From contig QFXI01000017.1 of NCBI GenBank assembly GCA_003402315.1, positions 1-64,000 of the forward strand: DNA of 64,000 nt. The letters are read 5' to 3'. Each line of letters opens with the position of its first letter. Within the stretch, counting starts at the first letter, position 1. Below are positions 1 through 64,000 of the stretch, piece after piece. The stretch is from Candidatus Nitrotoga sp. LAW. Its GTDB lineage: Bacteria > Pseudomonadota > Gammaproteobacteria > Burkholderiales > Gallionellaceae. A program made the position numbers and the translations under genes. The notes beneath the pieces are model-generated. The model worked only from the letters and a program-made list of their open reading frames with translations, searched no databases and was not told the DNA's origin.

Positions 1-77
1 GAAACACCGTATGACTGCCATATCTGTATTCCATACCACACCTCCATTCGTGTGGCATATTGTCGCAGCTAAAGCTA

Positions 78-93
78 ACCGGCTAAAGCCGGT
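78..93. terminator. Perfect hairpin downstream of crcB
   Basis: ACCGGC, loop TAAA, GCCGGT form a perfect 6-bp stem 24 bases past the crcB stop codon. No clear T-run follows on the minus strand, so it is a weak intrinsic terminator candidate. It could instead be the hairpin of a palindromic repeat. Confidence 0.35.
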
Positions 94-116
94 GGTTTAA
101 ACCTTGTGATTGATAA

Positions 117-503
117 TTAATGCAACCACTTGAAGGTCTGCATGCCCAGCACAGTCATCAGCAATGAACCACCGAGATGGGCGACAATAATTGCAACACT
201 CCAGGCATATTGCCCGCGTGCCAGCAAAGTAACGGTTTCGGCAGAGAAGGTAGAGAAGGTCGTTAACCCGCCAAGAAAGCCGGTGATAATAAATAAACGC
301 CATTCTGGTGACAACGCCGGTTGTTGCAAAGAAAAGGCCACAGCAAGGCCAATGAGATAACCACCGATCAGATTTGCGCAAAGTGTACCAAGCGCCAGCT
401 CTGGCAGAGTGGAATTGAGCCATACACTTAACCCCCAGCGCAACCATGAACCGATAGCTGCACCCAGGCCAACTGCGATAAAGGCATAAAGTGTCATACA
501 CAC
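117..503 (-). CDS. crcB: Fluoride ion channel CrcB/Fluc
   Basis: Small four-helix membrane protein of 128 aa, the usual Fluc length. Fluc proteins form dual-topology dimers that export fluoride passively. The family signature is visible as GFLGGLTTFSTF at about residues 75-86, with the pore-lining Asn in ANLIGGYLIG near residue 44 and a Gly/Arg-rich first helix (GAAIGSWLRWG). The start ATG lies 3 bases after the stop of the upstream ATP-grasp gene, so the two are almost certainly cotranscribed and perhaps translationally coupled. A second ATG at codon 3 is an alternative start. No fluoride riboswitch could be placed upstream, because transcription must come through the preceding gene. Confidence 0.93.
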   Translation of the reverse strand: MCMTLYAFIAVGLGAAIGSWLRWGLSVWLNSTLPELALGTLCANLIGGYLIGLAVAFSLQQPALSPEWRLFIITGFLGGLTTFSTFSAETVTLLARGQYAWSVAIIVAHLGGSLLMTVLGMQTFKWLH

Positions 504-506
504 ATT

Positions 507-1751
507 CTAATCGACAACACGGACTGGCGCGAAACCGCCGCCAGCCGTGCGGAAATTGGTAGTTTGCCCTTGATACAGCCGCGCGGCGATAAGCTGCACC
601 TGGCCGTCATAGACATAGCAGCGCACATCCGATTTAAGCGCAACCGGCTCCGCACCTTCCAGGCATACCATGCGTTCACCGGGTGAAACCATACGCTGCG
701 CTATATAGCCTCCCTGCATAATTTCAGCAAACACCCGGTTCGTGATACTGGCGCCACGATAGGTACCCTTGCCGCCATAACCGGTGACGGGTTTGAAGAA
801 CCACTGCTTGCGTTGCTGCCGCCACTGTTCATGCTCTTGCGCCCCGCCCACTAACCTGGCCTGCGGTATGCCCATCATTAAAGTGGCAATAGTCGTCTCT
901 GCCACACCCATCGCGCGCAAGCTATCAGGTGCAGTGAACAGGGCAAGATTGCGTTTATCAGCATATAACGCATATGCATGAGGGTGCGGCGTGAGCACCA
1001 CCTGATTACTCTGGTAAGCAACGCTTATGGCACTTTGTTGTTGCAAGGAAAAATCGGTCAGGCGGTTGTATATCAGATCGACCTTGCGTTCATGGAGATA
1101 CAGGCCTTCCGTCCGCGCTTCCAGTTCAGCCGGATCTGCGATGAACGCTGCAATGCCCGCACGTTCAAACAATTGCTGCATCAGTACAAACTCTGGATAA
1201 AAATATTGCTCGAGTGGCTGTTCATCCACGATAACAATGGTTTTCAGCGGCACATCACCCCGTTCCAGGCGCCATTCATTACGAAACATGTCAAGAAAGA
1301 CCTGCTCCAAATTATCAATCGCCGCAGGCTTACCCGGCGCAACTACGTCACGCTGACTATGCAGCTGTAACGCGTTAAACAGCGCACCACCCGCATTCGT
1401 GTTAATCTCAATTAAATGCGTACCTTCGGCATTAAGATGAAAGTCGTAGCCGAAGAACACACCTTTGGCACGAGGTTCATATCGAGCGACGGCCGGTGCG
1501 TGTTGCAACGCGGCATCGCGCCATGCAGGTAGCGCCACAACCTGTTGGACGGCCTTGATGACTGCGTGCATTTGCTCCATTTCTCCGCTGGAGACGAACA
1601 AAGGGGCAGTAGCAAATAAATAGGGGCAACGCTCATTGACACGCTGGTGCCAAACCTCGCCCTGCTCATGCAGGGTGCGTTCCAGCGCGCCACGATCCAC
1701 AATGGCCGAATGGCAATCGCTATTCAGTACTTTAGCAGCTTCAATACTCAC
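507..1751 (-). CDS. ATP-grasp superfamily protein of unknown substrate
   Basis: A 414-aa cytosolic protein with GTG as the only in-frame start near its N terminus. It shows ATP-grasp-like features: an acidic metal-binding stretch LIEINTNAGGALFNAL near residues 112-127, and a nucleotide-binding lysine/glycine stretch WFFKPVTGYGGKGTYRG near residues 317-333. A C-terminal SDVRCYVYDGQVQLIAARLYQGQ segment is split by the usual beta-strands. The order of these blocks suggests a circularly permuted or glutathionylspermidine-synthetase-like member, which would ligate a carboxylate to an amine or thiol. The substrate cannot be told. It is the first gene of a two-gene unit with crcB. No membrane segment or signal peptide is seen. 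Confidence 0.7.
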   Translation of the reverse strand: MSIEAAKVLNSDCHSAIVDRGALERTLHEQGEVWHQRVNERCPYLFATAPLFVSSGEMEQMHAVIKAVQQVVALPAWRDAALQHAPAVARYEPRAKGVFFGYDFHLNAEGTHLIEINTNAGGALFNALQLHSQRDVVAPGKPAAIDNLEQVFLDMFRNEWRLERGDVPLKTIVIVDEQPLEQYFYPEFVLMQQLFERAGIAAFIADPAELEARTEGLYLHERKVDLIYNRLTDFSLQQQSAISVAYQSNQVVLTPHPHAYALYADKRNLALFTAPDSLRAMGVAETTIATLMMGIPQARLVGGAQEHEQWRQQRKQWFFKPVTGYGGKGTYRGASITNRVFAEIMQGGYIAQRMVSPGERMVCLEGAEPVALKSDVRCYVYDGQVQLIAARLYQGQTTNFRTAGGGFAPVRVVD

Positions 1752-2111
1752 GGAATAATTTCACTTTCCCAACGCGGATATTTCATAAAGTCGATTGCGC
1801 AGGATTCTAACCGATAGGCAAATATTTCGAAGACGCTAGTTATGATTCATACGCCGGCCAAACAAAATCTTCCCTGTCCATTATTGATCCGGCCATAAAA
1901 AACAAACGAGAGCGTGCTATCAATTATGATAATCTCGTAGTTCGCTATGGGCGGATTCAACTCTGAAGTGCACCTTTCGCAAGCGAGATTCGGTACAAAA
2001 GCAAATGATCGCAGCAATCTGATTTCCAATCTGGAAATACTGTTAATTATGGTCAATATAAATGTCGTCCGGCTTTTTTGCTGAGGTTATTTAACTATTT
2101 ATTTCAAATAG
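1752..2111. other. Intergenic region without a recognisable gene
   Basis: About 360 bases between the start of the ATP-grasp gene and the 3' end of the sensor kinase. Short open frames exist on both strands but none has a ribosome site or a recognisable motif. It should hold the promoter of the ATP-grasp/crcB unit near 1752-1850. A weak AT-rich inverted repeat (CTATTT...AAATAG) at about 2094-2110 may end the efflux operon. Confidence 0.5.
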
Positions 2112-3452
2112 TCAACAATCCAAACGAGTCCGGCAACTGCTCTGAGAGTATTGGAATCGCATCCCTGAACGGCCTGCATTATTAATATTGGATAGCGTCG
2201 CAATTCCATTCAAACGCGTGGCAATGTCACGTACGATTGACAATCCCAAACCGGTTCCCGTTTCACCAGAAGCGGCGATTCGATAAAAGGGATCAAATAC
2301 CCGCGAGAGGTCATCTTCCGGAATGCCTGGCCCGCTGTCTTCTACGCGGAAAACCATTTGATTGCCCTCAAGGAAGAAGCTAACGTCGACCTTTCCATTA
2401 ACGGGCGTATACCGGATTGCATTGTCGAGAGCATTACGGGTCAAAGTAAAAAAATCGAACGCGTCGCCCCACACTTGTAGTGGCTCCTCCTGCTCGATCC
2501 CCAAATCGATGTGTTTCGCTTCTGCAAACGGATATAGTTCTTTAATCACGTTTCGAACAATTATATCAAATGACACAATTTCAAAATCTGTAGTTTGATT
2601 CGACTGGTGCCTCGCCAAACTCAACAGTTGTTCAACTAGCGAACGGGCACGGATAAGTCCCGATTTGAGCGGCGCCAACCGCTGTCTAGCTTCGATCGGC
2701 ATATCGGCGCGTTCGATATTTTCCGCTTGCAGCGTCAGTGCCGTAATAGGTGAACGTAGCTCGTGTGCGGCATCGGCGATGAATCGCCGTTGTTGTGCCA
2801 TAGACAAAGCCAGCCGCTTGAGAAGCCGGTTAATCGACGCCACGAACGGCAGAATTTCCTTGGGTATACCATCGTTGGACAATGAAACAAGGTTGCCATC
2901 CCCTTTTTCATCAAGATCTTTTGACAGGCGCATCACGGATTTAAAGGTATGGCGAATTACGAATCCGGTCAGCAGGATCAGTAGCGGCACCAAGCCGATC
3001 AATGGAAGGACCGTGCGCAGCGCGCCATCCCGAGCGATTTCATCGCGCATAGCGGTACGCTGACCGACGGCAATCCGATCCCCATTCGGTAGCGTTCTAA
3101 TCACGACTCGCCATTCACTCTGCCTATCAGACACAGTCTGCATGCCATCGGCGAGATTATTCAGTAACCCAACCATTTGCAGTTCGGTTTGCTTGGCATT
3201 AGTATGCGTCCCCAATCGAAATATGAATACCCTCGCATCCGGGTAATCGTTAACAGCGCGACCATTGCGATCCGGCATTGGTAATAGATCGTGTACATCC
3301 ATTAGAGCCGCCACTTGCCGTAGCTGTTCGTCCTGCAACTGATGTGCTTCGTCGAATGCCAACCAAAACGAGAAACTCCCCGCCACCACGCTGACGGCGA
3401 CGATAAGCACCGCAATCCATAGCGATAATTGATGTTGCAATGAAGTCATCAT
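2112..3452 (-). CDS. Two-component sensor histidine kinase of the metal-efflux operon
   Basis: A 446-aa inner-membrane kinase of the QseC/PmrB-like class. Two membrane helices (about residues 10-32 and 148-166) enclose a periplasmic sensor region. A cytoplasmic HAMP-like linker, the H-box (FIADAAHELRSPITAL, phospho-acceptor His230), the N-box (NALDNAIRYTP) and G-boxes (VEDSGPGIP, GTGLGLSIV) follow. All catalytic elements are present. Its ATG overlaps the stop of the response-regulator gene by 4 bases (ATGA), so the pair is translationally coupled. As the last gene of the RND efflux operon it probably senses the exported metal or toxicant, as CzcS or CusS do; the signal itself is inferred. The C-terminal tail after the G2 box is polar, Cys-containing and unlike the usual family end. 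Confidence 0.9.
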   Translation of the reverse strand: MMTSLQHQLSLWIAVLIVAVSVVAGSFSFWLAFDEAHQLQDEQLRQVAALMDVHDLLPMPDRNGRAVNDYPDARVFIFRLGTHTNAKQTELQMVGLLNNLADGMQTVSDRQSEWRVVIRTLPNGDRIAVGQRTAMRDEIARDGALRTVLPLIGLVPLLILLTGFVIRHTFKSVMRLSKDLDEKGDGNLVSLSNDGIPKEILPFVASINRLLKRLALSMAQQRRFIADAAHELRSPITALTLQAENIERADMPIEARQRLAPLKSGLIRARSLVEQLLSLARHQSNQTTDFEIVSFDIIVRNVIKELYPFAEAKHIDLGIEQEEPLQVWGDAFDFFTLTRNALDNAIRYTPVNGKVDVSFFLEGNQMVFRVEDSGPGIPEDDLSRVFDPFYRIAASGETGTGLGLSIVRDIATRLNGIATLSNINNAGRSGMRFQYSQSSCRTRLDC

Positions 3453-4111
3453 TCGAGTTTGGTCACCATCCAGCCGACCCCTCTAACGTTCTTGATAACT
3501 GTCGCACCGAGCTTCTTGCGAATGGCATGAATCAAAAACTCGACTGCGTTGCTTTCGACTTCTTCGTTCCATCCATAGATGCGTTCTTCCAACTCTGTTC
3601 GCGAAAGTATTGCACCGGGTCGCAGCAACAACGTATGCAGCAAAGCATATTCGCGGGCAGACAGGCGACATGACGTATCAGCGTAAGTGGCATCGCGTGT
3701 GGCCGGATCGAGCGTCAATACTCCGTTGGTCATGACCGTCATCGCATTGCCGCCCTTGCGCCTAAACACCGCCCGCATCCGCGCGAGCAACTCGCCGGTT
3801 TCGAACGGTTTGACCAGGTAATCGTCGGCACCAAGGTCCAAGCCTGTGATGCGGTCCTGTACCGCATCGCGGGCGGTGACGATCAACACGGGCAAATGTT
3901 TGCCTGCCAAACGTAGCAGCCGTAACACCTCCAAACCATCTCGCCCTGGCAAGCCGAGATCGAGCAACACGATGTCATAGGTTTGGGTCTCTGCTGCCGC
4001 CATCGCCATTTGCCCATCCTGCACCCAATCGACCGCGTAGGCGGCATCGTGTAGCGCCTGGCTTATTGCCTCGCCGATCATTTTGTCGTCTTCCACTAAC
4101 AGAACGCGCAT
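3449..4111 (-). CDS. OmpR-family response regulator of the metal-efflux operon
   Basis: A DNA-binding response regulator of 220 aa. The receiver domain has the acidic pair in LLVEDDK, the phospho-acceptor Asp in IVLLDLGLPGRDGL (about residue 51) and the conserved Lys in DYLVKPF. The C-terminal winged helix is of the OmpR/PhoB type (RLSAREYALL ... VRGVGWMV). I chose the ATG at 4111; an upstream in-frame TTG at 4123 would add four residues before the conserved MRVLLVEDD start. It is followed with a 4-base overlap by its kinase and preceded by the RND pump with a gap of about 40 bases. It most likely activates the efflux operon it sits in. Confidence 0.92.
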   Translation of the reverse strand: MRVLLVEDDKMIGEAISQALHDAAYAVDWVQDGQMAMAAAETQTYDIVLLDLGLPGRDGLEVLRLLRLAGKHLPVLIVTARDAVQDRITGLDLGADDYLVKPFETGELLARMRAVFRRKGGNAMTVMTNGVLTLDPATRDATYADTSCRLSAREYALLHTLLLRPGAILSRTELEERIYGWNEEVESNAVEFLIHAIRKKLGATVIKNVRGVGWMVTKLE

Positions 4112-4153
4112 TTGTAATCTCAACGGAATAAGCTGGTTAATATAGTACTCAAT

Positions 4154-7100
4154 TTACTTAGAAGACTGCATGAATCCCATTTGATCCGTCTTTTTTTCAA
4201 AACATCCAAAGCGTAGCGCCAATATTGGCAGCACCAGTAGATTAAGCACCGTCGATGTTATCAGGCCGCCCAAGATCACAATCGCCATCGGCCCTTCGAT
4301 TTCGTTGCCAGGCTCCCCGCTATATAGCGCCAACGGCAATAGCCCCAGCGCGGTAACCAAGGCCGTCATGAGAATAGGCACCAGACGTTCGGTCGCCCCC
4401 CGTCTGGCGGCTTCTGCGTCCCAGGCCATACATTCCTGATTCACCAGATGCTCGTAATGGGAAATGAGCATAATGGAGTTACGCAATGTAATCCCGAATA
4501 GCGTCACAAAACCGATCAAAGAACCCAACGTCAGATTGCCACCCGTGACCAACACCATTATGACGCCACCCACCAATGCAAAAGGCAGATTCAGCAACAC
4601 TAGCAGCAATGCGCGCACGCAGCGTAACGCCATGAACAACAGCAACACGATGCCGATTCCCGCGATGATTGAGTTGACTAGCAAGTCATGCTGTGCCTGC
4701 GTCCGTGCCTGCGCTTCTCCGGCAAACACGGCATACATCCCCTTGGGGAAAACGATTTCCTTGTCTATCCGCGCTTGCGCTTCTTTGGCGAATTCGCTGA
4801 CTGCACGTCCTTTCACACCCGCTGTAATGGTCTGTAAACGCTGTCCGCCGCTGTGCTGAATCTGGTAGCGTCCGATGGATTGAACAATATCGGCCAGTTG
4901 TTTTAGTGGAACCGTTATCCCTTGCCCGTTGCGCAAAGGCAATGCACCGACTTCTGCCGGGCTTTTCCGGTTGCCCGGGTCAAGCAACACCGATACATCA
5001 TAAGCCCGGTTGCCTTCATAAACCTGGGCAACCTTGACCCCTTCATAAGCTGCCTGAACGGCTTCCAGAACATCGACCGGCGTAAATCCATAGCGCGTCA
5101 GTTGATCTTGCCGCAATCGGATCACCAACCGCGGTGTGCCGGGGGGCGATTGCACGTTTACTCCAATAGCTCCCGGTATCTGGTTCAATGTCTGGGTAAT
5201 TTCCCGCGCCTTGCTGTCCAGAATATCCAGGTCATTGCCGAACACATTCACGATCACCGGCGCCGTATAACCGGAAATGGTTTCATCGATTCTCTCGGTA
5301 AGGAAGGTATTGGCAGAGGTGATCAAGCCCGGAAAGCTGTCCATCGTCGTACGGATTCTCGCCAAGACTCGTTCTTGTTCTCTGCCCGACATCGGCTTGA
5401 GATCCACTTCGAATTCGCTGATATTAACGCCGGTCGGATCGACTATCTCAGTGGCCCGTCCAGCCCGCTGGGCCACCAGACGCACACCGGGAATTTTGCT
5501 CAACACCATGGTGATTTGGCGTCCAATACGCATAGATTCGGGCAAGGAGGTGCCAGGCGTTGCCGCCATGTGGATCGTGTAATGGCCTTCTTTCAACTCT
5601 GGAATGAAACTACCATCTAGGAATGGCAGTGCCGCGAGCGCTGCGACACATAGCCCGGCGATCACCGCAATGATCAAGCCGGAACGGTGTTCGACGCCAG
5701 CCAGCAGACTGCCATAGCGCGCTTTCAGCGCTTTTACCAGGCGTGGATCTTCTGCCGTCAGCGACTTTGTTGTCAGGAGAACATAGGCCAACGCAGGGGT
5801 TAGGGTCAGTGCAACGCCAAGTGATGCCAAAATAGCCAGAATGTAAGCGATACCAAGCGGCGCAAACAGTTTGCCAGCGACACCGGTCAAAGTGAGCACC
5901 GGCAAAAATACCAGGGCGACGATAAAAGTCGCATAAACCACCGAACTGCGCACCTCTATCGATGCATTCAACACCACACGCACAGCGGGCAGGGGCTGGG
6001 CAAGCGCCTGATTTTCACGGAGACGCCGTAAGATGTTTTCAACATCCACGATGGCGTCATCTACCACTTCCCCCAATGCGATCGCGAGCCCGCCAAGCGT
6101 CATTGCGTTCAAGCTGATGCCTAAATAGTGCAACACGATTACTGCCGTCAACAATGACAGTGGAATCGCCGTGGCCGAGATGAAGGCCGTTCTGACGTTG
6201 AGCAAAAAAAGAAAGAGAACAACAATGACCAGGACGCCGCCCAGCAGTAGCGCCGTGCGCAGATGACCGATGGCAGTCATAATAAAATTGGCGGGCCGGA
6301 AAATGTCCGGATGCAGCATCACCTGATCGGCCGCCAGTACCGGTTTCAATTCTTCCAGCGCTTTCTCAACTAATTCGGTGACGGTCATCGTATCGGCGCC
6401 GTACTGGCTTTCGATGATCAGCATGATGCCTGATTTATTGCCGATCGATGCAGCACCCACTGCGGGAGCCGGTGCATTTAATATCCTGGCTACATCCCCT
6501 AGATGAATACCAATTCCATTTTTATACGTTATCACCACTTGCGCCAGTTGTTCAGGCGTCAGCACTTGTCCTTCGGTATGAATGACAATACGCTGATTTG
6601 CATTTTCCAAAAATCCAGCACCGCGTACTCCGGTTGAGCGTTGTGCGGCATTAAGCACGTCTTGCAGCGACAAGCCATAACGGACCAGTTTCTGCGGGTT
6701 GACCTGAATCTGCAGTTGCTGCACGTCACCGCCGAAGACGATTACGCCGGCGATGCCCGGAAGACCAAGGAGATAAGGCCGTATGATCCAGTCCGCCGTG
6801 TTTCGCAGCTCCATTTGAGAGCGCGCGTCAGAGGTCAACCCAATTATTATCGCTATACCGGTTGATGAGGTCAGCGGTAACAATGTCGGTGGCTTCACAT
6901 TGCGCGGCAACCCTCCCGCTGCCGTACCAAGGCGCTCGGCAGCCAATTGCCGAGCCCGATAGATGTCCGTGCTGCTATTAAATGTCATCGTCACCAACGA
7001 TAATCCCTGCAGCGATTTGGATTGCATGGTTTGCAATCCGAGAACCCCACCCATCGCATTCTCGATCGGTTTGGTGACCAATACCTCGACCTGTTCACTC

Positions 7101-7303
7101 GATAGGCCTGGCGCTTCGGTCTGAATAACCGCGAGCGGCGGCGCGAACTCCGGGAATACATCTAGCTTCGATTGATAGAGAGTATAGATGCCGTAGCCTG
7201 CTAACAAACAAGCGAGGCTGATCACGACGCCACGGATTCGGATCGAAAATCGAACCAGGGATGTCAGCATGGATGAATGTAATCGCAATAGCTCATGGGT
7301 CAA
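4154..7303 (-). CDS. Heavy-metal RND efflux pump, CzcA/CusA family
   Basis: A 1049-aa inner-membrane proton-driven transporter of the length usual for CzcA/CusA. Expected parts are visible: TM1 near residues 25-45, the first porter loop with VFPEFAPP and EVLVTKPIENAMGG, and the TM4 signature of the heavy-metal subgroup as ALGEVVDDAIVDVENI with its acidic proton-relay residues. A second half repeats this layout. With the adaptor and outer-membrane factor upstream it forms a three-part pump moving metal ions or related toxicants from the periplasm out of the cell. The first start is a TTG overlapping the adaptor stop by 4 bases; the ATG at 7270 is the alternative. The metal specificity cannot be assigned from the motif alone. 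Confidence 0.93.
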   Translation of the reverse strand: MTHELLRLHSSMLTSLVRFSIRIRGVVISLACLLAGYGIYTLYQSKLDVFPEFAPPLAVIQTEAPGLSSEQVEVLVTKPIENAMGGVLGLQTMQSKSLQGLSLVTMTFNSSTDIYRARQLAAERLGTAAGGLPRNVKPPTLLPLTSSTGIAIIIGLTSDARSQMELRNTADWIIRPYLLGLPGIAGVIVFGGDVQQLQIQVNPQKLVRYGLSLQDVLNAAQRSTGVRGAGFLENANQRIVIHTEGQVLTPEQLAQVVITYKNGIGIHLGDVARILNAPAPAVGAASIGNKSGIMLIIESQYGADTMTVTELVEKALEELKPVLAADQVMLHPDIFRPANFIMTAIGHLRTALLLGGVLVIVVLFLFLLNVRTAFISATAIPLSLLTAVIVLHYLGISLNAMTLGGLAIALGEVVDDAIVDVENILRRLRENQALAQPLPAVRVVLNASIEVRSSVVYATFIVALVFLPVLTLTGVAGKLFAPLGIAYILAILASLGVALTLTPALAYVLLTTKSLTAEDPRLVKALKARYGSLLAGVEHRSGLIIAVIAGLCVAALAALPFLDGSFIPELKEGHYTIHMAATPGTSLPESMRIGRQITMVLSKIPGVRLVAQRAGRATEIVDPTGVNISEFEVDLKPMSGREQERVLARIRTTMDSFPGLITSANTFLTERIDETISGYTAPVIVNVFGNDLDILDSKAREITQTLNQIPGAIGVNVQSPPGTPRLVIRLRQDQLTRYGFTPVDVLEAVQAAYEGVKVAQVYEGNRAYDVSVLLDPGNRKSPAEVGALPLRNGQGITVPLKQLADIVQSIGRYQIQHSGGQRLQTITAGVKGRAVSEFAKEAQARIDKEIVFPKGMYAVFAGEAQARTQAQHDLLVNSIIAGIGIVLLLFMALRCVRALLLVLLNLPFALVGGVIMVLVTGGNLTLGSLIGFVTLFGITLRNSIMLISHYEHLVNQECMAWDAEAARRGATERLVPILMTALVTALGLLPLALYSGEPGNEIEGPMAIVILGGLITSTVLNLLVLPILALRFGCFEKKTDQMGFMQSSK

Positions 7304-8373
7304 TCACACTCGGGATCTTTGCAGGCCGGACTGCCTGGTGAAGGCCGCAACTCTTCGGAAAGCAGTAATTGGGCTCCGCTTACCACGACACGCTCTCCCG
7401 CCTTGATGCCTTCGCCCACAAAAAAACCGCCATCCAGCGGCGCATGCTGGGCTATTGGCCTGCGCGCAAAGCGATCCGGCGCTGTCTGCACATAGGCCCA
7501 CGGCTGACCGCCATACCAGACAATCGCGCGGGCAGGAATAAAGATATCTTCCGTGGTTTCACCGGACATCGGCAGATACGCGACAATATTGGTTCCGGCG
7601 GCAATCGGCGCTGCTGTGCGATAGATAAAAGCATTACCTTGAATGGCAGGGTCATTCTGAGGAGATGGCGAAACCAGGTAGGCTGATAGTCGCTGGGTAT
7701 TATTGGCAGCGATCTGAATAGTATCAGGGGCCTGAATGGGATCGCTGGCATGCAAGCTAATCCGCAGTAATACCTCCCGACGATTTAACAGCTTCTCGAA
7801 CTGGGACGAATGGGGATCGAACATCCAGTGGCCGAGTGGCTCGCCAAACTGCTGTCGCGCCGCACCACGAATATTTTCGCTGATGCGTTGGGCCAAACTC
7901 ATTTTAGCCTGATCGGCCAGGTACGCTGCCTGTGCAGCCTGATAAGTTTTGAGAGAGACGTTTTGATTGTCCTGATACAGGATGTGATTGCGTTCATATT
8001 CCTGCCGCGAGACAGCAATTGCGGTCTTGGCTGCAACGACGTCGGCCTGCGTCGACATAAAGCGGGTACGAAGATCGAGTAGGTGCTGCAAATCCAGCAC
8101 CGTGCCATAGGCAGTCGTTTCCGCGTGGTGACTGATAGAGGACAAAGACTCGACGCGCAGCCCGCTTTGCACTTGGGTCGCTGTATCGAGGGTGATAATA
8201 GTCAAGCCATTAACGATCGATACCCGTTGCGGTACCACAGCGGGAATAAGTGTGGCTTGCCCTATATCCGGCAGCCCATTCTTATAACAGATAAGCGCCA
8301 AGATGGCGGTTATTGTCAGACCGATCGTCAGAGCGACTAGAATGAAACGCCTGGACTTGTGCCGCGAGTTCAC
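7300..8373 (-). CDS. Periplasmic adaptor (membrane fusion protein) of the RND pump
   Basis: A 357-aa adaptor with one N-terminal membrane anchor (about residues 10-29), a helical hairpin region rich in Ala/Gln (residues 100-170) and beta-barrel segments typical of the CusB/CzcB/HlyD group (FIPARAIVWYGGQPWAYV; GIKAGERVVVSGAQLLL). It starts with GTG, supported by a strong AGGAGG ribosome site 8 bases upstream. It links the RND pump to the outer-membrane factor across the periplasm. The extreme C terminus reads ACKDPECD, a two-Cys acidic tail that could bind a soft metal; that is inference. The stop overlaps the pump start. Confidence 0.9.
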   Translation of the reverse strand: MNSRHKSRRFILVALTIGLTITAILALICYKNGLPDIGQATLIPAVVPQRVSIVNGLTIITLDTATQVQSGLRVESLSSISHHAETTAYGTVLDLQHLLDLRTRFMSTQADVVAAKTAIAVSRQEYERNHILYQDNQNVSLKTYQAAQAAYLADQAKMSLAQRISENIRGAARQQFGEPLGHWMFDPHSSQFEKLLNRREVLLRISLHASDPIQAPDTIQIAANNTQRLSAYLVSPSPQNDPAIQGNAFIYRTAAPIAAGTNIVAYLPMSGETTEDIFIPARAIVWYGGQPWAYVQTAPDRFARRPIAQHAPLDGGFFVGEGIKAGERVVVSGAQLLLSEELRPSPGSPACKDPECD

Positions 8374-8385
8374 TATGGCCCTCCT

Positions 8386-9762
8386 TTATGCAGGAATAGC
8401 GTGCAGATCGGTTGCTGAAAGCGGCCGTTGCATCGCGTCTTCCAGTTGGCCGATGCTCTCTTGTACCCGTACCAGTACATCCAGATGGGCGAGCGTATTC
8501 ACATAGGTATCGCGCTGGGCCAATGTCAATGTCAACCGGTTCGTGGCTCCTGTGCGGAAACTCGTTTGCAACGCTTGCAAATGGCGCTTGTCAAAAGACA
8601 ACAGTGACTTGGAGAGGTGCAAATTCTTCAACGCAGCACGATAAGCTTGAACGGCGCGCTCTGTGTCATTGATGGCTTGGGCCTGCAACGCGTTGACGCG
8701 GGCGGCGACTTCCTTGCGCCGCGCCACCGCTTCCGCGATCGGTCCCTGGTTTTGATTGAAGATAGGTAAGGCGATGCCGGAAACCGGCAACACGAACCCA
8801 CGCTCCCCTGCATCGAATGTATAACCGGGGCCGACATAGATGTCCGGATATTGTTTGGCGATTTCCAATTGCAGCGCTGCCTGTCTCGCCTCATATTCCG
8901 CGAGTGCCGCCAAGAGATCAGCCCGATTCAGAATTGCATGGCGGCGTACCGCATCGGGCGGAATATCAGAATAGATACGCTCAAACGCATCAAAACGAAT
9001 GTTGGCGTTAGTTATCGCACTAATCGGCAATCCGATCGTCGATGCCATTTGCGTGCGCGCTTCGACGATTTGTCTTTGTACCTTCTCCAGATCGAGACGG
9101 TTTTGGGTAAGGGTGATGCGTGCCTGATAAGTTTCCGGCGCCGATGCCGCACCGACTGACAATCGCTTGTCCAGCATATCGACGATCTGTTGCTGCGCGT
9201 TGATCTGTTGTTCCAGGATCGACGCCCTATGGATTGCGGCATAAAGGTTGAGCATTTGGCCGCGCAACCGGCTCCGGACTTGCCAGGCAATGTTTCCAAT
9301 ATTGAATCGGGCAGCGTTCGAGAATTGCTGTGCCTGCGCAATCCGATATCCGCGCTTGCCGGCGGTTTCCATCGGAATATTCAGACCCAGACCAAAGGTG
9401 TAGGGAGACACGCCATCCCTTGGGTTAACGGTGTATTTGAGTGGAAACTGCAGCAAGGGATTGGGCCGCTGGGCAGCAGTCAGTATGGCAGCTTGGCTCG
9501 TGCCTCGCTTGGTGCGGGCGATATCCAATTCAGGGCTGAAATAGAACGCAGCCAGAGTCAGCGTCGTGAAATCCCATGCATCAAGAGACCAAGCGTCGGC
9601 ATCACTATCGAGGTGCGCAGTTACGTATCGCCGTAGGCCTGAATCATGCAGTGTGCGCGCTTCAAAGGATTGAATCAGTACTGTTGGATCGATCGGTTGG
9701 GCATGGTAGGTTGCACAGGCCGATAGCAATCCACATACAACGAATAAAATAGTAATTTTCAC
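8386..9762 (-). CDS. Outer-membrane efflux lipoprotein, TolC/CzcC/CusC family
   Basis: A 458-aa outer-membrane factor. The N terminus is a lipoprotein signal with a lipobox (LLSAC, Cys about residue 16), and two long helical TolC-type repeats follow, each ending in an ALxxAxxR-like segment. It provides the outer-membrane channel of the tripartite pump. It is first in the operon outer-membrane factor, adaptor, pump, regulator, kinase, which is the CzcCBA-RS style order. The start is GTG (9760-9762) with only a weak CGGA upstream. Thirteen bases carrying the strong ribosome site separate it from the adaptor. Confidence 0.9.
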   Translation of the reverse strand: MKITILFVVCGLLSACATYHAQPIDPTVLIQSFEARTLHDSGLRRYVTAHLDSDADAWSLDAWDFTTLTLAAFYFSPELDIARTKRGTSQAAILTAAQRPNPLLQFPLKYTVNPRDGVSPYTFGLGLNIPMETAGKRGYRIAQAQQFSNAARFNIGNIAWQVRSRLRGQMLNLYAAIHRASILEQQINAQQQIVDMLDKRLSVGAASAPETYQARITLTQNRLDLEKVQRQIVEARTQMASTIGLPISAITNANIRFDAFERIYSDIPPDAVRRHAILNRADLLAALAEYEARQAALQLEIAKQYPDIYVGPGYTFDAGERGFVLPVSGIALPIFNQNQGPIAEAVARRKEVAARVNALQAQAINDTERAVQAYRAALKNLHLSKSLLSFDKRHLQALQTSFRTGATNRLTLTLAQRDTYVNTLAHLDVLVRVQESIGQLEDAMQRPLSATDLHAIPA

Positions 9763-10340
9763 GCAATGATTCCGAGGTTTGGTTTGATTTTTTTATGGGA
9801 CATATTCAATGTGGGCTCAGTGCAAATTATCAAACCAGCACGGCGACGTTGTATCTTTCACAAATCTCCACTGACAAATGCTGTTTCCAAATATCTCGTT
9901 CCAATATTTGTGACGGCGTGGCTAAATCGACCTCAGTGTTAGCACGGCTGGCTAAAAAATACACCCTTGTCGCCATGTTTGACGAAATCCAGATATTCGA
10001 TCAATTAATGGCCTATATGTCTGCATAGGCATGAGTTTAGGGACAAAAACTTAGCAGAGCCTTAGCGTATTGCTAGAATTCATGAAACGCATTCCACACT
10101 ATGTTTGTATGACAGAATTTAAACGTGAGCCAATCAAGTTAGGCAGAACAAAGCCTGAGGGAAGCCAGCAGAAGTGGGCGTTCTCGCTAAATCATTACGC
10201 ATTAGAATTGCGAAGCTTGAGCGTAGAGAGCTCAAGTCCAACCTTGGAGCATCAAACACTTACCAACAGTATTAGCGCAAAATAGCTCCGCTGGTAATTA
10301 AATTCACCCCTTGTTAATCACAGTGGCGGATATATTGAAA
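9763..10340. other. Intergenic region, mostly featureless
   Basis: About 580 bases between the divergently placed efflux operon start and the 3' end of fadA. It should carry the efflux operon promoter close to 9763-9850. Two open frames (9795-10028 and 10070-10285, plus strand) have no ribosome site and no recognisable motif, and I do not call them genes. No repeat, tRNA or metal-operator palindrome was recognised. Confidence 0.5.
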
Positions 10341-10445
10341 ATGGACAAACTCATGAGCCAACAAAAAGTGAAACAAGCACAGGCATTGAAGCAATTGAAA
10401 GAAAATAAAATCAGCCTACAAGAGGCGCCTAAACATTCAGCCTAA
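10341..10445 (+). pseudogene. Short helix-turn-helix-like remnant
   Basis: A 34-codon open frame starting MDKLMSQQKVKQAQAL, with a helical pattern of Lys, Gln, Leu and Ala and a second helix ISLQEA. It resembles the first helices of the N-terminal HTH of some transposases (MSxKExxRxxxL...LTxxEAA), but ends where fadA begins on the other strand, so it would be only a 5' fragment. There is no ribosome site. It may be the edge of a lost insertion sequence, or chance. Confidence 0.2.
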
Positions 10446-11641
10446 AAGGCCTCGAAAATTCCGGCAGCACCCATGCCAGTGCCAATACACATGGTAACCA
10501 TGCCATATTTTTGTTTGCGCCTGCGCAACCCATGCAGCAAAGTAGCAGTACGGATCGCGCCGGTGGCGCCCAACGGGTGACCCAAGGCTATCGCCCCACC
10601 CAGTGGATTTACTTTGGCGGGATCTAGGGCGACTTCCTTTATTACCGCCAGCGATTGCGCGGCAAACGCTTCGTTGAGCTCAATCCAGCCGATGTCATCC
10701 AATTGCAAACCAACTTGACGCAACACACGTGGAATGGCTTCCTTCGGGCCGATGCCCATAATTTCCGGCGGCACGCCCGCCACCGCAAAACCGAGAAACT
10801 TTCCTATGGGCGTCAGGTTATAGCGCTTCAGCGCGGTCTCGCTGACCAGCAACACTGCGCCCGCACCGTCCGACATCTGCGATGTATTACCAGCGGTAAC
10901 CGAACCATGCTGCGCAAACACGGTTTTGAGTTTAGCCAACGCTTCCATCGAAGTATCTGCACGCGGACCTTCGTCCTGCTCCGCCATACTTGTACGCACG
11001 CTCGCTTCGCGACGTAATAAATCCGGCACATGGCTCTGAATTTGATACGGCGTAATTTCTTCCTTAAATTCATTATTCGTAATCGCTTGCAATGCGCGGC
11101 GGTGACTCTCGCAGGCGAAGGCATCCTGTGCTTCGCGGCTTATCTGCCAGCGTTCTGCCACCTTCTCCGCAGTCAGCCCCATGCCGTAAGCGATAGCGAC
11201 ATTTTCATCGTGCGCAAAAATGGCTGGATTCATCGCAATTTTATTTCCCGTCATCGGCACCATACTCATGCTCTCGGTACCTGACGCAATCATCACGTCA
11301 GCTTCGCCGAGTCGAATTCGGTCTGCCGCTAGTGCCACAGCCTGCAACCCGGAGGAACAGAAGCGGTTAACGGTCAGGCCAGGCACGGTGTTCGGCAAGC
11401 CAGCCAGCAGCAATGCAATTCGCGCCACGTTCATGCCCTGCTCAGCTTCCGGCATGGCACAACCGGCGATGACATCGCCCACTGCGGCAGGGTCAAGTGA
11501 GGGACATTGTCCCATCACACTTTTCAGCACATGCGCCAGCAGATCGTCTGGCCGAGTGTTGCGGAACATGCCTCGCGGCGCCTTACCCACCGGGGTGCGA
11601 GTGGCGGCAACAATATAAGCTTCCTGAATTTGTTTAGACAT
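10442..11641 (-). CDS. fadA: Acetyl-CoA acyltransferase (3-ketoacyl-CoA thiolase)
   Basis: A 399-aa thiolase, full family length, catalysing the last step of beta-oxidation (cleavage of 3-ketoacyl-CoA by CoA). Catalytic residues are all present: nucleophile Cys95 in [10 protein letters not shown], His355 in GHPLGATG and Cys385 in CIGTGMG. An AAGGTG ribosome site precedes the ATG. It follows the FadB-type gene with a gap of about 79 bases and would form the trifunctional alpha2beta2 complex with it. It is the last gene of the fatty-acid block. Confidence 0.95.
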
Positions 11642-11720
11642 GAATTACACCTTTTGAAGACCGACTCTGTCCTGATTTCAAGGGAATATCCAATAAGGAC
11701 GGGGGACTTTATGGGGCCCT

Positions 11721-14207
11721 TTAGTTTCGCAATGGCTTGCTATGCCTCAGCATGTACTCAATACGCTCCTGCGTCTTGTCCATCGCCAGCAACTCAAGGA
11801 AATTGCGCCGCTCCAGATCAAGAAGCCATTGCTCATCGACCATGCTGCCGACTTCCACATCACCACCACACATTACCTCGGCCACGCGGCAGCCAATAGC
11901 GTAATCATGCTCCGAGATGAAATCCCCTTCCAGCATATTCACCATGGACGCCTTGAAGGAGGCAATGCCCGCCCTGCCCGCTACCGGAATCTGACGCTGT
12001 ATCAGGGGTGGGCGATAGGCCGTGGCTACCAGCGCCAACGCTTCTTGCTTGGCCACATGCAGCAATTCGAAGTGGTTCATCACGATGCGATCAGAGGCCC
12101 GCATATAGCCCATCTCGCGCGCCAGCTCTGCGCTCTTGGATACTTCGCCCATGGCGATATTCTGAAAATAGCGGCGTAGAAACGGAAAAATATCGCCGCC
12201 CTTTGCTTCTGCCGCGGCGCGTTGCGCCATTTCTTTGCAGCCGCCACCGGAAGGCAGCAGGCCGACGCCGGTTTCTACCAGCCCGATATAACTTTCCAGT
12301 ACAGCAACAATGCGCGTGCAATGAATCGAAATTTCGCAGCCACCGCCCAGTGCGAGGCCATCTACCGCCGCGACAGTAGGCACCTGCGCATATTTCAGGC
12401 GCTGCGACACCCGCTGGAATTTGGCGATTACGTCTTCTACACGGGGTACATTGCCGGTTGCCGCATTGACTATCTCGCCTAATCCACCGCCGCCCGCCAC
12501 GGTATATTTGACGCGCTGCACCGCGCCTTTAAACTTGCCGAAAAATCCACCGGATTGTTCTTCACCAACTTTCTGCACTCCTTGCATCAATTGCAGCAAA
12601 TTGGCGCCGGCAGAAAATGGGGGGTCGGTCTGCCAAATAATTAGCGCAAGCCAGTTTTCCTCGGCTTCATCCAGCGCACGCAAAATGCCGTCCAGCAATT
12701 CGCTGCTGATGATATGCATCTTGGTTTTGAAACTCAGGATGGCGATATCGCTACCGGTGTGCCACATACGTACCGCTTCGGATTCGAAAATCGTTTCGCC
12801 ATATTGCATTGCCTCGCCCGGCAATCGGTCTGGAAACTCCTGACGGCCATATACCGGTAACGTCGAGCGTGCCTGATATTGATTGCTGCCCGGCGAGTAT
12901 GAGCCCTGCGCACTATGCACCTCAATCCGAGTTGCATCAGTCACCCAGTCTGGCAGAGGTGCTGACGACATTGTCCTCCCCGCTGCGATATCCTCGTTAA
13001 GCCAAGCCACTACGTTTTGCCAGCCTGCCGTCTGCCAGATTTCGAACGGCCCACTGTTCCAGCCGAAACCCCAGCGCACGGCAAAATCCAGATCTCGCGC
13101 ATTGTTGGCGATGTCTTCCAGATGTACCGCGCAATAGTGAAATAAGTCACAAAACACTGCCCACAGAAATTGCGCTTGCGGACGCGCGCTGTCACGCAGG
13201 GCGGCAAGCTTTTTCGCCCAATCGCGTTCGCGCAGTATGTCCTTAACCGCATCATCAAACTTGTCTTCCGACAAACGATAAGTCTGCAAACCCAGATCGA
13301 AAACATGGATTTTATTGCCCACTTTTTGATACACGCCGCGCTTGGTTTTCTGACCCAGCGCGCCCTCCTCTATCAACTTGCTCAACCAGTCCGGCAGCGC
13401 GAAATATGTATGCCAGGGATCGTCTTCAAGATTGTTACGCATGGTGTCAACCACGCGTGCAAACACATCCAGCCCGACTACGTCCAGAGTGCGGAAAGTA
13501 GCGCTCTTTGGGCGCCCCAGATAACGACCGGTTAAAGCATCCACGGTATCGAAGTTCAGCCCCAGCCGGTGCGCATGATGTAGCGTGGCCAGTAAAGAAA
13601 ATACACCGATGCGATTAGCGATAAAGTTGGGCGTGTCCTTGGCGCGCACCACGCCCTTGCCCAGAGTGGAGACCAGGAACTCTTCCAGTCTGTCCAACAG
13701 CGCAGCATCGGTGCCGGCGCAAGGAATCAACTCAACCAAATGCATGTAGCGCGGTGGGTTAAAAAAGTGGATTCCGCAGAATCGATGGCGCTGCGCTTCT
13801 GGAAACGCCTGCGCCAGCTCGTTGATAGACAGCCCGGAAGTGTTGCTGGCAAAAATGCAATCTGCGCCAAGATAGGGGGCGACCTTACGGTAAAGATCTG
13901 ACTTCCAGTCGATACGCTCGGCAATCGCCTCAATCACAAGATCACAACCGCGCAACAATTCGAGGTGCTGCCCGTAATTTGCAGGCTGGAGATAGGTTAA
14001 TTTAGCAGGTGACGCCAATGGACTGGGTTCGAGTTTCCTCAAGCCTTCCAGCGCTTTGGTTACGTTGCCATTAGGATCCCCCTCTTTAGCAGGCAACTCG
14101 AACAGCAGTGTTTCCACGTTAGCGTTGATCAGATGTGCAGCAATCTGCGCGCCCATTACCCCCGCGCCCAATACAGCAACCTTACGTATAATAAAATTAT
14201 TAGGCAT
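11721..14207 (-). CDS. fadB: 3-hydroxyacyl-CoA dehydrogenase / enoyl-CoA hydratase fusion
   Basis: An 828-aa bifunctional beta-oxidation protein. The NAD-binding dehydrogenase half comes first (VLGAGVMGAQIAAHL at residues 12-26; SNTSGLSI; FFNPPRYMHLVELI with the catalytic His), then the crotonase half near residues 490-700 (an oxyanion-hole Ala-Gly segment in FSAGANLLQ; ALGGGCEIS; GLLPSGGG). This dehydrogenase-first order differs from E. coli FadB, where the hydratase leads, and resembles FadN-type or plant/Bacillus-like fusions. It supplies hydration and NAD-linked oxidation of enoyl-CoA for the thiolase downstream. The ATG has a purine-rich GGAAATGAA upstream. The symbol is by role; orthology to E. 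coli fadB is not implied. Confidence 0.92.
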   Translation of the reverse strand: MPNNFIIRKVAVLGAGVMGAQIAAHLINANVETLLFELPAKEGDPNGNVTKALEGLRKLEPSPLASPAKLTYLQPANYGQHLELLRGCDLVIEAIAERIDWKSDLYRKVAPYLGADCIFASNTSGLSINELAQAFPEAQRHRFCGIHFFNPPRYMHLVELIPCAGTDAALLDRLEEFLVSTLGKGVVRAKDTPNFIANRIGVFSLLATLHHAHRLGLNFDTVDALTGRYLGRPKSATFRTLDVVGLDVFARVVDTMRNNLEDDPWHTYFALPDWLSKLIEEGALGQKTKRGVYQKVGNKIHVFDLGLQTYRLSEDKFDDAVKDILRERDWAKKLAALRDSARPQAQFLWAVFCDLFHYCAVHLEDIANNARDLDFAVRWGFGWNSGPFEIWQTAGWQNVVAWLNEDIAAGRTMSSAPLPDWVTDATRIEVHSAQGSYSPGSNQYQARSTLPVYGRQEFPDRLPGEAMQYGETIFESEAVRMWHTGSDIAILSFKTKMHIISSELLDGILRALDEAEENWLALIIWQTDPPFSAGANLLQLMQGVQKVGEEQSGGFFGKFKGAVQRVKYTVAGGGGLGEIVNAATGNVPRVEDVIAKFQRVSQRLKYAQVPTVAAVDGLALGGGCEISIHCTRIVAVLESYIGLVETGVGLLPSGGGCKEMAQRAAAEAKGGDIFPFLRRYFQNIAMGEVSKSAELAREMGYMRASDRIVMNHFELLHVAKQEALALVATAYRPPLIQRQIPVAGRAGIASFKASMVNMLEGDFISEHDYAIGCRVAEVMCGGDVEVGSMVDEQWLLDLERRNFLELLAMDKTQERIEYMLRHSKPLRN

Positions 14208-14263
14208 ATTTCATTTCCAAAAACAATAACGAAGGCATGAGTCTTCCTATCCCTGCTCACGCT

Positions 14264-15580
14264 TTAAAAGCTATGTGTATATTGCACGCTCAGAATGTTT
14301 ACGCTGTTATTGTATGTGCCAACCAGATTACCCACAGTCGCGGTGGAAGGCGTACCGGCTGCTCCCGTATTGTTGCTGATACTAGCGTTATTCAAAAACA
14401 AGTGTGCATAGCCAAAGTCGAATGCAACATTTTTACCTGGTTTGTATTGTCCGCCCACTGACAACCAAGTACGGCCGTTGTCAGGGATACGTGCTGTGCG
14501 GAACGCATCAGATACAGGAGACTGGTCGTACGCAACACCACCACGGGCGGTCCAGCGTTCGTTGTAATGGTAATTCCCGCCTACCGCAATACGCCAAGTG
14601 TTACTCCAGTTCTCTGGAGTAACAGCCAACAATGCACCCGTATTTTTAATAAGGCGTAACTCAGAAAATTTATTCCAGCCGGTACGGCTAGCATCCGCCA
14701 TCACATCCCAATGCGAGTCAAGCTTACTGAAGAAACTGACAGACAAAGTATCCGGTGTCTTAAGCCCAGATGTCACTCCGGTTGGATAAGTCGGCAATGC
14801 CGCCCCAGCAGCATTGGTAAGCAGCGCAGTTCCATTGAGTTTGTACTTGAGTGAAGAACGGTAGGCCACACCAATGCGTGTACTATTGTTTATTTCATAC
14901 AAGCCACCGAAGTTATAACCCCAAGCCGAATCGCTGCCGGAAACTGTTGCCATTCCTTCGGTCGCACCTAAATTCAGGGCATTGGAAAGATGGGCAGTTA
15001 TATGCTGATAATCCAATCCAGCGCCAATGGAAAAATTTTCATTCACCCGATAAGATAGCGAAGGATTCACATTAACGGTTTTCACGCTTGATTTAAGCGC
15101 TTGAAAACGCCCGACCCAACCCGCTGGATATTCTGTCTTCAATCCAAAGGGCGCATTCACCCCAAGACCGAATCTCATTTGAGGATTAATTTCCATGGTG
15201 AAATAGCCATTAGGCACAAACTGCCAATTGCCAGCATCGCCAGGCACTGCTAATGTCGAATGGAGCACCGCAGGAGACGCGGGGACAGAGACAGAATCGA
15301 TAAATTTTGCTGAAGGCTGAATTACGTGCGCCGCAACCACAATCTGCTTACCCGACAAACGGCTCATTCCTGCCGGATTGAAAAAAATAGTACTGGCGTC
15401 CTCGGCTACAGCCGCGCCGCCCGCATAGGCGTTACCCAAACCGCTCGCACTTTGTTCAATCAGTGCGAAACCCGATGCCACTACGCTTCCAGATACGCCC
15501 GCGAGGACAACGCCAATAGACCAAATCAGTGCTGTTTCCTGACTTGCATGATTATTTCTTCTATACATATTTGAACTCAT
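14264..15580 (-). CDS. fadL: Outer-membrane long-chain fatty-acid transporter, FadL/TodX family
   Basis: A 438-aa beta-barrel porin. A signal peptide covers the first 36 or so residues (cleavage near VVASG), followed by the family N-terminal hatch sequence with GSGLGNAYAGGAA-like and FFNPAGMSRL motifs. Alternating barrel strands fill the rest, and the protein ends in a C-terminal Phe (QYTHSF), the outer-membrane assembly signal. It lets hydrophobic substrates cross the outer membrane. Two ATG starts four codons apart (15580 and 15568) are possible. It sits between the thioesterase and the FadB-type gene, consistent with uptake feeding the pathway encoded around it. Confidence 0.92.
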   Translation of the reverse strand: MSSNMYRRNNHASQETALIWSIGVVLAGVSGSVVASGFALIEQSASGLGNAYAGGAAVAEDASTIFFNPAGMSRLSGKQIVVAAHVIQPSAKFIDSVSVPASPAVLHSTLAVPGDAGNWQFVPNGYFTMEINPQMRFGLGVNAPFGLKTEYPAGWVGRFQALKSSVKTVNVNPSLSYRVNENFSIGAGLDYQHITAHLSNALNLGATEGMATVSGSDSAWGYNFGGLYEINNSTRIGVAYRSSLKYKLNGTALLTNAAGAALPTYPTGVTSGLKTPDTLSVSFFSKLDSHWDVMADASRTGWNKFSELRLIKNTGALLAVTPENWSNTWRIAVGGNYHYNERWTARGGVAYDQSPVSDAFRTARIPDNGRTWLSVGGQYKPGKNVAFDFGYAHLFLNNASISNNTGAAGTPSTATVGNLVGTYNNSVNILSVQYTHSF

Positions 15581-15648
15581 ACATTATTTGAATGCATTAT
15601 GTAGAAAAAACTAGTCCAACCAACTTCCTTTTCAGCAAAATAATGCGC

Positions 15649-16050
15649 TCATTCGTCAGATGGCACAATACGCGGCCTGCGATCTTCGCCCACCGCCACA
15701 TAGGTCAGCATGGCCTCGGTTACTTTGGCGCAGATCGGCTTAACCAGATCGCGCTGCACATATACCTCAACCTTGACAGTGATAGAGGTACGCCCCACCT
15801 TCACCAGCTCAGCATAAAAACTCACCACATCGCCCATGAACAACGGCTGCTTGAACACAAATGAATTCACCGCTACTGTCACCACACGTCCGCGCGCACG
15901 AGTAAGGGCGGGAATGCTTCCGGCGATATCGACTTGCGCCATCACCCAACCGCCAAACACATCACCAGTATAATTACAGTCAGATGGCATGGCCACCATA
16001 CGCAGTGTAGGCTCACGTTGCGGCAAGAGGGTCAATGCTGCTTCATCCAT
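15649..16050 (-). CDS. Hotdog-fold acyl-CoA thioesterase, YciA/BFIT type
   Basis: About 133 aa with a single hotdog domain. The family sequence NYTGDVFGGWVMAQVDIAG carries the catalytic Asp and the helix-capping Gly residues, and VNSFVFKQPLFMGDVVSFYAE forms the central strands. It hydrolyses acyl-CoA and may relieve CoA trapping beside the beta-oxidation genes. I place the start at the ATG at 16050, 7 bases after the synthetase stop; an upstream in-frame TTG at 16083 would overlap that gene. Length and sequence fit the family well; substrate chain length is unknown. Confidence 0.85.
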   Translation of the reverse strand: MDEAALTLLPQREPTLRMVAMPSDCNYTGDVFGGWVMAQVDIAGSIPALTRARGRVVTVAVNSFVFKQPLFMGDVVSFYAELVKVGRTSITVKVEVYVQRDLVKPICAKVTEAMLTYVAVGEDRRPRIVPSDE

Positions 16051-16057
16051 ATGCAAT

Positions 16058-17863
16058 TCAGTGCCCTTGATAAAGCTGCTCAATTTCTTTAGCGAAACGC
16101 TCCACTACATATCCACGTTTAACTTTCAGGGTAGGCGTCAGCAGTCCGTTATCAACACTCCACGGCTCAGTCAACAGTAATACCCGATTAATCTTGGCAT
16201 AACCCGGAAAATCCTTTATCTGATCAGCGATGCGCTGCAATACCTGTTGCTCGATGCGGGGGTCATGCAACGATTCCGGCATATCAGCACGCACCCCGGC
16301 CCCTTGCGCTAAGTGTGCCCAGCCTGCCGCATTTACTACTGCCAGCGCAGTCAGGTAGGGACGCCCTTCACCATACACCATCACCAGCTCGAACAAACGG
16401 TCACGCAGAATGGCCTGTTCCATGTCCGCCGGAGAAATTTTCTCGCCGTTGGACATCACGATAATTTCCTTCAGGCGCCCCGTGATGGTGATATGTCCAG
16501 ATTCACTAATAGAGGCAATATCACCACTGTTCAGCCAGCCATCCTCACCTATCATGGCGCGCGTCGCCTCGGCATTATTCCAATAACCTAACATCACATT
16601 CTGCCCTTTCACCAGTAACGCACCCTGTTCGCCGATACGCACCTCCACACCCGGCAAAGGAAGACCGACACTGGACGGAAAATTGCTATTTAAGCGATTA
16701 GCGCAAACAATAGGGCTGGTTTCGGTCAAACCATAGCCTTGCAAAATAGGCAAACCCAATGCAATAAATATACGTGAGATTTCCGGCTGTAAAGCCGCCC
16801 CCCCACACAAAGTCAGGCGAAGCCGACCACCTAAACGCGCCATTACTTTGCTTGCAACCAAGTGATTAAGCAATGGCCATAGCAATAAGGATAGATGCCA
16901 ACCGGCACGCCCCTGTTCGTGTTCGAAACGGCTCCAACCTACATTAACCGCCAAAGCGAATAGTTTGCGCCGCAACGGCGATGCCTCCTCCAGCTTGGCG
17001 CTAATCGCCCCGTACACACGCTCAAAAATACGGGGCACAGAAACCAAAATAGTTGGGCGAATGATTTGTAAATCCTCCGACAACAGCTGGACGGAACGCG
17101 CATAGGCAACCGTAACGCCAGCCATCACGCAGATGTAATAACCCACCGTCCGCTCAAAAGCATGGGAAAGCGGCAAAAAAGACAACATGGTGTCCGTTCC
17201 GGCAATGGGGCAGGTCATCAAGGCCGCATGGGCGTCAAACAAAATATTGCGGTGCGACAGCATCACTCCCTTGGGGCGACCCGTAGTACCCGAGGTGTAC
17301 ATGATCGTGGCCAGCGCATTACGCTCGCGCCCCCGTTCCTCGACCAAAACTGCATGCGCGGGCAGCCACTCCTCCACACGTAGCAAACGCGCTTCATTAT
17401 GCCCTGCTACCCTGTCCAAACTAATCATGCGCTGTATGCAGGGAAGCTGTGCGCACACACTGCGCAACGCTTGCCATTGTTCTGCGTTCTCGAACAGTAG
17501 CACCTTCACGCTCGCATTGTTAATGATATAGGCCACGCTATCCTGCCTGTCTTCAGTGTATAGCGGCACCACCACAAGGCCGAGCGATAACGCCGCCTGA
17601 TCGAACAATACCCATTGCGGGCAGTTACGCAACATAATACCGACACGGTCACCTACTGCTAATCCCTCACGCATCAGCGCCGCCTGCCAGCGCGCCATTT
17701 GATCACGCGCCTGCGCCCATGTCATCGATAGCCAAGCATTTTCGTTCGTATCGAAATAACGGTAAGCAATAGCCTCAGGCGTGCGTTTCACACGCTCGAC
17801 AAACAACCCATGCAAGGTGACTGCCTGTTCCGGCGTAATAATGTGGTCTTGATTGTCCGGCAT
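16058..17863 (-). CDS. Long-chain acyl-CoA synthetase (AMP-forming), FAA1-like
   Basis: A 601-aa adenylate-forming enzyme that activates fatty acids with ATP and CoA. Signatures are present: the P-loop-like TIMYTSGTTGRPKGVMLSH (about residues 187-205), GYGLTETSP in the adenylate site, and the hinge region GWLNSGDIA ... ITGRLKEIIVMSNGEKISP. Its length and the ITGRLKEII segment place it with the eukaryotic-like FAA1 group rather than classic E. coli FadD (561 aa). It begins 2 bases after the fadE stop with an AGAGGT ribosome site inside the fadE end, so the two are coupled. It supplies acyl-CoA to FadE. Confidence 0.93.
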   Translation of the reverse strand: MPDNQDHIITPEQAVTLHGLFVERVKRTPEAIAYRYFDTNENAWLSMTWAQARDQMARWQAALMREGLAVGDRVGIMLRNCPQWVLFDQAALSLGLVVVPLYTEDRQDSVAYIINNASVKVLLFENAEQWQALRSVCAQLPCIQRMISLDRVAGHNEARLLRVEEWLPAHAVLVEERGRERNALATIMYTSGTTGRPKGVMLSHRNILFDAHAALMTCPIAGTDTMLSFLPLSHAFERTVGYYICVMAGVTVAYARSVQLLSEDLQIIRPTILVSVPRIFERVYGAISAKLEEASPLRRKLFALAVNVGWSRFEHEQGRAGWHLSLLLWPLLNHLVASKVMARLGGRLRLTLCGGAALQPEISRIFIALGLPILQGYGLTETSPIVCANRLNSNFPSSVGLPLPGVEVRIGEQGALLVKGQNVMLGYWNNAEATRAMIGEDGWLNSGDIASISESGHITITGRLKEIIVMSNGEKISPADMEQAILRDRLFELVMVYGEGRPYLTALAVVNAAGWAHLAQGAGVRADMPESLHDPRIEQQVLQRIADQIKDFPGYAKINRVLLLTEPWSVDNGLLTPTLKVKRGYVVERFAKEIEQLYQGH

Positions 17864-17865
17864 AG

Positions 17866-20325
17866 CTACCTCTCACTATCATTTAAATTACTCGGCGCTG
17901 CTACCAATTGTTCCGGCGCAAAATCATCTACCATAATAACCTTGCGCCGTAACACATAATCACGCTCCAGCAACTGCGCTTCTTCAGCGTTGATAAACCC
18001 TTTTTGATGTGCCTCTGCAATGCGCATCGACTCGCCCAGGGCAGTGACCTGCCCGGCCTTGTACGCCGCATCCACTTTTGCTTGCAAAGGTTCGCACTGC
18101 AACGTGCTATGTAACGCAGCGTCCAGTGCACCAACCGCATCATTCTCATCATCGGGCAAATACATACCCGCTGTCAGTCGGTCCCGCGCAGCGCCGGGTT
18201 GCTGCAACAACACTGACACTTGATGCCCCAGTTTATCCGACGGTGGTGTCAGATATTTCCCCCTCGGGAAAATAAGCGCGCGCAAGAGCAGCGCGGAAAG
18301 ACGGCAGGGAAAGTTATGCAGCACACCATCAAACGCAATCTGAATCCTGTACAGAGCATCCTGTATCGCCCAGTGCAGCAACGGCAGATCGTCAGCGGGA
18401 CGGCCATCATCTTCGAAGCGTTTGAGCGTAGCCGAGCACAGGTAAAGCTGGCTCAACACATCACCCAGCCGGGCAGAAATTTTCTCGCTCCGTTTGAGAT
18501 TTCCACCCAGCACCAACATGGACACATCCGCTGCCAACGCGAATGCAGCAGAAAAACGCGTCAATTGCCGGTAATAACGCCGTGTTTTTTCGCCCGCCGG
18601 CACCGAAAGGCCAAGCCCGCCGGTAAGGCCAAAAAAGCAAGCACGCACCGCATTGCTCAGGCTCAAACTAATGTGACCAAGCAGGGCGGCATCAAAACCT
18701 CGTAATGCACGTTGCTCATCACTATCTTGCGCCGCTTGGATTTCATTAAGCACATAGGGATGAGAACGAATCGCGCCCTGCCCAAAAATGAGTAGGCTGC
18801 GGGTCAGGATATTCGCGCCTTCCACCGTAATGGCGATAGGGTTCTGCTGGTGGGAGCGCCCCAAGTAGTTGCTCGGCCCCAGGCAAATCCCTTTGCCGCC
18901 ATGCACGTCCATCGCATCATTGACTACCGTGCGCGCACGCTCGGTGCAATGATACTTAACGATGGCGGAAACCACAGACGGCTTCTCACCCATGTCCACC
19001 GCTACCGCCGTTAGCGCGCGTGCCGCATCCATCAAATAGGCGTTACCGCCAATTCGCGCTAGCGCCTCTTCCACGCCTTCAAATTTACCGATAGGCAGTT
19101 TGAACTGCTTGCGCACACGGCCATATGCGCCACAAGTTCGTACCGCCAGTTTTACCCCACCTGTGGCACAAGCTGGCAGCGAGATCGATCGGCCCGCTGC
19201 CAAACATTCCATCAGCATGCGCCAGCCCTGCCCGATACGATCCATGCCACCAATAATATATTCCATCGGGATGAATACACTCTGGCCCGAAGTGGGACCG
19301 TTCTGAAATGCCGAATTGAGTGGGAAATGACGACGGCCAACCTGCACGCCAGGCGTATCCGTAGGAATCAGCGCAAGGGTAATGCCGCGTTTTATTTGCC
19401 CGCCAAGCAGACCGTCCGGATCATACAGCTTGAAAGCGAGGCCAATCAACGTCGCAACCGGTGCCAGTGTGATGTAACGTTTTTCCCACGTTACCCGCAT
19501 GCCGAGCACATTTGATTGCCCGTTGAATTCACCGTAGCACACGATGCCATAATCGGGAATCGATCCTGCATCGGAACCAGCGAATGGCCCGGTCAACGCA
19601 AAACAGGGGACCTCTTTGCCCTGTGCCAATCCACGCAGATATTTTTCTTTTTGCTCCAACGTGCCATAGCGCACGAGCAACTCTGCTGGCCCCAATGAAT
19701 TCGGAACCATCACGGTTACAGCTGCAGTAATACTGCGCGAAGCGAGCTTGACCACCACGGCGGAATGCGCAAGGGCAGAAAATTCCAGCCCGCCATATTC
19801 CTTGGGAATAATCATGCCGAAGAACCCGTTGTCTTTGATGTATTGCCATACTTGCGGCGGCAAATCCTGGCGCACATGAGTAATGTCCCAGTCATCCAGC
19901 ATGGCGCACAAAGTTTCGGCTTCGTTATTAAGAAAGGATTGCTCCGCTGCACTCAGCGTCGGCTTGGGGTAATTCAACAGCTTGCGCCAATCAGGGTGGC
20001 CACTAAAGAGATTGCCATCCCACCAAACCGTACCCGCATCAAGCGCCTCCTGCTCAGTTTGCGAAATATGTGGGAGTGTCTTGCGGAAAATTTTTAGAAT
20101 TAAACTAGTTACCAACCGCCGACGCAGAAACGGAACGCCCAGCGCCGCGACAACCCCGGCCAGCACGACAATGACAATTTGAAACAGATCAGCAGAAAGT
20201 TTGCTTTGGATAGCGATAATGAAAATAAAGACTACCATCGCCAACAACCATCCCCAGATAGAGGACCGAAAAAACGCCAACAAAATCATTACGGCCAGCA
20301 TCGCTAGCAAAGTCAATATCACCAT
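17866..20325 (-). CDS. fadE: Acyl-CoA dehydrogenase FadE
   Basis: An 819-aa protein, close to the 814 aa of E. coli FadE and far longer than ordinary acyl-CoA dehydrogenases. Two or three N-terminal hydrophobic helices (residues 1-42 and 50-65) suggest membrane attachment. The dehydrogenase core has IPKEYGGLEFSALAHS, the FAD-binding segment CFALTGPFAGSDAGS, and VHGGKGICLGPSNYLGR near the active site. It carries out the first oxidation of beta-oxidation, passing electrons onward to the quinone pool through electron carriers. As the first gene of the block it probably follows the promoter; no FadR-like operator was recognised upstream. Confidence 0.94.
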   Translation of the reverse strand: MVILTLLAMLAVMILLAFFRSSIWGWLLAMVVFIFIIAIQSKLSADLFQIVIVVLAGVVAALGVPFLRRRLVTSLILKIFRKTLPHISQTEQEALDAGTVWWDGNLFSGHPDWRKLLNYPKPTLSAAEQSFLNNEAETLCAMLDDWDITHVRQDLPPQVWQYIKDNGFFGMIIPKEYGGLEFSALAHSAVVVKLASRSITAAVTVMVPNSLGPAELLVRYGTLEQKEKYLRGLAQGKEVPCFALTGPFAGSDAGSIPDYGIVCYGEFNGQSNVLGMRVTWEKRYITLAPVATLIGLAFKLYDPDGLLGGQIKRGITLALIPTDTPGVQVGRRHFPLNSAFQNGPTSGQSVFIPMEYIIGGMDRIGQGWRMLMECLAAGRSISLPACATGGVKLAVRTCGAYGRVRKQFKLPIGKFEGVEEALARIGGNAYLMDAARALTAVAVDMGEKPSVVSAIVKYHCTERARTVVNDAMDVHGGKGICLGPSNYLGRSHQQNPIAITVEGANILTRSLLIFGQGAIRSHPYVLNEIQAAQDSDEQRALRGFDAALLGHISLSLSNAVRACFFGLTGGLGLSVPAGEKTRRYYRQLTRFSAAFALAADVSMLVLGGNLKRSEKISARLGDVLSQLYLCSATLKRFEDDGRPADDLPLLHWAIQDALYRIQIAFDGVLHNFPCRLSALLLRALIFPRGKYLTPPSDKLGHQVSVLLQQPGAARDRLTAGMYLPDDENDAVGALDAALHSTLQCEPLQAKVDAAYKAGQVTALGESMRIAEAHQKGFINAEEAQLLERDYVLRRKVIMVDDFAPEQLVAAPSNLNDSER

Positions 20326-21136
20326 TACCGTCCCTTCTTGTTCTCAGGGCAACCTCTAACAATCCTGAAAATGGATATCTCCTTGACGCACGTAACATTA
20401 CGTTTCAGCAAACCCATTCTGGCCTTTGACAAGTTCAGACCGAACGGCGTCTTGTCATTTTGGTGCGTCAATCTGTGACGTGCGTAAAGTGGATACCCAT
20501 TATCCTGAATTTCCCATCCCGGCAACGGGATGGCCATATTTTTAGAGGACTCTTTATATCTGCATGTGCGGAACTTTAACGTCAGTACACCTTGCTGACA
20601 ATGTTTAACTTATTGCATGCGATCTACCATCTCTTCCATTAGTTCCACCGGGATGATATCCATACGAGTTATCGCATGCTTCAGTTTACTGCATGGGGAA
20701 TTTATAGATGGGCTTTAAAACCAACCTTGCGGCGAGTGGCGGGCATCAAGTGGCTGAACTGTCCATGCTGCCGTAAAGGGCCATTCCGGGTGCTGTAGGG
20801 AATTTCGCTTTCGGATGTATGGGATTCGCTCGTCCATGCAACATGAATGGCGCTTTGACCGGACAGTTTGTGCAGTGTTTTGATGCCGATGCAAGCCACA
20901 AATGCTCTCCAGGATATCCATTTCTTCTTCACCCATTGCCGTCCCCTTATGACATTGGGTTGACGCCACACTTCAAAACCTTACAATCCCCATAGGCTCC
21001 GTTCTCCGGTGGTTCAGTCTAACGGGGTTTATCCACCGCCACTAAAGTCGCGAGTTTAACAAGTTTTGGGAGGGCGGCAGATAAACACTATTTGTTATAC
21101 ATCACAACCCCAGCACAATTTATCGAGGAAATAAAA
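20326..21136. other. Gene-poor interval, probably decayed mobile DNA
   Basis: About 800 bases upstream of fadE with no convincing gene. Open frames at 20702-20971 and 20715-20969 (minus strand) overlap each other and match nothing I know. Short end-like sequences GGGCAACCTCTAA (20347-20359) and TTTTTAGAGGACTC (20539-20552) face each other in inverted orientation and resemble the MITE ends at 55.0 and 58.3 kb, but imperfectly. The fadE promoter must lie close to 20326-20450. Confidence 0.4.
20514..20533 (+). terminator. Strong hairpin followed by T-rich tract
   Basis: CCATCCCG, loop GCAA, CGGGATGG is a perfect 8-bp stem with a stable tetraloop, followed on the plus strand by CCATATTTTT. It has the form of an intrinsic terminator, but no plus-strand gene ends here. 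It may be a remnant from a lost gene or the inner hairpin of a degenerate transposable element. Confidence 0.35.
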
Positions 21137-21424
21137 ATGTCTAATGAAGGCTATCACGAACCAATAGATGAACTTACTAATAAAACAAGAGACATGCACA
21201 GGGCAATTACATCACTCATGGAAGAGCTTGAAGCAGTAGATTGGTACAATCAACGAGTTGATGCGTGCAAAAATGAAGAATTAAAAGCGATTCTTGCACA
21301 TAATCGAGATGAAGAAAAAGAGCACGCAGCAATGGTGCTTGAATGGATCAGAAGGCAGGACCCTAGTTTTGATAAAGAATTAAAAGATTACCTGTTCACT
21401 GATAAACCAATAGCTCATAAATAA
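21137..21424 (+). CDS. Encapsulated-ferritin-like (EncFtn) protein, orphan
   Basis: A 95-aa all-helical protein matching the EncFtn family, which makes ferroxidase decamers inside encapsulin shells. It carries SLMEELEAVDWYNQRVDA with the first iron-ligand Glu, and AHNRDEEKEHAAMVLEW with the Glu and His ligands (EEKEH). The start ATG follows a GAGGAAAT ribosome site. Two things are unusual. There is no encapsulin shell gene next to it, and the protein stops soon after DYLFTDKPI with no C-terminal targeting tail like that of Rhodospirillum rubrum EncFtn (about 140 aa). It may work free in the cytoplasm or with a shell encoded elsewhere. It sits in a small island of broken genes, just before an attC-like hairpin. 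Confidence 0.85.
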   Translation: MSNEGYHEPIDELTNKTRDMHRAITSLMEELEAVDWYNQRVDACKNEELKAILAHNRDEEKEHAAMVLEWIRRQDPSFDKELKDYLFTDKPIAHK

Positions 21425-21427
21425 GAT

Positions 21428-21482
21428 GCATAACAAATCAATGCACCGGGCGCTGACACACCGGTGATTTCAAACGTTAACG
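21428..21482 (+). repeat. attC-like recombination site candidate
   Basis: Starting four bases after the EncFtn stop codon, GCATAAC (21428) opens a 55-base imperfect palindrome whose arms CACCGG and CCGGTG pair, and which closes with GTTAACG (21476), followed by TAGGCATCGCC. Integron attC sites have this layout: RYYYAAC at one end, GTTRRRY at the other, and an imperfect stem between. Neither end box fits the consensus exactly and there is no integrase gene in the window, so this is a possible relic of a gene cassette. Confidence 0.35.
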
Positions 21483-21496
21483 GTAGGCATCGCCAG

Positions 21497-21694
21497 ATGC
21501 ACAGTAATGATATTAGATTTTATAAATATATGAGCCCAGAGTCTGCGATTGCTTCGCTAGCGAGCGGGGCAATGAGATGGCCAATCCCAAAACTCCTCAA
21601 CGATCCATTTGAGTTTCCTGTTTCTATGGATTTCAAATTTACGGGTGAAAAAATCGCTAATGCTCTTACAAAAAAATTTGTCACAATGGCTTAA
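21497..21694 (+). pseudogene. Truncated DUF2971-like gene
   Basis: 65 codons starting MHSNDIRFYKYMSPE and ending at a TAA. The sequence carries the family N-terminal pattern YKYxSxE...ASGAMRWPIPKLLNDPFEFPV, in which LNDPFE is the hallmark of DUF2971 proteins. Full members run to 250-300 aa, so only the first quarter is left. The following 180 bases continue as coding-like sequence in other frames, which suggests frameshifts and not a natural short protein. DUF2971 genes are often found in cassettes and defence or mobile islands; function unknown. Confidence 0.6.
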
Positions 21695-21874
21695 CGCTTC
21701 GTTTTCCAAGCTGCATGATTGATTTCTTGAATTTGGCCAATCAAGATGGGACAAGAGAATTGAAATCGATTCAAATGCAGGAAAGTTAGATTTCCTCATA
21801 AACACGGCACTTGATGAGCATCGAGCCGGAAAAACGAAAGACCTTTGAAACACAAAACAGCTTCCAGTTTCTAA

Positions 21875-22102
21875 ATATGTTATGCAAAGCTTCCACCGGA
21901 AACTCGTGGACTTGCAGACAAAAATTTCAAATTACTCCAAGCAGACGCTACTCATCCATCTTTAAAGTTCAAGAAAGTCGGCAACTGCTCGTATTACCGA
22001 GCAGTTGCCACACCCATTGAGAGTGGTTTCCTTTGGGTTTGGATTGGCACTCATGCCGAATTCGCCAAAAAAACGTGCAACAACAAAAAGGCTACACTAT
22101 GA
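21875..22102 (+). pseudogene. RelE/ParE-like toxin remnant
   Basis: An open stretch of 75 codons without a start codon, entered right after an in-frame TAA (21872-21874). The translation has the typical pattern of a small ParE/RelE-type toxin: LADKNFKLLQADATHPSLKF, then a strand KVGNCSYYRAVAT, then FLWVWIGTHAEFAK. This corresponds to ADKNFELLxxDPRHPSLxxKxxG...YRAxxx...WFWIGSHxDYD in the family. The first 10-20 residues of a complete protein and the start are missing. No antitoxin gene is seen. Confidence 0.5.
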
Positions 22103-22132
22103 TGTGCGGTTTTTTTGTGAACAAGGCAAGGG

Positions 22133-23260
22133 ATGAGCGAGAAGATCGTAATTACGGGCGGGACTGGGTTTGTTGGAACACACTTGATTTTGGAATTATT
22201 GGAGCAAAGCGATGCTGAGCTGTTTTGCTTGGTACGCGCAAAAAACACAAGTGCGGAGCAACGGCTGCACCAGCAGCTTGCGCAGGTAATTCAAGGTTCA
22301 GACTATGCGCCTGAGCTGATCAATCAGGTCAAAAAACGTTGTCATGCGATAGAAGCAGATCTTCAGGGTGACATCACTTCACTGGCTACATCCATTCCGA
22401 ATGGCGTCTCGCAATTTTGGCACTGTGCGGCATCCTTGAATTATGAGGAGCGTTTTGCCGCTGAGATTTATGACATCAATGTCGAAGGCACGCGCAAAGC
22501 TTTGGCTTTGGCGCGTGCGTTGAATGTTGATTGCTTAAATTATGTCAGCACTGCCTATGTAGCAGGACGAAATACAGGTGTCATTTTAGAATCGCCAATA
22601 GCCGAAGTGCAAAGCAGTAATGTGTATGAAAGTAGCAAAGTCGAAGCAGAACAGTTGATTTATGCTCAACAGGATATGAAGTACCGCATTTTCCGCCCCA
22701 GCATTGTTATTGGCCACAGCCGCACTTATCATGCGATTAACTTTAGCGGAATGTATGGTTTTTTGCGTCGTTTAATTCAGTTCAAAGGGATGATGGCGCG
22801 TGTCCAGCGTGGCTATCTTGAACGTGAATCCATCCGTATGAATGTCGATCCCGATGTGCCAATAAATTTGGTTCCTGTGGATAAAGTGGCAAAACTAGCT
22901 GTTGCCATTGCTCACTCTGATTCTAACAACACTATTTTCCATCTTACCAACCGGACTGTGCCTACTGTAGGCGAAGCGCTGGAAGTGCTATTCTCAACGG
23001 TTGGGCTTCCACCACCCAAAATTGTGCAAGACACTACGCAATACGCTTGGATTGACGAAAAGTTTAACGAAAAAATAGAGTTCTATAAATCTTATCTGAC
23101 CGGCTACAAACAGTTTGACCGTAGTGCCAGCAATGCGGCCTTGGGAAAGCATGCCAACACCACACGATATGCAGTAACCACTAATAATTTAAACAAATAT
23201 TGCGGCTGGTATTGCGCGCAGCTTGCCCAAACGCGTAGCCAAGTACCCGTATCTCGTTAA
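22133..23260 (+). CDS. Stand-alone thioester-reductase-like SDR protein
   Basis: A 375-aa extended short-chain dehydrogenase with the nucleotide-binding motif TGGTGFVGTHL at residues 8-18, the mid-domain LNYVSTAYVAG and the catalytic Tyr-Lys pair in VYESSKVEAEQL. The overall pattern is that of NAD_binding_4 proteins, which include fatty-acyl reductases and the terminal reductase domains of nonribosomal or polyketide enzymes. It may therefore reduce an acyl thioester to an aldehyde or alcohol with NADPH. It ends 14 bases before a sulfotransferase gene, and the two are likely an operon. Start: ATG preceded by AAGGCAAGGG. The true substrate is unknown. Confidence 0.8.
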   Translation: MSEKIVITGGTGFVGTHLILELLEQSDAELFCLVRAKNTSAEQRLHQQLAQVIQGSDYAPELINQVKKRCHAIEADLQGDITSLATSIPNGVSQFWHCAASLNYEERFAAEIYDINVEGTRKALALARALNVDCLNYVSTAYVAGRNTGVILESPIAEVQSSNVYESSKVEAEQLIYAQQDMKYRIFRPSIVIGHSRTYHAINFSGMYGFLRRLIQFKGMMARVQRGYLERESIRMNVDPDVPINLVPVDKVAKLAVAIAHSDSNNTIFHLTNRTVPTVGEALEVLFSTVGLPPPKIVQDTTQYAWIDEKFNEKIEFYKSYLTGYKQFDRSASNAALGKHANTTRYAVTTNNLNKYCGWYCAQLAQTRSQVPVSR

Positions 23261-23274
23261 CATTAAGGGCCAAG

Positions 23275-24333
23275 ATGCCGAATGAAATTTTTGTAATCGG
23301 AACTGGACGCTGTGGTTCAACGCTTATTTCCAATATTCTCAACCATCACCCGGATGTACTAAGCCTGTCGGAGTTTTTCACTTTTGTCACAGATCTAGGC
23401 ACGTTGATTCCACAGGCTTTTCCAACCATGCAAATTAATGGCGCGCAGTTTTGGCAAATTGTCAGCGGGGTCTATGCCAAGCAAAACATTATGCTGACGT
23501 ACGATATTGCAATAAAAGAAGTACTTTATCCGTTCAAAACGGACGTTCGTTTTAATGCCAGCACTGGCGTGCCCGCCATACTGCAAACTACGTTACCGCA
23601 TCTGACACCTGGGTACGATGCGTTATTTGATCAGATTCATGCGGTGATTGCAGCCCGTGGGATGGCTACTGCAGAAGCTCATTATCATGCGCTATTTGGC
23701 TGGCTTGCCGCACACTTCGGTAAAAGCATTTGGGTAGAACGCTCTGGTGGCTCCTTACGGGTGATTGAAAGGCTCTACAAACATTTTCCTAATGCAAAGT
23801 TTCTCCATATTGTACGGGATGGCCGTGATTGTGCATTATCAATGCAACGCCATAACGGGTTCAAAATGGTATTGCTAGTATTCCAGATCACCGAAATTTT
23901 AGGCATCGATCCTTACGAATCCGATGATCGTAGCTGGCAGGACGATTTGCCCGATGAACTGATTTCCTTCTTGCCAGAATCTTTCTCTGGCAAGGATTTT
24001 CTTGCCTATGACGTGCCGCCCTCTCTCTATGGGCACTACTGGAGCGGCGAAATTATGGCCGGATTGGACGTATTGGATCGTATTCCTGCTGCGCAACAAC
24101 TCACGTTACAGTATGAGTCGATTCTAACCGACACCCGCAATACCATTGAGCACATGATTCAGTTCGTATCCCCTGATTCCAGCACCAATGCAGCTTGGTG
24201 TGATGCAGTTATATCGTCGGTAAAGCGGCCTACTGCCGCATGGCAAACATTGGATGCCCGCGAACAATCCCGCTTGAATGATGCTTGCGCACCCGGATTT
24301 GCCGCGCTTACAAAACGGGGAATACGATGGTAA
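23275..24333 (+). CDS. PAPS-dependent sulfotransferase family protein
   Basis: A 352-aa protein with the two co-substrate motifs of sulfotransferases: the 5'-phosphosulfate loop FVIGTGRCGSTLISNIL at residues 6-22, and the 3'-phosphate-binding segment FLHIVRDGRDCALSMQRH around residues 177-194. Such enzymes move sulfate from PAPS to a hydroxyl or amine of a lipid, sugar or small molecule. It starts with ATG after AGGGCCAAG, 14 bases downstream of the reductase. A reductase making an alcohol, followed by a sulfotransferase, would fit synthesis of a sulfated lipid-like product. That is inference from neighbourhood only. Confidence 0.8.
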   Translation: MPNEIFVIGTGRCGSTLISNILNHHPDVLSLSEFFTFVTDLGTLIPQAFPTMQINGAQFWQIVSGVYAKQNIMLTYDIAIKEVLYPFKTDVRFNASTGVPAILQTTLPHLTPGYDALFDQIHAVIAARGMATAEAHYHALFGWLAAHFGKSIWVERSGGSLRVIERLYKHFPNAKFLHIVRDGRDCALSMQRHNGFKMVLLVFQITEILGIDPYESDDRSWQDDLPDELISFLPESFSGKDFLAYDVPPSLYGHYWSGEIMAGLDVLDRIPAAQQLTLQYESILTDTRNTIEHMIQFVSPDSSTNAAWCDAVISSVKRPTAAWQTLDAREQSRLNDACAPGFAALTKRGIRW

Positions 24334-24495
24334 GGGCTCAACCTCTCAGTGCAAACTGGGCTTTACCCAATCCCCTCGACACCCACTCTGTTAAAAGGGA
24401 AATCTTGCTAACGATGTGCGCGTCGCCGGTATTGGATTCATGATTTGACACCTCCGATAGTAATTACTGACATAGATACATATTTCACAATGTAC

Positions 24496-27400
24496 TTAAT
24501 TTTTGTACCAGTAAGCTCTACGGCGGCTCGTCTTAACATTTATGGGTGGCTTTATACTACCTAATGAAGACGAACAATCCGGCCCGACACAATCAGCGCC
24601 ACCCCCACCACCTATCAAAAATGGAACGAGTCTCGTCGTTGACACTCCATTTACTATCACGTTTATATTTACCAAACCTGACACCGGGGAGGGCGGTAAT
24701 CCCCCTCCGTCGAATTCGGTGGATGTATAAGCTCCTGTCAGAGGTTTGATACTGTAGCCTCTCGCGATTCCTAGATTAGCGGTACATGAATTGGCACTAG
24801 GTGCGGTTGGCTGATTAGTACCGAAGTAGGTATAACCGGCCACCGTAGTCGGCGCATTGACTACTTTTTCTCCCGTACCTAAAGTAATGTAAAAACCACT
24901 AAGGGTACCATCGTAAGTCGTGTTGGTAGCATCAAACAGGTTTGAGTTAGTGATGGTTGTCAGGCTGCTACCATTGTTGCCAGTAAGGTCTTTCAGCATA
25001 TAAAACCGGTTGGTTATACTGTAAGATTTGTTGGAGGATAAGTTGGAATAAAGTGGATGTTCACGGTCACCGGAACCGACCAGTATCGCATCGTATGAAT
25101 TGGTAGGTACTACATCCGCCGGATAGAAAAACTTGCGCGGAGTAGTGCCGGCCGCACATGCCCCAGTAGAGCAGCCCAGTGCCGCTACCTTGTTCACTTG
25201 CCAGTGATCAGGCGTTATATTAGCTGTCGTGGGTTGTAGGTCTACTCGCCATACATTACCGCCCGTATCTACGGCATACAGACGATCTATTTTTCCATCG
25301 CTGTCACGGTCCACCAGAGTTATATCGGCAGGAATGCTGTAATTCATCCCCGCTACAGAACATGTCGCTTTTGTTGTGGAGCCACTGCAGGCACTGGAGG
25401 TTCCATATGTGGCACTCCATACCATGGTGCCGGTAATTGCATCCACGATGAATATCCCGCGGCCCATAATGTCGGCTGTGGGCGGTTCGCTATCTTCCGC
25501 CGTATCGTAGCCGGCCCCAAAAATAAGCACTGGATTGGCATATCCTTTAACGTTAGCTACTTTCGGTTGCGACCAGGTCTGTCCGAGTTCAGTGAAGTCG
25601 CCCGAAGTATCTGTATTGCTTACTCTCCACAGATACTGCGGATTGGTTGGTGTAGATACGTTCAGAGCATAAAGAAACCGCCCTCCTCGGCGCATGGCGA
25701 GGTAAAGGTAAGCAGTATGAGTTGTACCATCTGTATTTAATAATTGGTAAATACCGGTCGAACCATCTACAAAATAATCTTTTTTCTGTGGCGTTGGAAT
25801 AATACCTGAAGGTGTAGTAGGAAGGCTTAACAACGGACTATTATCATGCAACCGTCTAAGCTTGCCGTAAAACTCACTCGGAATGAAACCCCACAATTCA
25901 CTACCTGGTTCAGTAAGGGTGCTGCTTGGGGGATTAACCTGATTACCATTTACGGCGCGGAATGTTCCATCGTTAGAGCCATAAAAAACCACCACTCCCG
26001 TGGTACCACCATAGTTAATAACTGTCGGACGCGAGTGAAGTACATCACCATGTACAGAAGGACGGATATTGATGGTACCTCCGGGGCTAGGTTCATCACT
26101 ATTGTTGTCATAGCCGCGCACCCATTGGGTGAGGTTTGTCCTGGTAGTGCTGCTGGAGGAGGCAGTTGCTGATCCGGTAAAAGTGGATAGCGGGGCGACT
26201 GCAGTGTATTCATAAGTGAATGTGTCGGTGCCCGTAATGGTAATCGCCCAGGATCCGTTGTAACTAGCAGGGGATGCACTGGCGATAGTGACAATTTCGC
26301 CATTTTGGAGCCCATGTCCGGCTGAAGTCACGGTAGCCGTGTTGGACGTATAGTGGCATGCAGTATCTGTACCGAACAAAGCTGAGGGTGCACTAACCGT
26401 AAAGGTATTGGCGGTTGCGGCGGTGATGTTTGTAACTTGGCTGTTCAATCCCGTCAGCACAGAACAAGTGGAAAACGTCACTTTCTGGCCAACCGCCAGA
26501 CCATGAGCCGCCTTGCTGATTTCCACACTTGTGGAAGTGATGTTTGTAGATGGAACTGTCGCGACATAGGGCACAATCGCAGTTCCGCCTCCACCTCCTG
26601 ATCTGGTATAGGTGAAGGTAGTAGAAGTTGGAGTGGCCGTTACCGTGCATGGGGCGCAGTCATATTTTGCAGCACCGGTGCTTATTGTAATCAGAGTTCC
26701 GGCGGTGATATGGACAAGATCTGCCGCTGAAATCGTTGCAGTGACAGTGGAACCGCTCTTCGCAAAGGAGGAGATGGAAACGTTTACTGCAAGAACCGTC
26801 ACTCCGGCCACCGCACTCGTGGCTGTCGTGGTGGCAGCGCTGGTTATGGACGTAATGGTTCTTGCACCGGTTCCCAGCATTGCATCGGTAATGAGGGTGT
26901 TTGAGCTGTCGAATGTGTTATTCGAAGCGGATAATTGCGCGGTGCATGAACCACTTGGACAATAGGTATACAATTTTCGAGGGTTGCCTGTGGAAGTGGC
27001 AGGTGTAGCTGTGTAATCGTTGACCAGGTTGGCCAAGCGCAACACCTGCGCTGCACCGCCCTTTTCCACCAGTTCGCCGTCGGGTGAATCGTACCCCGCG
27101 CCTGCGCCGTTCGGTAAGGGTAAATTTCTCCAGAATCCACCGCCCAGATCGGGCTGCGCCAAGAGATTCTTGGATGTCCAAAAACTTACGGCATTGGGGG
27201 AGATGAATCCGGTGCCGGCAGCACTGATGGCACTATTTCCATTTTTGTCGCCCAATGTCAGATTGCCTGTAGCTGCATCATAGTTGAACTGGTATTGCTT
27301 TAGGTTTCCAAGCCATCTCGGCTGGCCATTCGTGTCTGGTCGGAACATCCCCATGTAAATCTGGTTCAGGTAGGTGCCTTGCGCATTCACACTGACGGGC

Positions 27401-28455
27401 AAACTGGATGAAGAAAATACACTGTTGACCGCTTGTACTTCATTGAGGATTTTAAGAAGTGCCTGGGTAATGCTGACATAGTCAGTAGTCGCAAAATATT
27501 TTCCGCCGCCGACATTCGCCATGCTGGTCAGGGTCGCTGCATATTCTGCCTGACAACTGGGTCCGAGCAGGCCGATCGTATAAGTGGTGATTTTTTGGGT
27601 GCCCTCTATGGTGCTGTAAATATCGGCTTGACGCATATAGCGCGCCCATTCGTCCGCATAGAATCCTTTTCCTTCGTGAGCACTGACGGGGAATGTGTAT
27701 GTACCGCACGATGTAGCGTGGGTAGTTGTGATGACCGCCTGCTGCGCCGTAGTTATCCCAGGCGCACTGGCAAGTGCAGCTGCCGGACTGACGGAGCCGC
27801 CGTCTCCCGGAGAGCCGGAAGAGCTAAATGAATTGCCGATAAAAATGACGAAATTCTGCTGGCAGCCAGCTGCCGGCTTGATGCCAGTATAAGAGCGCCC
27901 GGAAAGCCCCGTGCTGCCGGCATAATAGGCCCATGCCTCCTGCATGGTTGCCGCTGTCGCTTCCCCAGCTGACTTGATATAGCCAGCCCCTACACCACCC
28001 GATGTGTTCCAAGTCTTGATCCAAGCCAGAAGGGGAGCCTTATGGGCTGCATCCATGGGGATCAGGGGTTGAACCAAACACCCGCCATCACTCCCGCCAC
28101 AATTTACTTCATTGATATCTCTAATATTGTTAGCGTTGTAAACCATCATGCCAATATTGATTAGTGCATTGCCGCTGGAATCAGTTGGCAATGCACTAAT
28201 CACATTGTAAAAGGCACATTGCTCTATGCCGCCCACCGTACCGCTAAGCGCAGTAGCCACACCATCGATAATACAAGTTGAACCATCGGCATTGGAGGAA
28301 AAATTGGCGGCATTATCAAAAACGATCAGCACATTGGGCTTCCCAGCCGCACCGCCAAGACCGCTGTAAATGTCAATATCCTCCGCTTTGCTGATAGCAG
28401 AAATGCTCATCAAGGTAACAAACAGGCCGAGTAATACAAATTGTATCGATTTCAT
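24496..28455 (-). CDS. pilY1: Type IV pilus tip adhesin PilY1 with inserted repeat module
   Basis: About 1319 aa from the ATG at 28455, chosen because GGAGG lies 8 bases upstream and a signal peptide (MKSIQFVLLGLFVTLMSIS) follows; an open frame continues upstream without these. The N-terminal region is a von Willebrand A-like fold with PNVLIVFDNAANFSS, the MIDAS motif being degenerate as is common in this group. The C-terminal half is the PilC/PilY1 beta-propeller, with the calcium loop DRDSDGKIDRLYAVDTGGNV. Residues of about 530-770 (26150-26870) form an extra module of three Thr/Ser-rich repeats sharing AHGLxxGxxVTI and TFTY elements. It caps and promotes pilus extension and can act as adhesin. 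Last gene of the minor pilin operon. Confidence 0.92.
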   Translation of the reverse strand: MKSIQFVLLGLFVTLMSISAISKAEDIDIYSGLGGAAGKPNVLIVFDNAANFSSNADGSTCIIDGVATALSGTVGGIEQCAFYNVISALPTDSSGNALINIGMMVYNANNIRDINEVNCGGSDGGCLVQPLIPMDAAHKAPLLAWIKTWNTSGGVGAGYIKSAGEATAATMQEAWAYYAGSTGLSGRSYTGIKPAAGCQQNFVIFIGNSFSSSGSPGDGGSVSPAAALASAPGITTAQQAVITTTHATSCGTYTFPVSAHEGKGFYADEWARYMRQADIYSTIEGTQKITTYTIGLLGPSCQAEYAATLTSMANVGGGKYFATTDYVSITQALLKILNEVQAVNSVFSSSSLPVSVNAQGTYLNQIYMGMFRPDTNGQPRWLGNLKQYQFNYDAATGNLTLGDKNGNSAISAAGTGFISPNAVSFWTSKNLLAQPDLGGGFWRNLPLPNGAGAGYDSPDGELVEKGGAAQVLRLANLVNDYTATPATSTGNPRKLYTYCPSGSCTAQLSASNNTFDSSNTLITDAMLGTGARTITSITSAATTTATSAVAGVTVLAVNVSISSFAKSGSTVTATISAADLVHITAGTLITISTGAAKYDCAPCTVTATPTSTTFTYTRSGGGGGTAIVPYVATVPSTNITSTSVEISKAAHGLAVGQKVTFSTCSVLTGLNSQVTNITAATANTFTVSAPSALFGTDTACHYTSNTATVTSAGHGLQNGEIVTIASASPASYNGSWAITITGTDTFTYEYTAVAPLSTFTGSATASSSSTTRTNLTQWVRGYDNNSDEPSPGGTINIRPSVHGDVLHSRPTVINYGGTTGVVVFYGSNDGTFRAVNGNQVNPPSSTLTEPGSELWGFIPSEFYGKLRRLHDNSPLLSLPTTPSGIIPTPQKKDYFVDGSTGIYQLLNTDGTTHTAYLYLAMRRGGRFLYALNVSTPTNPQYLWRVSNTDTSGDFTELGQTWSQPKVANVKGYANPVLIFGAGYDTAEDSEPPTADIMGRGIFIVDAITGTMVWSATYGTSSACSGSTTKATCSVAGMNYSIPADITLVDRDSDGKIDRLYAVDTGGNVWRVDLQPTTANITPDHWQVNKVAALGCSTGACAAGTTPRKFFYPADVVPTNSYDAILVGSGDREHPLYSNLSSNKSYSITNRFYMLKDLTGNNGSSLTTITNSNLFDATNTTYDGTLSGFYITLGTGEKVVNAPTTVAGYTYFGTNQPTAPSANSCTANLGIARGYSIKPLTGAYTSTEFDGGGLPPSPVSGLVNINVIVNGVSTTRLVPFLIGGGGGADCVGPDCSSSLGSIKPPINVKTSRRRAYWYKN

Positions 28456-28525
28456 GATGACACCTCCAAATTGCACAAATACAGTTTCTTTTGTTGTTGA
28501 AATGAATATCTTAGACTCAAGTGTT

Positions 28526-29053
28526 TTAGGGACAGTCCGTTCCTGCCGGCACCCGCAGGGACACACCTTGATGCACACTTGTGCTTGCTCCAGTATCGCT
28601 ATCGTTTACTGTGGCGTTAACTTCCCACGTTTGTTGATAACACCATGGCTGTGTTGTTGATAGGACGCCCGATGCATTCATTACTCCCGTGTTTTGTAAT
28701 GAGCCGCTGCTGAGGCAGACAGCGTCTTCTGGGTTGTTTGCATCTAATTCAGAGTTGATGAGCGGAACAGTATTCTTACAAGTTGGCACGGCAACCACTG
28801 CATCGTAATTAGTACCGCCGACATTGACTGTAACGACTGATGAGACTGGATTGGCAGTGAAATTATTACTAATAACCCCTTCAATAGCCTGTTGTGCAGC
28901 AGCGTTGGCTTCTTCGCGGAACTGGGCATTGCCTACCACTTCGATGCTTGTTGTGCTGGCATTCATTGCAGAAAGTGCAACTAACGTTAACAACATCAAC
29001 ATCACAAGTGCTACCAATAGGGTGCTGCCGCGTTGGTTGTTCAATAAGGTCAT
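28526..29053 (-). CDS. pilX: Minor pilin-like assembly protein PilX
   Basis: A 175-aa membrane-anchored protein with a short leader and a GS-type cleavage region (NQRGSTLLVALVMLML), followed by the hydrophobic N-terminal helix and the family SIEVVGNAQFREEANAAAQQAIE stretch. The leader Gly is followed by Ser-Thr and the classic Glu5 is absent, as is common in PilX. It joins the priming complex of minor pilins under PilY1. Its ATG overlaps the pilW stop by 4 bases and has a strong GGAGGGAG ribosome site. It precedes pilY1 by about 70 bases. Confidence 0.88.
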   Translation of the reverse strand: MTLLNNQRGSTLLVALVMLMLLTLVALSAMNASTTSIEVVGNAQFREEANAAAQQAIEGVISNNFTANPVSSVVTVNVGGTNYDAVVAVPTCKNTVPLINSELDANNPEDAVCLSSGSLQNTGVMNASGVLSTTQPWCYQQTWEVNATVNDSDTGASTSVHQGVSLRVPAGTDCP

Positions 29054-30159
29054 GGTGTCTCCCTCCGACTTGACGGGTTAACCAAACGAACAATCTGGGT
29101 ATAGACGTGACGTTTATAACTGTCATTGAAAGGGCCAAATGTCCCAGCCAATCCAAGTGTGTAAGTATTGGTATTGGTGTAACCGGCCGTTGTTTCGATA
29201 TTTCTGGCAATAATCCAGAGTCTTACCGAAACAATATTGGACCAACACACGGCAGTCGCACAGGCAGTAACATAACTATCAGCCACCCCATCCGTATCTC
29301 CAGCGCTTACAACGCTATCGCCATTGATATCGTCCATCACACCATCAGCATTATTATCACCGTCAATACCGTAATCGACCTGAAGGTATTCGATACCCTC
29401 AACCAAAGGTGTAATGATGAATACACCTGTACCAGCTGGATCAAGCTCTTTGAGTTTCAGTGTGGGTATTCCGTCACCGGCAATATTGTTGGGGGATACA
29501 AAATAAGTTTGTACGAAAAAACGCCGCACATTGGCAGCAGGTAAAGCGCTAGTTGAATTACAGGGGTGCTGACGCAGGTTGAAATCCGATGCGGTTTTGC
29601 TAATGACGGAAGTAGCCACGTCATACTTACAGTTTGAAAGCTGAATATAATGATGCGTGCCACTGACTGACGCTGCGGGGATAGCGGTAGTATCAGCGCG
29701 GCGCAATACCAAAATGTCACTGCCATTTTTTAGGTTTGCCGTAGCCAAAGGGGTAGTAGTCAAGCCACAAGGCGGACTGGCGATAGCTACACCAACGCCG
29801 CTTGCATCATATCCGGCCACGTGCAGACCCAATGCATCCCTCATCTCAGTGACGCTTGGATCGGCGGGGGTTGTTGTGCACGGGTCATTTATGACCCCAG
29901 CCGCTACTAAATTACGCTCCCCATAGAAACCCGCAAGCCGCAAATCCTCAGATAAAACTTCTAAAGCATAACGGCCGTTGTCTATCAAGCGATTGGATTT
30001 ATCCAACTCAGTGCGAGTTTTGCTTTGATTAACGAACAGCGTGGCCAAGGCCGAAAGAATAAGGAGGCCGATTGTGATGGAAATCATTAGCTCGATCAGC
30101 GACAGGCCGTGCTGTGATGTCCGGTTTGTGAATGTGCGCGTGTAAGCAGAAGGGTTCAT
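29050..30159 (-). CDS. pilW: Minor pilin-like protein PilW
   Basis: A 369-aa prepilin with the type IV leader site HGLSLIELMISITIGLLILSA-like at residues 17-36 (peptidase cleavage after Gly, Glu at +5), then the family segment RTELDKSNRLIDNGRYALEVLSEDLRLAGFYGE in pieces around residues 50-80. PilW with PilV, PilX, PilE and FimU/FimT builds the tip complex that starts pilus assembly. It begins 1 base after the pilV stop and ends in a 4-base overlap with pilX. Confidence 0.9.
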   Translation of the reverse strand: MNPSAYTRTFTNRTSQHGLSLIELMISITIGLLILSALATLFVNQSKTRTELDKSNRLIDNGRYALEVLSEDLRLAGFYGERNLVAAGVINDPCTTTPADPSVTEMRDALGLHVAGYDASGVGVAIASPPCGLTTTPLATANLKNGSDILVLRRADTTAIPAASVSGTHHYIQLSNCKYDVATSVISKTASDFNLRQHPCNSTSALPAANVRRFFVQTYFVSPNNIAGDGIPTLKLKELDPAGTGVFIITPLVEGIEYLQVDYGIDGDNNADGVMDDINGDSVVSAGDTDGVADSYVTACATAVCWSNIVSVRLWIIARNIETTAGYTNTNTYTLGLAGTFGPFNDSYKRHVYTQIVRLVNPSSRRETP

Positions 30160-30160
30160 A

Positions 30161-30730
30161 TCAGTTCAAATCTGCTATGGAAATAGGCAACGTAACCACG
30201 CGGTGCAAAGACTCGCTGCCATATTGGTTTGCTCCGCAATTCCCCGCAGGAGCAACAGGAGCTTTAGTATTGTTCAGTCCTTGCCATGCAACTACAGCCA
30301 GATAGGTCGATGGCACTCCGCTCACGGGTGCTGCGATTTGATATATACAGCCGCGCGCGCCTATCATCGCTCCTGTTGGTGAAACTCCACTTTGCACTTC
30401 AGCTGCACCCATAAGGGCGTTGCACCATTCATTCCTGTCCGCACCGGAGACAGCGCTCGCAGGGTTCACCGCTACCGAGCAATCAGCCCCCGTACCTAAC
30501 GCAGTTGTTGTTATATATTCCGCAGCATTTTTACGATTGGCATTGATGCGGTTTTCCATATCTTTCAGCAGGATTAATGCCTGTGAACGTTGGTAAGATT
30601 CCAATTGCGATGTTAATGCCCTGCCCTGTAAGCCAGCTAGACCTAACAACCCAATCATCAAAATTACGATAGTTACCAGCACCTCAATCAAACTGAAACC
30701 AATGTTTCTATAGCGATTAGTCACACACAT
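30161..30730 (-). CDS. pilV: Type IV pilus modification/minor pilin protein PilV
   Basis: A 189-aa prepilin with leader and N-terminal helix IGFSLIEVLVTIVILMIGLL (cleavage before Phe, Glu+5) and the PilV family continuation LAGLQGRALTSQLESYQRSQA. Its start overlaps the end of the upstream fimT gene by 10 bases. It belongs to the minor pilin initiation complex encoded by this operon. Four Cys residues lie in the C-terminal half and may form disulfides in the periplasm. Confidence 0.9.
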   Translation of the reverse strand: MCVTNRYRNIGFSLIEVLVTIVILMIGLLGLAGLQGRALTSQLESYQRSQALILLKDMENRINANRKNAAEYITTTALGTGADCSVAVNPASAVSGADRNEWCNALMGAAEVQSGVSPTGAMIGARGCIYQIAAPVSGVPSTYLAVVAWQGLNNTKAPVAPAGNCGANQYGSESLHRVVTLPISIADLN

Positions 30731-31212
30731 GCTCCGTTCACAGGCTTTTCTACGCGCGGCATCCCGCTTAGCTCAATCTTGATGCAACGAGCATTTTCAG
30801 TCAGGGTTGTTGAGACATCCAGTAAAAAAGGAATGGAAACCGTTGCCCTGCCAGTTGGAGCATAAACTACGCTGGCAGGGCCTTGGGGTATGACTATTTT
30901 TTTCAATTCAGATTGTGATTTAATGGTTTTTGTATTTGACGTTATTGCGTCTATATACGTTATTGCCCAACCTTTTCCCCAGTTAGTCGAATCAGCTGGG
31001 GTTACTGTAACAAAATTATTACGCTTGATAGCCTCACTTCTTGCCAGACTGAGACTGGAAAATATTTCGAAACTCGCGTTCTTCGAACGTTGACTTTGGA
31101 TGAGGGATTGAAAACCGCTTGCCCCCAGAGAAGCCAGTATCCCCAGTACTACAACACTTACCAGTAGTTCGACGAGAGTGAAACCGGGTGTAATTATGTA
31201 CAGGCGCTTCAT
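30721..31212 (-). CDS. fimT: Minor pseudopilin of the FimT/FimU/GspH family
   Basis: A 163-aa protein with type IV prepilin leader and helix TPGFTLVELLVSVVVLGILASL (Glu+5 present) near residues 8-29, then the GspH/FimT continuation SQRSKNASFEIFSSLSLARSEAIKR. The C-terminal beta domain carries two Cys. It takes the FimU/FimT position in the minor pilin set. It follows pilE by about 20 bases and overlaps pilV by 10 bases. The choice between the names fimT and fimU is not decided by the sequence. Confidence 0.85.
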   Translation of the reverse strand: MKRLYIITPGFTLVELLVSVVVLGILASLGASGFQSLIQSQRSKNASFEIFSSLSLARSEAIKRNNFVTVTPADSTNWGKGWAITYIDAITSNTKTIKSQSELKKIVIPQGPASVVYAPTGRATVSIPFLLDVSTTLTENARCIKIELSGMPRVEKPVNGACV

Positions 31213-31233
31213 AGATATTTCAATCGCTTAGTA

Positions 31234-31617
31234 TTACCACTTAGCGGAGGGGTCTTTGGTACCGTCACTCCCCAACGTTAAGGCACCGTCACTATATTGC
31301 TGACTGCCGGATGGAGGGGTTGCGGTAATGATGAAAACCGGCGGTGTTACAGCTGGAGTTGAGATTGCAATCTCATAGTGTTTACTGACATCAGCGGGAG
31401 CCGATACTCCTAGTGTAGTGAAATCTGCATATGTCCGACCGTCTAACAAGTACTGTTTCTCACGATTTGCCAAGTCCATCATGAATGACTGCGCAGCAGC
31501 ACGATTGCCTTTGACAACATAACTTTGATAGCCAGGTATAGCGACAGCGGCAAGAATGCCCAAAATTGCTACGGCAACTAACAGCTCAATCAGACTGAAC
31601 CCTTTTTTCGTTTTCAT
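31234..31617 (-). CDS. pilE: Type IV minor pilin PilE
   Basis: A 127-aa pilin with leader and helix KGFSLIELLVAVAILGILAA (cleavage after Gly, Glu+5), then VAIPGYQSYVVKGNRAAAQS and the PilE-type segment DLANREKQYLLDGRTYAD. It is short for the family and has no Cys at all, so the usual C-terminal disulfide loop is missing. It heads the operon pilE-fimT-pilV-pilW-pilX-pilY1; in many bacteria pilE comes last, after pilY1. A promoter candidate lies 33-61 bases upstream. Confidence 0.9.
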   Translation of the reverse strand: MKTKKGFSLIELLVAVAILGILAAVAIPGYQSYVVKGNRAAAQSFMMDLANREKQYLLDGRTYADFTTLGVSAPADVSKHYEIAISTPAVTPPVFIITATPPSGSQQYSDGALTLGSDGTKDPSAKW

Positions 31618-31649
31618 TTCATTTTCGTTCTATATAAAATCAACTTGTT

Positions 31650-31678
31650 GTTTTAACTAAATATTAATTGCGTATCAA
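31650..31678 (-). promoter_or_regulatory. Candidate sigma-70 promoter of the pilin operon
   Basis: Reading the minus strand, TTGATA and TAAAAC lie 17 bases apart and 33 bases upstream of the pilE start. The -35 box matches 5 of 6 and the -10 box 4 of 6 consensus positions. No sigma-54 GG-N10-GC pattern, as used by Pseudomonas pilin genes, was seen. Confidence 0.3.
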
Positions 31679-31838
31679 CACTCAGCCTCATGGTAAGGTT
31701 TATATAGTTTCCTATCTAACTGTACTGAATGACGACTTAGTATGTACCTACCCTATTTACTGCTAATGACGCCCTAACATAAACCGTTACGTCCTGCCTA
31801 TCGGCAGTTCATAGAATTACTAAAGTAAATAATTCATC

Positions 31839-31861
31839 TTTAATTGATCCGGCCAATTAAA
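31839..31861. promoter_or_regulatory. Perfect palindrome in the pilE / HD-GYP intergenic region
   Basis: TTTAATTG, a 7-base centre ATCCGGC, and CAATTAAA form a perfect 8-bp inverted repeat midway in the 543-base gap between the divergent pilus and c-di-GMP genes. It could be an operator shared by both directions. The rest of the gap (31618-32160) is AT-rich and shows no gene; a second small inverted repeat TAAGCC...GGCTTA lies at 31999-32018. Confidence 0.3.
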
Positions 31862-32160
31862 GTTCTCATGCTGCATATTTCACTGAAGCATCCTGAAAGT
31901 ATTTTTTTAACATATTTGAGTGATTTCTCCCATATCAGCATATGCTCGATTGTTGCGTACCTGATTTCTTGAATAAATGGCGCACTTCAAATCGACGTTA
32001 AGCCTCTTTTTTGGCTTAGCTTTGGGCTATAGTTGGGCAGATAAAACCACTCGACTTTAATTTTTATGTTTTTTCCAGTTTTTTGACTGGCTTACAGCAT
32101 GTGTGATTAAAATGAGGCTGATGTGTTTTTCAGAAAAAATGTGCGTTACACTTACCTCAT

Positions 32161-33783
32161 ATGAAAACAAAGATTCCTTCTGACAAACTTAAGGTCGGCA
32201 TGTTTGTCTCTGACCTTGATCGATCATGGGTTGGTACACCCTTTATGTTTCAAGGATTCCTGATTGAAAACGATAAACAAATCGGGCAATTGCAAGAGTA
32301 TTGTAAATTCGTTTTTATCCAATGGGATAGATCAACACAAGGACTCCAAACAACGAAACCTGCTTCTAGGGGGAGCGCGGAACCAGATAAACGCGATCCC
32401 ATTACACCGCCAGTTACAAGCTTTAGCCACGCTTCCGACAGTGCCAATCAAACTTTTATCACCGACCATTCGGTGCCTGAATTAGCCCAGGGAAAGCCTG
32501 CTGACGTACAAACTACTGCGGCATTAGATGCTAAAGATATGGCATTCGAACGGACTGAATCGAATCATTTATCTCCTACCGCCACAACTCCACAGAACTT
32601 AAATAAATATCTCCACGCAACTTCAGAAACGCAGGTTCAAGGAGGGTTGCTTGCCTCATTTTCCGGAAAAATAAAAGATTTATTTAAATTCAAATCAGAC
32701 TACAAAAATAAATCTCACACTCAAAAAAAAGCTTTCGATTCTGATCAGCCCCCTGCAACACCGGAAATGCAGATTGCGAATGCCAAGCGACCCGGCTTTA
32801 TTCCTACCAATATTGAGTTAACACTGTACAGCGATATCAGACCTGTCGAGGAGGAGCTTGCTCCAGCCAGCAAAGCTTACACGCTCACAGAAGAAGTGCT
32901 ACAGGGTCTTGTCCAAGATCTGCACTCTGACAACAATCTCGACATCGAAGAAGTAGAAGTAGTGATTCAGGAAGTAGTGGACAGCATGGTACGAAACCCT
33001 AATGCGCTGATGTTGATCATGCGATTACGTCAACAAGACAACGTCAGCTATGGGTACGGACTCCAGGCAGCCGTTTATTTGATTGCGCTGGGTAGACATA
33101 TAGGCTTGCCTAAAGACTTCCTCGAGCGCCTGGGCATTACCGGACTATTGCTTGATATTGGAAATATAAAATTACCAAGTGAATTGTTGCAAAAAAAAGA
33201 GCGGCTGACTTCAGAAGAATTTGAAATAATCAAAAGCCACGTACGTTTAGGTCTTGAAATTCTTAAAGAGACGCCTAATTTGCATACTGACATTCTGGAA
33301 GGTATCGCTCAACACCATGAGCGGGAAAACGGGAGCGGCTATCCCGCAGGGATATCTAAAGATGAAATCAGCCTGTTCGGACGTATGGCTGCTATCGTTC
33401 ATTCATATACCGCGCTGACCAATACCCGTTCCCACACCAAAGCCGTGTCAGCCTATGAAGCATTGAAAAGTATAAATACGATGAGTGGCGAGTATTATCT
33501 TGACTCTATGGTTGAGCAATTCATCCAGACAATCGGTATTTTCCCGGTTGGCTCTTTGGTTGAGTTGTCTTCTGGCGAAATCGCCATCGTCATCAGCCAG
33601 AGCAAGGTACGACGGCTAAAACCACGTGTGCTGATCATTAGTAGCCCAGATAAAAGTCCGGCACCGCATCCCGTGACATTAGATTTACTTTGCCAGCCCG
33701 AAATAACGGCGCCCATTCATATTCTGCGCGGCCTGCCAACTGGCGCTTTCGGTCTTGATGTCCAAGAGTATTACCTGACATGA
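32161..33783 (+). CDS. DUF3391 plus degenerate HD-GYP domain protein
   Basis: A 540-aa protein. Residues 1-60 form a DUF3391-type domain (KIPSDKLKVGMFVSDLDRSW), a low-complexity linker follows, and residues 260-480 are an HD-GYP domain. Compared with the intact paralogue at 46.3 kb, key metal ligands are lost: the first His is Tyr (YGLQAAVY), HD in LLHDIGK is LD (LLLDIGN, also Lys to Asn), and the later DxYD is HSYT. HHERENGSGYP is kept. It is therefore probably not an active c-di-GMP hydrolase, but may bind the nucleotide or a partner. Its stop overlaps the EAL gene start (ATGA). It is divergent from the pilus operon. Confidence 0.85.
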   Translation: MKTKIPSDKLKVGMFVSDLDRSWVGTPFMFQGFLIENDKQIGQLQEYCKFVFIQWDRSTQGLQTTKPASRGSAEPDKRDPITPPVTSFSHASDSANQTFITDHSVPELAQGKPADVQTTAALDAKDMAFERTESNHLSPTATTPQNLNKYLHATSETQVQGGLLASFSGKIKDLFKFKSDYKNKSHTQKKAFDSDQPPATPEMQIANAKRPGFIPTNIELTLYSDIRPVEEELAPASKAYTLTEEVLQGLVQDLHSDNNLDIEEVEVVIQEVVDSMVRNPNALMLIMRLRQQDNVSYGYGLQAAVYLIALGRHIGLPKDFLERLGITGLLLDIGNIKLPSELLQKKERLTSEEFEIIKSHVRLGLEILKETPNLHTDILEGIAQHHERENGSGYPAGISKDEISLFGRMAAIVHSYTALTNTRSHTKAVSAYEALKSINTMSGEYYLDSMVEQFIQTIGIFPVGSLVELSSGEIAIVISQSKVRRLKPRVLIISSPDKSPAPHPVTLDLLCQPEITAPIHILRGLPTGAFGLDVQEYYLT

Positions 33784-35093
33784 TCGGCCACAGCCCCTTT
33801 CCGCCGAGTCAATCCACTACCACGGCGACACGACACCAGCTAACCCACAATCAACTGGTCGGTTTCCTTCGTGATCAAATCGGTAAAACCGGAATCAACA
33901 CAACAGCCGTACTAATTATAAAATTAAGGCGAGCCAAACGGTTGGATGCCATCATCGGCGACACATCCACACAATCGATCATAAATTACACAGATCAACG
34001 TCTTGATAGCCTGTTACGTGACGCTGATCGCTATGCACATTTCTCTGATGAACAGATATGTCTTGTTTTGCCCGGCCTTGCCAATAGTGCCCAAAGCATA
34101 CTGGCAGCGATCAAGATTCTCTCTGAATTACATAAACCCTTCATTGCCGATGGCCATCCAGTATCGCTGCGTCCACATATCGGCATTGCCAATTTTCCAG
34201 AACTTGGCCGTGATGCAGGTCAATTATTGATGTATGCCGACATCGCATCAGACATCGCCGCAACCAATGAACAGGGATACCACGTCCATCAGCCCGAAGA
34301 TCAAATTGAAACAGAAGTTTATAACGGTCTCGACATTGAACTTGGTAACGCCATCAAGGCAAACGAATTGCAAGTTCACTACCAGCCGCAGATTAATATC
34401 CAGACCGGACGCTGTATCTCCGCTGAAGCCTTGATACGCTGGACAGCGCCGGGACAACGCATAATCAATCCGAGCACATTAATCAGGGTTGCAGAGAATG
34501 CCGGCCTGATTAACACGTTGACCCTATGGATACTTAACACTGCACTGCGCCATACAGCCGCTTTCAAGAAAGCCGGTATTAACATAGGTATCAGCGTCAA
34601 TCTTCCACCCAAATTACTCGAAGACAAAGAACTTCCACAAATCATCCAGCAAGCACTCGATATTTGGGGTGTACCCGCATCGAACCTTACCCTTGAGATC
34701 ACAGAAAGTTTGCTCATTGAAGATTATGAATCCTCCCTCACGATGTTATCAAGATTGAGAGAGCTTGGTATTCGCCTGTCAATTGATGACTTCGGTACTG
34801 GCTATTCATCGCTGGCGTACCTTAAACGCTTCCCAGTACAGGAGCTAAAGATCGATATACTTTTCATTCGGAACATACATCAATCACATGAGGATAAACA
34901 TCTTGTCCACACCATTATTGATCTGGCCAAAAATTTCAATCTAACTACAGTGGCTGAGGGGGTAGAAGACCAAAAAACATTCGACTTGTTACGCGACCTG
35001 GGCTGCAATCTGGTGCAAGGTTTTCTGTACAGCCGTGCACTGCCTGACACGGATTTTATCAATTGGTATCGTCAACACAACATTCCAGAGTAG
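33780..35093 (+). CDS. EAL-domain c-di-GMP phosphodiesterase with vestigial GGDEF domain
   Basis: A 437-aa cytosolic protein. Residues 25-170 are GGDEF-like, but the active-site loop reads FSDEQICLVLPG where RxGGDEF should be, so no cyclase activity is expected. Residues 185-430 form an EAL domain with the catalytic elements kept: SAEALIRW, ITESLLIED, SIDDFGTGYSSL, LKID, TVAEGVED and QGFLYSRAL. It should cleave c-di-GMP to pGpG. It is coupled by a 4-base overlap to the degenerate HD-GYP gene upstream. The pair lies divergent to pilus genes, whose function c-di-GMP often controls. Confidence 0.88.
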   Translation: MIGHSPFPPSQSTTTATRHQLTHNQLVGFLRDQIGKTGINTTAVLIIKLRRAKRLDAIIGDTSTQSIINYTDQRLDSLLRDADRYAHFSDEQICLVLPGLANSAQSILAAIKILSELHKPFIADGHPVSLRPHIGIANFPELGRDAGQLLMYADIASDIAATNEQGYHVHQPEDQIETEVYNGLDIELGNAIKANELQVHYQPQINIQTGRCISAEALIRWTAPGQRIINPSTLIRVAENAGLINTLTLWILNTALRHTAAFKKAGINIGISVNLPPKLLEDKELPQIIQQALDIWGVPASNLTLEITESLLIEDYESSLTMLSRLRELGIRLSIDDFGTGYSSLAYLKRFPVQELKIDILFIRNIHQSHEDKHLVHTIIDLAKNFNLTTVAEGVEDQKTFDLLRDLGCNLVQGFLYSRALPDTDFINWYRQHNIPE

Positions 35094-35139
35094 TGCCTGG
35101 CTGTTTTTTTATTTTTATATAGTGGGAAATATAAACCTG

Positions 35140-35829
35140 CTAGGGTCGAATATTTACAGCTCCATCCGGTTGCACTACACCGCTCACCACTTGACCCGAT
35201 ACAGTTTTGACCTGTACTGTTTCTCCTTCCGCCGCGTTACTTAATGCTTGGCCATCAGCGTGAATTTTGAAGCCTTGCCTTTCAACTTGAATTTGTACTA
35301 TCTGTCCCTGTCTTACCGCATAGGGTGCGCGCAGCATGTCCTGCTTTAACACTTGTCCTGCCCCAACACTAAATTTAAGTACTTTACCAATCGCTTGCAA
35401 AGGATCAGTGAGAATACCTGTTTGAGCTAACTCGCTTTTCTGGTTTCCAATATCTTCGGCGCGTAGTACATACCCCTGTTGCAGGGAGCGATTGGTGATG
35501 AGTAAATTCGCGCTCACTTTAATTTGTACTGGAACGAACAGTGTCCATTTCTTCATATTAGTAGTGCAGCGGACACCTACTGTACTGTTACCCAACAGCT
35601 GTCCGCCAGGAGGAAGAAACGCTTCCAGCGCTGGACAAGCTGGAAGCGAGATACGCCTGTCAATCTCATTCACCGTGATAGTAACTTGGCCTGGCAGGTG
35701 AAGTGTTTGCTTGTACGCGAAAGCGGCAATGACCGTGCGTATTTCATCATGGCTTTGTTGCGGCACTGCCCATACGAGCGAGCTGCACAATAGTGCGCCG
35801 AGCAATGCCCATCGCACAATATTTTTCAT
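35140..35829 (-). CDS. flgA: Flagellar P-ring assembly chaperone FlgA, isolated
   Basis: About 229 aa from the ATG at 35829, followed by a signal peptide (IVRWALLGALLCSSLVWAVP); an ATG at 35850 is also possible. The SAF domain region has RSLQQGYVLRAEDIGNQKSELAQ, and the family end is VRQGQIVQIQVERQGFKIHADGQALSNAAEGETVQVKT in outline. FlgA is a periplasmic chaperone for FlgI assembly in the flagellar P ring. No other flagellar gene is in the window; flgA normally sits near flgB or flgM. It converges with the EAL gene upstream on the map. Confidence 0.85.
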   Translation of the reverse strand: MKNIVRWALLGALLCSSLVWAVPQQSHDEIRTVIAAFAYKQTLHLPGQVTITVNEIDRRISLPACPALEAFLPPGGQLLGNSTVGVRCTTNMKKWTLFVPVQIKVSANLLITNRSLQQGYVLRAEDIGNQKSELAQTGILTDPLQAIGKVLKFSVGAGQVLKQDMLRAPYAVRQGQIVQIQVERQGFKIHADGQALSNAAEGETVQVKTVSGQVVSGVVQPDGAVNIRP

Positions 35830-36102
35830 ATTGATATTGTTCGCTTGCATGAGATATAGCGGGCTTTTAGCATCAAAAAATTGGGCAAATTTCAATTTGT
35901 TAACAAGCAAAAAACTTCTAAAGTATTTAATTTTATCCAAAATACCGCATTGTGACAGCCGACTCAAATAATGGATGGCGAAATTTCATAGCATAGCCAA
36001 TTGCACCACCGTTTTAATCATGCTGCATTCTAATAGACCAAACAGCAATCTCAGCCAGCCGTACAATCGCATATATTGCCATATTACTCCCGGATGAATT
36101 GT

Positions 36103-36813
36103 ATGCCTTTATTAATCAGTAACCCACAGCAACAATGCCATTGGTACAGTTTCAACACAACCGCCGAGCTGGAGCGGGCTGCAACACAAGCCATATTACA
36201 GACGGCGCTACATACCATTAGCCTGCGCGGAACATTCCATATCGTGCTGGCTGGTGGGACAACACCACGCCGTATATATGAATCACTGCGCAAGTCTGAT
36301 GCAGACTGGGCTGCCTGGCATGTGTATTTCGGTGATGAACGTTGCCTGCCAGCTGACCACGTAGAACGCAACAGCTTGATGGCCGCGCAGGCGTGGCTGA
36401 ACCATGTCGCCATTCCTCATACTCAGATTTACCCTATTCCCGCAGAAAAAGACGCGCAGACAGCAACCAGCGCTTACGCACAGACATTGGCAGGAATTGA
36501 GTTATTTGATTTAGTCTTGCTGGGATTGGGGGAAGATGGCCACACTGCCAGCCTTTTTCCTGGCCACGAGCTGGGTAACGCAGCCGATGCTCCAGCCGTT
36601 ATTGTGGTTGAGAATGCGCCAAAATATCCGCCACAGCGAATCTCGCTTAGCGCACATCGCTTGAGTGCGGCACGCAAAGTTATATTTCTAGTGAGCGGTG
36701 TTATGAAGCAGCAAGCAGTAAGGGACTGGCGCAATGGAGTCGCTATTCCTGCTGCTGCTATTAGTCCAACAAACGGCGTGGATGTCTATCTTGAAGCGGC
36801 ACTGCTGGCATGA
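36103..36813 (+). CDS. pgl: 6-phosphogluconolactonase
   Basis: A DevB/SOL-type lactonase of about 236 aa hydrolysing 6-phosphogluconolactone in the oxidative pentose phosphate route. Family motifs are present: FHIVLAGGTTPRRIYESL, the GDERCLPADHVERNS active-site stretch and LGLGEDGHTASLFPG. I chose the ATG at 36103, where GGA lies 8 bases upstream; ATG 36094 and TTG 36076 extend it. It stands alone at the edge of the glycogen gene block, with no zwf or gnd next to it. Confidence 0.9.
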   Translation: MPLLISNPQQQCHWYSFNTTAELERAATQAILQTALHTISLRGTFHIVLAGGTTPRRIYESLRKSDADWAAWHVYFGDERCLPADHVERNSLMAAQAWLNHVAIPHTQIYPIPAEKDAQTATSAYAQTLAGIELFDLVLLGLGEDGHTASLFPGHELGNAADAPAVIVVENAPKYPPQRISLSAHRLSAARKVIFLVSGVMKQQAVRDWRNGVAIPAAAISPTNGVDVYLEAALLA

Positions 36814-36893
36814 ATTGTGTAATCCACGCTGATTAACGCTGCTGTATTGCCATGTGCAGTGTGGAAATAATAATAAACTGCAATGATTAATAA

Positions 36894-38918
36894 TTACAGC
36901 ACCGCATTGCCCGGATTTGTAGTCAACGTAATACTCATTTCATTTTTCGAAAGTGGCCATTGCAGGGTTAACATTACGGCCTGCATGATCTTTTCGAATC
37001 CGGCTTCAGATTGGGAAACTGTAAAATATGGCATACCGAACAATTGGATCGGATGGTTGTTATTCAGCACTAAATTTCCGCCTAATACACCATCATCCAG
37101 CACCACGCCATTCATATCATTCAATTCGATTCCACCGCCAAAACCACCAAGAATTTTTTCAGCCTGAATATAACGGCCAGCATAACCATCACAGCTCGGC
37201 ATCGCCAATGCCACACGTGTGAGAAAACTTCCTTGCAATACGCTATCGAAGATGTAACTAACGCATAGGCAGTTAGCTTTCAGGCTAATACGCTTTTGTA
37301 TTGTTTTACCACTAAATTCAGTGCGGAATAATATTCCTTCGGCATTCGCCTCGACCAGTTCATAAGCAAGCTCAATTTCTTTGTCATCCAGCAATAAGGA
37401 ATCGCGAAATAAAGTCTGTGCGTGGCTGTCTGCCATCAAATTTTCCGCAGTGATTTCATCCTTGAAAGCCACGCGGTCATGCGCTGAGGCGATACCGCTA
37501 CCTTCATGCGGGTGCGTGGCGTGACTTGATTCAATTTTGCGGAAATAATGCTCCACCTGGCGGCGCAAGGTATCACCAAAGTTATGATGCAATTGATATG
37601 AATCAAGTTCGGATATGCTGGCGCTGCCGTCAAGCTTTACGATCGCTTGCAGCATTGCGTTATGCAGGAAAACTTCATCGTGGCCATCACTGTCGGCATC
37701 GGTGCAAAAACAAGCTACACGTGGAAGAACCTTATCCAATAAAGATTCCAGTTTGACGATGGCACCGTATACCGCCCGACGCAGGTGTGGCAGATACAAT
37801 CCGCCAAACAAGCCATGCCAGTATGCGTCGTTGGCTTGCGCAATATAGAGTTCATCAAGCATCTCAAGTGTGCGATTCTCTTCCGGAAGGGCATTCAAAC
37901 GCTCAGATAACCCCAACATGCGCTTGTGCATCCAGTTCGATTCAGGATAACGGGTGAAAAAATTCTTCCAGATGCCGCCGCGCAGAAAAGCCTTACGCTG
38001 TTCGTAGTGGCCGCTTGCTTTTTCCGTATGGACTAAATCAGCATAAGTATGGGCAGCAGCCATCGGCAAAGTCCACTCGTTCATTTCGATGTAAGAGGTG
38101 GTAGGCAGATATACAATGCCGCGCGTTTTTTCGTTTGCGTGATAGTCACGATAGGTCTGTGTGGTGATTTTCGATGAAGCCAGCACCCCACGAATAAAAT
38201 CTTCCAGCCAACCTTTTTCATAAACCCACTGGTAAGTTTCCGGCCAGATACCAAATTTCTCGATGTCGTCAAAGTAAACTGCAGAGGCTTGTATATCATT
38301 ACGCGTCAGGCTTTCCAAATAGGCCACTACTTCATGCGCCGGAGAAAATGGCATGCGGTAGCGTAGCGCCTCGGAAATCGGAAACAGGTCGAGTTTGCGG
38401 CCGTCTTCTTCAGTGGTGAAATAGCCATTCAATTCTTCAATGCGCTTGCCGCTGCACAAGAAGTGGTAATCATCTACTGTGACGTACTTAATTTGGGAAT
38501 CTGATAAGGCAGGCACTACCGTTGCCTCCCACACGCGTTCGGTTAACCATGCACCTTGTGCCCTTGTGCCCATCCTGGCTTCCAGTTTGTCAGATAACCT
38601 GACGATCTGTCCGATACGATCGCGGTTGGGAATGACCGCCAGAACCGGCTCTGTATCACCGCCACCGAACATTTCGACCTGGCCGCGCTGTACCATTTCA
38701 GTAAGCAAAGCCATATCTTGCGGATATTTATTAAATAGGTAATCGAGCAACCAGCCGCTGAAATGTGCGGCAAAACGAAACTCAGGATAGCGATGCAATA
38801 TATGCAGAAATGGCTTATAGCAGCGCTGGTGCGCGTCGTCCACCACTTCCGGGAAGTTGCCCACCGGCTGATGAGCATGGACACCAAAAAGTAAGGAAAC
38901 TGTTTCGTGTGTTTTCAT
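36894..38918 (-). CDS. GH57 alpha-glucan enzyme (4-alpha-glucanotransferase/amylase type)
   Basis: A 674-aa cytosolic glycoside hydrolase of family 57. The N-terminal (beta/alpha)7 barrel begins with LLFGVHAHQPVGNF; the nucleophile Glu127 lies in GAWLTERVWE and the acid Asp217/218 in VYFDDIEKFGIWP, both as in Thermococcus 4-alpha-glucanotransferase. The C-terminal half has the beta-sandwich domains of that subgroup. It would cleave or transfer alpha-1,4-glucan chains in glycogen turnover. It is the last of three minus-strand glucan genes (glgC, GH57, GH57). Confidence 0.88.
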   Translation of the reverse strand: MKTHETVSLLFGVHAHQPVGNFPEVVDDAHQRCYKPFLHILHRYPEFRFAAHFSGWLLDYLFNKYPQDMALLTEMVQRGQVEMFGGGDTEPVLAVIPNRDRIGQIVRLSDKLEARMGTRAQGAWLTERVWEATVVPALSDSQIKYVTVDDYHFLCSGKRIEELNGYFTTEEDGRKLDLFPISEALRYRMPFSPAHEVVAYLESLTRNDIQASAVYFDDIEKFGIWPETYQWVYEKGWLEDFIRGVLASSKITTQTYRDYHANEKTRGIVYLPTTSYIEMNEWTLPMAAAHTYADLVHTEKASGHYEQRKAFLRGGIWKNFFTRYPESNWMHKRMLGLSERLNALPEENRTLEMLDELYIAQANDAYWHGLFGGLYLPHLRRAVYGAIVKLESLLDKVLPRVACFCTDADSDGHDEVFLHNAMLQAIVKLDGSASISELDSYQLHHNFGDTLRRQVEHYFRKIESSHATHPHEGSGIASAHDRVAFKDEITAENLMADSHAQTLFRDSLLLDDKEIELAYELVEANAEGILFRTEFSGKTIQKRISLKANCLCVSYIFDSVLQGSFLTRVALAMPSCDGYAGRYIQAEKILGGFGGGIELNDMNGVVLDDGVLGGNLVLNNNHPIQLFGMPYFTVSQSEAGFEKIMQAVMLTLQWPLSKNEMSITLTTNPGNAVL

Positions 38919-39031
38919 TTTAGGACTCTGTGTTAATTGCCAATGACATCGTGATATCTCAAAAAAATATGAGCTATGATTGACTTACAGTGAGCTGATA
39001 TTAGCCGCCAGGCAAAAATGCGAGCGCGCCA

Positions 39032-40750
39032 TCAAGAACCACGGCGCATTGTACCGCCTGCTTCAGCTGAACCACCACCTTGGCTGATTGGTGTATTTAA
39101 GTTGGCCGGAACAGGCAATTTCAAGGAACGATATAACTGCATTAAATTGCTGCGATAGAGTCGATCAAAACTTTCCACTGCATTGGCAGGATTATAATCA
39201 CCAAACCACCAGAACCAGTCGGAACTCTCGCATGAAGCCAACTGTTTTTCTGCAACCAAACGCTCTGCCTCATTCAAGCGGTCGCTTGCCACCACCAAAT
39301 CATAATTTTGCTTTGCCATACACAACAAGTCCCAAGCGCGGTTCTTGTCGGGCGAGCCAATCCAGGTGGAGAAATTACCGTACACCCAACTACCGGCAAC
39401 GAGACGCGGCAGCTCTCCTTCCTTTGCAAGATGTTGGTTTCCTTCAGCGTCATCAAGCCGATCCAGATAGCCGCTATAAGTCGTGGTGCTGATTGTCGAA
39501 TGTGCTTGTAACGCAAAATATAAATCGGTAAAGAAATGATAGCCGTTATATGGATAATATTCCCAGGCGTTTTCACCATCAAGGATAACGCTGACCACTG
39601 GCGCTTCGCCCTCAGGTGCCTGTTGTGCAATCGATTCAAGCTGGGAAACAAAATGCAGTGCAGCATCTTTGCCATTCCAACGCGAATATTCAAAACCGAT
39701 CAAATCGGATAGGCGTTCATCTCGGAAAAAACATCGCACACCACTTGCTGCACCATGCAAATGATAAGGGCGATAGAGATATTGGGCGCGCTCAGGCAAG
39801 TAATGCTCCGCTGTGCGCAAGCTGTTAGCCAGAACGCCTTCTCCACTTGCCGTCCAGCGGCATTCTTGCACCGCAAACACTTCCAGTAAAGCCGTTGAAA
39901 CCGCACCTTCTGCTGGCCAGATACCGCGTGGAGTGACGCCGAAGCGCGCCTGGTGACTTTTTTGGGCGGAAAGAAGATGCGCCTGGACGCGAGATTTTCC
40001 ACCGGAATAGCATTTCGATTGCGGCAGGCTGATATCCGGTATGCTTTCACGCGCACTATTGATATCTAGCAACAACGGTGCAAGCGGATGGTAGTGAGGT
40101 GTCGTGGAAAGTTCGATTTGACCGCTTTCGGCCAGTTTGCGGTAGCGCGGAATAATGCCGGTAATGACTTGTCCGATCAAGTCGAATAACCACTTGCGAT
40201 CGGCATGATTAAAACCTTCGTTCTTGCTCATTAGGCGAATGACCAAGTCGTGTTCGCGGCGCACGCTTTCGCCACACCACACCAAGTGGTACCAGGTCAG
40301 CAAGTCAGCAAAATATTGTCCCGACAGATAGGCAAGCTCTGTACTGCCGCCGGGTTCGAGCATTTTGTACAAATCGGACAGACGCTTGTAGGCGTGATAC
40401 GGCGCGACCATATTATGATGGTTACTGCGGAAGCAACTAGTCAACACCAGATCGCGTTCCGCTACGCTCAGGTCATCGAGGTTCTCGCGCGCCAGCAGTC
40501 GCAACAGCGGGTCGCGTATCTGGCCGGTGGTGAACTGCTGTTCGTAATCTTCCAGTTGATCCAGCAAAACCGGCACGAAATTCACCGTCACTTTCACCTG
40601 AGGATGTTGTTCCAGATGAAAAGCCATGTCTGTGTAATCCTTGATCGCGTGCAGATAAACCCACGGCAACAAGAACTCACCACTGGCATGATCACGATAA
40701 TCTGGCTGGTGCATGTGCCAGAGAAAAACTAAATCGAGAGGCTTGGACAT
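39032..40750 (-). CDS. GH57 family glycoside hydrolase (second, shorter type)
   Basis: A 572-aa GH57 protein of a different subgroup from its neighbour. It starts LDLVFLWHMHQPDYRD, has the nucleophile Glu281 in RGIWPAEGAVS and the catalytic Asp391 in VILDGENAWEYYP. This subgroup is annotated as alpha-amylase or alpha-glucan-active and often sits in glg clusters. No signal peptide is seen, so it acts on internal glucan. It lies between glgC and the first GH57 gene with gaps of about 37 and 113 bases, probably one transcription unit. The exact reaction is not known. Confidence 0.85.
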   Translation of the reverse strand: MSKPLDLVFLWHMHQPDYRDHASGEFLLPWVYLHAIKDYTDMAFHLEQHPQVKVTVNFVPVLLDQLEDYEQQFTTGQIRDPLLRLLARENLDDLSVAERDLVLTSCFRSNHHNMVAPYHAYKRLSDLYKMLEPGGSTELAYLSGQYFADLLTWYHLVWCGESVRREHDLVIRLMSKNEGFNHADRKWLFDLIGQVITGIIPRYRKLAESGQIELSTTPHYHPLAPLLLDINSARESIPDISLPQSKCYSGGKSRVQAHLLSAQKSHQARFGVTPRGIWPAEGAVSTALLEVFAVQECRWTASGEGVLANSLRTAEHYLPERAQYLYRPYHLHGAASGVRCFFRDERLSDLIGFEYSRWNGKDAALHFVSQLESIAQQAPEGEAPVVSVILDGENAWEYYPYNGYHFFTDLYFALQAHSTISTTTYSGYLDRLDDAEGNQHLAKEGELPRLVAGSWVYGNFSTWIGSPDKNRAWDLLCMAKQNYDLVVASDRLNEAERLVAEKQLASCESSDWFWWFGDYNPANAVESFDRLYRSNLMQLYRSLKLPVPANLNTPISQGGGSAEAGGTMRRGS

Positions 40751-40787
40751 AAAAATTTCATTTAATTAAATGTGAATAGGCCTAAAT

Positions 40788-42068
40788 TTAACGCACGCGG
40801 TGCACTTCCTGATCCAGCATGTCGGGAGTGATCAACGTAATACCGTTATCACTTACAAAAAAACGTCTCGCATCTTCCTCACGGTTAACCCCAGCGGTCA
40901 TGCCCTCTGGGATCACGCAATTTTTGTCCACCACCACGCGCTTGAGCGTTACATTGCGTGACACCTTTACGTTGGGCAAAATTACCGAATCCTCAACGTT
41001 ACTATAACTGTGTACGTGCACGTTAGAGAATAGCAGCGAATTTCGCACGTAAGCGCCGCTAATGATGCAGCCTCCTGATACTAAAGAGTCCACAGCCATA
41101 CCACGGCGAGTACTGTCATCGAATACAAATTTGGCCGGTGGCAATTGTTCCTGATACGTCCAGATTGGCCATTCTTGGTCATACATATTAAGGGCAGGAG
41201 TGACCTTGGTAAGCTCCATGTTAGCTTCCCAATAGGCATCTATCGTTCCCACATCTCGCCAATAGGGCACTTCGCCATTCAAATTGACACAACTATCTTC
41301 AAAACTCTGCGCAAACACACGATAGCGCGCGGATACTAGATGCGGAATGATGTCCTTGCCGAAATCATGGCTGGAATTTTTATCATCTGCGTCGCGCACC
41401 AATTGTTCGTACAGAAAACGGGTATTAAACACGTACACACCCATACTGGCCAACGCCAAATTAGGGTTTCCTGGAATCGGTGTGGGGTGGTCAGGCTTCT
41501 CGTGAAAATTTACCACCCGTGACTCCGTATCCACACCCATTACGCCAAATCCAGTCGCGTCTTTGATAGGCACCTCAATACAAGCAACCGTCATGTCGGC
41601 TTGTTTTTCAACATGGGAAGCGAGGAGTTTGCCATAATCCATCTTGTAGACGTGATCACCCGCCAGTATTAACACATAATCCGGATTAGTGTCACGCATG
41701 ATATCCAGGTTTTGAAATACCGCATCGGCCGTGCCCCGATACCACATTTCTTCTATTCTTTGCTGGGCCGGCAGTACGTCAATAAACTCACCAAACTGGC
41801 CATTCAGGAAACTCCAGCCACGTTGAATATGCTGGATCAAACTATGTGACTTGTATTGCGTCGCCACACCTATCCGCCTAATGCCAGAATTTACGCAATT
41901 TGACAGCACAAAATCGATAATACGAAACTTGCCGCCAAATGGCACCGCAGGTTTGGCCCGCCAATCTGTAAGTTGATGCAGACGGGTGCCTCGCCCTCCC
42001 GCCAAAATCATGGCGTAGGTGTTTTTAGTTATCGAACTGACAAAACGTAATTTTTCAGGTAGCGGCAT
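40788..42068 (-). CDS. glgC: Glucose-1-phosphate adenylyltransferase
   Basis: A 426-aa ADP-glucose pyrophosphorylase, the first committed step of glycogen synthesis. The nucleotide-binding [23 protein letters not shown], the catalytic-loop Asp in [13 protein letters not shown] and the glucose-phosphate Lys in NFHEKPDHP are present. The C-terminal left-handed helix is also recognisable. A very good ribosome site AGGAGGGG precedes the ATG. It is divergent from glgB with a 96-base shared promoter region. Confidence 0.95.
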
Positions 42069-42149
42069 GATTCCCCTCCTAGTCGTTGATTTAGAATCTT
42101 GTTCATAACTGTATCAGAATTGTAATTATAGCCGGGTCTTAATTGTGGT

Positions 42150-42155
42150 TATAAT
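42150..42155 (+). promoter_or_regulatory. Candidate -10 element for glgB
   Basis: TATAAT lies 9 bases before the glgB ATG in the 96-base divergent glgC/glgB gap. If used, transcription would start almost at the ATG, giving a very short leader. No good -35 box is at the right distance, so this is tentative. Confidence 0.25.
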
Positions 42156-42164
42156 CACCTCACC

Positions 42165-44369
42165 ATGAGAAAGAATCTTCGCGTCAAACTTGATCCGCGT
42201 GCTGAACTATTGTTGCAAGGGCGACTGCATGACCCCTTCGCTTATCTTGGCCCGCATCAGGAAAATGAAAAATATGTAGTGCGGGTATTCGACCCACACG
42301 CAAGTGAAGTTTGGCTGCAAACTACGCATGGCAGCGAAGCGCTGGAACGCGTTCATCCAGATGGTTTATTCGAATGGTATGGCAGCAAAGAACCGCGCCA
42401 TCCGTATAGCCTGCGTATCAGGGGAAATGGATCAGAACTAAACAACGGCATGGAGCGCTTGGTGCATGACTGCTATGCCTTTGCACCACAAATTTCCGAT
42501 TTCGATCTGCACCTTTTTAACGAAGGAAAGTTACATCAGGCCTATCGGGTACTGGGCTCGCGTCCAATGCAAATTAACGGCATTCCGGGTGTGCGTTTTG
42601 CAGTGTGGGCACCCAATGCCGAGCGAGTCAGCGTAATAGGCGAATTTAACCACTGGGATGGCCGCATTCATCCGATGGCGGCGCATAGTTCCAGCGGCGT
42701 GTGGGAGTTATTCATCCCAGAAATTGAACAAGGCATGCTGTACAAATTTGAAATCCGCAATCACACCGGCACCTTGCTGGTCAAAACCGACCCCTATGCC
42801 AACGCATTTGAATTGCGGCCTGGTACAGCCGCTCGCGCTGGATCTATTATCCACCATGCATGGCAGGATACAGAATGGATGGAGCAACGCAGTAAATGGG
42901 ACTGGCTACACGCCCCTCTCAATGTCTACGAAATTCATGCTGGATCATGGAAACGTCATCCGGATGGACGTTGTTATACCTATCGCGAACTGGCTGAAAA
43001 TCTTGTCCCCTATCTCAAAGATATGGGTTATACCCACGTTGAACTCATGCCTATTTCGGAGCACCCACTTGACGAATCATGGGGTTACCAAGCGACCGGC
43101 TATTTCGCCGCGACCAGTCGCTTCGGTTCCCCTGATGATTTATGCCATTTCGTAGATAACTGCCATCAGGCCGGAATTGGCGTGCTGCTCGATTGGGTGC
43201 CAGCGCATTTCCCGCAGGACGCATTTGCGCTGGCGCATTTTGATGGCACCGCGCTATACGAACACGAAGATCCGCGCCTCGGCTTCCATCAGGACTGGGG
43301 TACACACATCTTTAACTATGGACGTAATGAGGTAAAAAGCTTTTTGTTGTCGAGTGCACATTACTGGCTGTCGCAATTTCATTTCGATGGCCTGCGAGTG
43401 GATGCGGTGGCGTCCATGTTGTATCTCGATTATTCGCGTAAGGAAGGTGAATGGTTGCCAAACAAATATGGCGGACGGGAAAATCTCGAGGCCATCGAGT
43501 TCCTGCGCGAACTTAATATCATGGTACATGACGTATTCCCAGGTGCGTTGACGCTAGCCGAGGAATCCACTTCATGGCCGGGGGTTTCGCGCCCGGTGTA
43601 TCTTGGCGGACTCGGCTTTTCCATGAAGTGGAACATGGGCTGGATGAATGACACACTTAGCTTCATGCAGTTAGACCCGATTCACCGCCGCTATCACCTT
43701 AATCAACTTACCTTTAGTCAGCTTTATGCTTATAGTGAAAATTTCATGCTGCCGTTTTCACATGATGAGGTAGTGCATGGCAAAGGTTCGCTACTCGACA
43801 AGATGCCCGGCGATAGCTGGCAGAAATTTGCCAACCTGCGGTTGTTACTTACTTATCAAATGGCGAGTCCGGGCAAGAAGCTCAACTTCATGGGCAATGA
43901 ATTCGGCCAAGGACGGGAATGGAGATCGAGCTGGGAACTTGAATGGTGGCAACTCGGCCTAGAGCCACATCGAGGCATACAAAACATGATGCGCGATTTA
44001 AATAATTTTTACCGCAACTTACCGGCTTTATATGAACAGGACTTCGAACAAGATGGATTTTCCTGGATTGATTGTCAGGACGCCGAACGTTCACTGCTTT
44101 CTTTCTTGCGCCGTGGACGAAATGGCGAGACCGTTGTAGTTGCCTTTAATTTCACCCCAGTCCCACGCCACCGCTACCGCATCGGCGTTCCGTTTAATTG
44201 TACTTATCAGAAAATTTTCAACAGTGATTCGCACTATTATGGCGGCGGCAATCTCGGAAACCCCAGCGAAATTCATGCCGAATTTCTACCCTGGATGGGA
44301 CAGCCCTATTCCGTCGAGATAGAGTTGCCGCCGCTCGCAGGTATTATGCTAACGCCAGCACGAGTATAA
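42165..44369 (+). CDS. glgB: 1,4-alpha-glucan branching enzyme
   Basis: A 734-aa GH13 enzyme that makes alpha-1,6 branches in glycogen. An N-terminal CBM48 pair precedes the barrel. The catalytic nucleophile Asp413 is in [17 protein letters not shown], the acid Glu466 in [10 protein letters not shown] and Asp534 in [11 protein letters not shown]. These are offset by eight from E. coli GlgB, as expected for its slightly longer N terminus. It is divergent from glgC. Confidence 0.96.
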
Positions 44370-44567
44370 AACTTAAAGTTGAAAACGTTTTAGCGCCTTA
44401 TTATTAGCCTTTGAAATTTATAACAAATAAACACATTCTTCCCATCTTTGCGGGAATGAAACAGGGCAATATTTTGCATATTGCAAGTATTCTCAATAAC
44501 GGATCTCTGTTTGTATTAGTAAAATCGTCAATAATATAAATGTTCAATCGATAATTTTAAAACAACT

Positions 44568-46211
44568 ATGTCGACCCTAATCCATTCGCCAGCTTGGCAA
44601 GCTTTAACGGCTCATCAAACAGAAATAAACCAGCGGACCATGCGCGAAATGTTTTGCGATGACCCGCAGCGTTTCGACAAATTCTCTTTGCAATTGGATG
44701 GCCTGCTGCTGGATTACTCGAAGAATCTCATTACTGCAGAAACACTCACGCTGTTGTTAAACCTTGCGCGCCAGTCAAAATTGGATGACTGGATTACTCG
44801 CATGTTCAATGGCGACAAAATCAATGCTAGCGAACAGCGTGCGGCGTTACACACTGCCTTACGCGCTCCCCGGGACACTTCGATTTATGTAGATGGCAAA
44901 GATGTTGTGCCAGACGTACATCGCGTACTGGATCATATCCGCCGCTTCTCCGAAGCGGTCCGCAATGGAACGTTGTATGGACATACCGGGAAACCATTCC
45001 GGGACGTGGTCAATATCGGTATCGGTGGTTCCGCTTTAGGGCCGCTTATGGTCAGCGAGGCGCTCAAGCCTTATGGCAGCGCGCAATTGAACGTACATTT
45101 CGTTTCTAATGTAGATGCGACAGACTTGGCAGAAACATTAAAACGTCTCGATCCAGAAACCACTCTTTTTATAATAAGCTCAAAAACATTTACCACACTA
45201 GAAACACTTACCAATGCCCATTCCGCGCGCGACTGGCTGGTCAAGCATTTAGGCGCTGACGAGATTGTCGGCAAGCATTTCGTTGCGGTCTCAACCAACC
45301 TCACCGAGACATCCAAATTTGGCATTAACCCGGAAAATGTGTTCGAATTTTGGGATTGGGTTGGCGGCCGTTATTCCTTGTGGTCTGCGATAGGTTTGCC
45401 CATTGCGCTTTATATTGGCATAAACAATTTTGAACGCCTGCTTGCCGGTGCCCATGCCATGGACAGGCACTTTCGTGAAGCCCCCCTAGAACGCAACATG
45501 CCAGTAATACTGGGAATGCTTGGCATCTGGTACGCCAATTTTTTTGGTGCAGCTTCATATGCCATCCTTCCCTACGATCAATATCTACAACATTTTCCCG
45601 CTTACCTGCAACAGCTGGAGATGGAAAGCAATGGTAAACGCGTAGACCGCAATGGGCAGGTCGTGGACTACGCCACCAGTATGGTAATTTGGGGGGAACC
45701 TGGCACCAACGGGCAACACTCCTTCTATCAACTGATACACCAAGGCACGCGCATGGTGCCTGCCGATTTCCTCGCGCCGATTACCAGCCACAATCCGATA
45801 GGCGAACACCATTCCATATTGCTGGCAAATTGCTTTGCACAGACTGAGGCATTGATGCTAGGTAAAACTACTGTGGAGGCACGTGCTGAACTTGAAGTGC
45901 AAGGCCTAAGTGGTGAAAGGCTGGAAGCGCTGTTACCTTACAAAGTATTTCCGGGAAACCGTCCAACCAACACTTTATTATTTGATCAGCTGGATCCATA
46001 CACGATGGGAATGCTGGTTGCCCTTTACGAACATAAAGTGTTTGTGCAAAGCGTGATCTGGAACATCAATGCTTTTGACCAGTGGGGCGTTGAATTCGGC
46101 AAACAACTTGCCGGTAAACTACTACCTGAAATTCAAAAGAAAGAACGCGCTTCTGCGCATGATTCTTCAACTAATGGTTTGATCAATCATTTTCTCGCAC
46201 GCCGGATTTAG
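44568..46211 (+). CDS. pgi: Glucose-6-phosphate isomerase
   Basis: A 547-aa isomerase, full family length, interconverting glucose 6-phosphate and fructose 6-phosphate. Both classical signatures are visible: [14 protein letters not shown] with the phosphate-binding segment, and the [15 protein letters not shown] region, followed by the catalytic Glu in NGKRVDRNG...[12 protein letters not shown]. It links glycogen breakdown to central metabolism and sits downstream of glgB after a gap of about 200 bases with no gene. Confidence 0.96.
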
Positions 46212-46250
46212 ATATTGAATTGTGAAATTTTGCAGCCATAGAACTAAGCC

Positions 46251-47465
46251 ATGCTGAAAAAAATAAAAGTTAATGACGTCCGCTTAGGCATGCATATCCA
46301 AGAGGTTTGTGGCAGTTGGATGGATCATCCTTTTTGGAAAAATTCATTCAAGCTGACTGAAAATAAAGATCTCAATACCCTTAAAAATTGTGGTGTGGCT
46401 GAAATATGGATAGACACTAGCATCGGTTTAGATGTCGATACTGGTGTGACAGCACTTTCACAACAAGAAGAAGAACTCAAGGTCGAAAGCGAACTGAGGA
46501 AAATTGAGCAAACCTCACAAAAAACTGTAGCGCTTGTGTCTTTACAGAACGAATTAATCGTAGCGAAAAAACTACACACTCAGACTAAGGAAGCAGTTAT
46601 CTCGATATTCAGCGATATACGCATGGGTAATACACTCAAGCTTGATGCGACGGTATCGTTGGTAAACGAAATAAACCAGTCGATAGCACGCAATTCCTCC
46701 GCATTGATCAGTTTGTCCCGACTAAAAAATGCAGACAACTACACCTATTTGCATTCAGTTGCCGTCTGCGTCCTGATGATTGCACTGGGGCGGCAACTGG
46801 GACTAAAAGACGAGATACTACAGCAAGTTGGCATTGCCGGATTACTACATGACATCGGAAAAATTTTTATTCCCAATGAGATACTCAACAAACCAGGGAA
46901 ATTGACAAATGAAGAGTTCAATATTGTCAAAACACACCCTTTAAAAGGTTGGGAAATACTTAAAGATTGCAGCGAAGTCAGCGAGCTAACATTAGATGTC
47001 TGCCGACATCATCATGAACGCGTAGATGGTAAAGGCTATCCAGACAAGCTATCCGGTGAGGGATTAACATTATTTGCACGTATGGGTGCGGTATGTGACG
47101 TATATGATGCAATCACTTCAAATCGCTGCTATAAAATAGGATGGGAACCAGCGGAATCCATCCGCAAGATGGCAGAATGGAAGAACGGACATTTCGACGA
47201 AGTCATTTTTCATGCATTCGTTAAAACGGTCGGCATTTATCCAACCGGTAGCTTACTTAAGCTGAAATCCGGGCGCCTCGGCGTAGTGACTGACCAATCG
47301 AAGCAAAGTTTGACCAAGCCATTAGTGAAAGTGTTCTTTTCTACCCGCTCTAACGCACACATCTTGCAGGAAATAGTTGATCTATCGAAATCTCCTGACA
47401 GTATCGCTAATTTAGAAAATCCTCTGCAATGGGGATTTAATTTAGATGAAATTATAGGTATCTAA
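46251..47465 (+). CDS. DUF3391 plus HD-GYP c-di-GMP phosphodiesterase, intact
   Basis: A 404-aa paralogue of the protein at 32.2 kb with the same order: DUF3391 N-terminal domain (INDVRLGMHIQEVCGSW type), linker, HD-GYP. All ligands are kept: His168 in YLHSVAVC, His200-Asp201 in LLHDIGK, HHHERVDGKGYP at residues 253-264, and CDVYDAIT. It should hydrolyse c-di-GMP to GMP. It follows pgi by 39 bases; no ribosome site of note. Comparison with the first copy shows which residues that one has lost. Confidence 0.92.
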   Translation: MLKKIKVNDVRLGMHIQEVCGSWMDHPFWKNSFKLTENKDLNTLKNCGVAEIWIDTSIGLDVDTGVTALSQQEEELKVESELRKIEQTSQKTVALVSLQNELIVAKKLHTQTKEAVISIFSDIRMGNTLKLDATVSLVNEINQSIARNSSALISLSRLKNADNYTYLHSVAVCVLMIALGRQLGLKDEILQQVGIAGLLHDIGKIFIPNEILNKPGKLTNEEFNIVKTHPLKGWEILKDCSEVSELTLDVCRHHHERVDGKGYPDKLSGEGLTLFARMGAVCDVYDAITSNRCYKIGWEPAESIRKMAEWKNGHFDEVIFHAFVKTVGIYPTGSLLKLKSGRLGVVTDQSKQSLTKPLVKVFFSTRSNAHILQEIVDLSKSPDSIANLENPLQWGFNLDEIIGI

Positions 47466-47479
47466 AACCAGACCCGGAT

Positions 47480-47740
47480 TCAATTTTTCATGTGCTGAAT
47501 GTAAAACGTGAATCTTGGGCATAATGTCGAGCCGCTGCATATGCAAAAAATCAAGCCAATGGCCACAGCTGAGAGCTCATGTACCAGCCATCTGCCTGCC
47601 ATCGAATTAAACCACCAGCCCGATATAATTTCCAAGATCATCATGGCAACCGTAATTCACATGACCGCGCGTGTGCCACGCTCGGCTGCGTGACGGTCTT
47701 TGTCGAAGACGCGATTACGAGTATAAAGTGGCAAGTTACG
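47480..47740 (-). pseudogene. N-terminal fragment of a CDF (CzcD/DmeF-like) cation efflux gene
   Basis: On the minus strand an 87-codon frame reads a typical cation-diffusion-facilitator N terminus: RVFDKDRHAAERGTRAVM, then an in-frame TGA at 47657-47659, then ITVAMMILEIISGWWFNSMA (first membrane helix), a shortened second helix and CPRFTF, matching the family DPRFSFGTGKV. The ADGWHMxSH metal-site loop of the second helix is damaged (GRWLVHE). The gene ends shortly after, so most of it is gone. It lies directly before the CaCA exchanger gene end, on the same strand. Confidence 0.6.
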
Positions 47741-47769
47741 GATCTGCATAACTGATTATTATTGCCCTA

Positions 47770-48777
47770 TCACGATAATGTGATGGTGAGGAAAATGACG
47801 TAAAGGCCGCCATTTACCAGCAGCGTCCACACCGGCAATCCGCCTGGACGTGCATGGAGCCGGAGCCACGCGGCAGCGACCAAGGTGATAAACACACCGG
47901 TCAACACTTCTATACGCGGTTGCCAAGGCGTTAGCATAATTCCAATAGCAGGTAACAATGTTCCTTGGAATACCATCGCACCGGTAATATTCCCGAAAGC
48001 CAGCGTATCTTTACCACGCCGAATCCATAAAATACTGTTTACTTTTTCGGGAAGCTCGGTCGCTATCGGGATAATAAGCAAAGACAGTAGTAATGCAGAA
48101 ATCCCTAAGATATGCGAAGTACCCTCGATACCGTGGATGAACCCCTTGGCACCAAAAATCAACAATGCCAAACCGATTCCTAGTTGCAGCAAAATGGTCC
48201 ATAGATTAGTCGGCAACCCAAGTTTGGCAAAAAACATCTTGCCCTCAGCCGCCGTGCCATGCCCATCCTCAACCAGTTTTTCCGAGGCGCGCAACGTAAG
48301 CATGATGTAAACGAAATAGGTGAGAACCAGTGCAAAACTTAGCGCGCCACGAAAGGTGCGCGCCTCCTGCGGAATGTACATAGCCACAGCGGCGAGAATG
48401 AATGCGAACAGAAAAAAATTTAAATCACGTATAAAACCACTACGTTCTGGCCGAACATGGCCATTGAATCCACGCCGATGAAAAATGGCAAATGCCATAA
48501 GGCAGGTAGAGAGTGTTGACAGCATTAGGGGTGCGCCCAGAATAGCGCCGACACCAATTTCTTCATTAATGTTAATGTTTTTCGTACCGGCGAACAATGC
48601 GAGCAGCGGAACCATTGTTTCGGGCAAAGCCGTTCCGATAGCAGCGAACACCGAGCCGGTCACACCTTCGGATATTTTTAATTGCTCACCCAGATGCTCT
48701 AACGCATTAGTAAAGAGTTCAGAGGCGGCCAGAATGATAAAAAGCATCATAACCAGCTCAAAAATAAGGTTCGTCAT
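47770..48777 (-). CDS. CaCA-family cation exchanger-like membrane protein
   Basis: A 335-aa protein with about ten membrane helices. The two inverted alpha repeats that bind the ion in sodium/calcium exchangers are recognisable: GTALPETMVPLLALFAG in the first half and IPIATELPEKVNSILW...FGNITGAMVFQG in the second. Both hold the conserved acidic residue (Glu in LPE). It probably exchanges Ca2+ or another cation against Na+ or H+ across the inner membrane. The start ATG has a GAGGAAA ribosome site. It lies alone between the CDF remnant and murJ. Confidence 0.85.
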   Translation of the reverse strand: MTNLIFELVMMLFIILAASELFTNALEHLGEQLKISEGVTGSVFAAIGTALPETMVPLLALFAGTKNININEEIGVGAILGAPLMLSTLSTCLMAFAIFHRRGFNGHVRPERSGFIRDLNFFLFAFILAAVAMYIPQEARTFRGALSFALVLTYFVYIMLTLRASEKLVEDGHGTAAEGKMFFAKLGLPTNLWTILLQLGIGLALLIFGAKGFIHGIEGTSHILGISALLLSLLIIPIATELPEKVNSILWIRRGKDTLAFGNITGAMVFQGTLLPAIGIMLTPWQPRIEVLTGVFITLVAAAWLRLHARPGGLPVWTLLVNGGLYVIFLTITLS

Positions 48778-48922
48778 TCACATTTCCTCAATATTGCATA
48801 CAAACGTCTTATACGCTGCGCACTTCCCAAAAAACGAGTTCGAATATCAGCAGGTAAAGGTTTTCTTCCGAAAAAAAGCTCCAATAGCCGGACAAGATCC
48901 ACTACCCTACCCTATAACCTGT

Positions 48923-50458
48923 TTATGCTCCGCGTCTTGAAAAATCTTTAAGCCGAAAACCAAACACCCACAACACGGCAAAATACACCGTCATGCCCAT
49001 CACTACCAATCCAGTTAGCCGCCAGATACGCATCCAACCGCCGCTGGTAAGCCAGCTTTGTTCACTTCCCATACCAAACCAAAGCGTCAACCCCAACACC
49101 AGCAGTGCCGCACCCAGCTTGGCGAGAAATTTTCCCCAGCCAGGTTCTGGTTGGTAGATGTCACGCTTACGCAGCAGGTAGAACAGGATGGCGGAGTTAA
49201 GGCAAGAACCAAGGCCGATGGCCAGTGCCAACCCTGCATGTTGCAGCCAGCCGATAAACAGCAGATTCATCGCTTGGGTAGCAAACAAGGTGATGATGCC
49301 GATTTTCACCGGGGTTTTAATATCCTGACGTGCATAAAAACCCGGTGCCAGCACCTTCACTGAGAGGATGCCGATCAAGCCGACGCTGTAGCCGACCAGC
49401 GCGTTGCGCGTCATAAGCACGTCGTGCGCAGTAAAGGCGCCATGCTGAAAAAAGGTTGCCAGAAGTGGCACCGCAATCATGCCTAGCGCGAGTGCTGCAG
49501 GCAGGGTCAGCATGAAAGTCAGGCGTAACCCCCAGTCAAGCAGCTTGGAATACTCTGCCAGATGGCCATCGGCGTGATGTTTGGACAATGATGGCAGCAG
49601 AATAGTGGCAATTGCGGCACCCAGCACGCCGGAGGGAAACTCCATCAGGCGGTCGGCATAATAAAGCCAGGATACACTGCCCGCTACCAGAAAAGAGGCG
49701 AAGATAGTGTTAATGATGAGGCTGATCTGGCTGATCGATACACCGAATACCGCTGGCCCCATCTGTTTGATAATGCGCCATACGCCCGCATCTTTCAGGT
49801 TAAAGCGCAGGGTCGGCAGCATGCCGATTTTCTTCAAAAATGGCAATTGGAATGCCAGCTGCACAAACCCAGCTACGAAAACCGCCCATGCCAGTGCCAT
49901 GATAGGCGGCTCAAAATATGGAGCCAGCCACAGTGCAGCACCGATAAAACACAGGTTGAGCAGAATAGGAGTGAATGCCGGCACCCAAAATTTATTGTAT
50001 ATGTTGAGTATCCCCGACGCCACGGCGACCAGCGATATGAAAAATATGTAGGGAGAGGAAATGCGCAACAGCTGAACGGTAAGATCAAATTTCACCGGCG
50101 TCGCTACGAAACCCGGCGCACTGATGTAGATCAAAATCGGCGCAGCAATTATGCCAATGAGCGTAACAATGAACAGGATGATTGCCAGCAATGTGGTTAC
50201 ATGATCGACCAACAGCTTAGTTTCCTCATGCCCACGACGGTTTTTATATTCACCCAAAATTGGCACAAAGGCTTGGGAGAATGCACCTTCCGCGAATAAG
50301 CGGCGCAACAGATTGGGCAGCTTGAAGGCAACGAAGAAAGCATCGGTCGCCATACCTGCGCCGAAAACGCGCGCAACTAATATATCGCGGATTATGCCAA
50401 GTATGCGCGAAGCCAGCGTAAAGCTGCCTATGGTACCAAGAGCTTTAAGCAGGTTCAT
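48923..50458 (-). CDS. murJ: Lipid II flippase MurJ
   Basis: A 511-aa polytopic membrane protein of the MOP/MATE superfamily with 14 helices, full length for MurJ (MviN). The N terminus LKALGTIGSFTLASRILGIIRDILVARVFG and the following ATDAFFVAFKLPNLLRRLFAEGAFSQAFVP, read in parts, are the family's best conserved region, with the essential Arg residues. It flips undecaprenyl-linked peptidoglycan precursor to the periplasm. Its ATG directly follows the stop of a small open frame (50459-50608). Confidence 0.95.
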   Translation of the reverse strand: MNLLKALGTIGSFTLASRILGIIRDILVARVFGAGMATDAFFVAFKLPNLLRRLFAEGAFSQAFVPILGEYKNRRGHEETKLLVDHVTTLLAIILFIVTLIGIIAAPILIYISAPGFVATPVKFDLTVQLLRISSPYIFFISLVAVASGILNIYNKFWVPAFTPILLNLCFIGAALWLAPYFEPPIMALAWAVFVAGFVQLAFQLPFLKKIGMLPTLRFNLKDAGVWRIIKQMGPAVFGVSISQISLIINTIFASFLVAGSVSWLYYADRLMEFPSGVLGAAIATILLPSLSKHHADGHLAEYSKLLDWGLRLTFMLTLPAALALGMIAVPLLATFFQHGAFTAHDVLMTRNALVGYSVGLIGILSVKVLAPGFYARQDIKTPVKIGIITLFATQAMNLLFIGWLQHAGLALAIGLGSCLNSAILFYLLRKRDIYQPEPGWGKFLAKLGAALLVLGLTLWFGMGSEQSWLTSGGWMRIWRLTGLVVMGMTVYFAVLWVFGFRLKDFSRRGA

Positions 50459-50608
50459 TTATAGTCCGTTTAGAATGCGCATGTATCTTGAATCACAGTG
50501 CTTTTTGCACAAAGCCAGAAATTTTCTAGTTGCACAGGAATCACAAGCGGTATGTCTATCTGAACTTGCCGTAAGGAGCATATTGTCATGCTCAATCTGA
50601 GCGTTCAT
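50459..50608 (-). CDS. Possible small Cys-rich protein upstream of murJ
   Basis: A 49-codon frame from the ATG at 50608, with its TAA touching the murJ ATG. The centre has HTACDSCATRKFLALCKKHC, a CxxC...C...C pattern that could bind a metal or an Fe-S cluster and faintly recalls the N terminus of Fnr-type regulators. No clear ribosome site is seen. It may be a leader peptide, a fragment of a larger gene, or chance. Confidence 0.25.
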   Translation of the reverse strand: MNAQIEHDNMLLTASSDRHTACDSCATRKFLALCKKHCDSRYMRILNGL

Positions 50609-50740
50609 GAATTCGCTTGATGGATATATGGAACTTTGCAAGCTGAACAAAGAATTGTGGCAGGGATGATGCACAGCAATCACATGCAAAACTTATTGAT
50701 ATCATTAACATTGGCTGAATGGAATTTCAAATTTTTCCCT

Positions 50741-52348
50741 TCAGTATTTGCCATGCATCATGCTCAATGCCACGGCCTCAGCGACCTGTATGCCATCCAC
50801 TGCAGCGGAAAGTATGCCGCCTGCATAACCTGCACCTTCTCCTGCCGGATAGAGCCCTGAGATATTCAGACTTTGAAAATCTTCGCGGCGCTTGATGCGT
50901 ACGGGGGAAGAAGTTCGTGTTTCCACGCCTGTAAGCACGGCATCAAACATGGCAAACCCTTTAAGCTGTTTATCGAATGCCGGGATGGCTTCTTTTATCG
51001 CTGTGATAGCGTAATCCGGCAGCGACGTAGAAAGATCGCATAGGTGCACACCGGGTGTATAAGACGGTATAACAGACCCAAGCTTGGTCGAGGGCCGATT
51101 CGCGAGAAAGTCCCCTACTTTTTGGGCCGGCGCACAGTAATTGCTGCCGCCCAACTCGAAGGCGCACGCTTCCCAGTACCGTTGCAACTCGATACCAGCC
51201 AATGGACTTCCTGGATAATCAGCGGGGGTGATGCCCACAACAATTCCGCTATTGGCATTGCGCTCGTTGCGTGAATACTGGCTCATGCCGTTGGTAACAA
51301 CGCGGCCTGCCTCAGAAGCTGCCGCCACCACGGTGCCGCCTGGGCACATGCAGAAGCTGTAGACTGAACGGCCATTGCCACAATGATGTACCAGCTTGTA
51401 ATCGGCCGCGCCCAGCAGGGGATTGCCAGCGTTCTTGCCAAAGCGGCAGCGATCGATCAGCGGTTGCGGATGCTCAATGCGAAAACCGATAGAGAATGGC
51501 TTTGCCTCCATGTATACGCCGCGCTGATACAACATTTGAAAGGTGTCACGCGCGCTGTGCCCAACAGCGAGCACAACATGATCGCTGGCAATGAGTTCGC
51601 CACTACCCAGCACCACTCCCCGGACTTGTTCGTTGTCTATGACGATATCTTCAACTTTGCTCTGAAAACGAATTTCACCGCCGAAGGCTTCAATGCTCGC
51701 GCGCATTTCTTCCACCATCCCCACCAACCGAAACGTGCCAATATGTGGCTTGCTCACGTAAAGAATTTCCTCTGGCGCGCCCGCCTTGACGAATTCCGTG
51801 AGCACCTTGCGGCCATAGTGTTTAGGATCTTTAATTTGGCTGTGCAGTTTGCCATCAGAAAATGTTCCCGCGCCACCTTCTCCAAACTGAACGTTGGACT
51901 CTGGATTGAGTTTTCTTTGCCGCCATAGACCGAAAGTATCTTTGGTGCGCTCGCGCACAGCTTTACCGCGCTCCAAAACAATCGGACAGAAACCCATTTG
52001 CGCCAAAATCAGAGCCGCAAATATTCCACAGGGACCGGTACCAATCACGATAGGACGAGAAGCCAGTTTGGCCGGCGCATGTGCAACAAAATGATAGCTT
52101 GTATCGGGTGTGAGTGAGATATGCTTATCGCCTTGTAAGCGCTGAAGCAGTGCAGCTTCATTCTTGACTTCAATATCCAACGTATATATAAAAACGATAG
52201 CCGATGGCTTGCGGGCATCATAGCTGCGGCGAAATATTACATAGCCAATCAGCTCATCCGCGCTAATACCCAGCCGTTTTAGAAGTGCGGTCTTGAGATC
52301 ATCTTCAGAATGGTTTAAAGGGAGCTTAACTTCAATCAATCGCAACAT
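50741..52348 (-). CDS. FAD-dependent dehydrogenase, YP/DUF (COG2509-like) type
   Basis: A 535-aa flavoprotein of unknown substrate. Residues 1-80 form a small N-terminal domain (LIEVKLPLNHSEDDLKTALLKRL), then the FAD-binding Rossmann motif PIVIGTGPCGIFAALILAQMG near residues 99-119. The conserved FGEGGAGTFSDGKLHSQIKD and the C-terminal GLYPAGEGAGYAGGI follow, the latter closing the FAD site. Such proteins are widespread and mostly uncharacterised. It is a single gene; the gap to murJ is about 280 bases. Confidence 0.8.
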   Translation of the reverse strand: MLRLIEVKLPLNHSEDDLKTALLKRLGISADELIGYVIFRRSYDARKPSAIVFIYTLDIEVKNEAALLQRLQGDKHISLTPDTSYHFVAHAPAKLASRPIVIGTGPCGIFAALILAQMGFCPIVLERGKAVRERTKDTFGLWRQRKLNPESNVQFGEGGAGTFSDGKLHSQIKDPKHYGRKVLTEFVKAGAPEEILYVSKPHIGTFRLVGMVEEMRASIEAFGGEIRFQSKVEDIVIDNEQVRGVVLGSGELIASDHVVLAVGHSARDTFQMLYQRGVYMEAKPFSIGFRIEHPQPLIDRCRFGKNAGNPLLGAADYKLVHHCGNGRSVYSFCMCPGGTVVAAASEAGRVVTNGMSQYSRNERNANSGIVVGITPADYPGSPLAGIELQRYWEACAFELGGSNYCAPAQKVGDFLANRPSTKLGSVIPSYTPGVHLCDLSTSLPDYAITAIKEAIPAFDKQLKGFAMFDAVLTGVETRTSSPVRIKRREDFQSLNISGLYPAGEGAGYAGGILSAAVDGIQVAEAVALSMMHGKY

Positions 52349-52475
52349 GCACTGTATTCCGTAGGTGTTCTGTCAGGGAGTAACAAGGAGCCCACTAGTG
52401 GCAAAAGATCATTTTACCGCAAGTGGGTTAATTAGAAATTAAGTGTTAAGTAACGCATATATTCATTCTGTAATA

Positions 52476-52500
52476 TTGGGCTTCATTTCATTCAGCCCAA
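52476..52500 (+). repeat. REP-like palindrome, copy 1
   Basis: TTGGGCT, an 11-base loop TCATTTCATTC, and AGCCCAA form a perfect 7-bp stem. Twenty bases of it recur in inverted orientation at 53393-53412. Such TTGGGCT-type palindromes are typical targets or passengers of RAYT transposases, whose remnant is found beside copy 2. Confidence 0.7.
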
Positions 52501-52615
52501 CCGCGCTCAACGTGATGAAAAACTGATAGCATGAACCACGCTCGCTGGAAGACGAAAAACCAAGGGAACCTTAGACCTTCTGATTACCTTTTATGCGCGT
52601 TTTTTTAGGATAAAC

Positions 52616-52933
52616 ATGAGATTGCAACCCAAAGAGATGAATGCCATTGCACAAGCTGCCCGGGATGCCTTTACGCCTGGTACAGCAGTATTTCTCTTTG
52701 GTTCCCGAGTGGATGACAGCAAGCGTGGGGGAGACATTGATCTGCTGGTTGAGATTCCCGAAGCCATGGCTCCTGCGGAGTTGGTGCGCCGTCGCACCCA
52801 TTTTGTTTCGCGCATCTACCGGCTGCTTGATGAACAGCGCATTGATGTCATCATTGCCACGCAAGGCCAGCAAGATTCGCAGGGGGTAGTTGCTGCGGCA
52901 AAACGTGAAGGAATCCAGGTGGCGCGAGTATGA
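52616..52933 (+). CDS. MNT-type nucleotidyltransferase (antitoxin)
   Basis: A 105-aa minimal nucleotidyltransferase. The signature FLFGSRVDDSKRGGDIDLLVE gives Gly29-Ser30 and the catalytic Asp40 and Asp42 of the GSx10DxD motif. Members paired with HEPN proteins act as antitoxins by modifying the toxin with AMP. An AGGATAA ribosome site precedes the ATG. Its stop overlaps the start of the next frame (ATGATG) by 4 bases, as in complete MNT-HEPN operons. The downstream HEPN gene is interrupted, so this antitoxin may now be idle. Confidence 0.85.
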   Translation: MRLQPKEMNAIAQAARDAFTPGTAVFLFGSRVDDSKRGGDIDLLVEIPEAMAPAELVRRRTHFVSRIYRLLDEQRIDVIIATQGQQDSQGVVAAAKREGIQVARV

Positions 52934-53391
52934 TGCCGACAGACAAACTTGCTGCTGTGCTTTGGGAGGCGGATCGCCACTTGAACACACTTACGGAAGC
53001 ATTAGCAGAATGGAACGTATCGCCTACGATCACGTGGCAGGCATTGGAAAGTGATCGTGCCCGTGTCCGGATTGTGGATCAGCTGCTATTCCGCTTTATC
53101 AAATTGCAGGACACGGTGGGGGAGCGCCTCATACCAGCAACACTGGCCAACCTGCGTGAACCGTTTGAAGATTGACCCATGCGTGACCGGCTAAATCGTT
53201 TGGAAAAGCTGGGTTACCTTGATGTGGACAATTGGTTGGCCTGGCGCGAAGTTCGCAACCGGCTGGCCCCCGAATATCCAGACCAACCGGAGGTTCGTTT
53301 TGCCGCCCTAATGGCTGCAATTGAAGCAGCCAAGGCTTTGGCCGCACTGTATCGAAATTGGCGCGCCCGTTTGGAAACCAGCCCAGGTTAG
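52930..53391 (+). pseudogene. Interrupted HEPN-family toxin gene
   Basis: Two frames in the same phase, 52930-53175 and 53179-53391, are separated only by a TGA and one codon. Read through, they give one HEPN protein of about 153 aa: an N-terminal helical half ending NLREPFED, then MRDRLNRLEKLGYLD and the RNase region EVRNRLAPEYPDQPE. In active members this reads RNxLAHEYP; here His is Pro, so the catalytic RxxxxH motif is lost too. Both the stop and the missing His point to a dead toxin. A sequencing error could explain one change, hardly both. Confidence 0.75.
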
Positions 53392-53412
53392 ACTGAATGA
53401 AATGAAGCCCAA
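53388..53412 (-). repeat. REP-like palindrome, copy 2
   Basis: On the minus strand TTGGGCT, the same 11-base loop as copy 1, then AGTCTAA: the second arm has two changes that still allow G-T pairing. Twenty bases are identical to copy 1 in opposite orientation. The pair of palindromes encloses the MNT-HEPN module, and copy 2 lies just after the RAYT remnant's stop codon. Confidence 0.7.
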
Positions 53413-53416
53413 CATC

Positions 53417-53641
53417 TTACCGCTCTCCATAACCATCTACTCCATCACCTATTTGCCCACCCCAATCCGATGCTGCCATTCCCCGCTCAATGGTGCCATG
53501 CAATGTTGAATGTGGCCAATCAACAGAGTGAGTAACCCAACCATGTTTTACGGGGTTGTAATGAATGTAATCGACGTGCCGCGCAAGATCAATCTCATCC
53601 CAGATTTGATGTTCCCAATAGCGCCGCTGCCAGATGACAAA
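53417..53641 (-). pseudogene. RAYT (REP-associated tyrosine transposase) C-terminal remnant
   Basis: A 74-codon minus-strand frame lacking a start and preceded by an in-frame TAG. It has the hallmark of RAYT proteins: IWQRRYWEHQIWDEIDLARH followed by VDYIHYNPVKHGWVTHSVDW and a final SDWGGQIGDG. The N-terminal half with the HuH motif and the catalytic region is gone. RAYTs are single-copy IS200-like transposases that move REP palindromes, in agreement with the REP copies on both sides. Confidence 0.8.
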
Positions 53642-53673
53642 CTATTCTAGTGGGCTACCCAGGATAAATATAC

Positions 53674-54171
53674 ATGCTGCGATTTCTTCTCATTTTCCTA
53701 CTGATTTTAGGTAGTTTGTTCGCACTGGAACTCACCCCGCCTGGTCAAGCTTTGGTGCATCCGTGGGCTGCATCACTGGCTAGTTTCAGCGCTTCCCTCA
53801 TTACCCTGTTCGACCCAAAGGTTATTACTTACGGTAATGTTATCCAAAGCCAATCCAATGGCTTCGGAGTCGCCATTGAGGCCGGGTGTAACGCGGTCGA
53901 AGCCTGTATTGTCCTGGCGGCGGCCATCCTCGCTTTCCCCGCGCCCTGGCGGCATAAATTGCTCGGTCTCATAATAGGTATGATTGCCGTACAAGTAGCC
54001 AATATCCTGCGCATTATCAGTCTCTTCTATTTGGGGCAATGGCGCATGGACGCTTTTGAATTCGCCCACCTCTATCTGTGGCAAGGGCTTATCATGCTGG
54101 ACGTGCTGGTGGTGTGGCTGATCTGGATACGCGCCATACCGGTTCAAAACCCTGCCCGCCATGACGCGTAA
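53674..54171 (+). CDS. xrtH: Exosortase H
   Basis: A 165-aa membrane protein, short as typical for XrtH. Catalytic residues of the exosortase/archaeosortase superfamily are present: Cys72 in EAGCNAVEA, Arg113 in NILRIISLFYLG, and His132 in FAHLYLWQG. XrtH processes surface proteins with an IPTLxxWG-type C-terminal sorting signal. No such substrate is found in this window. The ATG follows AGGATAAATATAC. It overlaps the next gene by 11 bases. Confidence 0.85.
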   Translation: MLRFLLIFLLILGSLFALELTPPGQALVHPWAASLASFSASLITLFDPKVITYGNVIQSQSNGFGVAIEAGCNAVEACIVLAAAILAFPAPWRHKLLGLIIGMIAVQVANILRIISLFYLGQWRMDAFEFAHLYLWQGLIMLDVLVVWLIWIRAIPVQNPARHDA

Positions 54172-54760
54172 TCCCCTATACAAATTTTTGTTGAAGGCCG
54201 CCCTCTGGCTGCCTGTATGCTTAGGGTTCTGGTACTGGAAGGCGGAATGGTTCAACGGCCCTGCCGTCATGCTATCGGGTTGGATTATGCAATCACTATT
54301 TCCCAGCTGGATAGAGTCGGTGGAGTGGTCACAACGCATCCTCAGTGTCGCTACCACCCTGAAACTTGGTACGGCTCCTGGAATGCCAGCGGGAGAATAT
54401 GCCTTAGTGCTGGAGGTAAATCCACTAACCTATAGCTTCGGATTGCCGCTATTTGTCGCCTTATTCCTCGCTGGCAGTGAAACAATCCGCTGGCATAAGC
54501 TGGCGCTAGGCACAATACTATTGATACCATTCCAAACGTGGGGAATCTGTTTCGATCTTCTTAAACAAGTTGCAGTTACCGCAGGGCCAACCGTATCAGA
54601 ACAAACCGGTTTCTCTACCTGGAAGATTGAGGGGATTGCTCTAGGCTACCAGCTTGGGACGCTTATTCTTCCTGCCTTGGCTCCAATTGGACTGTGGTTG
54701 GCGTTCAATTCCCGCTTTATTCCGATGCTGGTGCTGGAAGGGGCACTACGGAAGCTTTAA
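54161..54760 (+). CDS. Exosortase H-associated membrane protein
   Basis: A 199-aa protein with four or five hydrophobic segments (residues 8-24, 95-115, 120-140, 165-190) and a soluble loop between. It overlaps xrtH by 11 bases, and this fixed pairing is known for XrtH loci. It probably assists or anchors the sorting enzyme in the inner membrane; no catalytic motif is seen. The gene ends the short operon. Confidence 0.7.
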   Translation: MTRNPLYKFLLKAALWLPVCLGFWYWKAEWFNGPAVMLSGWIMQSLFPSWIESVEWSQRILSVATTLKLGTAPGMPAGEYALVLEVNPLTYSFGLPLFVALFLAGSETIRWHKLALGTILLIPFQTWGICFDLLKQVAVTAGPTVSEQTGFSTWKIEGIALGYQLGTLILPALAPIGLWLAFNSRFIPMLVLEGALRKL

Positions 54761-55009
54761 TCCATCAAAGTTTGGTTGTTCTCCACTCGTTGAACGGAGT
54801 AGCTCCCTTTCCCCTTTGGTAGCCAATCTAAACTAGCATCCCAAACTCGTTTGAAGTGATGCTGGGAGAGCGTTTCAAGAACTGTCCAATTCCCCTAAAT
54901 CCAAATATTTCCCATATTAACCAGTTCGATTACACTGCCTATCCTCTTTTTCCACCAGCAAGGGATGTGTCCTGTCTCTGCTAAAATCCTCTCACCTCCC
55001 ACACATTAC
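54761..55009. other. Pyrimidine-rich intergenic stretch
   Basis: About 250 bases between the exosortase pair and the first MITE, rich in C and T on the plus strand. No gene, tRNA or clear hairpin is seen. It may hold the original recJ promoter, now separated from recJ by the MITE. Confidence 0.4.
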
Positions 55010-55013
55010 TAAA

Positions 55014-55154
55014 GGGCACCTCTAAAAATTAAGAGTTCTAAACAAGACTAGGCGCGAATAAAAAATGTTGACGCAGCATATAATTGATATGTAAGGAAAC
55101 ATTTTTTATGAGCAACAACGTATTGTGACAAAATCTGAATTTTTAGAGGTGCCC
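55014..55154 (+). mobile_element. MITE, copy 1 (141 bp)
   Basis: The element starts GGGCACCTCTAAAAATT and ends with its exact reverse complement, a 17-bp perfect terminal inverted repeat. It is flanked by the 4-base direct repeat TAAA (55010-55013 and 55155-55158), the mark of transposition. Inside, AAAAATGTT and AAACATTTTT pair, so the whole element can fold as a long hairpin. It encodes nothing. The same 141-bp element lies at 58204-58344 with about 93 percent identity (10 differences over 143 aligned bases, counted by eye). Its right end is 8 bases from the recJ ATG. Confidence 0.9.
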
Positions 55155-55162
55155 TAAACCGC

Positions 55163-56860
55163 ATGATACAAATAAGGCAACGTTCTTACCCAACCGATAC
55201 TGCGCAACAGCTTATCAACTCTGGTATCACACCCCTTTTAGCACGTGTTTACGCAGCGCGCGGCATTGGTAATGTGACGCAATTGGATACCAGCCTGCAA
55301 TATCTACTGCCCTTCACGCAACTAAAAAATGCACAAAAAATGGCGGGTTTATTGGCTGATGCCATCGCCACACAACGCAAGCTGTTAATCGTGGCAGATT
55401 ATGATGCCGATGGCGCGACCGCCTGTGCTGTAGGGCTGCGTGGCCTGCGTATATTGGGTGCGCAAGTGGATTTCATCGTGCCTAATCGATTTGAATATGG
55501 CTACGGCTTGACGCCGGAGATCGTGCGCTTGGCGGCGCAATCCACTCCCGACATATTAATCACCGTCGACAATGGCATCGCCAGTGTGGAAGGTGTGGCC
55601 GAGGCCAACCGATTGGGTATGCAAGTATTGGTCACCGACCACCATCTGCCTGGCGAGGCTTTGCCGGATGCGCTTTGCATTGTCAATCCAAACCAACCAG
55701 GCTGCAATTTTCCCAGCAAAAATCTAGCAGGGGTTGGTGTCATGTTCTATGTGTTACTCGCATTGCGCGCCGAACTGCGGGTTCGCGGCGTATACACAGA
55801 ACAAGCAGAACCCAATCTAGGCAAACTACTCGATCTGGTTGCCTTGGGAACAGTTGCAGATGTTGTAAAACTAGATGAAAACAACCGTATTTTGGTACAA
55901 CAAGGACTACAGCGCATCCGCGCCATGCGCGCATGTTGCGGCATCAACGCTTTGTTGCAGGTAGCCGGTAAAAATTATGCGCAGGTTTCCAGTTATGAAT
56001 TGGGCTTTGTCGTGGGGCCACGGCTGAATGCGGCTGGACGGCTGGAAGATATGAGCCTGGGTATCACCTGTTTGATTAGCGATGATGTTACTGAAGCCGC
56101 CAAAATCGCGGCGCAACTTGATACACTAAACCATACGCGGCGCAACATAGAAGCTGACATGCAGCAAGCGGCGCTGGCCACGCTGGAACACATCACTCCG
56201 ACGGACAGTTGCAGCCTCTCATTGTTCGACGAAACTTGGCACCAAGGTGTTATCGGCATTCTCGCTTCACGCCTGAAAGACCGCTATCATCGTCCCGTCA
56301 TCGCTTTTGCACGATCCTTAAATGGTGAAATAAAAGGCTCTGGGCGCAGCATCCACGCCCTGCATCTGCGCGATGCACTTGACCTGGTGTCCAAACGCCA
56401 TCCGCATCTACTGCAAAAATTCGGTGGCCATGCCATGGCGGCAGGCCTTAGCCTGCGCGAGGAGCATTTCAATGAATTTAAGGCCGCCTTTGAAGCTGTA
56501 GCCCAAAGCCTACTTTCCCCAGCCGATCTTACCAAGATTATTGAAACAGATGGCCTACTCGCACCCTCCGAATTCACATTAAGCATTGCACGCAGCCTGG
56601 AACAGCAGGTTTGGGGACAAGGTTTCCCGCAACCCTTCTTTGAAGGTGAGTTCACCGTAAAAAGCCAGCGCATAGTTGGCGAAAAACATCTCAAACTAAA
56701 ACTCACGACGTCAAACGACGCACATGATGCCATTCATTTTTTTTGCGTTGACCCCATGCCTGCCTACATTCGTGCGGTTTTCAATCTAGCTATCAATGAA
56801 TACAATGGCAACGTCAGCTTGCAGCTCATCGTCCGGCACTGGCAAAATGCAGATGTTTAA
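55163..56860 (+). CDS. recJ: Single-stranded-DNA-specific exonuclease RecJ
   Basis: A 565-aa 5'-3' exonuclease of the DHH family working in recombination and mismatch repair. Motif I is DYDADGATA at residues 79-87 and motif III DHHLPGE at residues 159-165; the DHHA1 end with GSGRSIHALHLRDAL and FGGHAMAAGLSL is complete. The start is ATG 55163. The 5' flank was replaced by the MITE, whose end AGAGGT is the only Shine-Dalgarno-like sequence, 12 bases from the ATG, a long spacing. It is otherwise normal in length. Confidence 0.95.
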   Translation: MIQIRQRSYPTDTAQQLINSGITPLLARVYAARGIGNVTQLDTSLQYLLPFTQLKNAQKMAGLLADAIATQRKLLIVADYDADGATACAVGLRGLRILGAQVDFIVPNRFEYGYGLTPEIVRLAAQSTPDILITVDNGIASVEGVAEANRLGMQVLVTDHHLPGEALPDALCIVNPNQPGCNFPSKNLAGVGVMFYVLLALRAELRVRGVYTEQAEPNLGKLLDLVALGTVADVVKLDENNRILVQQGLQRIRAMRACCGINALLQVAGKNYAQVSSYELGFVVGPRLNAAGRLEDMSLGITCLISDDVTEAAKIAAQLDTLNHTRRNIEADMQQAALATLEHITPTDSCSLSLFDETWHQGVIGILASRLKDRYHRPVIAFARSLNGEIKGSGRSIHALHLRDALDLVSKRHPHLLQKFGGHAMAAGLSLREEHFNEFKAAFEAVAQSLLSPADLTKIIETDGLLAPSEFTLSIARSLEQQVWGQGFPQPFFEGEFTVKSQRIVGEKHLKLKLTTSNDAHDAIHFFCVDPMPAYIRAVFNLAINEYNGNVSLQLIVRHWQNADV

Positions 56861-56941
56861 AGCCGCGACAGATCGTTTGCTTAAAATCTGAAATGCCGGT
56901 AAATCACGCTTCGTTTAACTTACTATTAAGGCAGCCAAGCG

Positions 56942-58204
56942 ATGAACCATCAAATTTGGCAAAACAACGGTATTGATGTTCTGCCGCAGTTCCTCGCCAG
57001 CCTCGCCATCGGCCTACTGATCGGTCTGGAGCGTGAGCGCAGGCCTTCGTCCAAAGCCGGACTAAGAACCTTTGCGCTGGTTGCGCTCATGGGTACTCTC
57101 GCCGCCATGCTTTCCAGCAAAATTGGCTCACCATGGCTACTGGTTACAGGTTTTTGCGTCGTGGGCGTGATGATCATTGCAGCCTATCTCACCAGTCCCA
57201 CCGAAGAAAATGATCCGGGCACCACCACGGTTGCCGCTTTACTGCTGTGTTATGCACTCGGCGCACTAATTTGGTATGAACAAACAACATTGGCCGTCAT
57301 GCTAGCCATAATCACTACTACCCTGCTCTACTTCAAACCCGAGCTACGTGGCATAACGAAACGTTTGACGCGCCGTGACCTAGTTTCCATCCTACAATTT
57401 TTGGTACTAACCTTCGTCATCCTGCCAATCTTGCCGAATCAGAACTACGGCCCTTATGACACATTTAATCCGCATCAGATCTGGATGATGGTAGTACTGA
57501 TTTCTGGGCTAAGCCTGACTGGTTATGTCGCTCTGCACTGGACGAGCCAACGCTATGGCGCACCATTGCTAGGCTTGCTCGGTGGATTGGTATCCAGCAC
57601 CGCAACTACATTGGTTTACGCACGCCACGGTAAAATCAGTGAAGTCATGGCACGTGTATCCGCTGTGGTTATTCTGCTTTCCAGCCAAGTCGTACTGATG
57701 CGCTTGACAGTGCTAAGTGCGGTCGTATCACCCAACTTGCTCGCCAAACTATTGCCAGTGATGGGACTCGGCCTCTTGTTTGGACTGATCGTTACCCTTT
57801 TCAACTGGCGCAAATTACATACCTCTTCAAATTTACCCATGCCAAAAACTTCCAACCCGACCGAGATCCTGACCGCCCTGAGCTTCGGCCTACTCTATGC
57901 AGTAGTACTATTTTTTTCTGCCTGGATTTCGGATATTGCCGGTAGCGGCGGTCTGTATGTGGTCGCACTGATCTCCGGGCTCACCGATGTGGATGCAATC
58001 ACACTTTCCAGTCTGCGTTTGTTTGATTTGAATAAATTAAGCGATGATCAGGCAGTAATAGCCATTTCCCTCGCTTTCTTGTCCAATATGATATTCAAAT
58101 TTGGGCTAGTAGTATTTATCGGCGGCACAACCTTGGCAAAGCATGTTGCGGCAGGTTTTTTGGCAATGGGAGTGGGCGTTGCGGTTGGACTGATTATACT
58201 TTAG
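56942..58204 (+). CDS. MgtC/SapB and DUF4010 membrane protein
   Basis: A 420-aa protein with about twelve membrane helices. The N-terminal MgtC-like part has SLAIGLLIGLERERR (residues 20-34) and GLRTFALVALMGTLAA; the C-terminal two-thirds is DUF4010 with SGLSLTGYVALHW and GGLVSSTATTLVYAR. Function is unknown; MgtC relatives affect Mg2+ or acid stress. The last base of its TAG stop is the first base of MITE copy 2, but the insertion left the reading frame end unchanged. Confidence 0.85.
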   Translation: MNHQIWQNNGIDVLPQFLASLAIGLLIGLERERRPSSKAGLRTFALVALMGTLAAMLSSKIGSPWLLVTGFCVVGVMIIAAYLTSPTEENDPGTTTVAALLLCYALGALIWYEQTTLAVMLAIITTTLLYFKPELRGITKRLTRRDLVSILQFLVLTFVILPILPNQNYGPYDTFNPHQIWMMVVLISGLSLTGYVALHWTSQRYGAPLLGLLGGLVSSTATTLVYARHGKISEVMARVSAVVILLSSQVVLMRLTVLSAVVSPNLLAKLLPVMGLGLLFGLIVTLFNWRKLHTSSNLPMPKTSNPTEILTALSFGLLYAVVLFFSAWISDIAGSGGLYVVALISGLTDVDAITLSSLRLFDLNKLSDDQAVIAISLAFLSNMIFKFGLVVFIGGTTLAKHVAAGFLAMGVGVAVGLIIL

Positions 58205-58344
58205 GGCATTTCTAAAAATTCAGAGTTCTAAACAAAACTAGGCGCGAATAAAAAATGTTGACGCAGCATATAATTGATATGAAAGGAAACATTTCTTGTG
58301 AACAACAACGTATTGTGACGATATCTGAATTTTTAGAGGTGCCC
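58204..58344 (+). mobile_element. MITE, copy 2 (141 bp)
   Basis: Same element as at 55014-55154, same orientation, with direct repeats TTTA (58200-58203 and 58345-58348). This is the reverse complement of the TAAA flanking copy 1, so both entered the same 4-base target. The left end has two C-to-T changes (GGGCATTTCTAAAAATT) against the perfect right end AATTTTTAGAGGTGCCC. It lies between the MgtC-like gene and prfB. Confidence 0.9.
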
Positions 58345-58454
58345 TTTAGTTGAATGAATTAATTGACTTGCATAAACGACTGCCAGCACATAATCGCGCA
58401 GAATATGCACTGCCTCAATAACAACCTCGTTAAACTCAGGACTGGGCTTTCAGC

Positions 58455-58460
58455 TATAAT
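58455..58460 (+). promoter_or_regulatory. Candidate -10 box of prfB
   Basis: A perfect TATAAT lies 29 bases before the prfB ATG, in the context CAGCTATAATCGC. A good -35 hexamer is not obvious at 17 bases, so the promoter is tentative. It is beyond the MITE, so prfB expression does not depend on the insertion. Confidence 0.4.
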
Positions 58461-58489
58461 CGCTGCCTTTTCCGCACTTGACACTACAA

Positions 58490-59594
58490 ATGGAAGCCGA
58501 ACAACTCAACGCCCTCGCCCACCAGTTACAAGATCTCCGTGTTCGTATCACTGAGCTACGGAGGTATCTTTGACTTCGATGGCAAACAAGAGCGACTGGC
58601 CGAAGTCGTAATCCTCGCCGAAGACCCTGCCATCTGGCAGGACAACAAGCGCTCCCAAGAACTGGGGCGTGAGCGCAAGATGCTGGAAGGCATCGTTCTG
58701 ACCTTGAATCAGCTCAATCAAGAGCTTGATGATACAGCCGAGCTATTTGAAATGGCGCAGGCGGAAAATGACGATGCCAGCCTCGATAGCATCGTGCAAG
58801 ATGTGCAAAAAATGGAAAAGAAAGTGGCGGACATGGAATTTCGCCGCATGTTTTCCAAGCCCATGGATTCCAATAACTGCTTCCTCGATATCCAGGCGGG
58901 CTCTGGTGGTACCGAAGCGCAAGACTGGGCTTCGATGCTGCTGCGCATGTACCTGCGATACTGCGAAAAGAAAGGCTTCCAGGTGGAAATACTGGAGCAA
59001 TCCGATGGCGAAGTGGCTGGCATAAAAGGGGCCGTACTCAAGGTGATTGGTGACTATGCCCATGGCCATTTGCGCACTGAAACTGGCGTACACCGACTGG
59101 TGCGCAAGTCCCCGTTCGACTCCGGGAACCGCCGCCACACCTCATTTTCCAGCGTATTTGTCTATCCTGAGGTAGATGAATCCATCGAAATCGAAATCAA
59201 TCCGGCAGACCTGCGCGTAGATACCTATCGCGCAAGCGGTGCGGGCGGACAGCACATCAACAAGACCGATTCAGCGGTGCGCATCACCCACGCGCCCACC
59301 GGCATTGTTGTGCAATGCCAGAGCGACCGCTCGCAACACCGCAATCGCGCCGAAGCGATGGCAATGTTGAAATCGCGTATGTATGAAGCCGAATTGCGCA
59401 AACGCAATGCCGAAAAAAAGGAAATGGAAGATGGGAAAACCGACATCGGCTGGGGACATCAAATCCGCTCTTACGTTCTGGACCAATCGCGCATCAAGGA
59501 TCTACGCACCAATGTAGAAATAGGCAATACTCAGGGTGTGCTGGACGGCGACCTGGATGAATTTATTAGTGCCAGTTTAAAGCAAGCGGTGTAA
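58490..59594 (+). CDS. prfB: Peptide chain release factor 2, with programmed +1 frameshift
   Basis: Release factor 2 of 367 aa reading UGA and UAA stops. It starts at ATG 58490 ([14 protein letters not shown]), runs 27 codons to an in-frame TGA at 58571-58573, and continues in the +1 frame from GAC at 58572. The anticodon-like SPF motif is in RKSPFDSGN and GGQ is at residues 252-254 ([15 protein letters not shown]). Length and numbering agree with E. coli RF2 (365 aa, GGQ 250-252). A gene finder that ignores the frameshift would start it falsely at 58539. Confidence 0.95.
58560..58574 (+). promoter_or_regulatory. prfB autoregulatory frameshift site
   Basis: GGAGG, three bases, CTT TGA C: an internal Shine-Dalgarno-like sequence just before a CTT codon and TGA stop, the standard layout for RF2 self-control. 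When RF2 is scarce, ribosomes pause at TGA and slip +1 to read GAC. Confidence 0.93.
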
Positions 59595-59774
59595 TCAAGC
59601 TTAATACTCTCAACGGTTGAAGCAATTAAACAATCAGTCCATCGGCGACACGTACCGTAAACTGGCAAACACCTTATTCGTCTTTCATCAACGGAAAATT
59701 AAAGCAGGGCAAGTGTTAACGCCGACCGAAAGCTGCCCCAGATATTATCGATAATATCTTTGTCGCCTATGTTA

Positions 59775-59806
59775 GCCAATATCACGATATTTTATTGGCG
59801 GTTTTC
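59775..59806 (+). terminator. Likely terminator after prfB
   Basis: GCCAATA, an 11-base loop, TATTGGC, then GGTTTTCT: a 7-bp stem with a short T-run. A 20-base AT-rich palindrome (AGATATTATCGATAATATCT, 59740-59759) lies just upstream. The prfB-DUF3301 gap (59595-59867) holds no gene. Confidence 0.5.
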
Positions 59807-59867
59807 TAAAAGAATATATCAAAATCGGTAAAAATTTATCGGTTGGTCATTCAAACTTGCTTACATT

Positions 59868-60191
59868 ATGGATATAACAAGCTTGTTATTTATACTGTTA
59901 ACAGTCGCGCTTGGGTGGTTCTGGTTCGACAGTCTACGCGCCCTTGAGACGGCCCGGAATATGGGCAAATATATTTGCCACAATGAAAATTTACAATTCC
60001 TTGACGACACGGTTGCCAGCATCGGACTAGCTCTTGCCCGCGACAAGACTGGGCGAAGGGTATTGCGGCGCACGTATCGTTTTTTATTCAGCGAAACGGG
60101 TAATACCCGACTTGAAGGCCGACTGGTCTTGCTCGGTAATAAAGTCGAATCAGTCACTATGGAACCCTATCAAATAATGTCCACACATTGA
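59868..60191 (+). CDS. DUF3301 family protein
   Basis: A 107-aa protein with one N-terminal membrane helix (residues 4-20, LLFILLTVALGWFWFDSL) and a soluble part containing LQFLDDTVASIGLALARD and RRTYRFLFSETGNTRLEGRLVLLG. These segments define DUF3301, a proteobacterial family of unknown role, probably facing the cytoplasm. The gene stands alone; the following 176 bases hold no gene. Confidence 0.8.
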   Translation: MDITSLLFILLTVALGWFWFDSLRALETARNMGKYICHNENLQFLDDTVASIGLALARDKTGRRVLRRTYRFLFSETGNTRLEGRLVLLGNKVESVTMEPYQIMSTH

Positions 60192-60367
60192 CGCACACTT
60201 TTGCCAAACTTTCTGATGCAATTCGCTGAATAGCTCCTGAAAATTTAATTTCCTTGCCTTCAACACGCTGAACAAAAAGCTTTTTTCGCCTTAACCCATG
60301 AGACGCTTGCCTTGTACGAGAATTTTGTCAACAATGGCATCTCCTCATGAGAGATTACCCAGACTAG

Positions 60368-60829
60368 ATGCTTAATCAAACTATTGCCGATTTCGTAATA
60401 CCGGCCACTGACGGAGTGACTTTCAAACTTTCTGCCGCACGTGGCAAATTGCTGGTGATTTATTTTTACCCCAAGGACGATACTCCTGGCTGTACTACTG
60501 AGAGCCAGCAATTCCGGGATCTGTATACGGATTTTAAAAAAGCTGATTGTGAGGTAGTCGGCATTTCACGCGATAGCATAGAATCGCATGAAAAATTCAA
60601 AACCAAGTTCAGTCTGCCATTCGCCCTACTTGCCGATTCAGATGAAACGGTATGTGAACAGTTCGGCGTAATGAAGCTGAAGAATATGTATGGCAAACAA
60701 GTGCGGGGTATCGAACGCAGTACTTTCGTGCTCGACCGGGATGGCATACTGCGTGGCGAATGGCGCGGTGTTAAAGTCGACGGCCACGCTCAGGAAGTAT
60801 TGCAATTCGTGCAATCTTTAACCACATAA
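60368..60829 (+). CDS. bcp: Thioredoxin-dependent peroxiredoxin, BCP type
   Basis: A 153-aa peroxiredoxin Q/BCP reducing hydroperoxides. The peroxidatic Cys42 lies in YPKDDTPGCTTE. The resolving Cys five residues later, present in E. coli Bcp, is Gln here; Cys61 and Cys96 (VCEQFGV) remain as possible partners, or the enzyme works as a one-Cys form. It ends 8 bases before phoH and probably shares its transcript. Confidence 0.9.
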   Translation: MLNQTIADFVIPATDGVTFKLSAARGKLLVIYFYPKDDTPGCTTESQQFRDLYTDFKKADCEVVGISRDSIESHEKFKTKFSLPFALLADSDETVCEQFGVMKLKNMYGKQVRGIERSTFVLDRDGILRGEWRGVKVDGHAQEVLQFVQSLTT

Positions 60830-60837
60830 GGCACATC

Positions 60838-62253
60838 ATGCCCTCCCACAAAACATTGGCTGCAAATCATATTACTAAGCTATTCGTGCTCGATACCAAT
60901 GTACTGATGCATGATCCAACCAGCCTGTTCCGGTTTGAGGAACATGACATTTACTTGCCAATATTCGTGTTGGAAGAGTTAGATAACAATAAAAAAGGCA
61001 TGACTGAAGTCGCACGCAATGCCCGGCAGGCCAGCCGCTTTCTCGACTCTTTGGTAAGCGAAAGCACGCATAACATTGATGCTGGCGTGCCACTACAAAC
61101 GTCAAGCAACAAGGGCGCTACCGGTCGTTTATTTTTGCAAACCCAATTCATCAACAACGAGTTGCCTGCCAATATGGCGATTGGCAAAGCCGACAACGCC
61201 ATCCTCGGGGTGGTAATGTTCCTCCACAAGCAGCAACCCAAGCGTTCCGTGATCTTGGTCAGCAAGGATATCAACATGCGCATTAAAGCGCGTGCGCTGG
61301 GACTGGATGCGCAGGATTATTTTAATGACAAGGTACTGGAAGATACCGACCTGCTTTACACCGGCGTACTGGCGTTACCGCAGGATTTTTGGGACAAACA
61401 CGGCAAGGACATGAAATCCGGGCCACAAGGTGAACACACTTTTTACAATATTCAGGGGCCGCTATGCCGTGACATGCTGTTGAATCAATTTGTATATCAA
61501 GAAAACGGTAATAGTCCTTTCTATGCGGTAGTCACAGAACAAAATGACAACACTGCCATGTTGCGCACGTTGACTGACTATACCCACACCAAAAATGCCA
61601 TTTGGGGAATTACTGCACGTAATCGCGAACAGAGCTTCGTGCTTAACTTACTGATGAACCCGGAGATTGACTTTGTCACACTGCTCGGTCAGGCTGGTAC
61701 CGGCAAAACCCTGTTAACACTCGCCGCCGGGCTAGTGCAGATGCTGGAACATAAATTGTATTCAGAAATCATCATGACCCGCGTCACCGTACCGGTTGGT
61801 GAAGACATTGGTTTTTTACCGGGTACAGAAGAAGAAAAAATGTCGCCCTGGATGGGCGCACTAGATGACAATTTGGATGTACTCAACAAACCCAACGATG
61901 AAAGTGGAGAATGGGGACGAGCCGCCACGCGCGATCTGATCCGTTCACGCATCAAAATCAAATCCCTTAACTTTATGCGTGGACGCACTTTTTTGAATAA
62001 ATATCTGATCATTGATGAAGCCCAGAACCTCACCCCCAAGCAAATGAAAACGCTGATCACGCGTGCAGGTCCGGGCACCAAGGTAGTATGCATGGGCAAT
62101 ATCGCACAGATTGATACACCCTACTTGACCGAAGGCAGCTCTGGATTGACTTATGTGGTGGATCGTTTCAAGGGCTGGCAGCATAGCGGACATGTCACCT
62201 TGCAAAGGGGAGAACGTTCACGTCTGGCCGACCATGCCGGAGAAGTGCTGTGA
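60838..62253 (+). CDS. PhoH-family protein with N-terminal PIN domain
   Basis: A 471-aa PhoH2-type protein. Residues 13-150 form a PIN RNase domain (FVLDTNVLMHDPTSLF; LEELDNNK), and residues 255-460 a PhoH ATPase with Walker A GQAGTGKTLLTLA from residue 284 and Walker B LIIDEAQNLTPKQMK. Such toxin-derived fusions act as ATP-driven RNA helicase/RNases. The ATG has an AAGGCACATC leader. It follows bcp closely. Confidence 0.92.
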   Translation: MPSHKTLAANHITKLFVLDTNVLMHDPTSLFRFEEHDIYLPIFVLEELDNNKKGMTEVARNARQASRFLDSLVSESTHNIDAGVPLQTSSNKGATGRLFLQTQFINNELPANMAIGKADNAILGVVMFLHKQQPKRSVILVSKDINMRIKARALGLDAQDYFNDKVLEDTDLLYTGVLALPQDFWDKHGKDMKSGPQGEHTFYNIQGPLCRDMLLNQFVYQENGNSPFYAVVTEQNDNTAMLRTLTDYTHTKNAIWGITARNREQSFVLNLLMNPEIDFVTLLGQAGTGKTLLTLAAGLVQMLEHKLYSEIIMTRVTVPVGEDIGFLPGTEEEKMSPWMGALDDNLDVLNKPNDESGEWGRAATRDLIRSRIKIKSLNFMRGRTFLNKYLIIDEAQNLTPKQMKTLITRAGPGTKVVCMGNIAQIDTPYLTEGSSGLTYVVDRFKGWQHSGHVTLQRGERSRLADHAGEVL

Positions 62254-62293
62254 GTAACCATCATTCCGGTATCTTAATTTCAACTTTTCCAAC

Positions 62294-62322
62294 CCCCTCG
62301 CTTTCAAATGAAAAGCTTGGGG
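62294..62322. terminator. Hairpin between phoH and msrB
   Basis: CCCC-TC-GCTTT, a 7-base loop, AAAGC-TT-GGGG: two stacked stems with an internal loop. On the plus strand an A-rich tail follows, so it fits a minus-strand or attenuator-like role less than a normal plus-strand terminator. It may weaken read-through from phoH. Confidence 0.35.
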
Positions 62323-62359
62323 AAAAATTTGTCAGATTACCTATTTTCAAGATAGCTTA

Positions 62360-62755
62360 ATGAGCGAAAAAATCCAAAAACCAGACGCTATCTGGCGCGA
62401 CGAACTTACCCCCGAACAATACAAAATATGCCGCCAGTGCGGCACCGAACCCGCATTTACTGGCATGTATTGGGATTGCCATGACAGCGGACTGTATCGT
62501 TGTGTGTGCTGTAGTAACGCACTATTCGATTCAGGTGTAAAATTTGAATCCGGCAGTGGCTGGCCCAGTTTCTGGCAACCATACCAGCCTGACAGCGTCA
62601 CTATGAAAAAAGATGCCAGTCATGGCATGGAACGCACGGAAGTTTTATGTAGTCGCTGTGATGCCCATCTTGGCCATGTATTCGAGGATGGCCCGGAACC
62701 GACAGGACTGCGCTACTGCATCAACTCCGCCGCACTAACCCTAGACCGAGAATAA
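62360..62755 (+). CDS. msrB: Peptide methionine-R-sulfoxide reductase
   Basis: A 131-aa MsrB reducing methionine-R-sulfoxide in oxidised proteins. Zinc ligands Cys48, Cys51, Cys97 and Cys100 (CVCC and CSRC pairs) and catalytic Cys120 in [11 protein letters not shown] are present, with the active-site [10 protein letters not shown]. It is first of a group msrB-yciB-yciI-bolA with gaps of 23 bases or less. Confidence 0.95.
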
Positions 62756-62778
62756 ATTTCCCTGCATAACCGATCGCC

Positions 62779-63321
62779 ATGAAATTATTATTTGACCTAT
62801 TCCCCGTTATCCTGTTCTTTATCGCATTCAAAGTGTTCAACGTTTATGTTGCCACAGGGACTGCGATTGTTGCCACCATCGCCCAAATTGGATGGGTTAA
62901 ATGGCGGCACGGCAAGGTAGATACCATGCTATGGGTAAGCTTTGCCATCATTGCCGTATTCGGTGGCGCGACCCTCCTTCTTCACGATGAAACCTTCATC
63001 AAATTTAAACCCACGATTCTATATTGGGTGTTTGCCATCATACTGTTGGGTTCTAATCTACTCTTAAAAAAGAATCTGATGCACACTTTGTTGAAGGAAA
63101 AAATGACGCTTCCAACTAAAGTATGGAACCAAGTCAACTTGAGCTGGAGTTTATTCTTTGTTCTGCTCGGCGTTGTAAATTTATATATTGCATTTAACTT
63201 TTCTACAGATGCATGGGTTAATTTCAAACTTTTTGGTGCCACCGGAATGATGCTAGTATTTGTGCTGCTACAAGCAATGGCGCTGTCGAAATACATGTCA
63301 GAAGAAAAGGAAAGCAACTAA
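62779..63321 (+). CDS. yciB: Inner-membrane septation protein A (YciB)
   Basis: A 180-aa protein with five or six membrane helices. The start MKLLFDLFPVILFFIAFKV and central FKPTILYWVFAIILLGSNLL segments, with WNQVNLSWSLFFVLLGVVNL, are family marks. YciB affects cell envelope and septum integrity, with no known enzyme activity. It abuts yciI, stop to start. Confidence 0.92.
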   Translation: MKLLFDLFPVILFFIAFKVFNVYVATGTAIVATIAQIGWVKWRHGKVDTMLWVSFAIIAVFGGATLLLHDETFIKFKPTILYWVFAIILLGSNLLLKKNLMHTLLKEKMTLPTKVWNQVNLSWSLFFVLLGVVNLYIAFNFSTDAWVNFKLFGATGMMLVFVLLQAMALSKYMSEEKESN

Positions 63322-63624
63322 ATGCTATACGCCATTATCGGCCATGATGTACCTGACAGTTTAACAAAACGTCTGGCAACACGCCCCGCACACGTGGCGC
63401 GGCTACAAGCGCTGCAAAACGAAGGGCGCTTAATGCTGGCTGGCCCTTTCCCAAATGTAGATGCTGTGGATCCCGGCGCTGCGGGGTTTTCCGGCAGCTT
63501 GATAGTGGCAGAATTTGCTACGTTAAGGGACGCGGAAACATGGGCTCAGGCTGATCCCTATATGATCGCTGGGGTATATACGCAAATTCTGGTCAAACCA
63601 TTTAAGAAAGTATTTCCAATATGA
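63322..63624 (+). CDS. yciI: YciI family protein
   Basis: A 100-aa ferredoxin-like-fold protein. [20 protein letters not shown] carries the catalytic-type His-Asp pair, and [21 protein letters not shown] and DPYMIAGVY complete the domain. Some relatives hydrolyse or dehalogenate small molecules; the substrate is unknown. It starts directly after yciB and overlaps bolA by 4 bases. Confidence 0.9.
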
Positions 63625-63911
63625 ACCATTTCGCAACCAATCACTCGAACAACCGCATAGAGCAGATGAATACCCTCCTTGCGGCGCTTCAACCCATAAA
63701 AATAGAGATTGCCGATGATAGCCATAAGCATGCAGGACATATTGGCGCGCGTGGTGGTGGTGGGCACTATCGCCTCCTGATTGTATCCACGCAATTTGCT
63801 AGCAAGCCTACTTTGACTCGGCACCGTATGGTATATACTGCACTGGGAGACATGATGAAGCACGACATTCATGCGCTGGCCATTGCTGCCTATACACCAG
63901 AAGAACTATAA
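63621..63911 (+). CDS. bolA: BolA family protein
   Basis: A 96-aa protein with the KH-like BolA fold. Its motif [29 protein letters not shown] has the conserved His residues used with monothiol glutaredoxins to bind Fe-S clusters. It may act in iron or Fe-S regulation. The start overlaps yciI (ATGA). An exported protein gene follows after 33 bases. Confidence 0.92.
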
Positions 63912-63944
63912 TTTTTAATTTAAACTTTCAACGAGGACTGAACA

Positions 63945-64000
63945 ATGCTGAAATTTTCAAAACTTGCCACTATCACTCTATTTTCTGCACTTGCAGCGAA
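63945..64000 (+). CDS. Start of an exported protein, cut by the window end
   Basis: ATG preceded by ACGAGGACTGAACA, a good ribosome site. The 18 visible codons (MLKFSKLATITLFSALAA) form a signal peptide. In many betaproteobacteria a SurA/PpiC-type peptidyl-prolyl isomerase follows bolA, so this is the likely identity, but it cannot be seen here. Confidence 0.6.
   Translation, partial: MLKFSKLATITLFSALAA

Follow-up and report, generated by a model that had tools for sequence, protein, structure and literature searches.

A probable IS5-type MITE family of Candidatus Nitrotoga sp. LAW whose copies tend to change in matched pairs

MITEs, MITEs derived from insertion sequences (ISs) and folded MITE transcripts are all known already (PMC10969869, PMC5896051). 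One of the closest described systems is QMITE2 of Coxiella burnetii, which in PMC5896051 is an intergenic element of 150–190 bp with a large and a small version and an internal palindrome, and for which the review PMC10969869 gives a predicted folded transcript. That review treats the Correia elements of Neisseria as short MITEs whose hairpin transcripts are cut by RNase III (PMC10969869). The Nitrotoga family described here resembles QMITE2 in size, in its two versions, in its internal palindrome and in its intergenic placement, but QMITE2 has direct repeats of 7–11 nt and a GTAG REP, whereas the Nitrotoga MITE has 4-bp duplications and an insert without GTAG. With the Correia elements it shares the format of a short MITE, hairpin transcripts being a property described for Correia. 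Its general class is that of the IS5-family MITEs, which it matches in having 17-bp ends, a 4-bp AT-rich duplication, an intergenic and gene-free body, and IS5 elements with matching ends in relatives, while differing in that its interior is not common to the six IS elements compared. Correia elements have other ends than the Nitrotoga MITE and a TA duplication. No description of this family appears among the literature matches listed, whose coverage takes in few subscription papers. The family is an ordinary one of its kind, but changes in its copies tend to come in matched pairs, by which one strand retains the same hairpin fold.

Nitrotoga is a nitrite-oxidising member of the family Gallionellaceae. 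The window, that is, the whole 64,000-nt stretch analysed (contig QFXI01000017.1, positions 1 to 64,000 of the forward strand, assembly GCA_003402315.1), contains two elements of this kind, one ahead of recJ and the other at the end of the following gene:

55010–55013, no strand: left target duplication TAAA of element 1, present as a single copy in the empty site of genome G017
55014–55154, plus strand: MITE copy 1, 141-bp form, from end matches, the genome search and the copies read out
55014–55030, plus strand: left terminal inverted repeat of copy 1, GGGCACCTCTAAAAATT, 0 mismatches
55138–55154, minus strand: right terminal inverted repeat of copy 1, the same 17 bases, 0 mismatches
55155–55158, no strand: right target duplication TAAA of element 1, from flank comparison
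55163–56860, plus strand: recJ (DHH, DHHA1, RecJ_OB), its ATG 8 bp past element 1
56942–58204, plus strand: gene of an MgtC/DUF4010 protein, its TAG stop ending on the first base of element 2
58200–58203, no strand: left target duplication TTTA of element 2, present as a single copy in the empty site of genome G017
58204–58344, plus strand: MITE copy 2, 141-bp form, in the same orientation as copy 1, from the genome search and the copies read out
58204–58220, plus strand: left terminal inverted repeat of copy 2, GGGCATTTCTAAAAATT, 2 mismatches
58328–58344, minus strand: right terminal inverted repeat of copy 2, perfect
58345–58348, no strand: right target duplication TTTA of element 2, from flank comparison

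Much of the initial annotation of these elements holds: they are about 93% identical (131 of 141 bases), each is flanked by the same four bases on both sides (TAAA at copy 1, TTTA at copy 2), and neither carries a gene, as 141 bp cannot accommodate any of the ORFs in the 80-aa list. Its description of perfect ends, both starting ...CTCTAAAAATT, needs correction. Three of the four ends match GGGCACCTCTAAAAATT perfectly, but copy 2 starts GGGCATTTCTAAAAATT, with two mismatches to its own right end. At up to three mismatches the 17-bp end is found four times in the window against 0.25 expected, a count reached by 0 of 100 shuffles.

Both elements are very probably copies of a non-autonomous IS5-type MITE, one that an IS5 transposase would move in trans. 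Support comes from the inverted ends, the high copy number, the 4-bp duplications at TWWA targets, which are AT-rich, the clean empty sites, and IS5-family elements of related genomes that match in ends and in duplication length. With the flanks of each element joined around one copy of the duplication as queries, clean empty sites were recovered at both loci in G017, a genome of the same genus, with a single TAAA and a single TTTA, respectively. These empty sites in a close relative, along with IS5-family insertion sequences with matching ends, bear out the MITE reading first proposed for the pair. The 4.2-kb region was matched in all 19 genomes of the genus search, in some via the MITE alone, and the copy-1 site aligned without the element in 12 of 18 other genomes (G017 and eleven more), several of them with diverged target bases. 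The earlier claim of recent movement stands relative to G017; no intact relative of the candidate transposase was found in the assembly that would argue for present activity.

Throughout the 2.8-Mb assembly the 141-bp query gave 57 matches, a figure that includes reverse-strand echoes and end pieces of the same copies. Two-ended copies, defined by at most four mismatches at each end and a length of 120–200 bp, number at least 24, a lower bound in that 40 of 46 candidates were scored in the genome search; 14 of the 24 have a perfect 4-bp duplication, and other copies are broken at one end. They come in two size forms of ~141 bp and ~180 bp, the latter bearing a ~39-bp insert (GACGGGTTAAGCAGGCAATCCCCGAAGGGGATGCTCGC) before the right end. 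Every hallmark of a MITE is present: terminal inverted repeats, a short target duplication, multiple short copies with no transposase, and empty sites in relatives.

The family extends well beyond this genome. With the 141-bp query, matches were obtained in 66 of 149 related genomes and, within a second genus of the order, in 57 of 85. This second genus is probably Nitrosomonas, since copies from named N. communis group with its own in the tree. Of 15 exact-end elements judged by k-mer scores to share the interior, nine are in Nitrotoga records. In the tree, which places 78 of 95 elements (17 without a core match were dropped) from few columns and leaves 35 of 74 inner branches open, the copies of the second genus adjoin the main Nitrotoga subfamily, while other Gallionellaceae copies form a separate group that also contains five Nitrotoga rows and two of the LAW genome. 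Transfer of the MITE between nitrifiers is possible on this topology.

The ends themselves are more widely distributed than the interior. An exact-end scan of genome contigs returned 28 stretches, including ones from Clostridiales (RUG109), Rickettsiales, Fibrobacteres, Moraxellaceae, Burkholderiales and a gammaproteobacterial MAG, and of the 29 exact-end elements read out, 21 are flanked by a perfect 4-bp duplication. An interior common across phyla was considered and rejected: eight elements from Clostridiales, Rickettsiales, Gammaproteobacteria, Moraxellaceae, Burkholderiales and Fibrobacteres align globally within 1.3 sd of shuffles. Four elements from Sideroxydans, Gallionellaceae and N. 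communis score 13–19 sd above shuffles in the same kind of alignment. The occurrence of the same ends on unrelated interiors indicates that they are those of a widespread type of transposase. Some of these unrelated interiors are likewise strong quasi-palindromes (z -10.4 in Gammaproteobacteria, -6.0 in Rickettsiales, -4.5 in Fibrobacteres), and others fold weakly on the strand given (Clostridiales L139, z -0.7; Burkholderiales L144, -0.2).

The insertion sequence with matching ends that the initial annotation said to look for was found, with 4-bp TTAA, TGAA or ATAA duplications and a transposase of the IS5 family. Such elements, about 1.3 kb long, exist in the same genus and family. The family search supplied 30 transposase loci, to which nine earlier ones were added; in this set, ends matching those of the MITE (0–3 mismatches) together with perfect duplications occur at two loci of genome G008 (1320 and 1321 bp, both TTAA) and at one of G060 (1316 bp, TGAA), and others have weaker ends or unequal flanks, as in G012, with two mismatches at each end and flanks TAAA/ATTA. 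In one G008 copy the transposase frame is open (364 aa), in the second G008 locus it is interrupted by a stop, and in G060 it is short (285 aa). The G008 transposase belongs to the IS5 family, scoring 285 bits against a cut-off of 140 with NF033581 (the IS5_4 model) and matching DDE_Tnp_1 and DUF772. The Clostridiales genome RUG109, which has MITEs with the same ends, also contains an IS element of 1231 bp with ends GGTAACC and GGTCACC and ATAA duplications; the second of its two IS elements has unequal flanks. Any match at all to the G008 transposase was present in four of seven genomes with exact-end MITE loci.

Within the LAW assembly, where no intact relative of the G008 transposase was detected and the remaining matches are short or broken, there is a broken IS5-type relative (C30:330-1420) with stops in frame and a similar left end after TTAA; a right end was sought for it and none was found. 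Ten DDE_Tnp_1 matches were obtained in this genome, some in open frames, and the C30 locus alone has a MITE-like end nearby (up to four mismatches). When four MITE copies were compared with six IS elements by blastn, only the ends (15–19 bases) aligned, the further matches being stray runs of 11–12 bases at E 0.16–0.42. The relation between MITE and IS therefore rests on ends and duplication length, both of which match IS5-family elements, and none of the six, which share only these terminal bases with the MITE, is demonstrated as its source; an interior derived by deletion was not seen among them. Subterminal homology with an IS relative of genome G001 (L127) was rejected as a further link, the matching end there lying ~390 bp beyond the transposase frame; a decayed MITE is more likely at that position. 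In the mechanism that these comparisons suggest, the transposase of an IS5 element would bind the MITE ends in trans and insert the MITE at a 4-bp target in intergenic DNA, and its representative in the LAW lineage may since have decayed or may have escaped assembly.

Bacterial MITEs fold, at the least, because their ends are inverted. As the initial annotation anticipated, both window copies fold as a single long hairpin, with energies of -52.4 and -47.2 kcal/mol and z -9.9 and -7.9 on the plus strand; the minus-strand folds of copies 1 and 2 have z -8.7 and -6.0. With the outer 18 bases removed from each side the values fall to -3.3 and -0.9 (-0.1 in the Gallionellaceae copy L098), a much smaller excess, so the inverted ends account for most of the signal of a single copy. 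Selection can be tested here on paired positions across many copies, and one strand stands out. The alignment used comprised 65 short-form elements, being the 66 of the 78 in the tree that are shorter than 150 bp less one excluded deletion product of the long form. RNAalifold predicted 42 pairs on it, with 97.4% of the cells paired. Both sides changed in 15 pairs against 9.1 in shuffles, and double-change cells numbered 130 against 35.2 in shuffles, which related sequences such as these can exceed without structure, and against at most 15 with slid partners, a comparison in which the structure, derived from the same alignment, is favoured. Besides the inner stem (columns 60-62 paired with 92-94), the ends also show double changes, for example from G-C to C-G in four Gallionellaceae copies.

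Changes in single arms are informative about the strand. Starting from a Watson-Crick pair along the palindrome diagonals, single-arm changes produced 73 G-T and 32 A-C events as read on the plus strand (p = 8e-5), and 67–73 against 31–33 under alternative rootings and tie rules; the inner branches alone gave 14 against 5 (p = 0.06). Diagonals of the inner part were taken from the plus-strand fold, a possible bias, but the outer helix, predicted on both strands, gave 48 against 19 (p = 5e-4). At unpaired positions the same base changes lean the opposite way (46 against 91), for a rate ratio of 0.45 compared with 1.98 at paired positions (Fisher p = 1e-7). Copies of the LAW genome contribute 16 against 12 and all other branches 57 against 20, a difference that is not significant (p = 0.15). 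Counts of G-T and A-C cells depend on the choice of pairs: 149 and 23 for pairs predicted on the plus strand, 31 and 102 for those predicted on the minus strand, and 149 and 117 for their union. When G-U was forbidden, pairs found on both strands had 18 G-T and 3 A-C cells, and those found on either strand 18 and 6. The mean single-sequence energy was -53.0 on the plus strand and -41.2 on the minus strand, the plus strand being lower in 64 of 65 sequences, which are related. Together, the double changes and the strand bias provide moderate evidence, and suggest, that selection acts on a hairpin of one strand, be it RNA or single-stranded DNA.

An alternative origin of the paired changes dispenses with selection on a fold altogether. 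Template switching of DNA in quasi-palindromes corrects one arm to the other and makes arms match without selection; the transposase-bound ends show double changes too, and there a single enzyme recognising both of them would suffice as a cause. Template switching does not predict, however, that single-arm changes should favour G-T on one strand, nor that the bias should be reversed at unpaired positions, and we consider this origin rather unlikely. Selection on a one-strand fold would lead to a bolder reading, possible though less likely than not: the MITE lineage would carry a structured RNA, or a single-stranded DNA, that moves with it. A covarying hairpin module (GGGKTAAGCAGGCAA...TGCTCGC) would be an optional part of this fold, which would have been retained in Nitrotoga and in the probable Nitrosomonas genus and would benefit the element's own spread and not the host. 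The one-strand hairpin would apparently be maintained by paired changes, and one may guess that the folded transcript or single-stranded DNA helps the element to persist or move. The initial annotation thought that a transcript could form a structured RNA; three promoter-like sites were predicted, none of them inside an element, and Rfam gave no match, whereas the double changes and the strand bias in the pairs favour a conserved fold of one strand. If the one-strand fold holds, the family would be a ready-made system for asking whether the spread of a MITE is aided by a folded transcript or by single-stranded DNA.

The optional module corresponds to the insert of the long form, which was present in 18 of 20 loci fetched for it. 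In 31 of the 33 listed inserts, four of 11 pairs had changed on both sides, with 14 double-change cells against 4.3 in shuffles; further pair types showed no excess over shuffles (170 of 500). A REP element combines a GTAG or GGAG head with a RAYT partner; none of the 33 listed inserts contains GTAG. An occurrence of the module elsewhere was rejected, with no exact match in viral contigs and four weak plasmid matches at E 0.9; plasmid blastn with the whole element gave no match.

A perfect 4-bp duplication flanks 63 of the 95 distinct elements in the loci scanned, and these 63 define a TWWA consensus with T and A at its ends in 87%, preceded by C and followed by G at 44%. Only six of the 63 restored sites lie inside simple ORF calls, compared with 40.8 expected from nearby TWWA sites, which amounts to an intergenic bias. 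Orientation relative to genes showed no preference, 27 elements running with and 23 against co-directional neighbours. Copy 1 lies 8 bp upstream of recJ and copy 2 at a stop codon. The element could thus be imagined to supply a ribosome-binding site wherever it lands, given the GAGGTG in its outward ends, or to specialise in stop codons, since a TAG is restored when it inserts after TA; the stop of the MgtC/DUF4010 gene is TAG both with and without element 2. Without a control, 24 of the 95 elements have a stop nearby and 23 a start, which appears to agree; against TWWA sites in the same stretches, however, there is no clear excess within 15 bp of either codon, with 12 of 54 that close to a stop (8.7 expected, sd 2.2) and 6 of 54 to a start (6.9 expected, sd 2.0), leaving such a role very unlikely. 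That the elements are instead copies of a conserved, non-mobile gene for a structured RNA, repeated by chance, is scarcely credible, for although a strong hairpin, double changes in pairs and strand bias would suit it, the clean empty sites in the close relative G017 refute it as the whole explanation, the elements occupy different sites with 4-bp duplications, their ends are common to IS5 elements, and Rfam returned no match up to E 1 for positions 54700–58700 of the window, nor for five loci with long forms.

Traces of loss complement the empty sites. At the copy-2 site, genome G003 reads TTTA-GAGGTGCCC-TTTA, in which two copies of TTTA enclose the terminal nine bases of the right end. In a search that covered TTTA and TTAA remnants, the pattern VTTTAGAGGTGCCCTTTA occurred 11 times in nine of 150 family genomes, once in the LAW genome, and its reversed control gave 0 matches in the 150 family genomes. 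Since the inverted end contains TAAA after nine bases, a deletion from this internal TAAA to the TAAA duplication on the opposite side leaves exactly this 9-bp remnant, and the loss of some copies would in part have come about in this way. The TTAA-flanked version was found once in the 150 genomes, and this single remnant does not fit deletion by TAAA microhomology; among the 63 perfect duplications, TTAA accounts for 11 and TAAA/TTTA for 21. The 9-bp remnants are a countable mark of element loss.

The insert that distinguishes the long form of the MITE is a hairpin set between a nearly constant TAAGCAGGCAA and TGCTCGC (L008:1614-1662; loci L254-L273), and its stem carries paired changes when the copies of Nitrotoga and of the second genus, probably Nitrosomonas, are compared (L008, L254-L273). 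Exactly identical 17-bp ends also bound MITEs whose interiors are unrelated to that of the window element (L138-L165), in hosts labelled as Clostridiales, Rickettsiales, Fibrobacteres, Burkholderiales and Gammaproteobacteria MAGs, where contamination of a single MAG is possible. For the MITE of the window, first-look candidate numbers are high in two genomes of the second genus, at 392 in G244 and 172 in G226, with 10 candidates scored in each. Lost MITEs have left remnants, TTTA-GAGGTGCCC-TTTA, in which the last nine bases of the right end lie between two TTTA copies (L244:1502-1518, and 10 more loci among L242-L252).

Two further features of the window are as follows.

53674-54760: exosortase-like gene (PF09721), then the gene for a 199-aa protein
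58490-59594: prfB-like gene, PCRF and RF-1 domains

The 199-aa protein had no Pfam match at E 0.001. In the prfB-like gene, the frame opening at ATG 58490 encounters CTT TGA C inside GGAGGTATCTTTGAC (58560-58574), and the PCRF and RF-1 domains lie downstream, in the frame listed from 58539; this looks like the programmed frameshift that is known for release factor 2.
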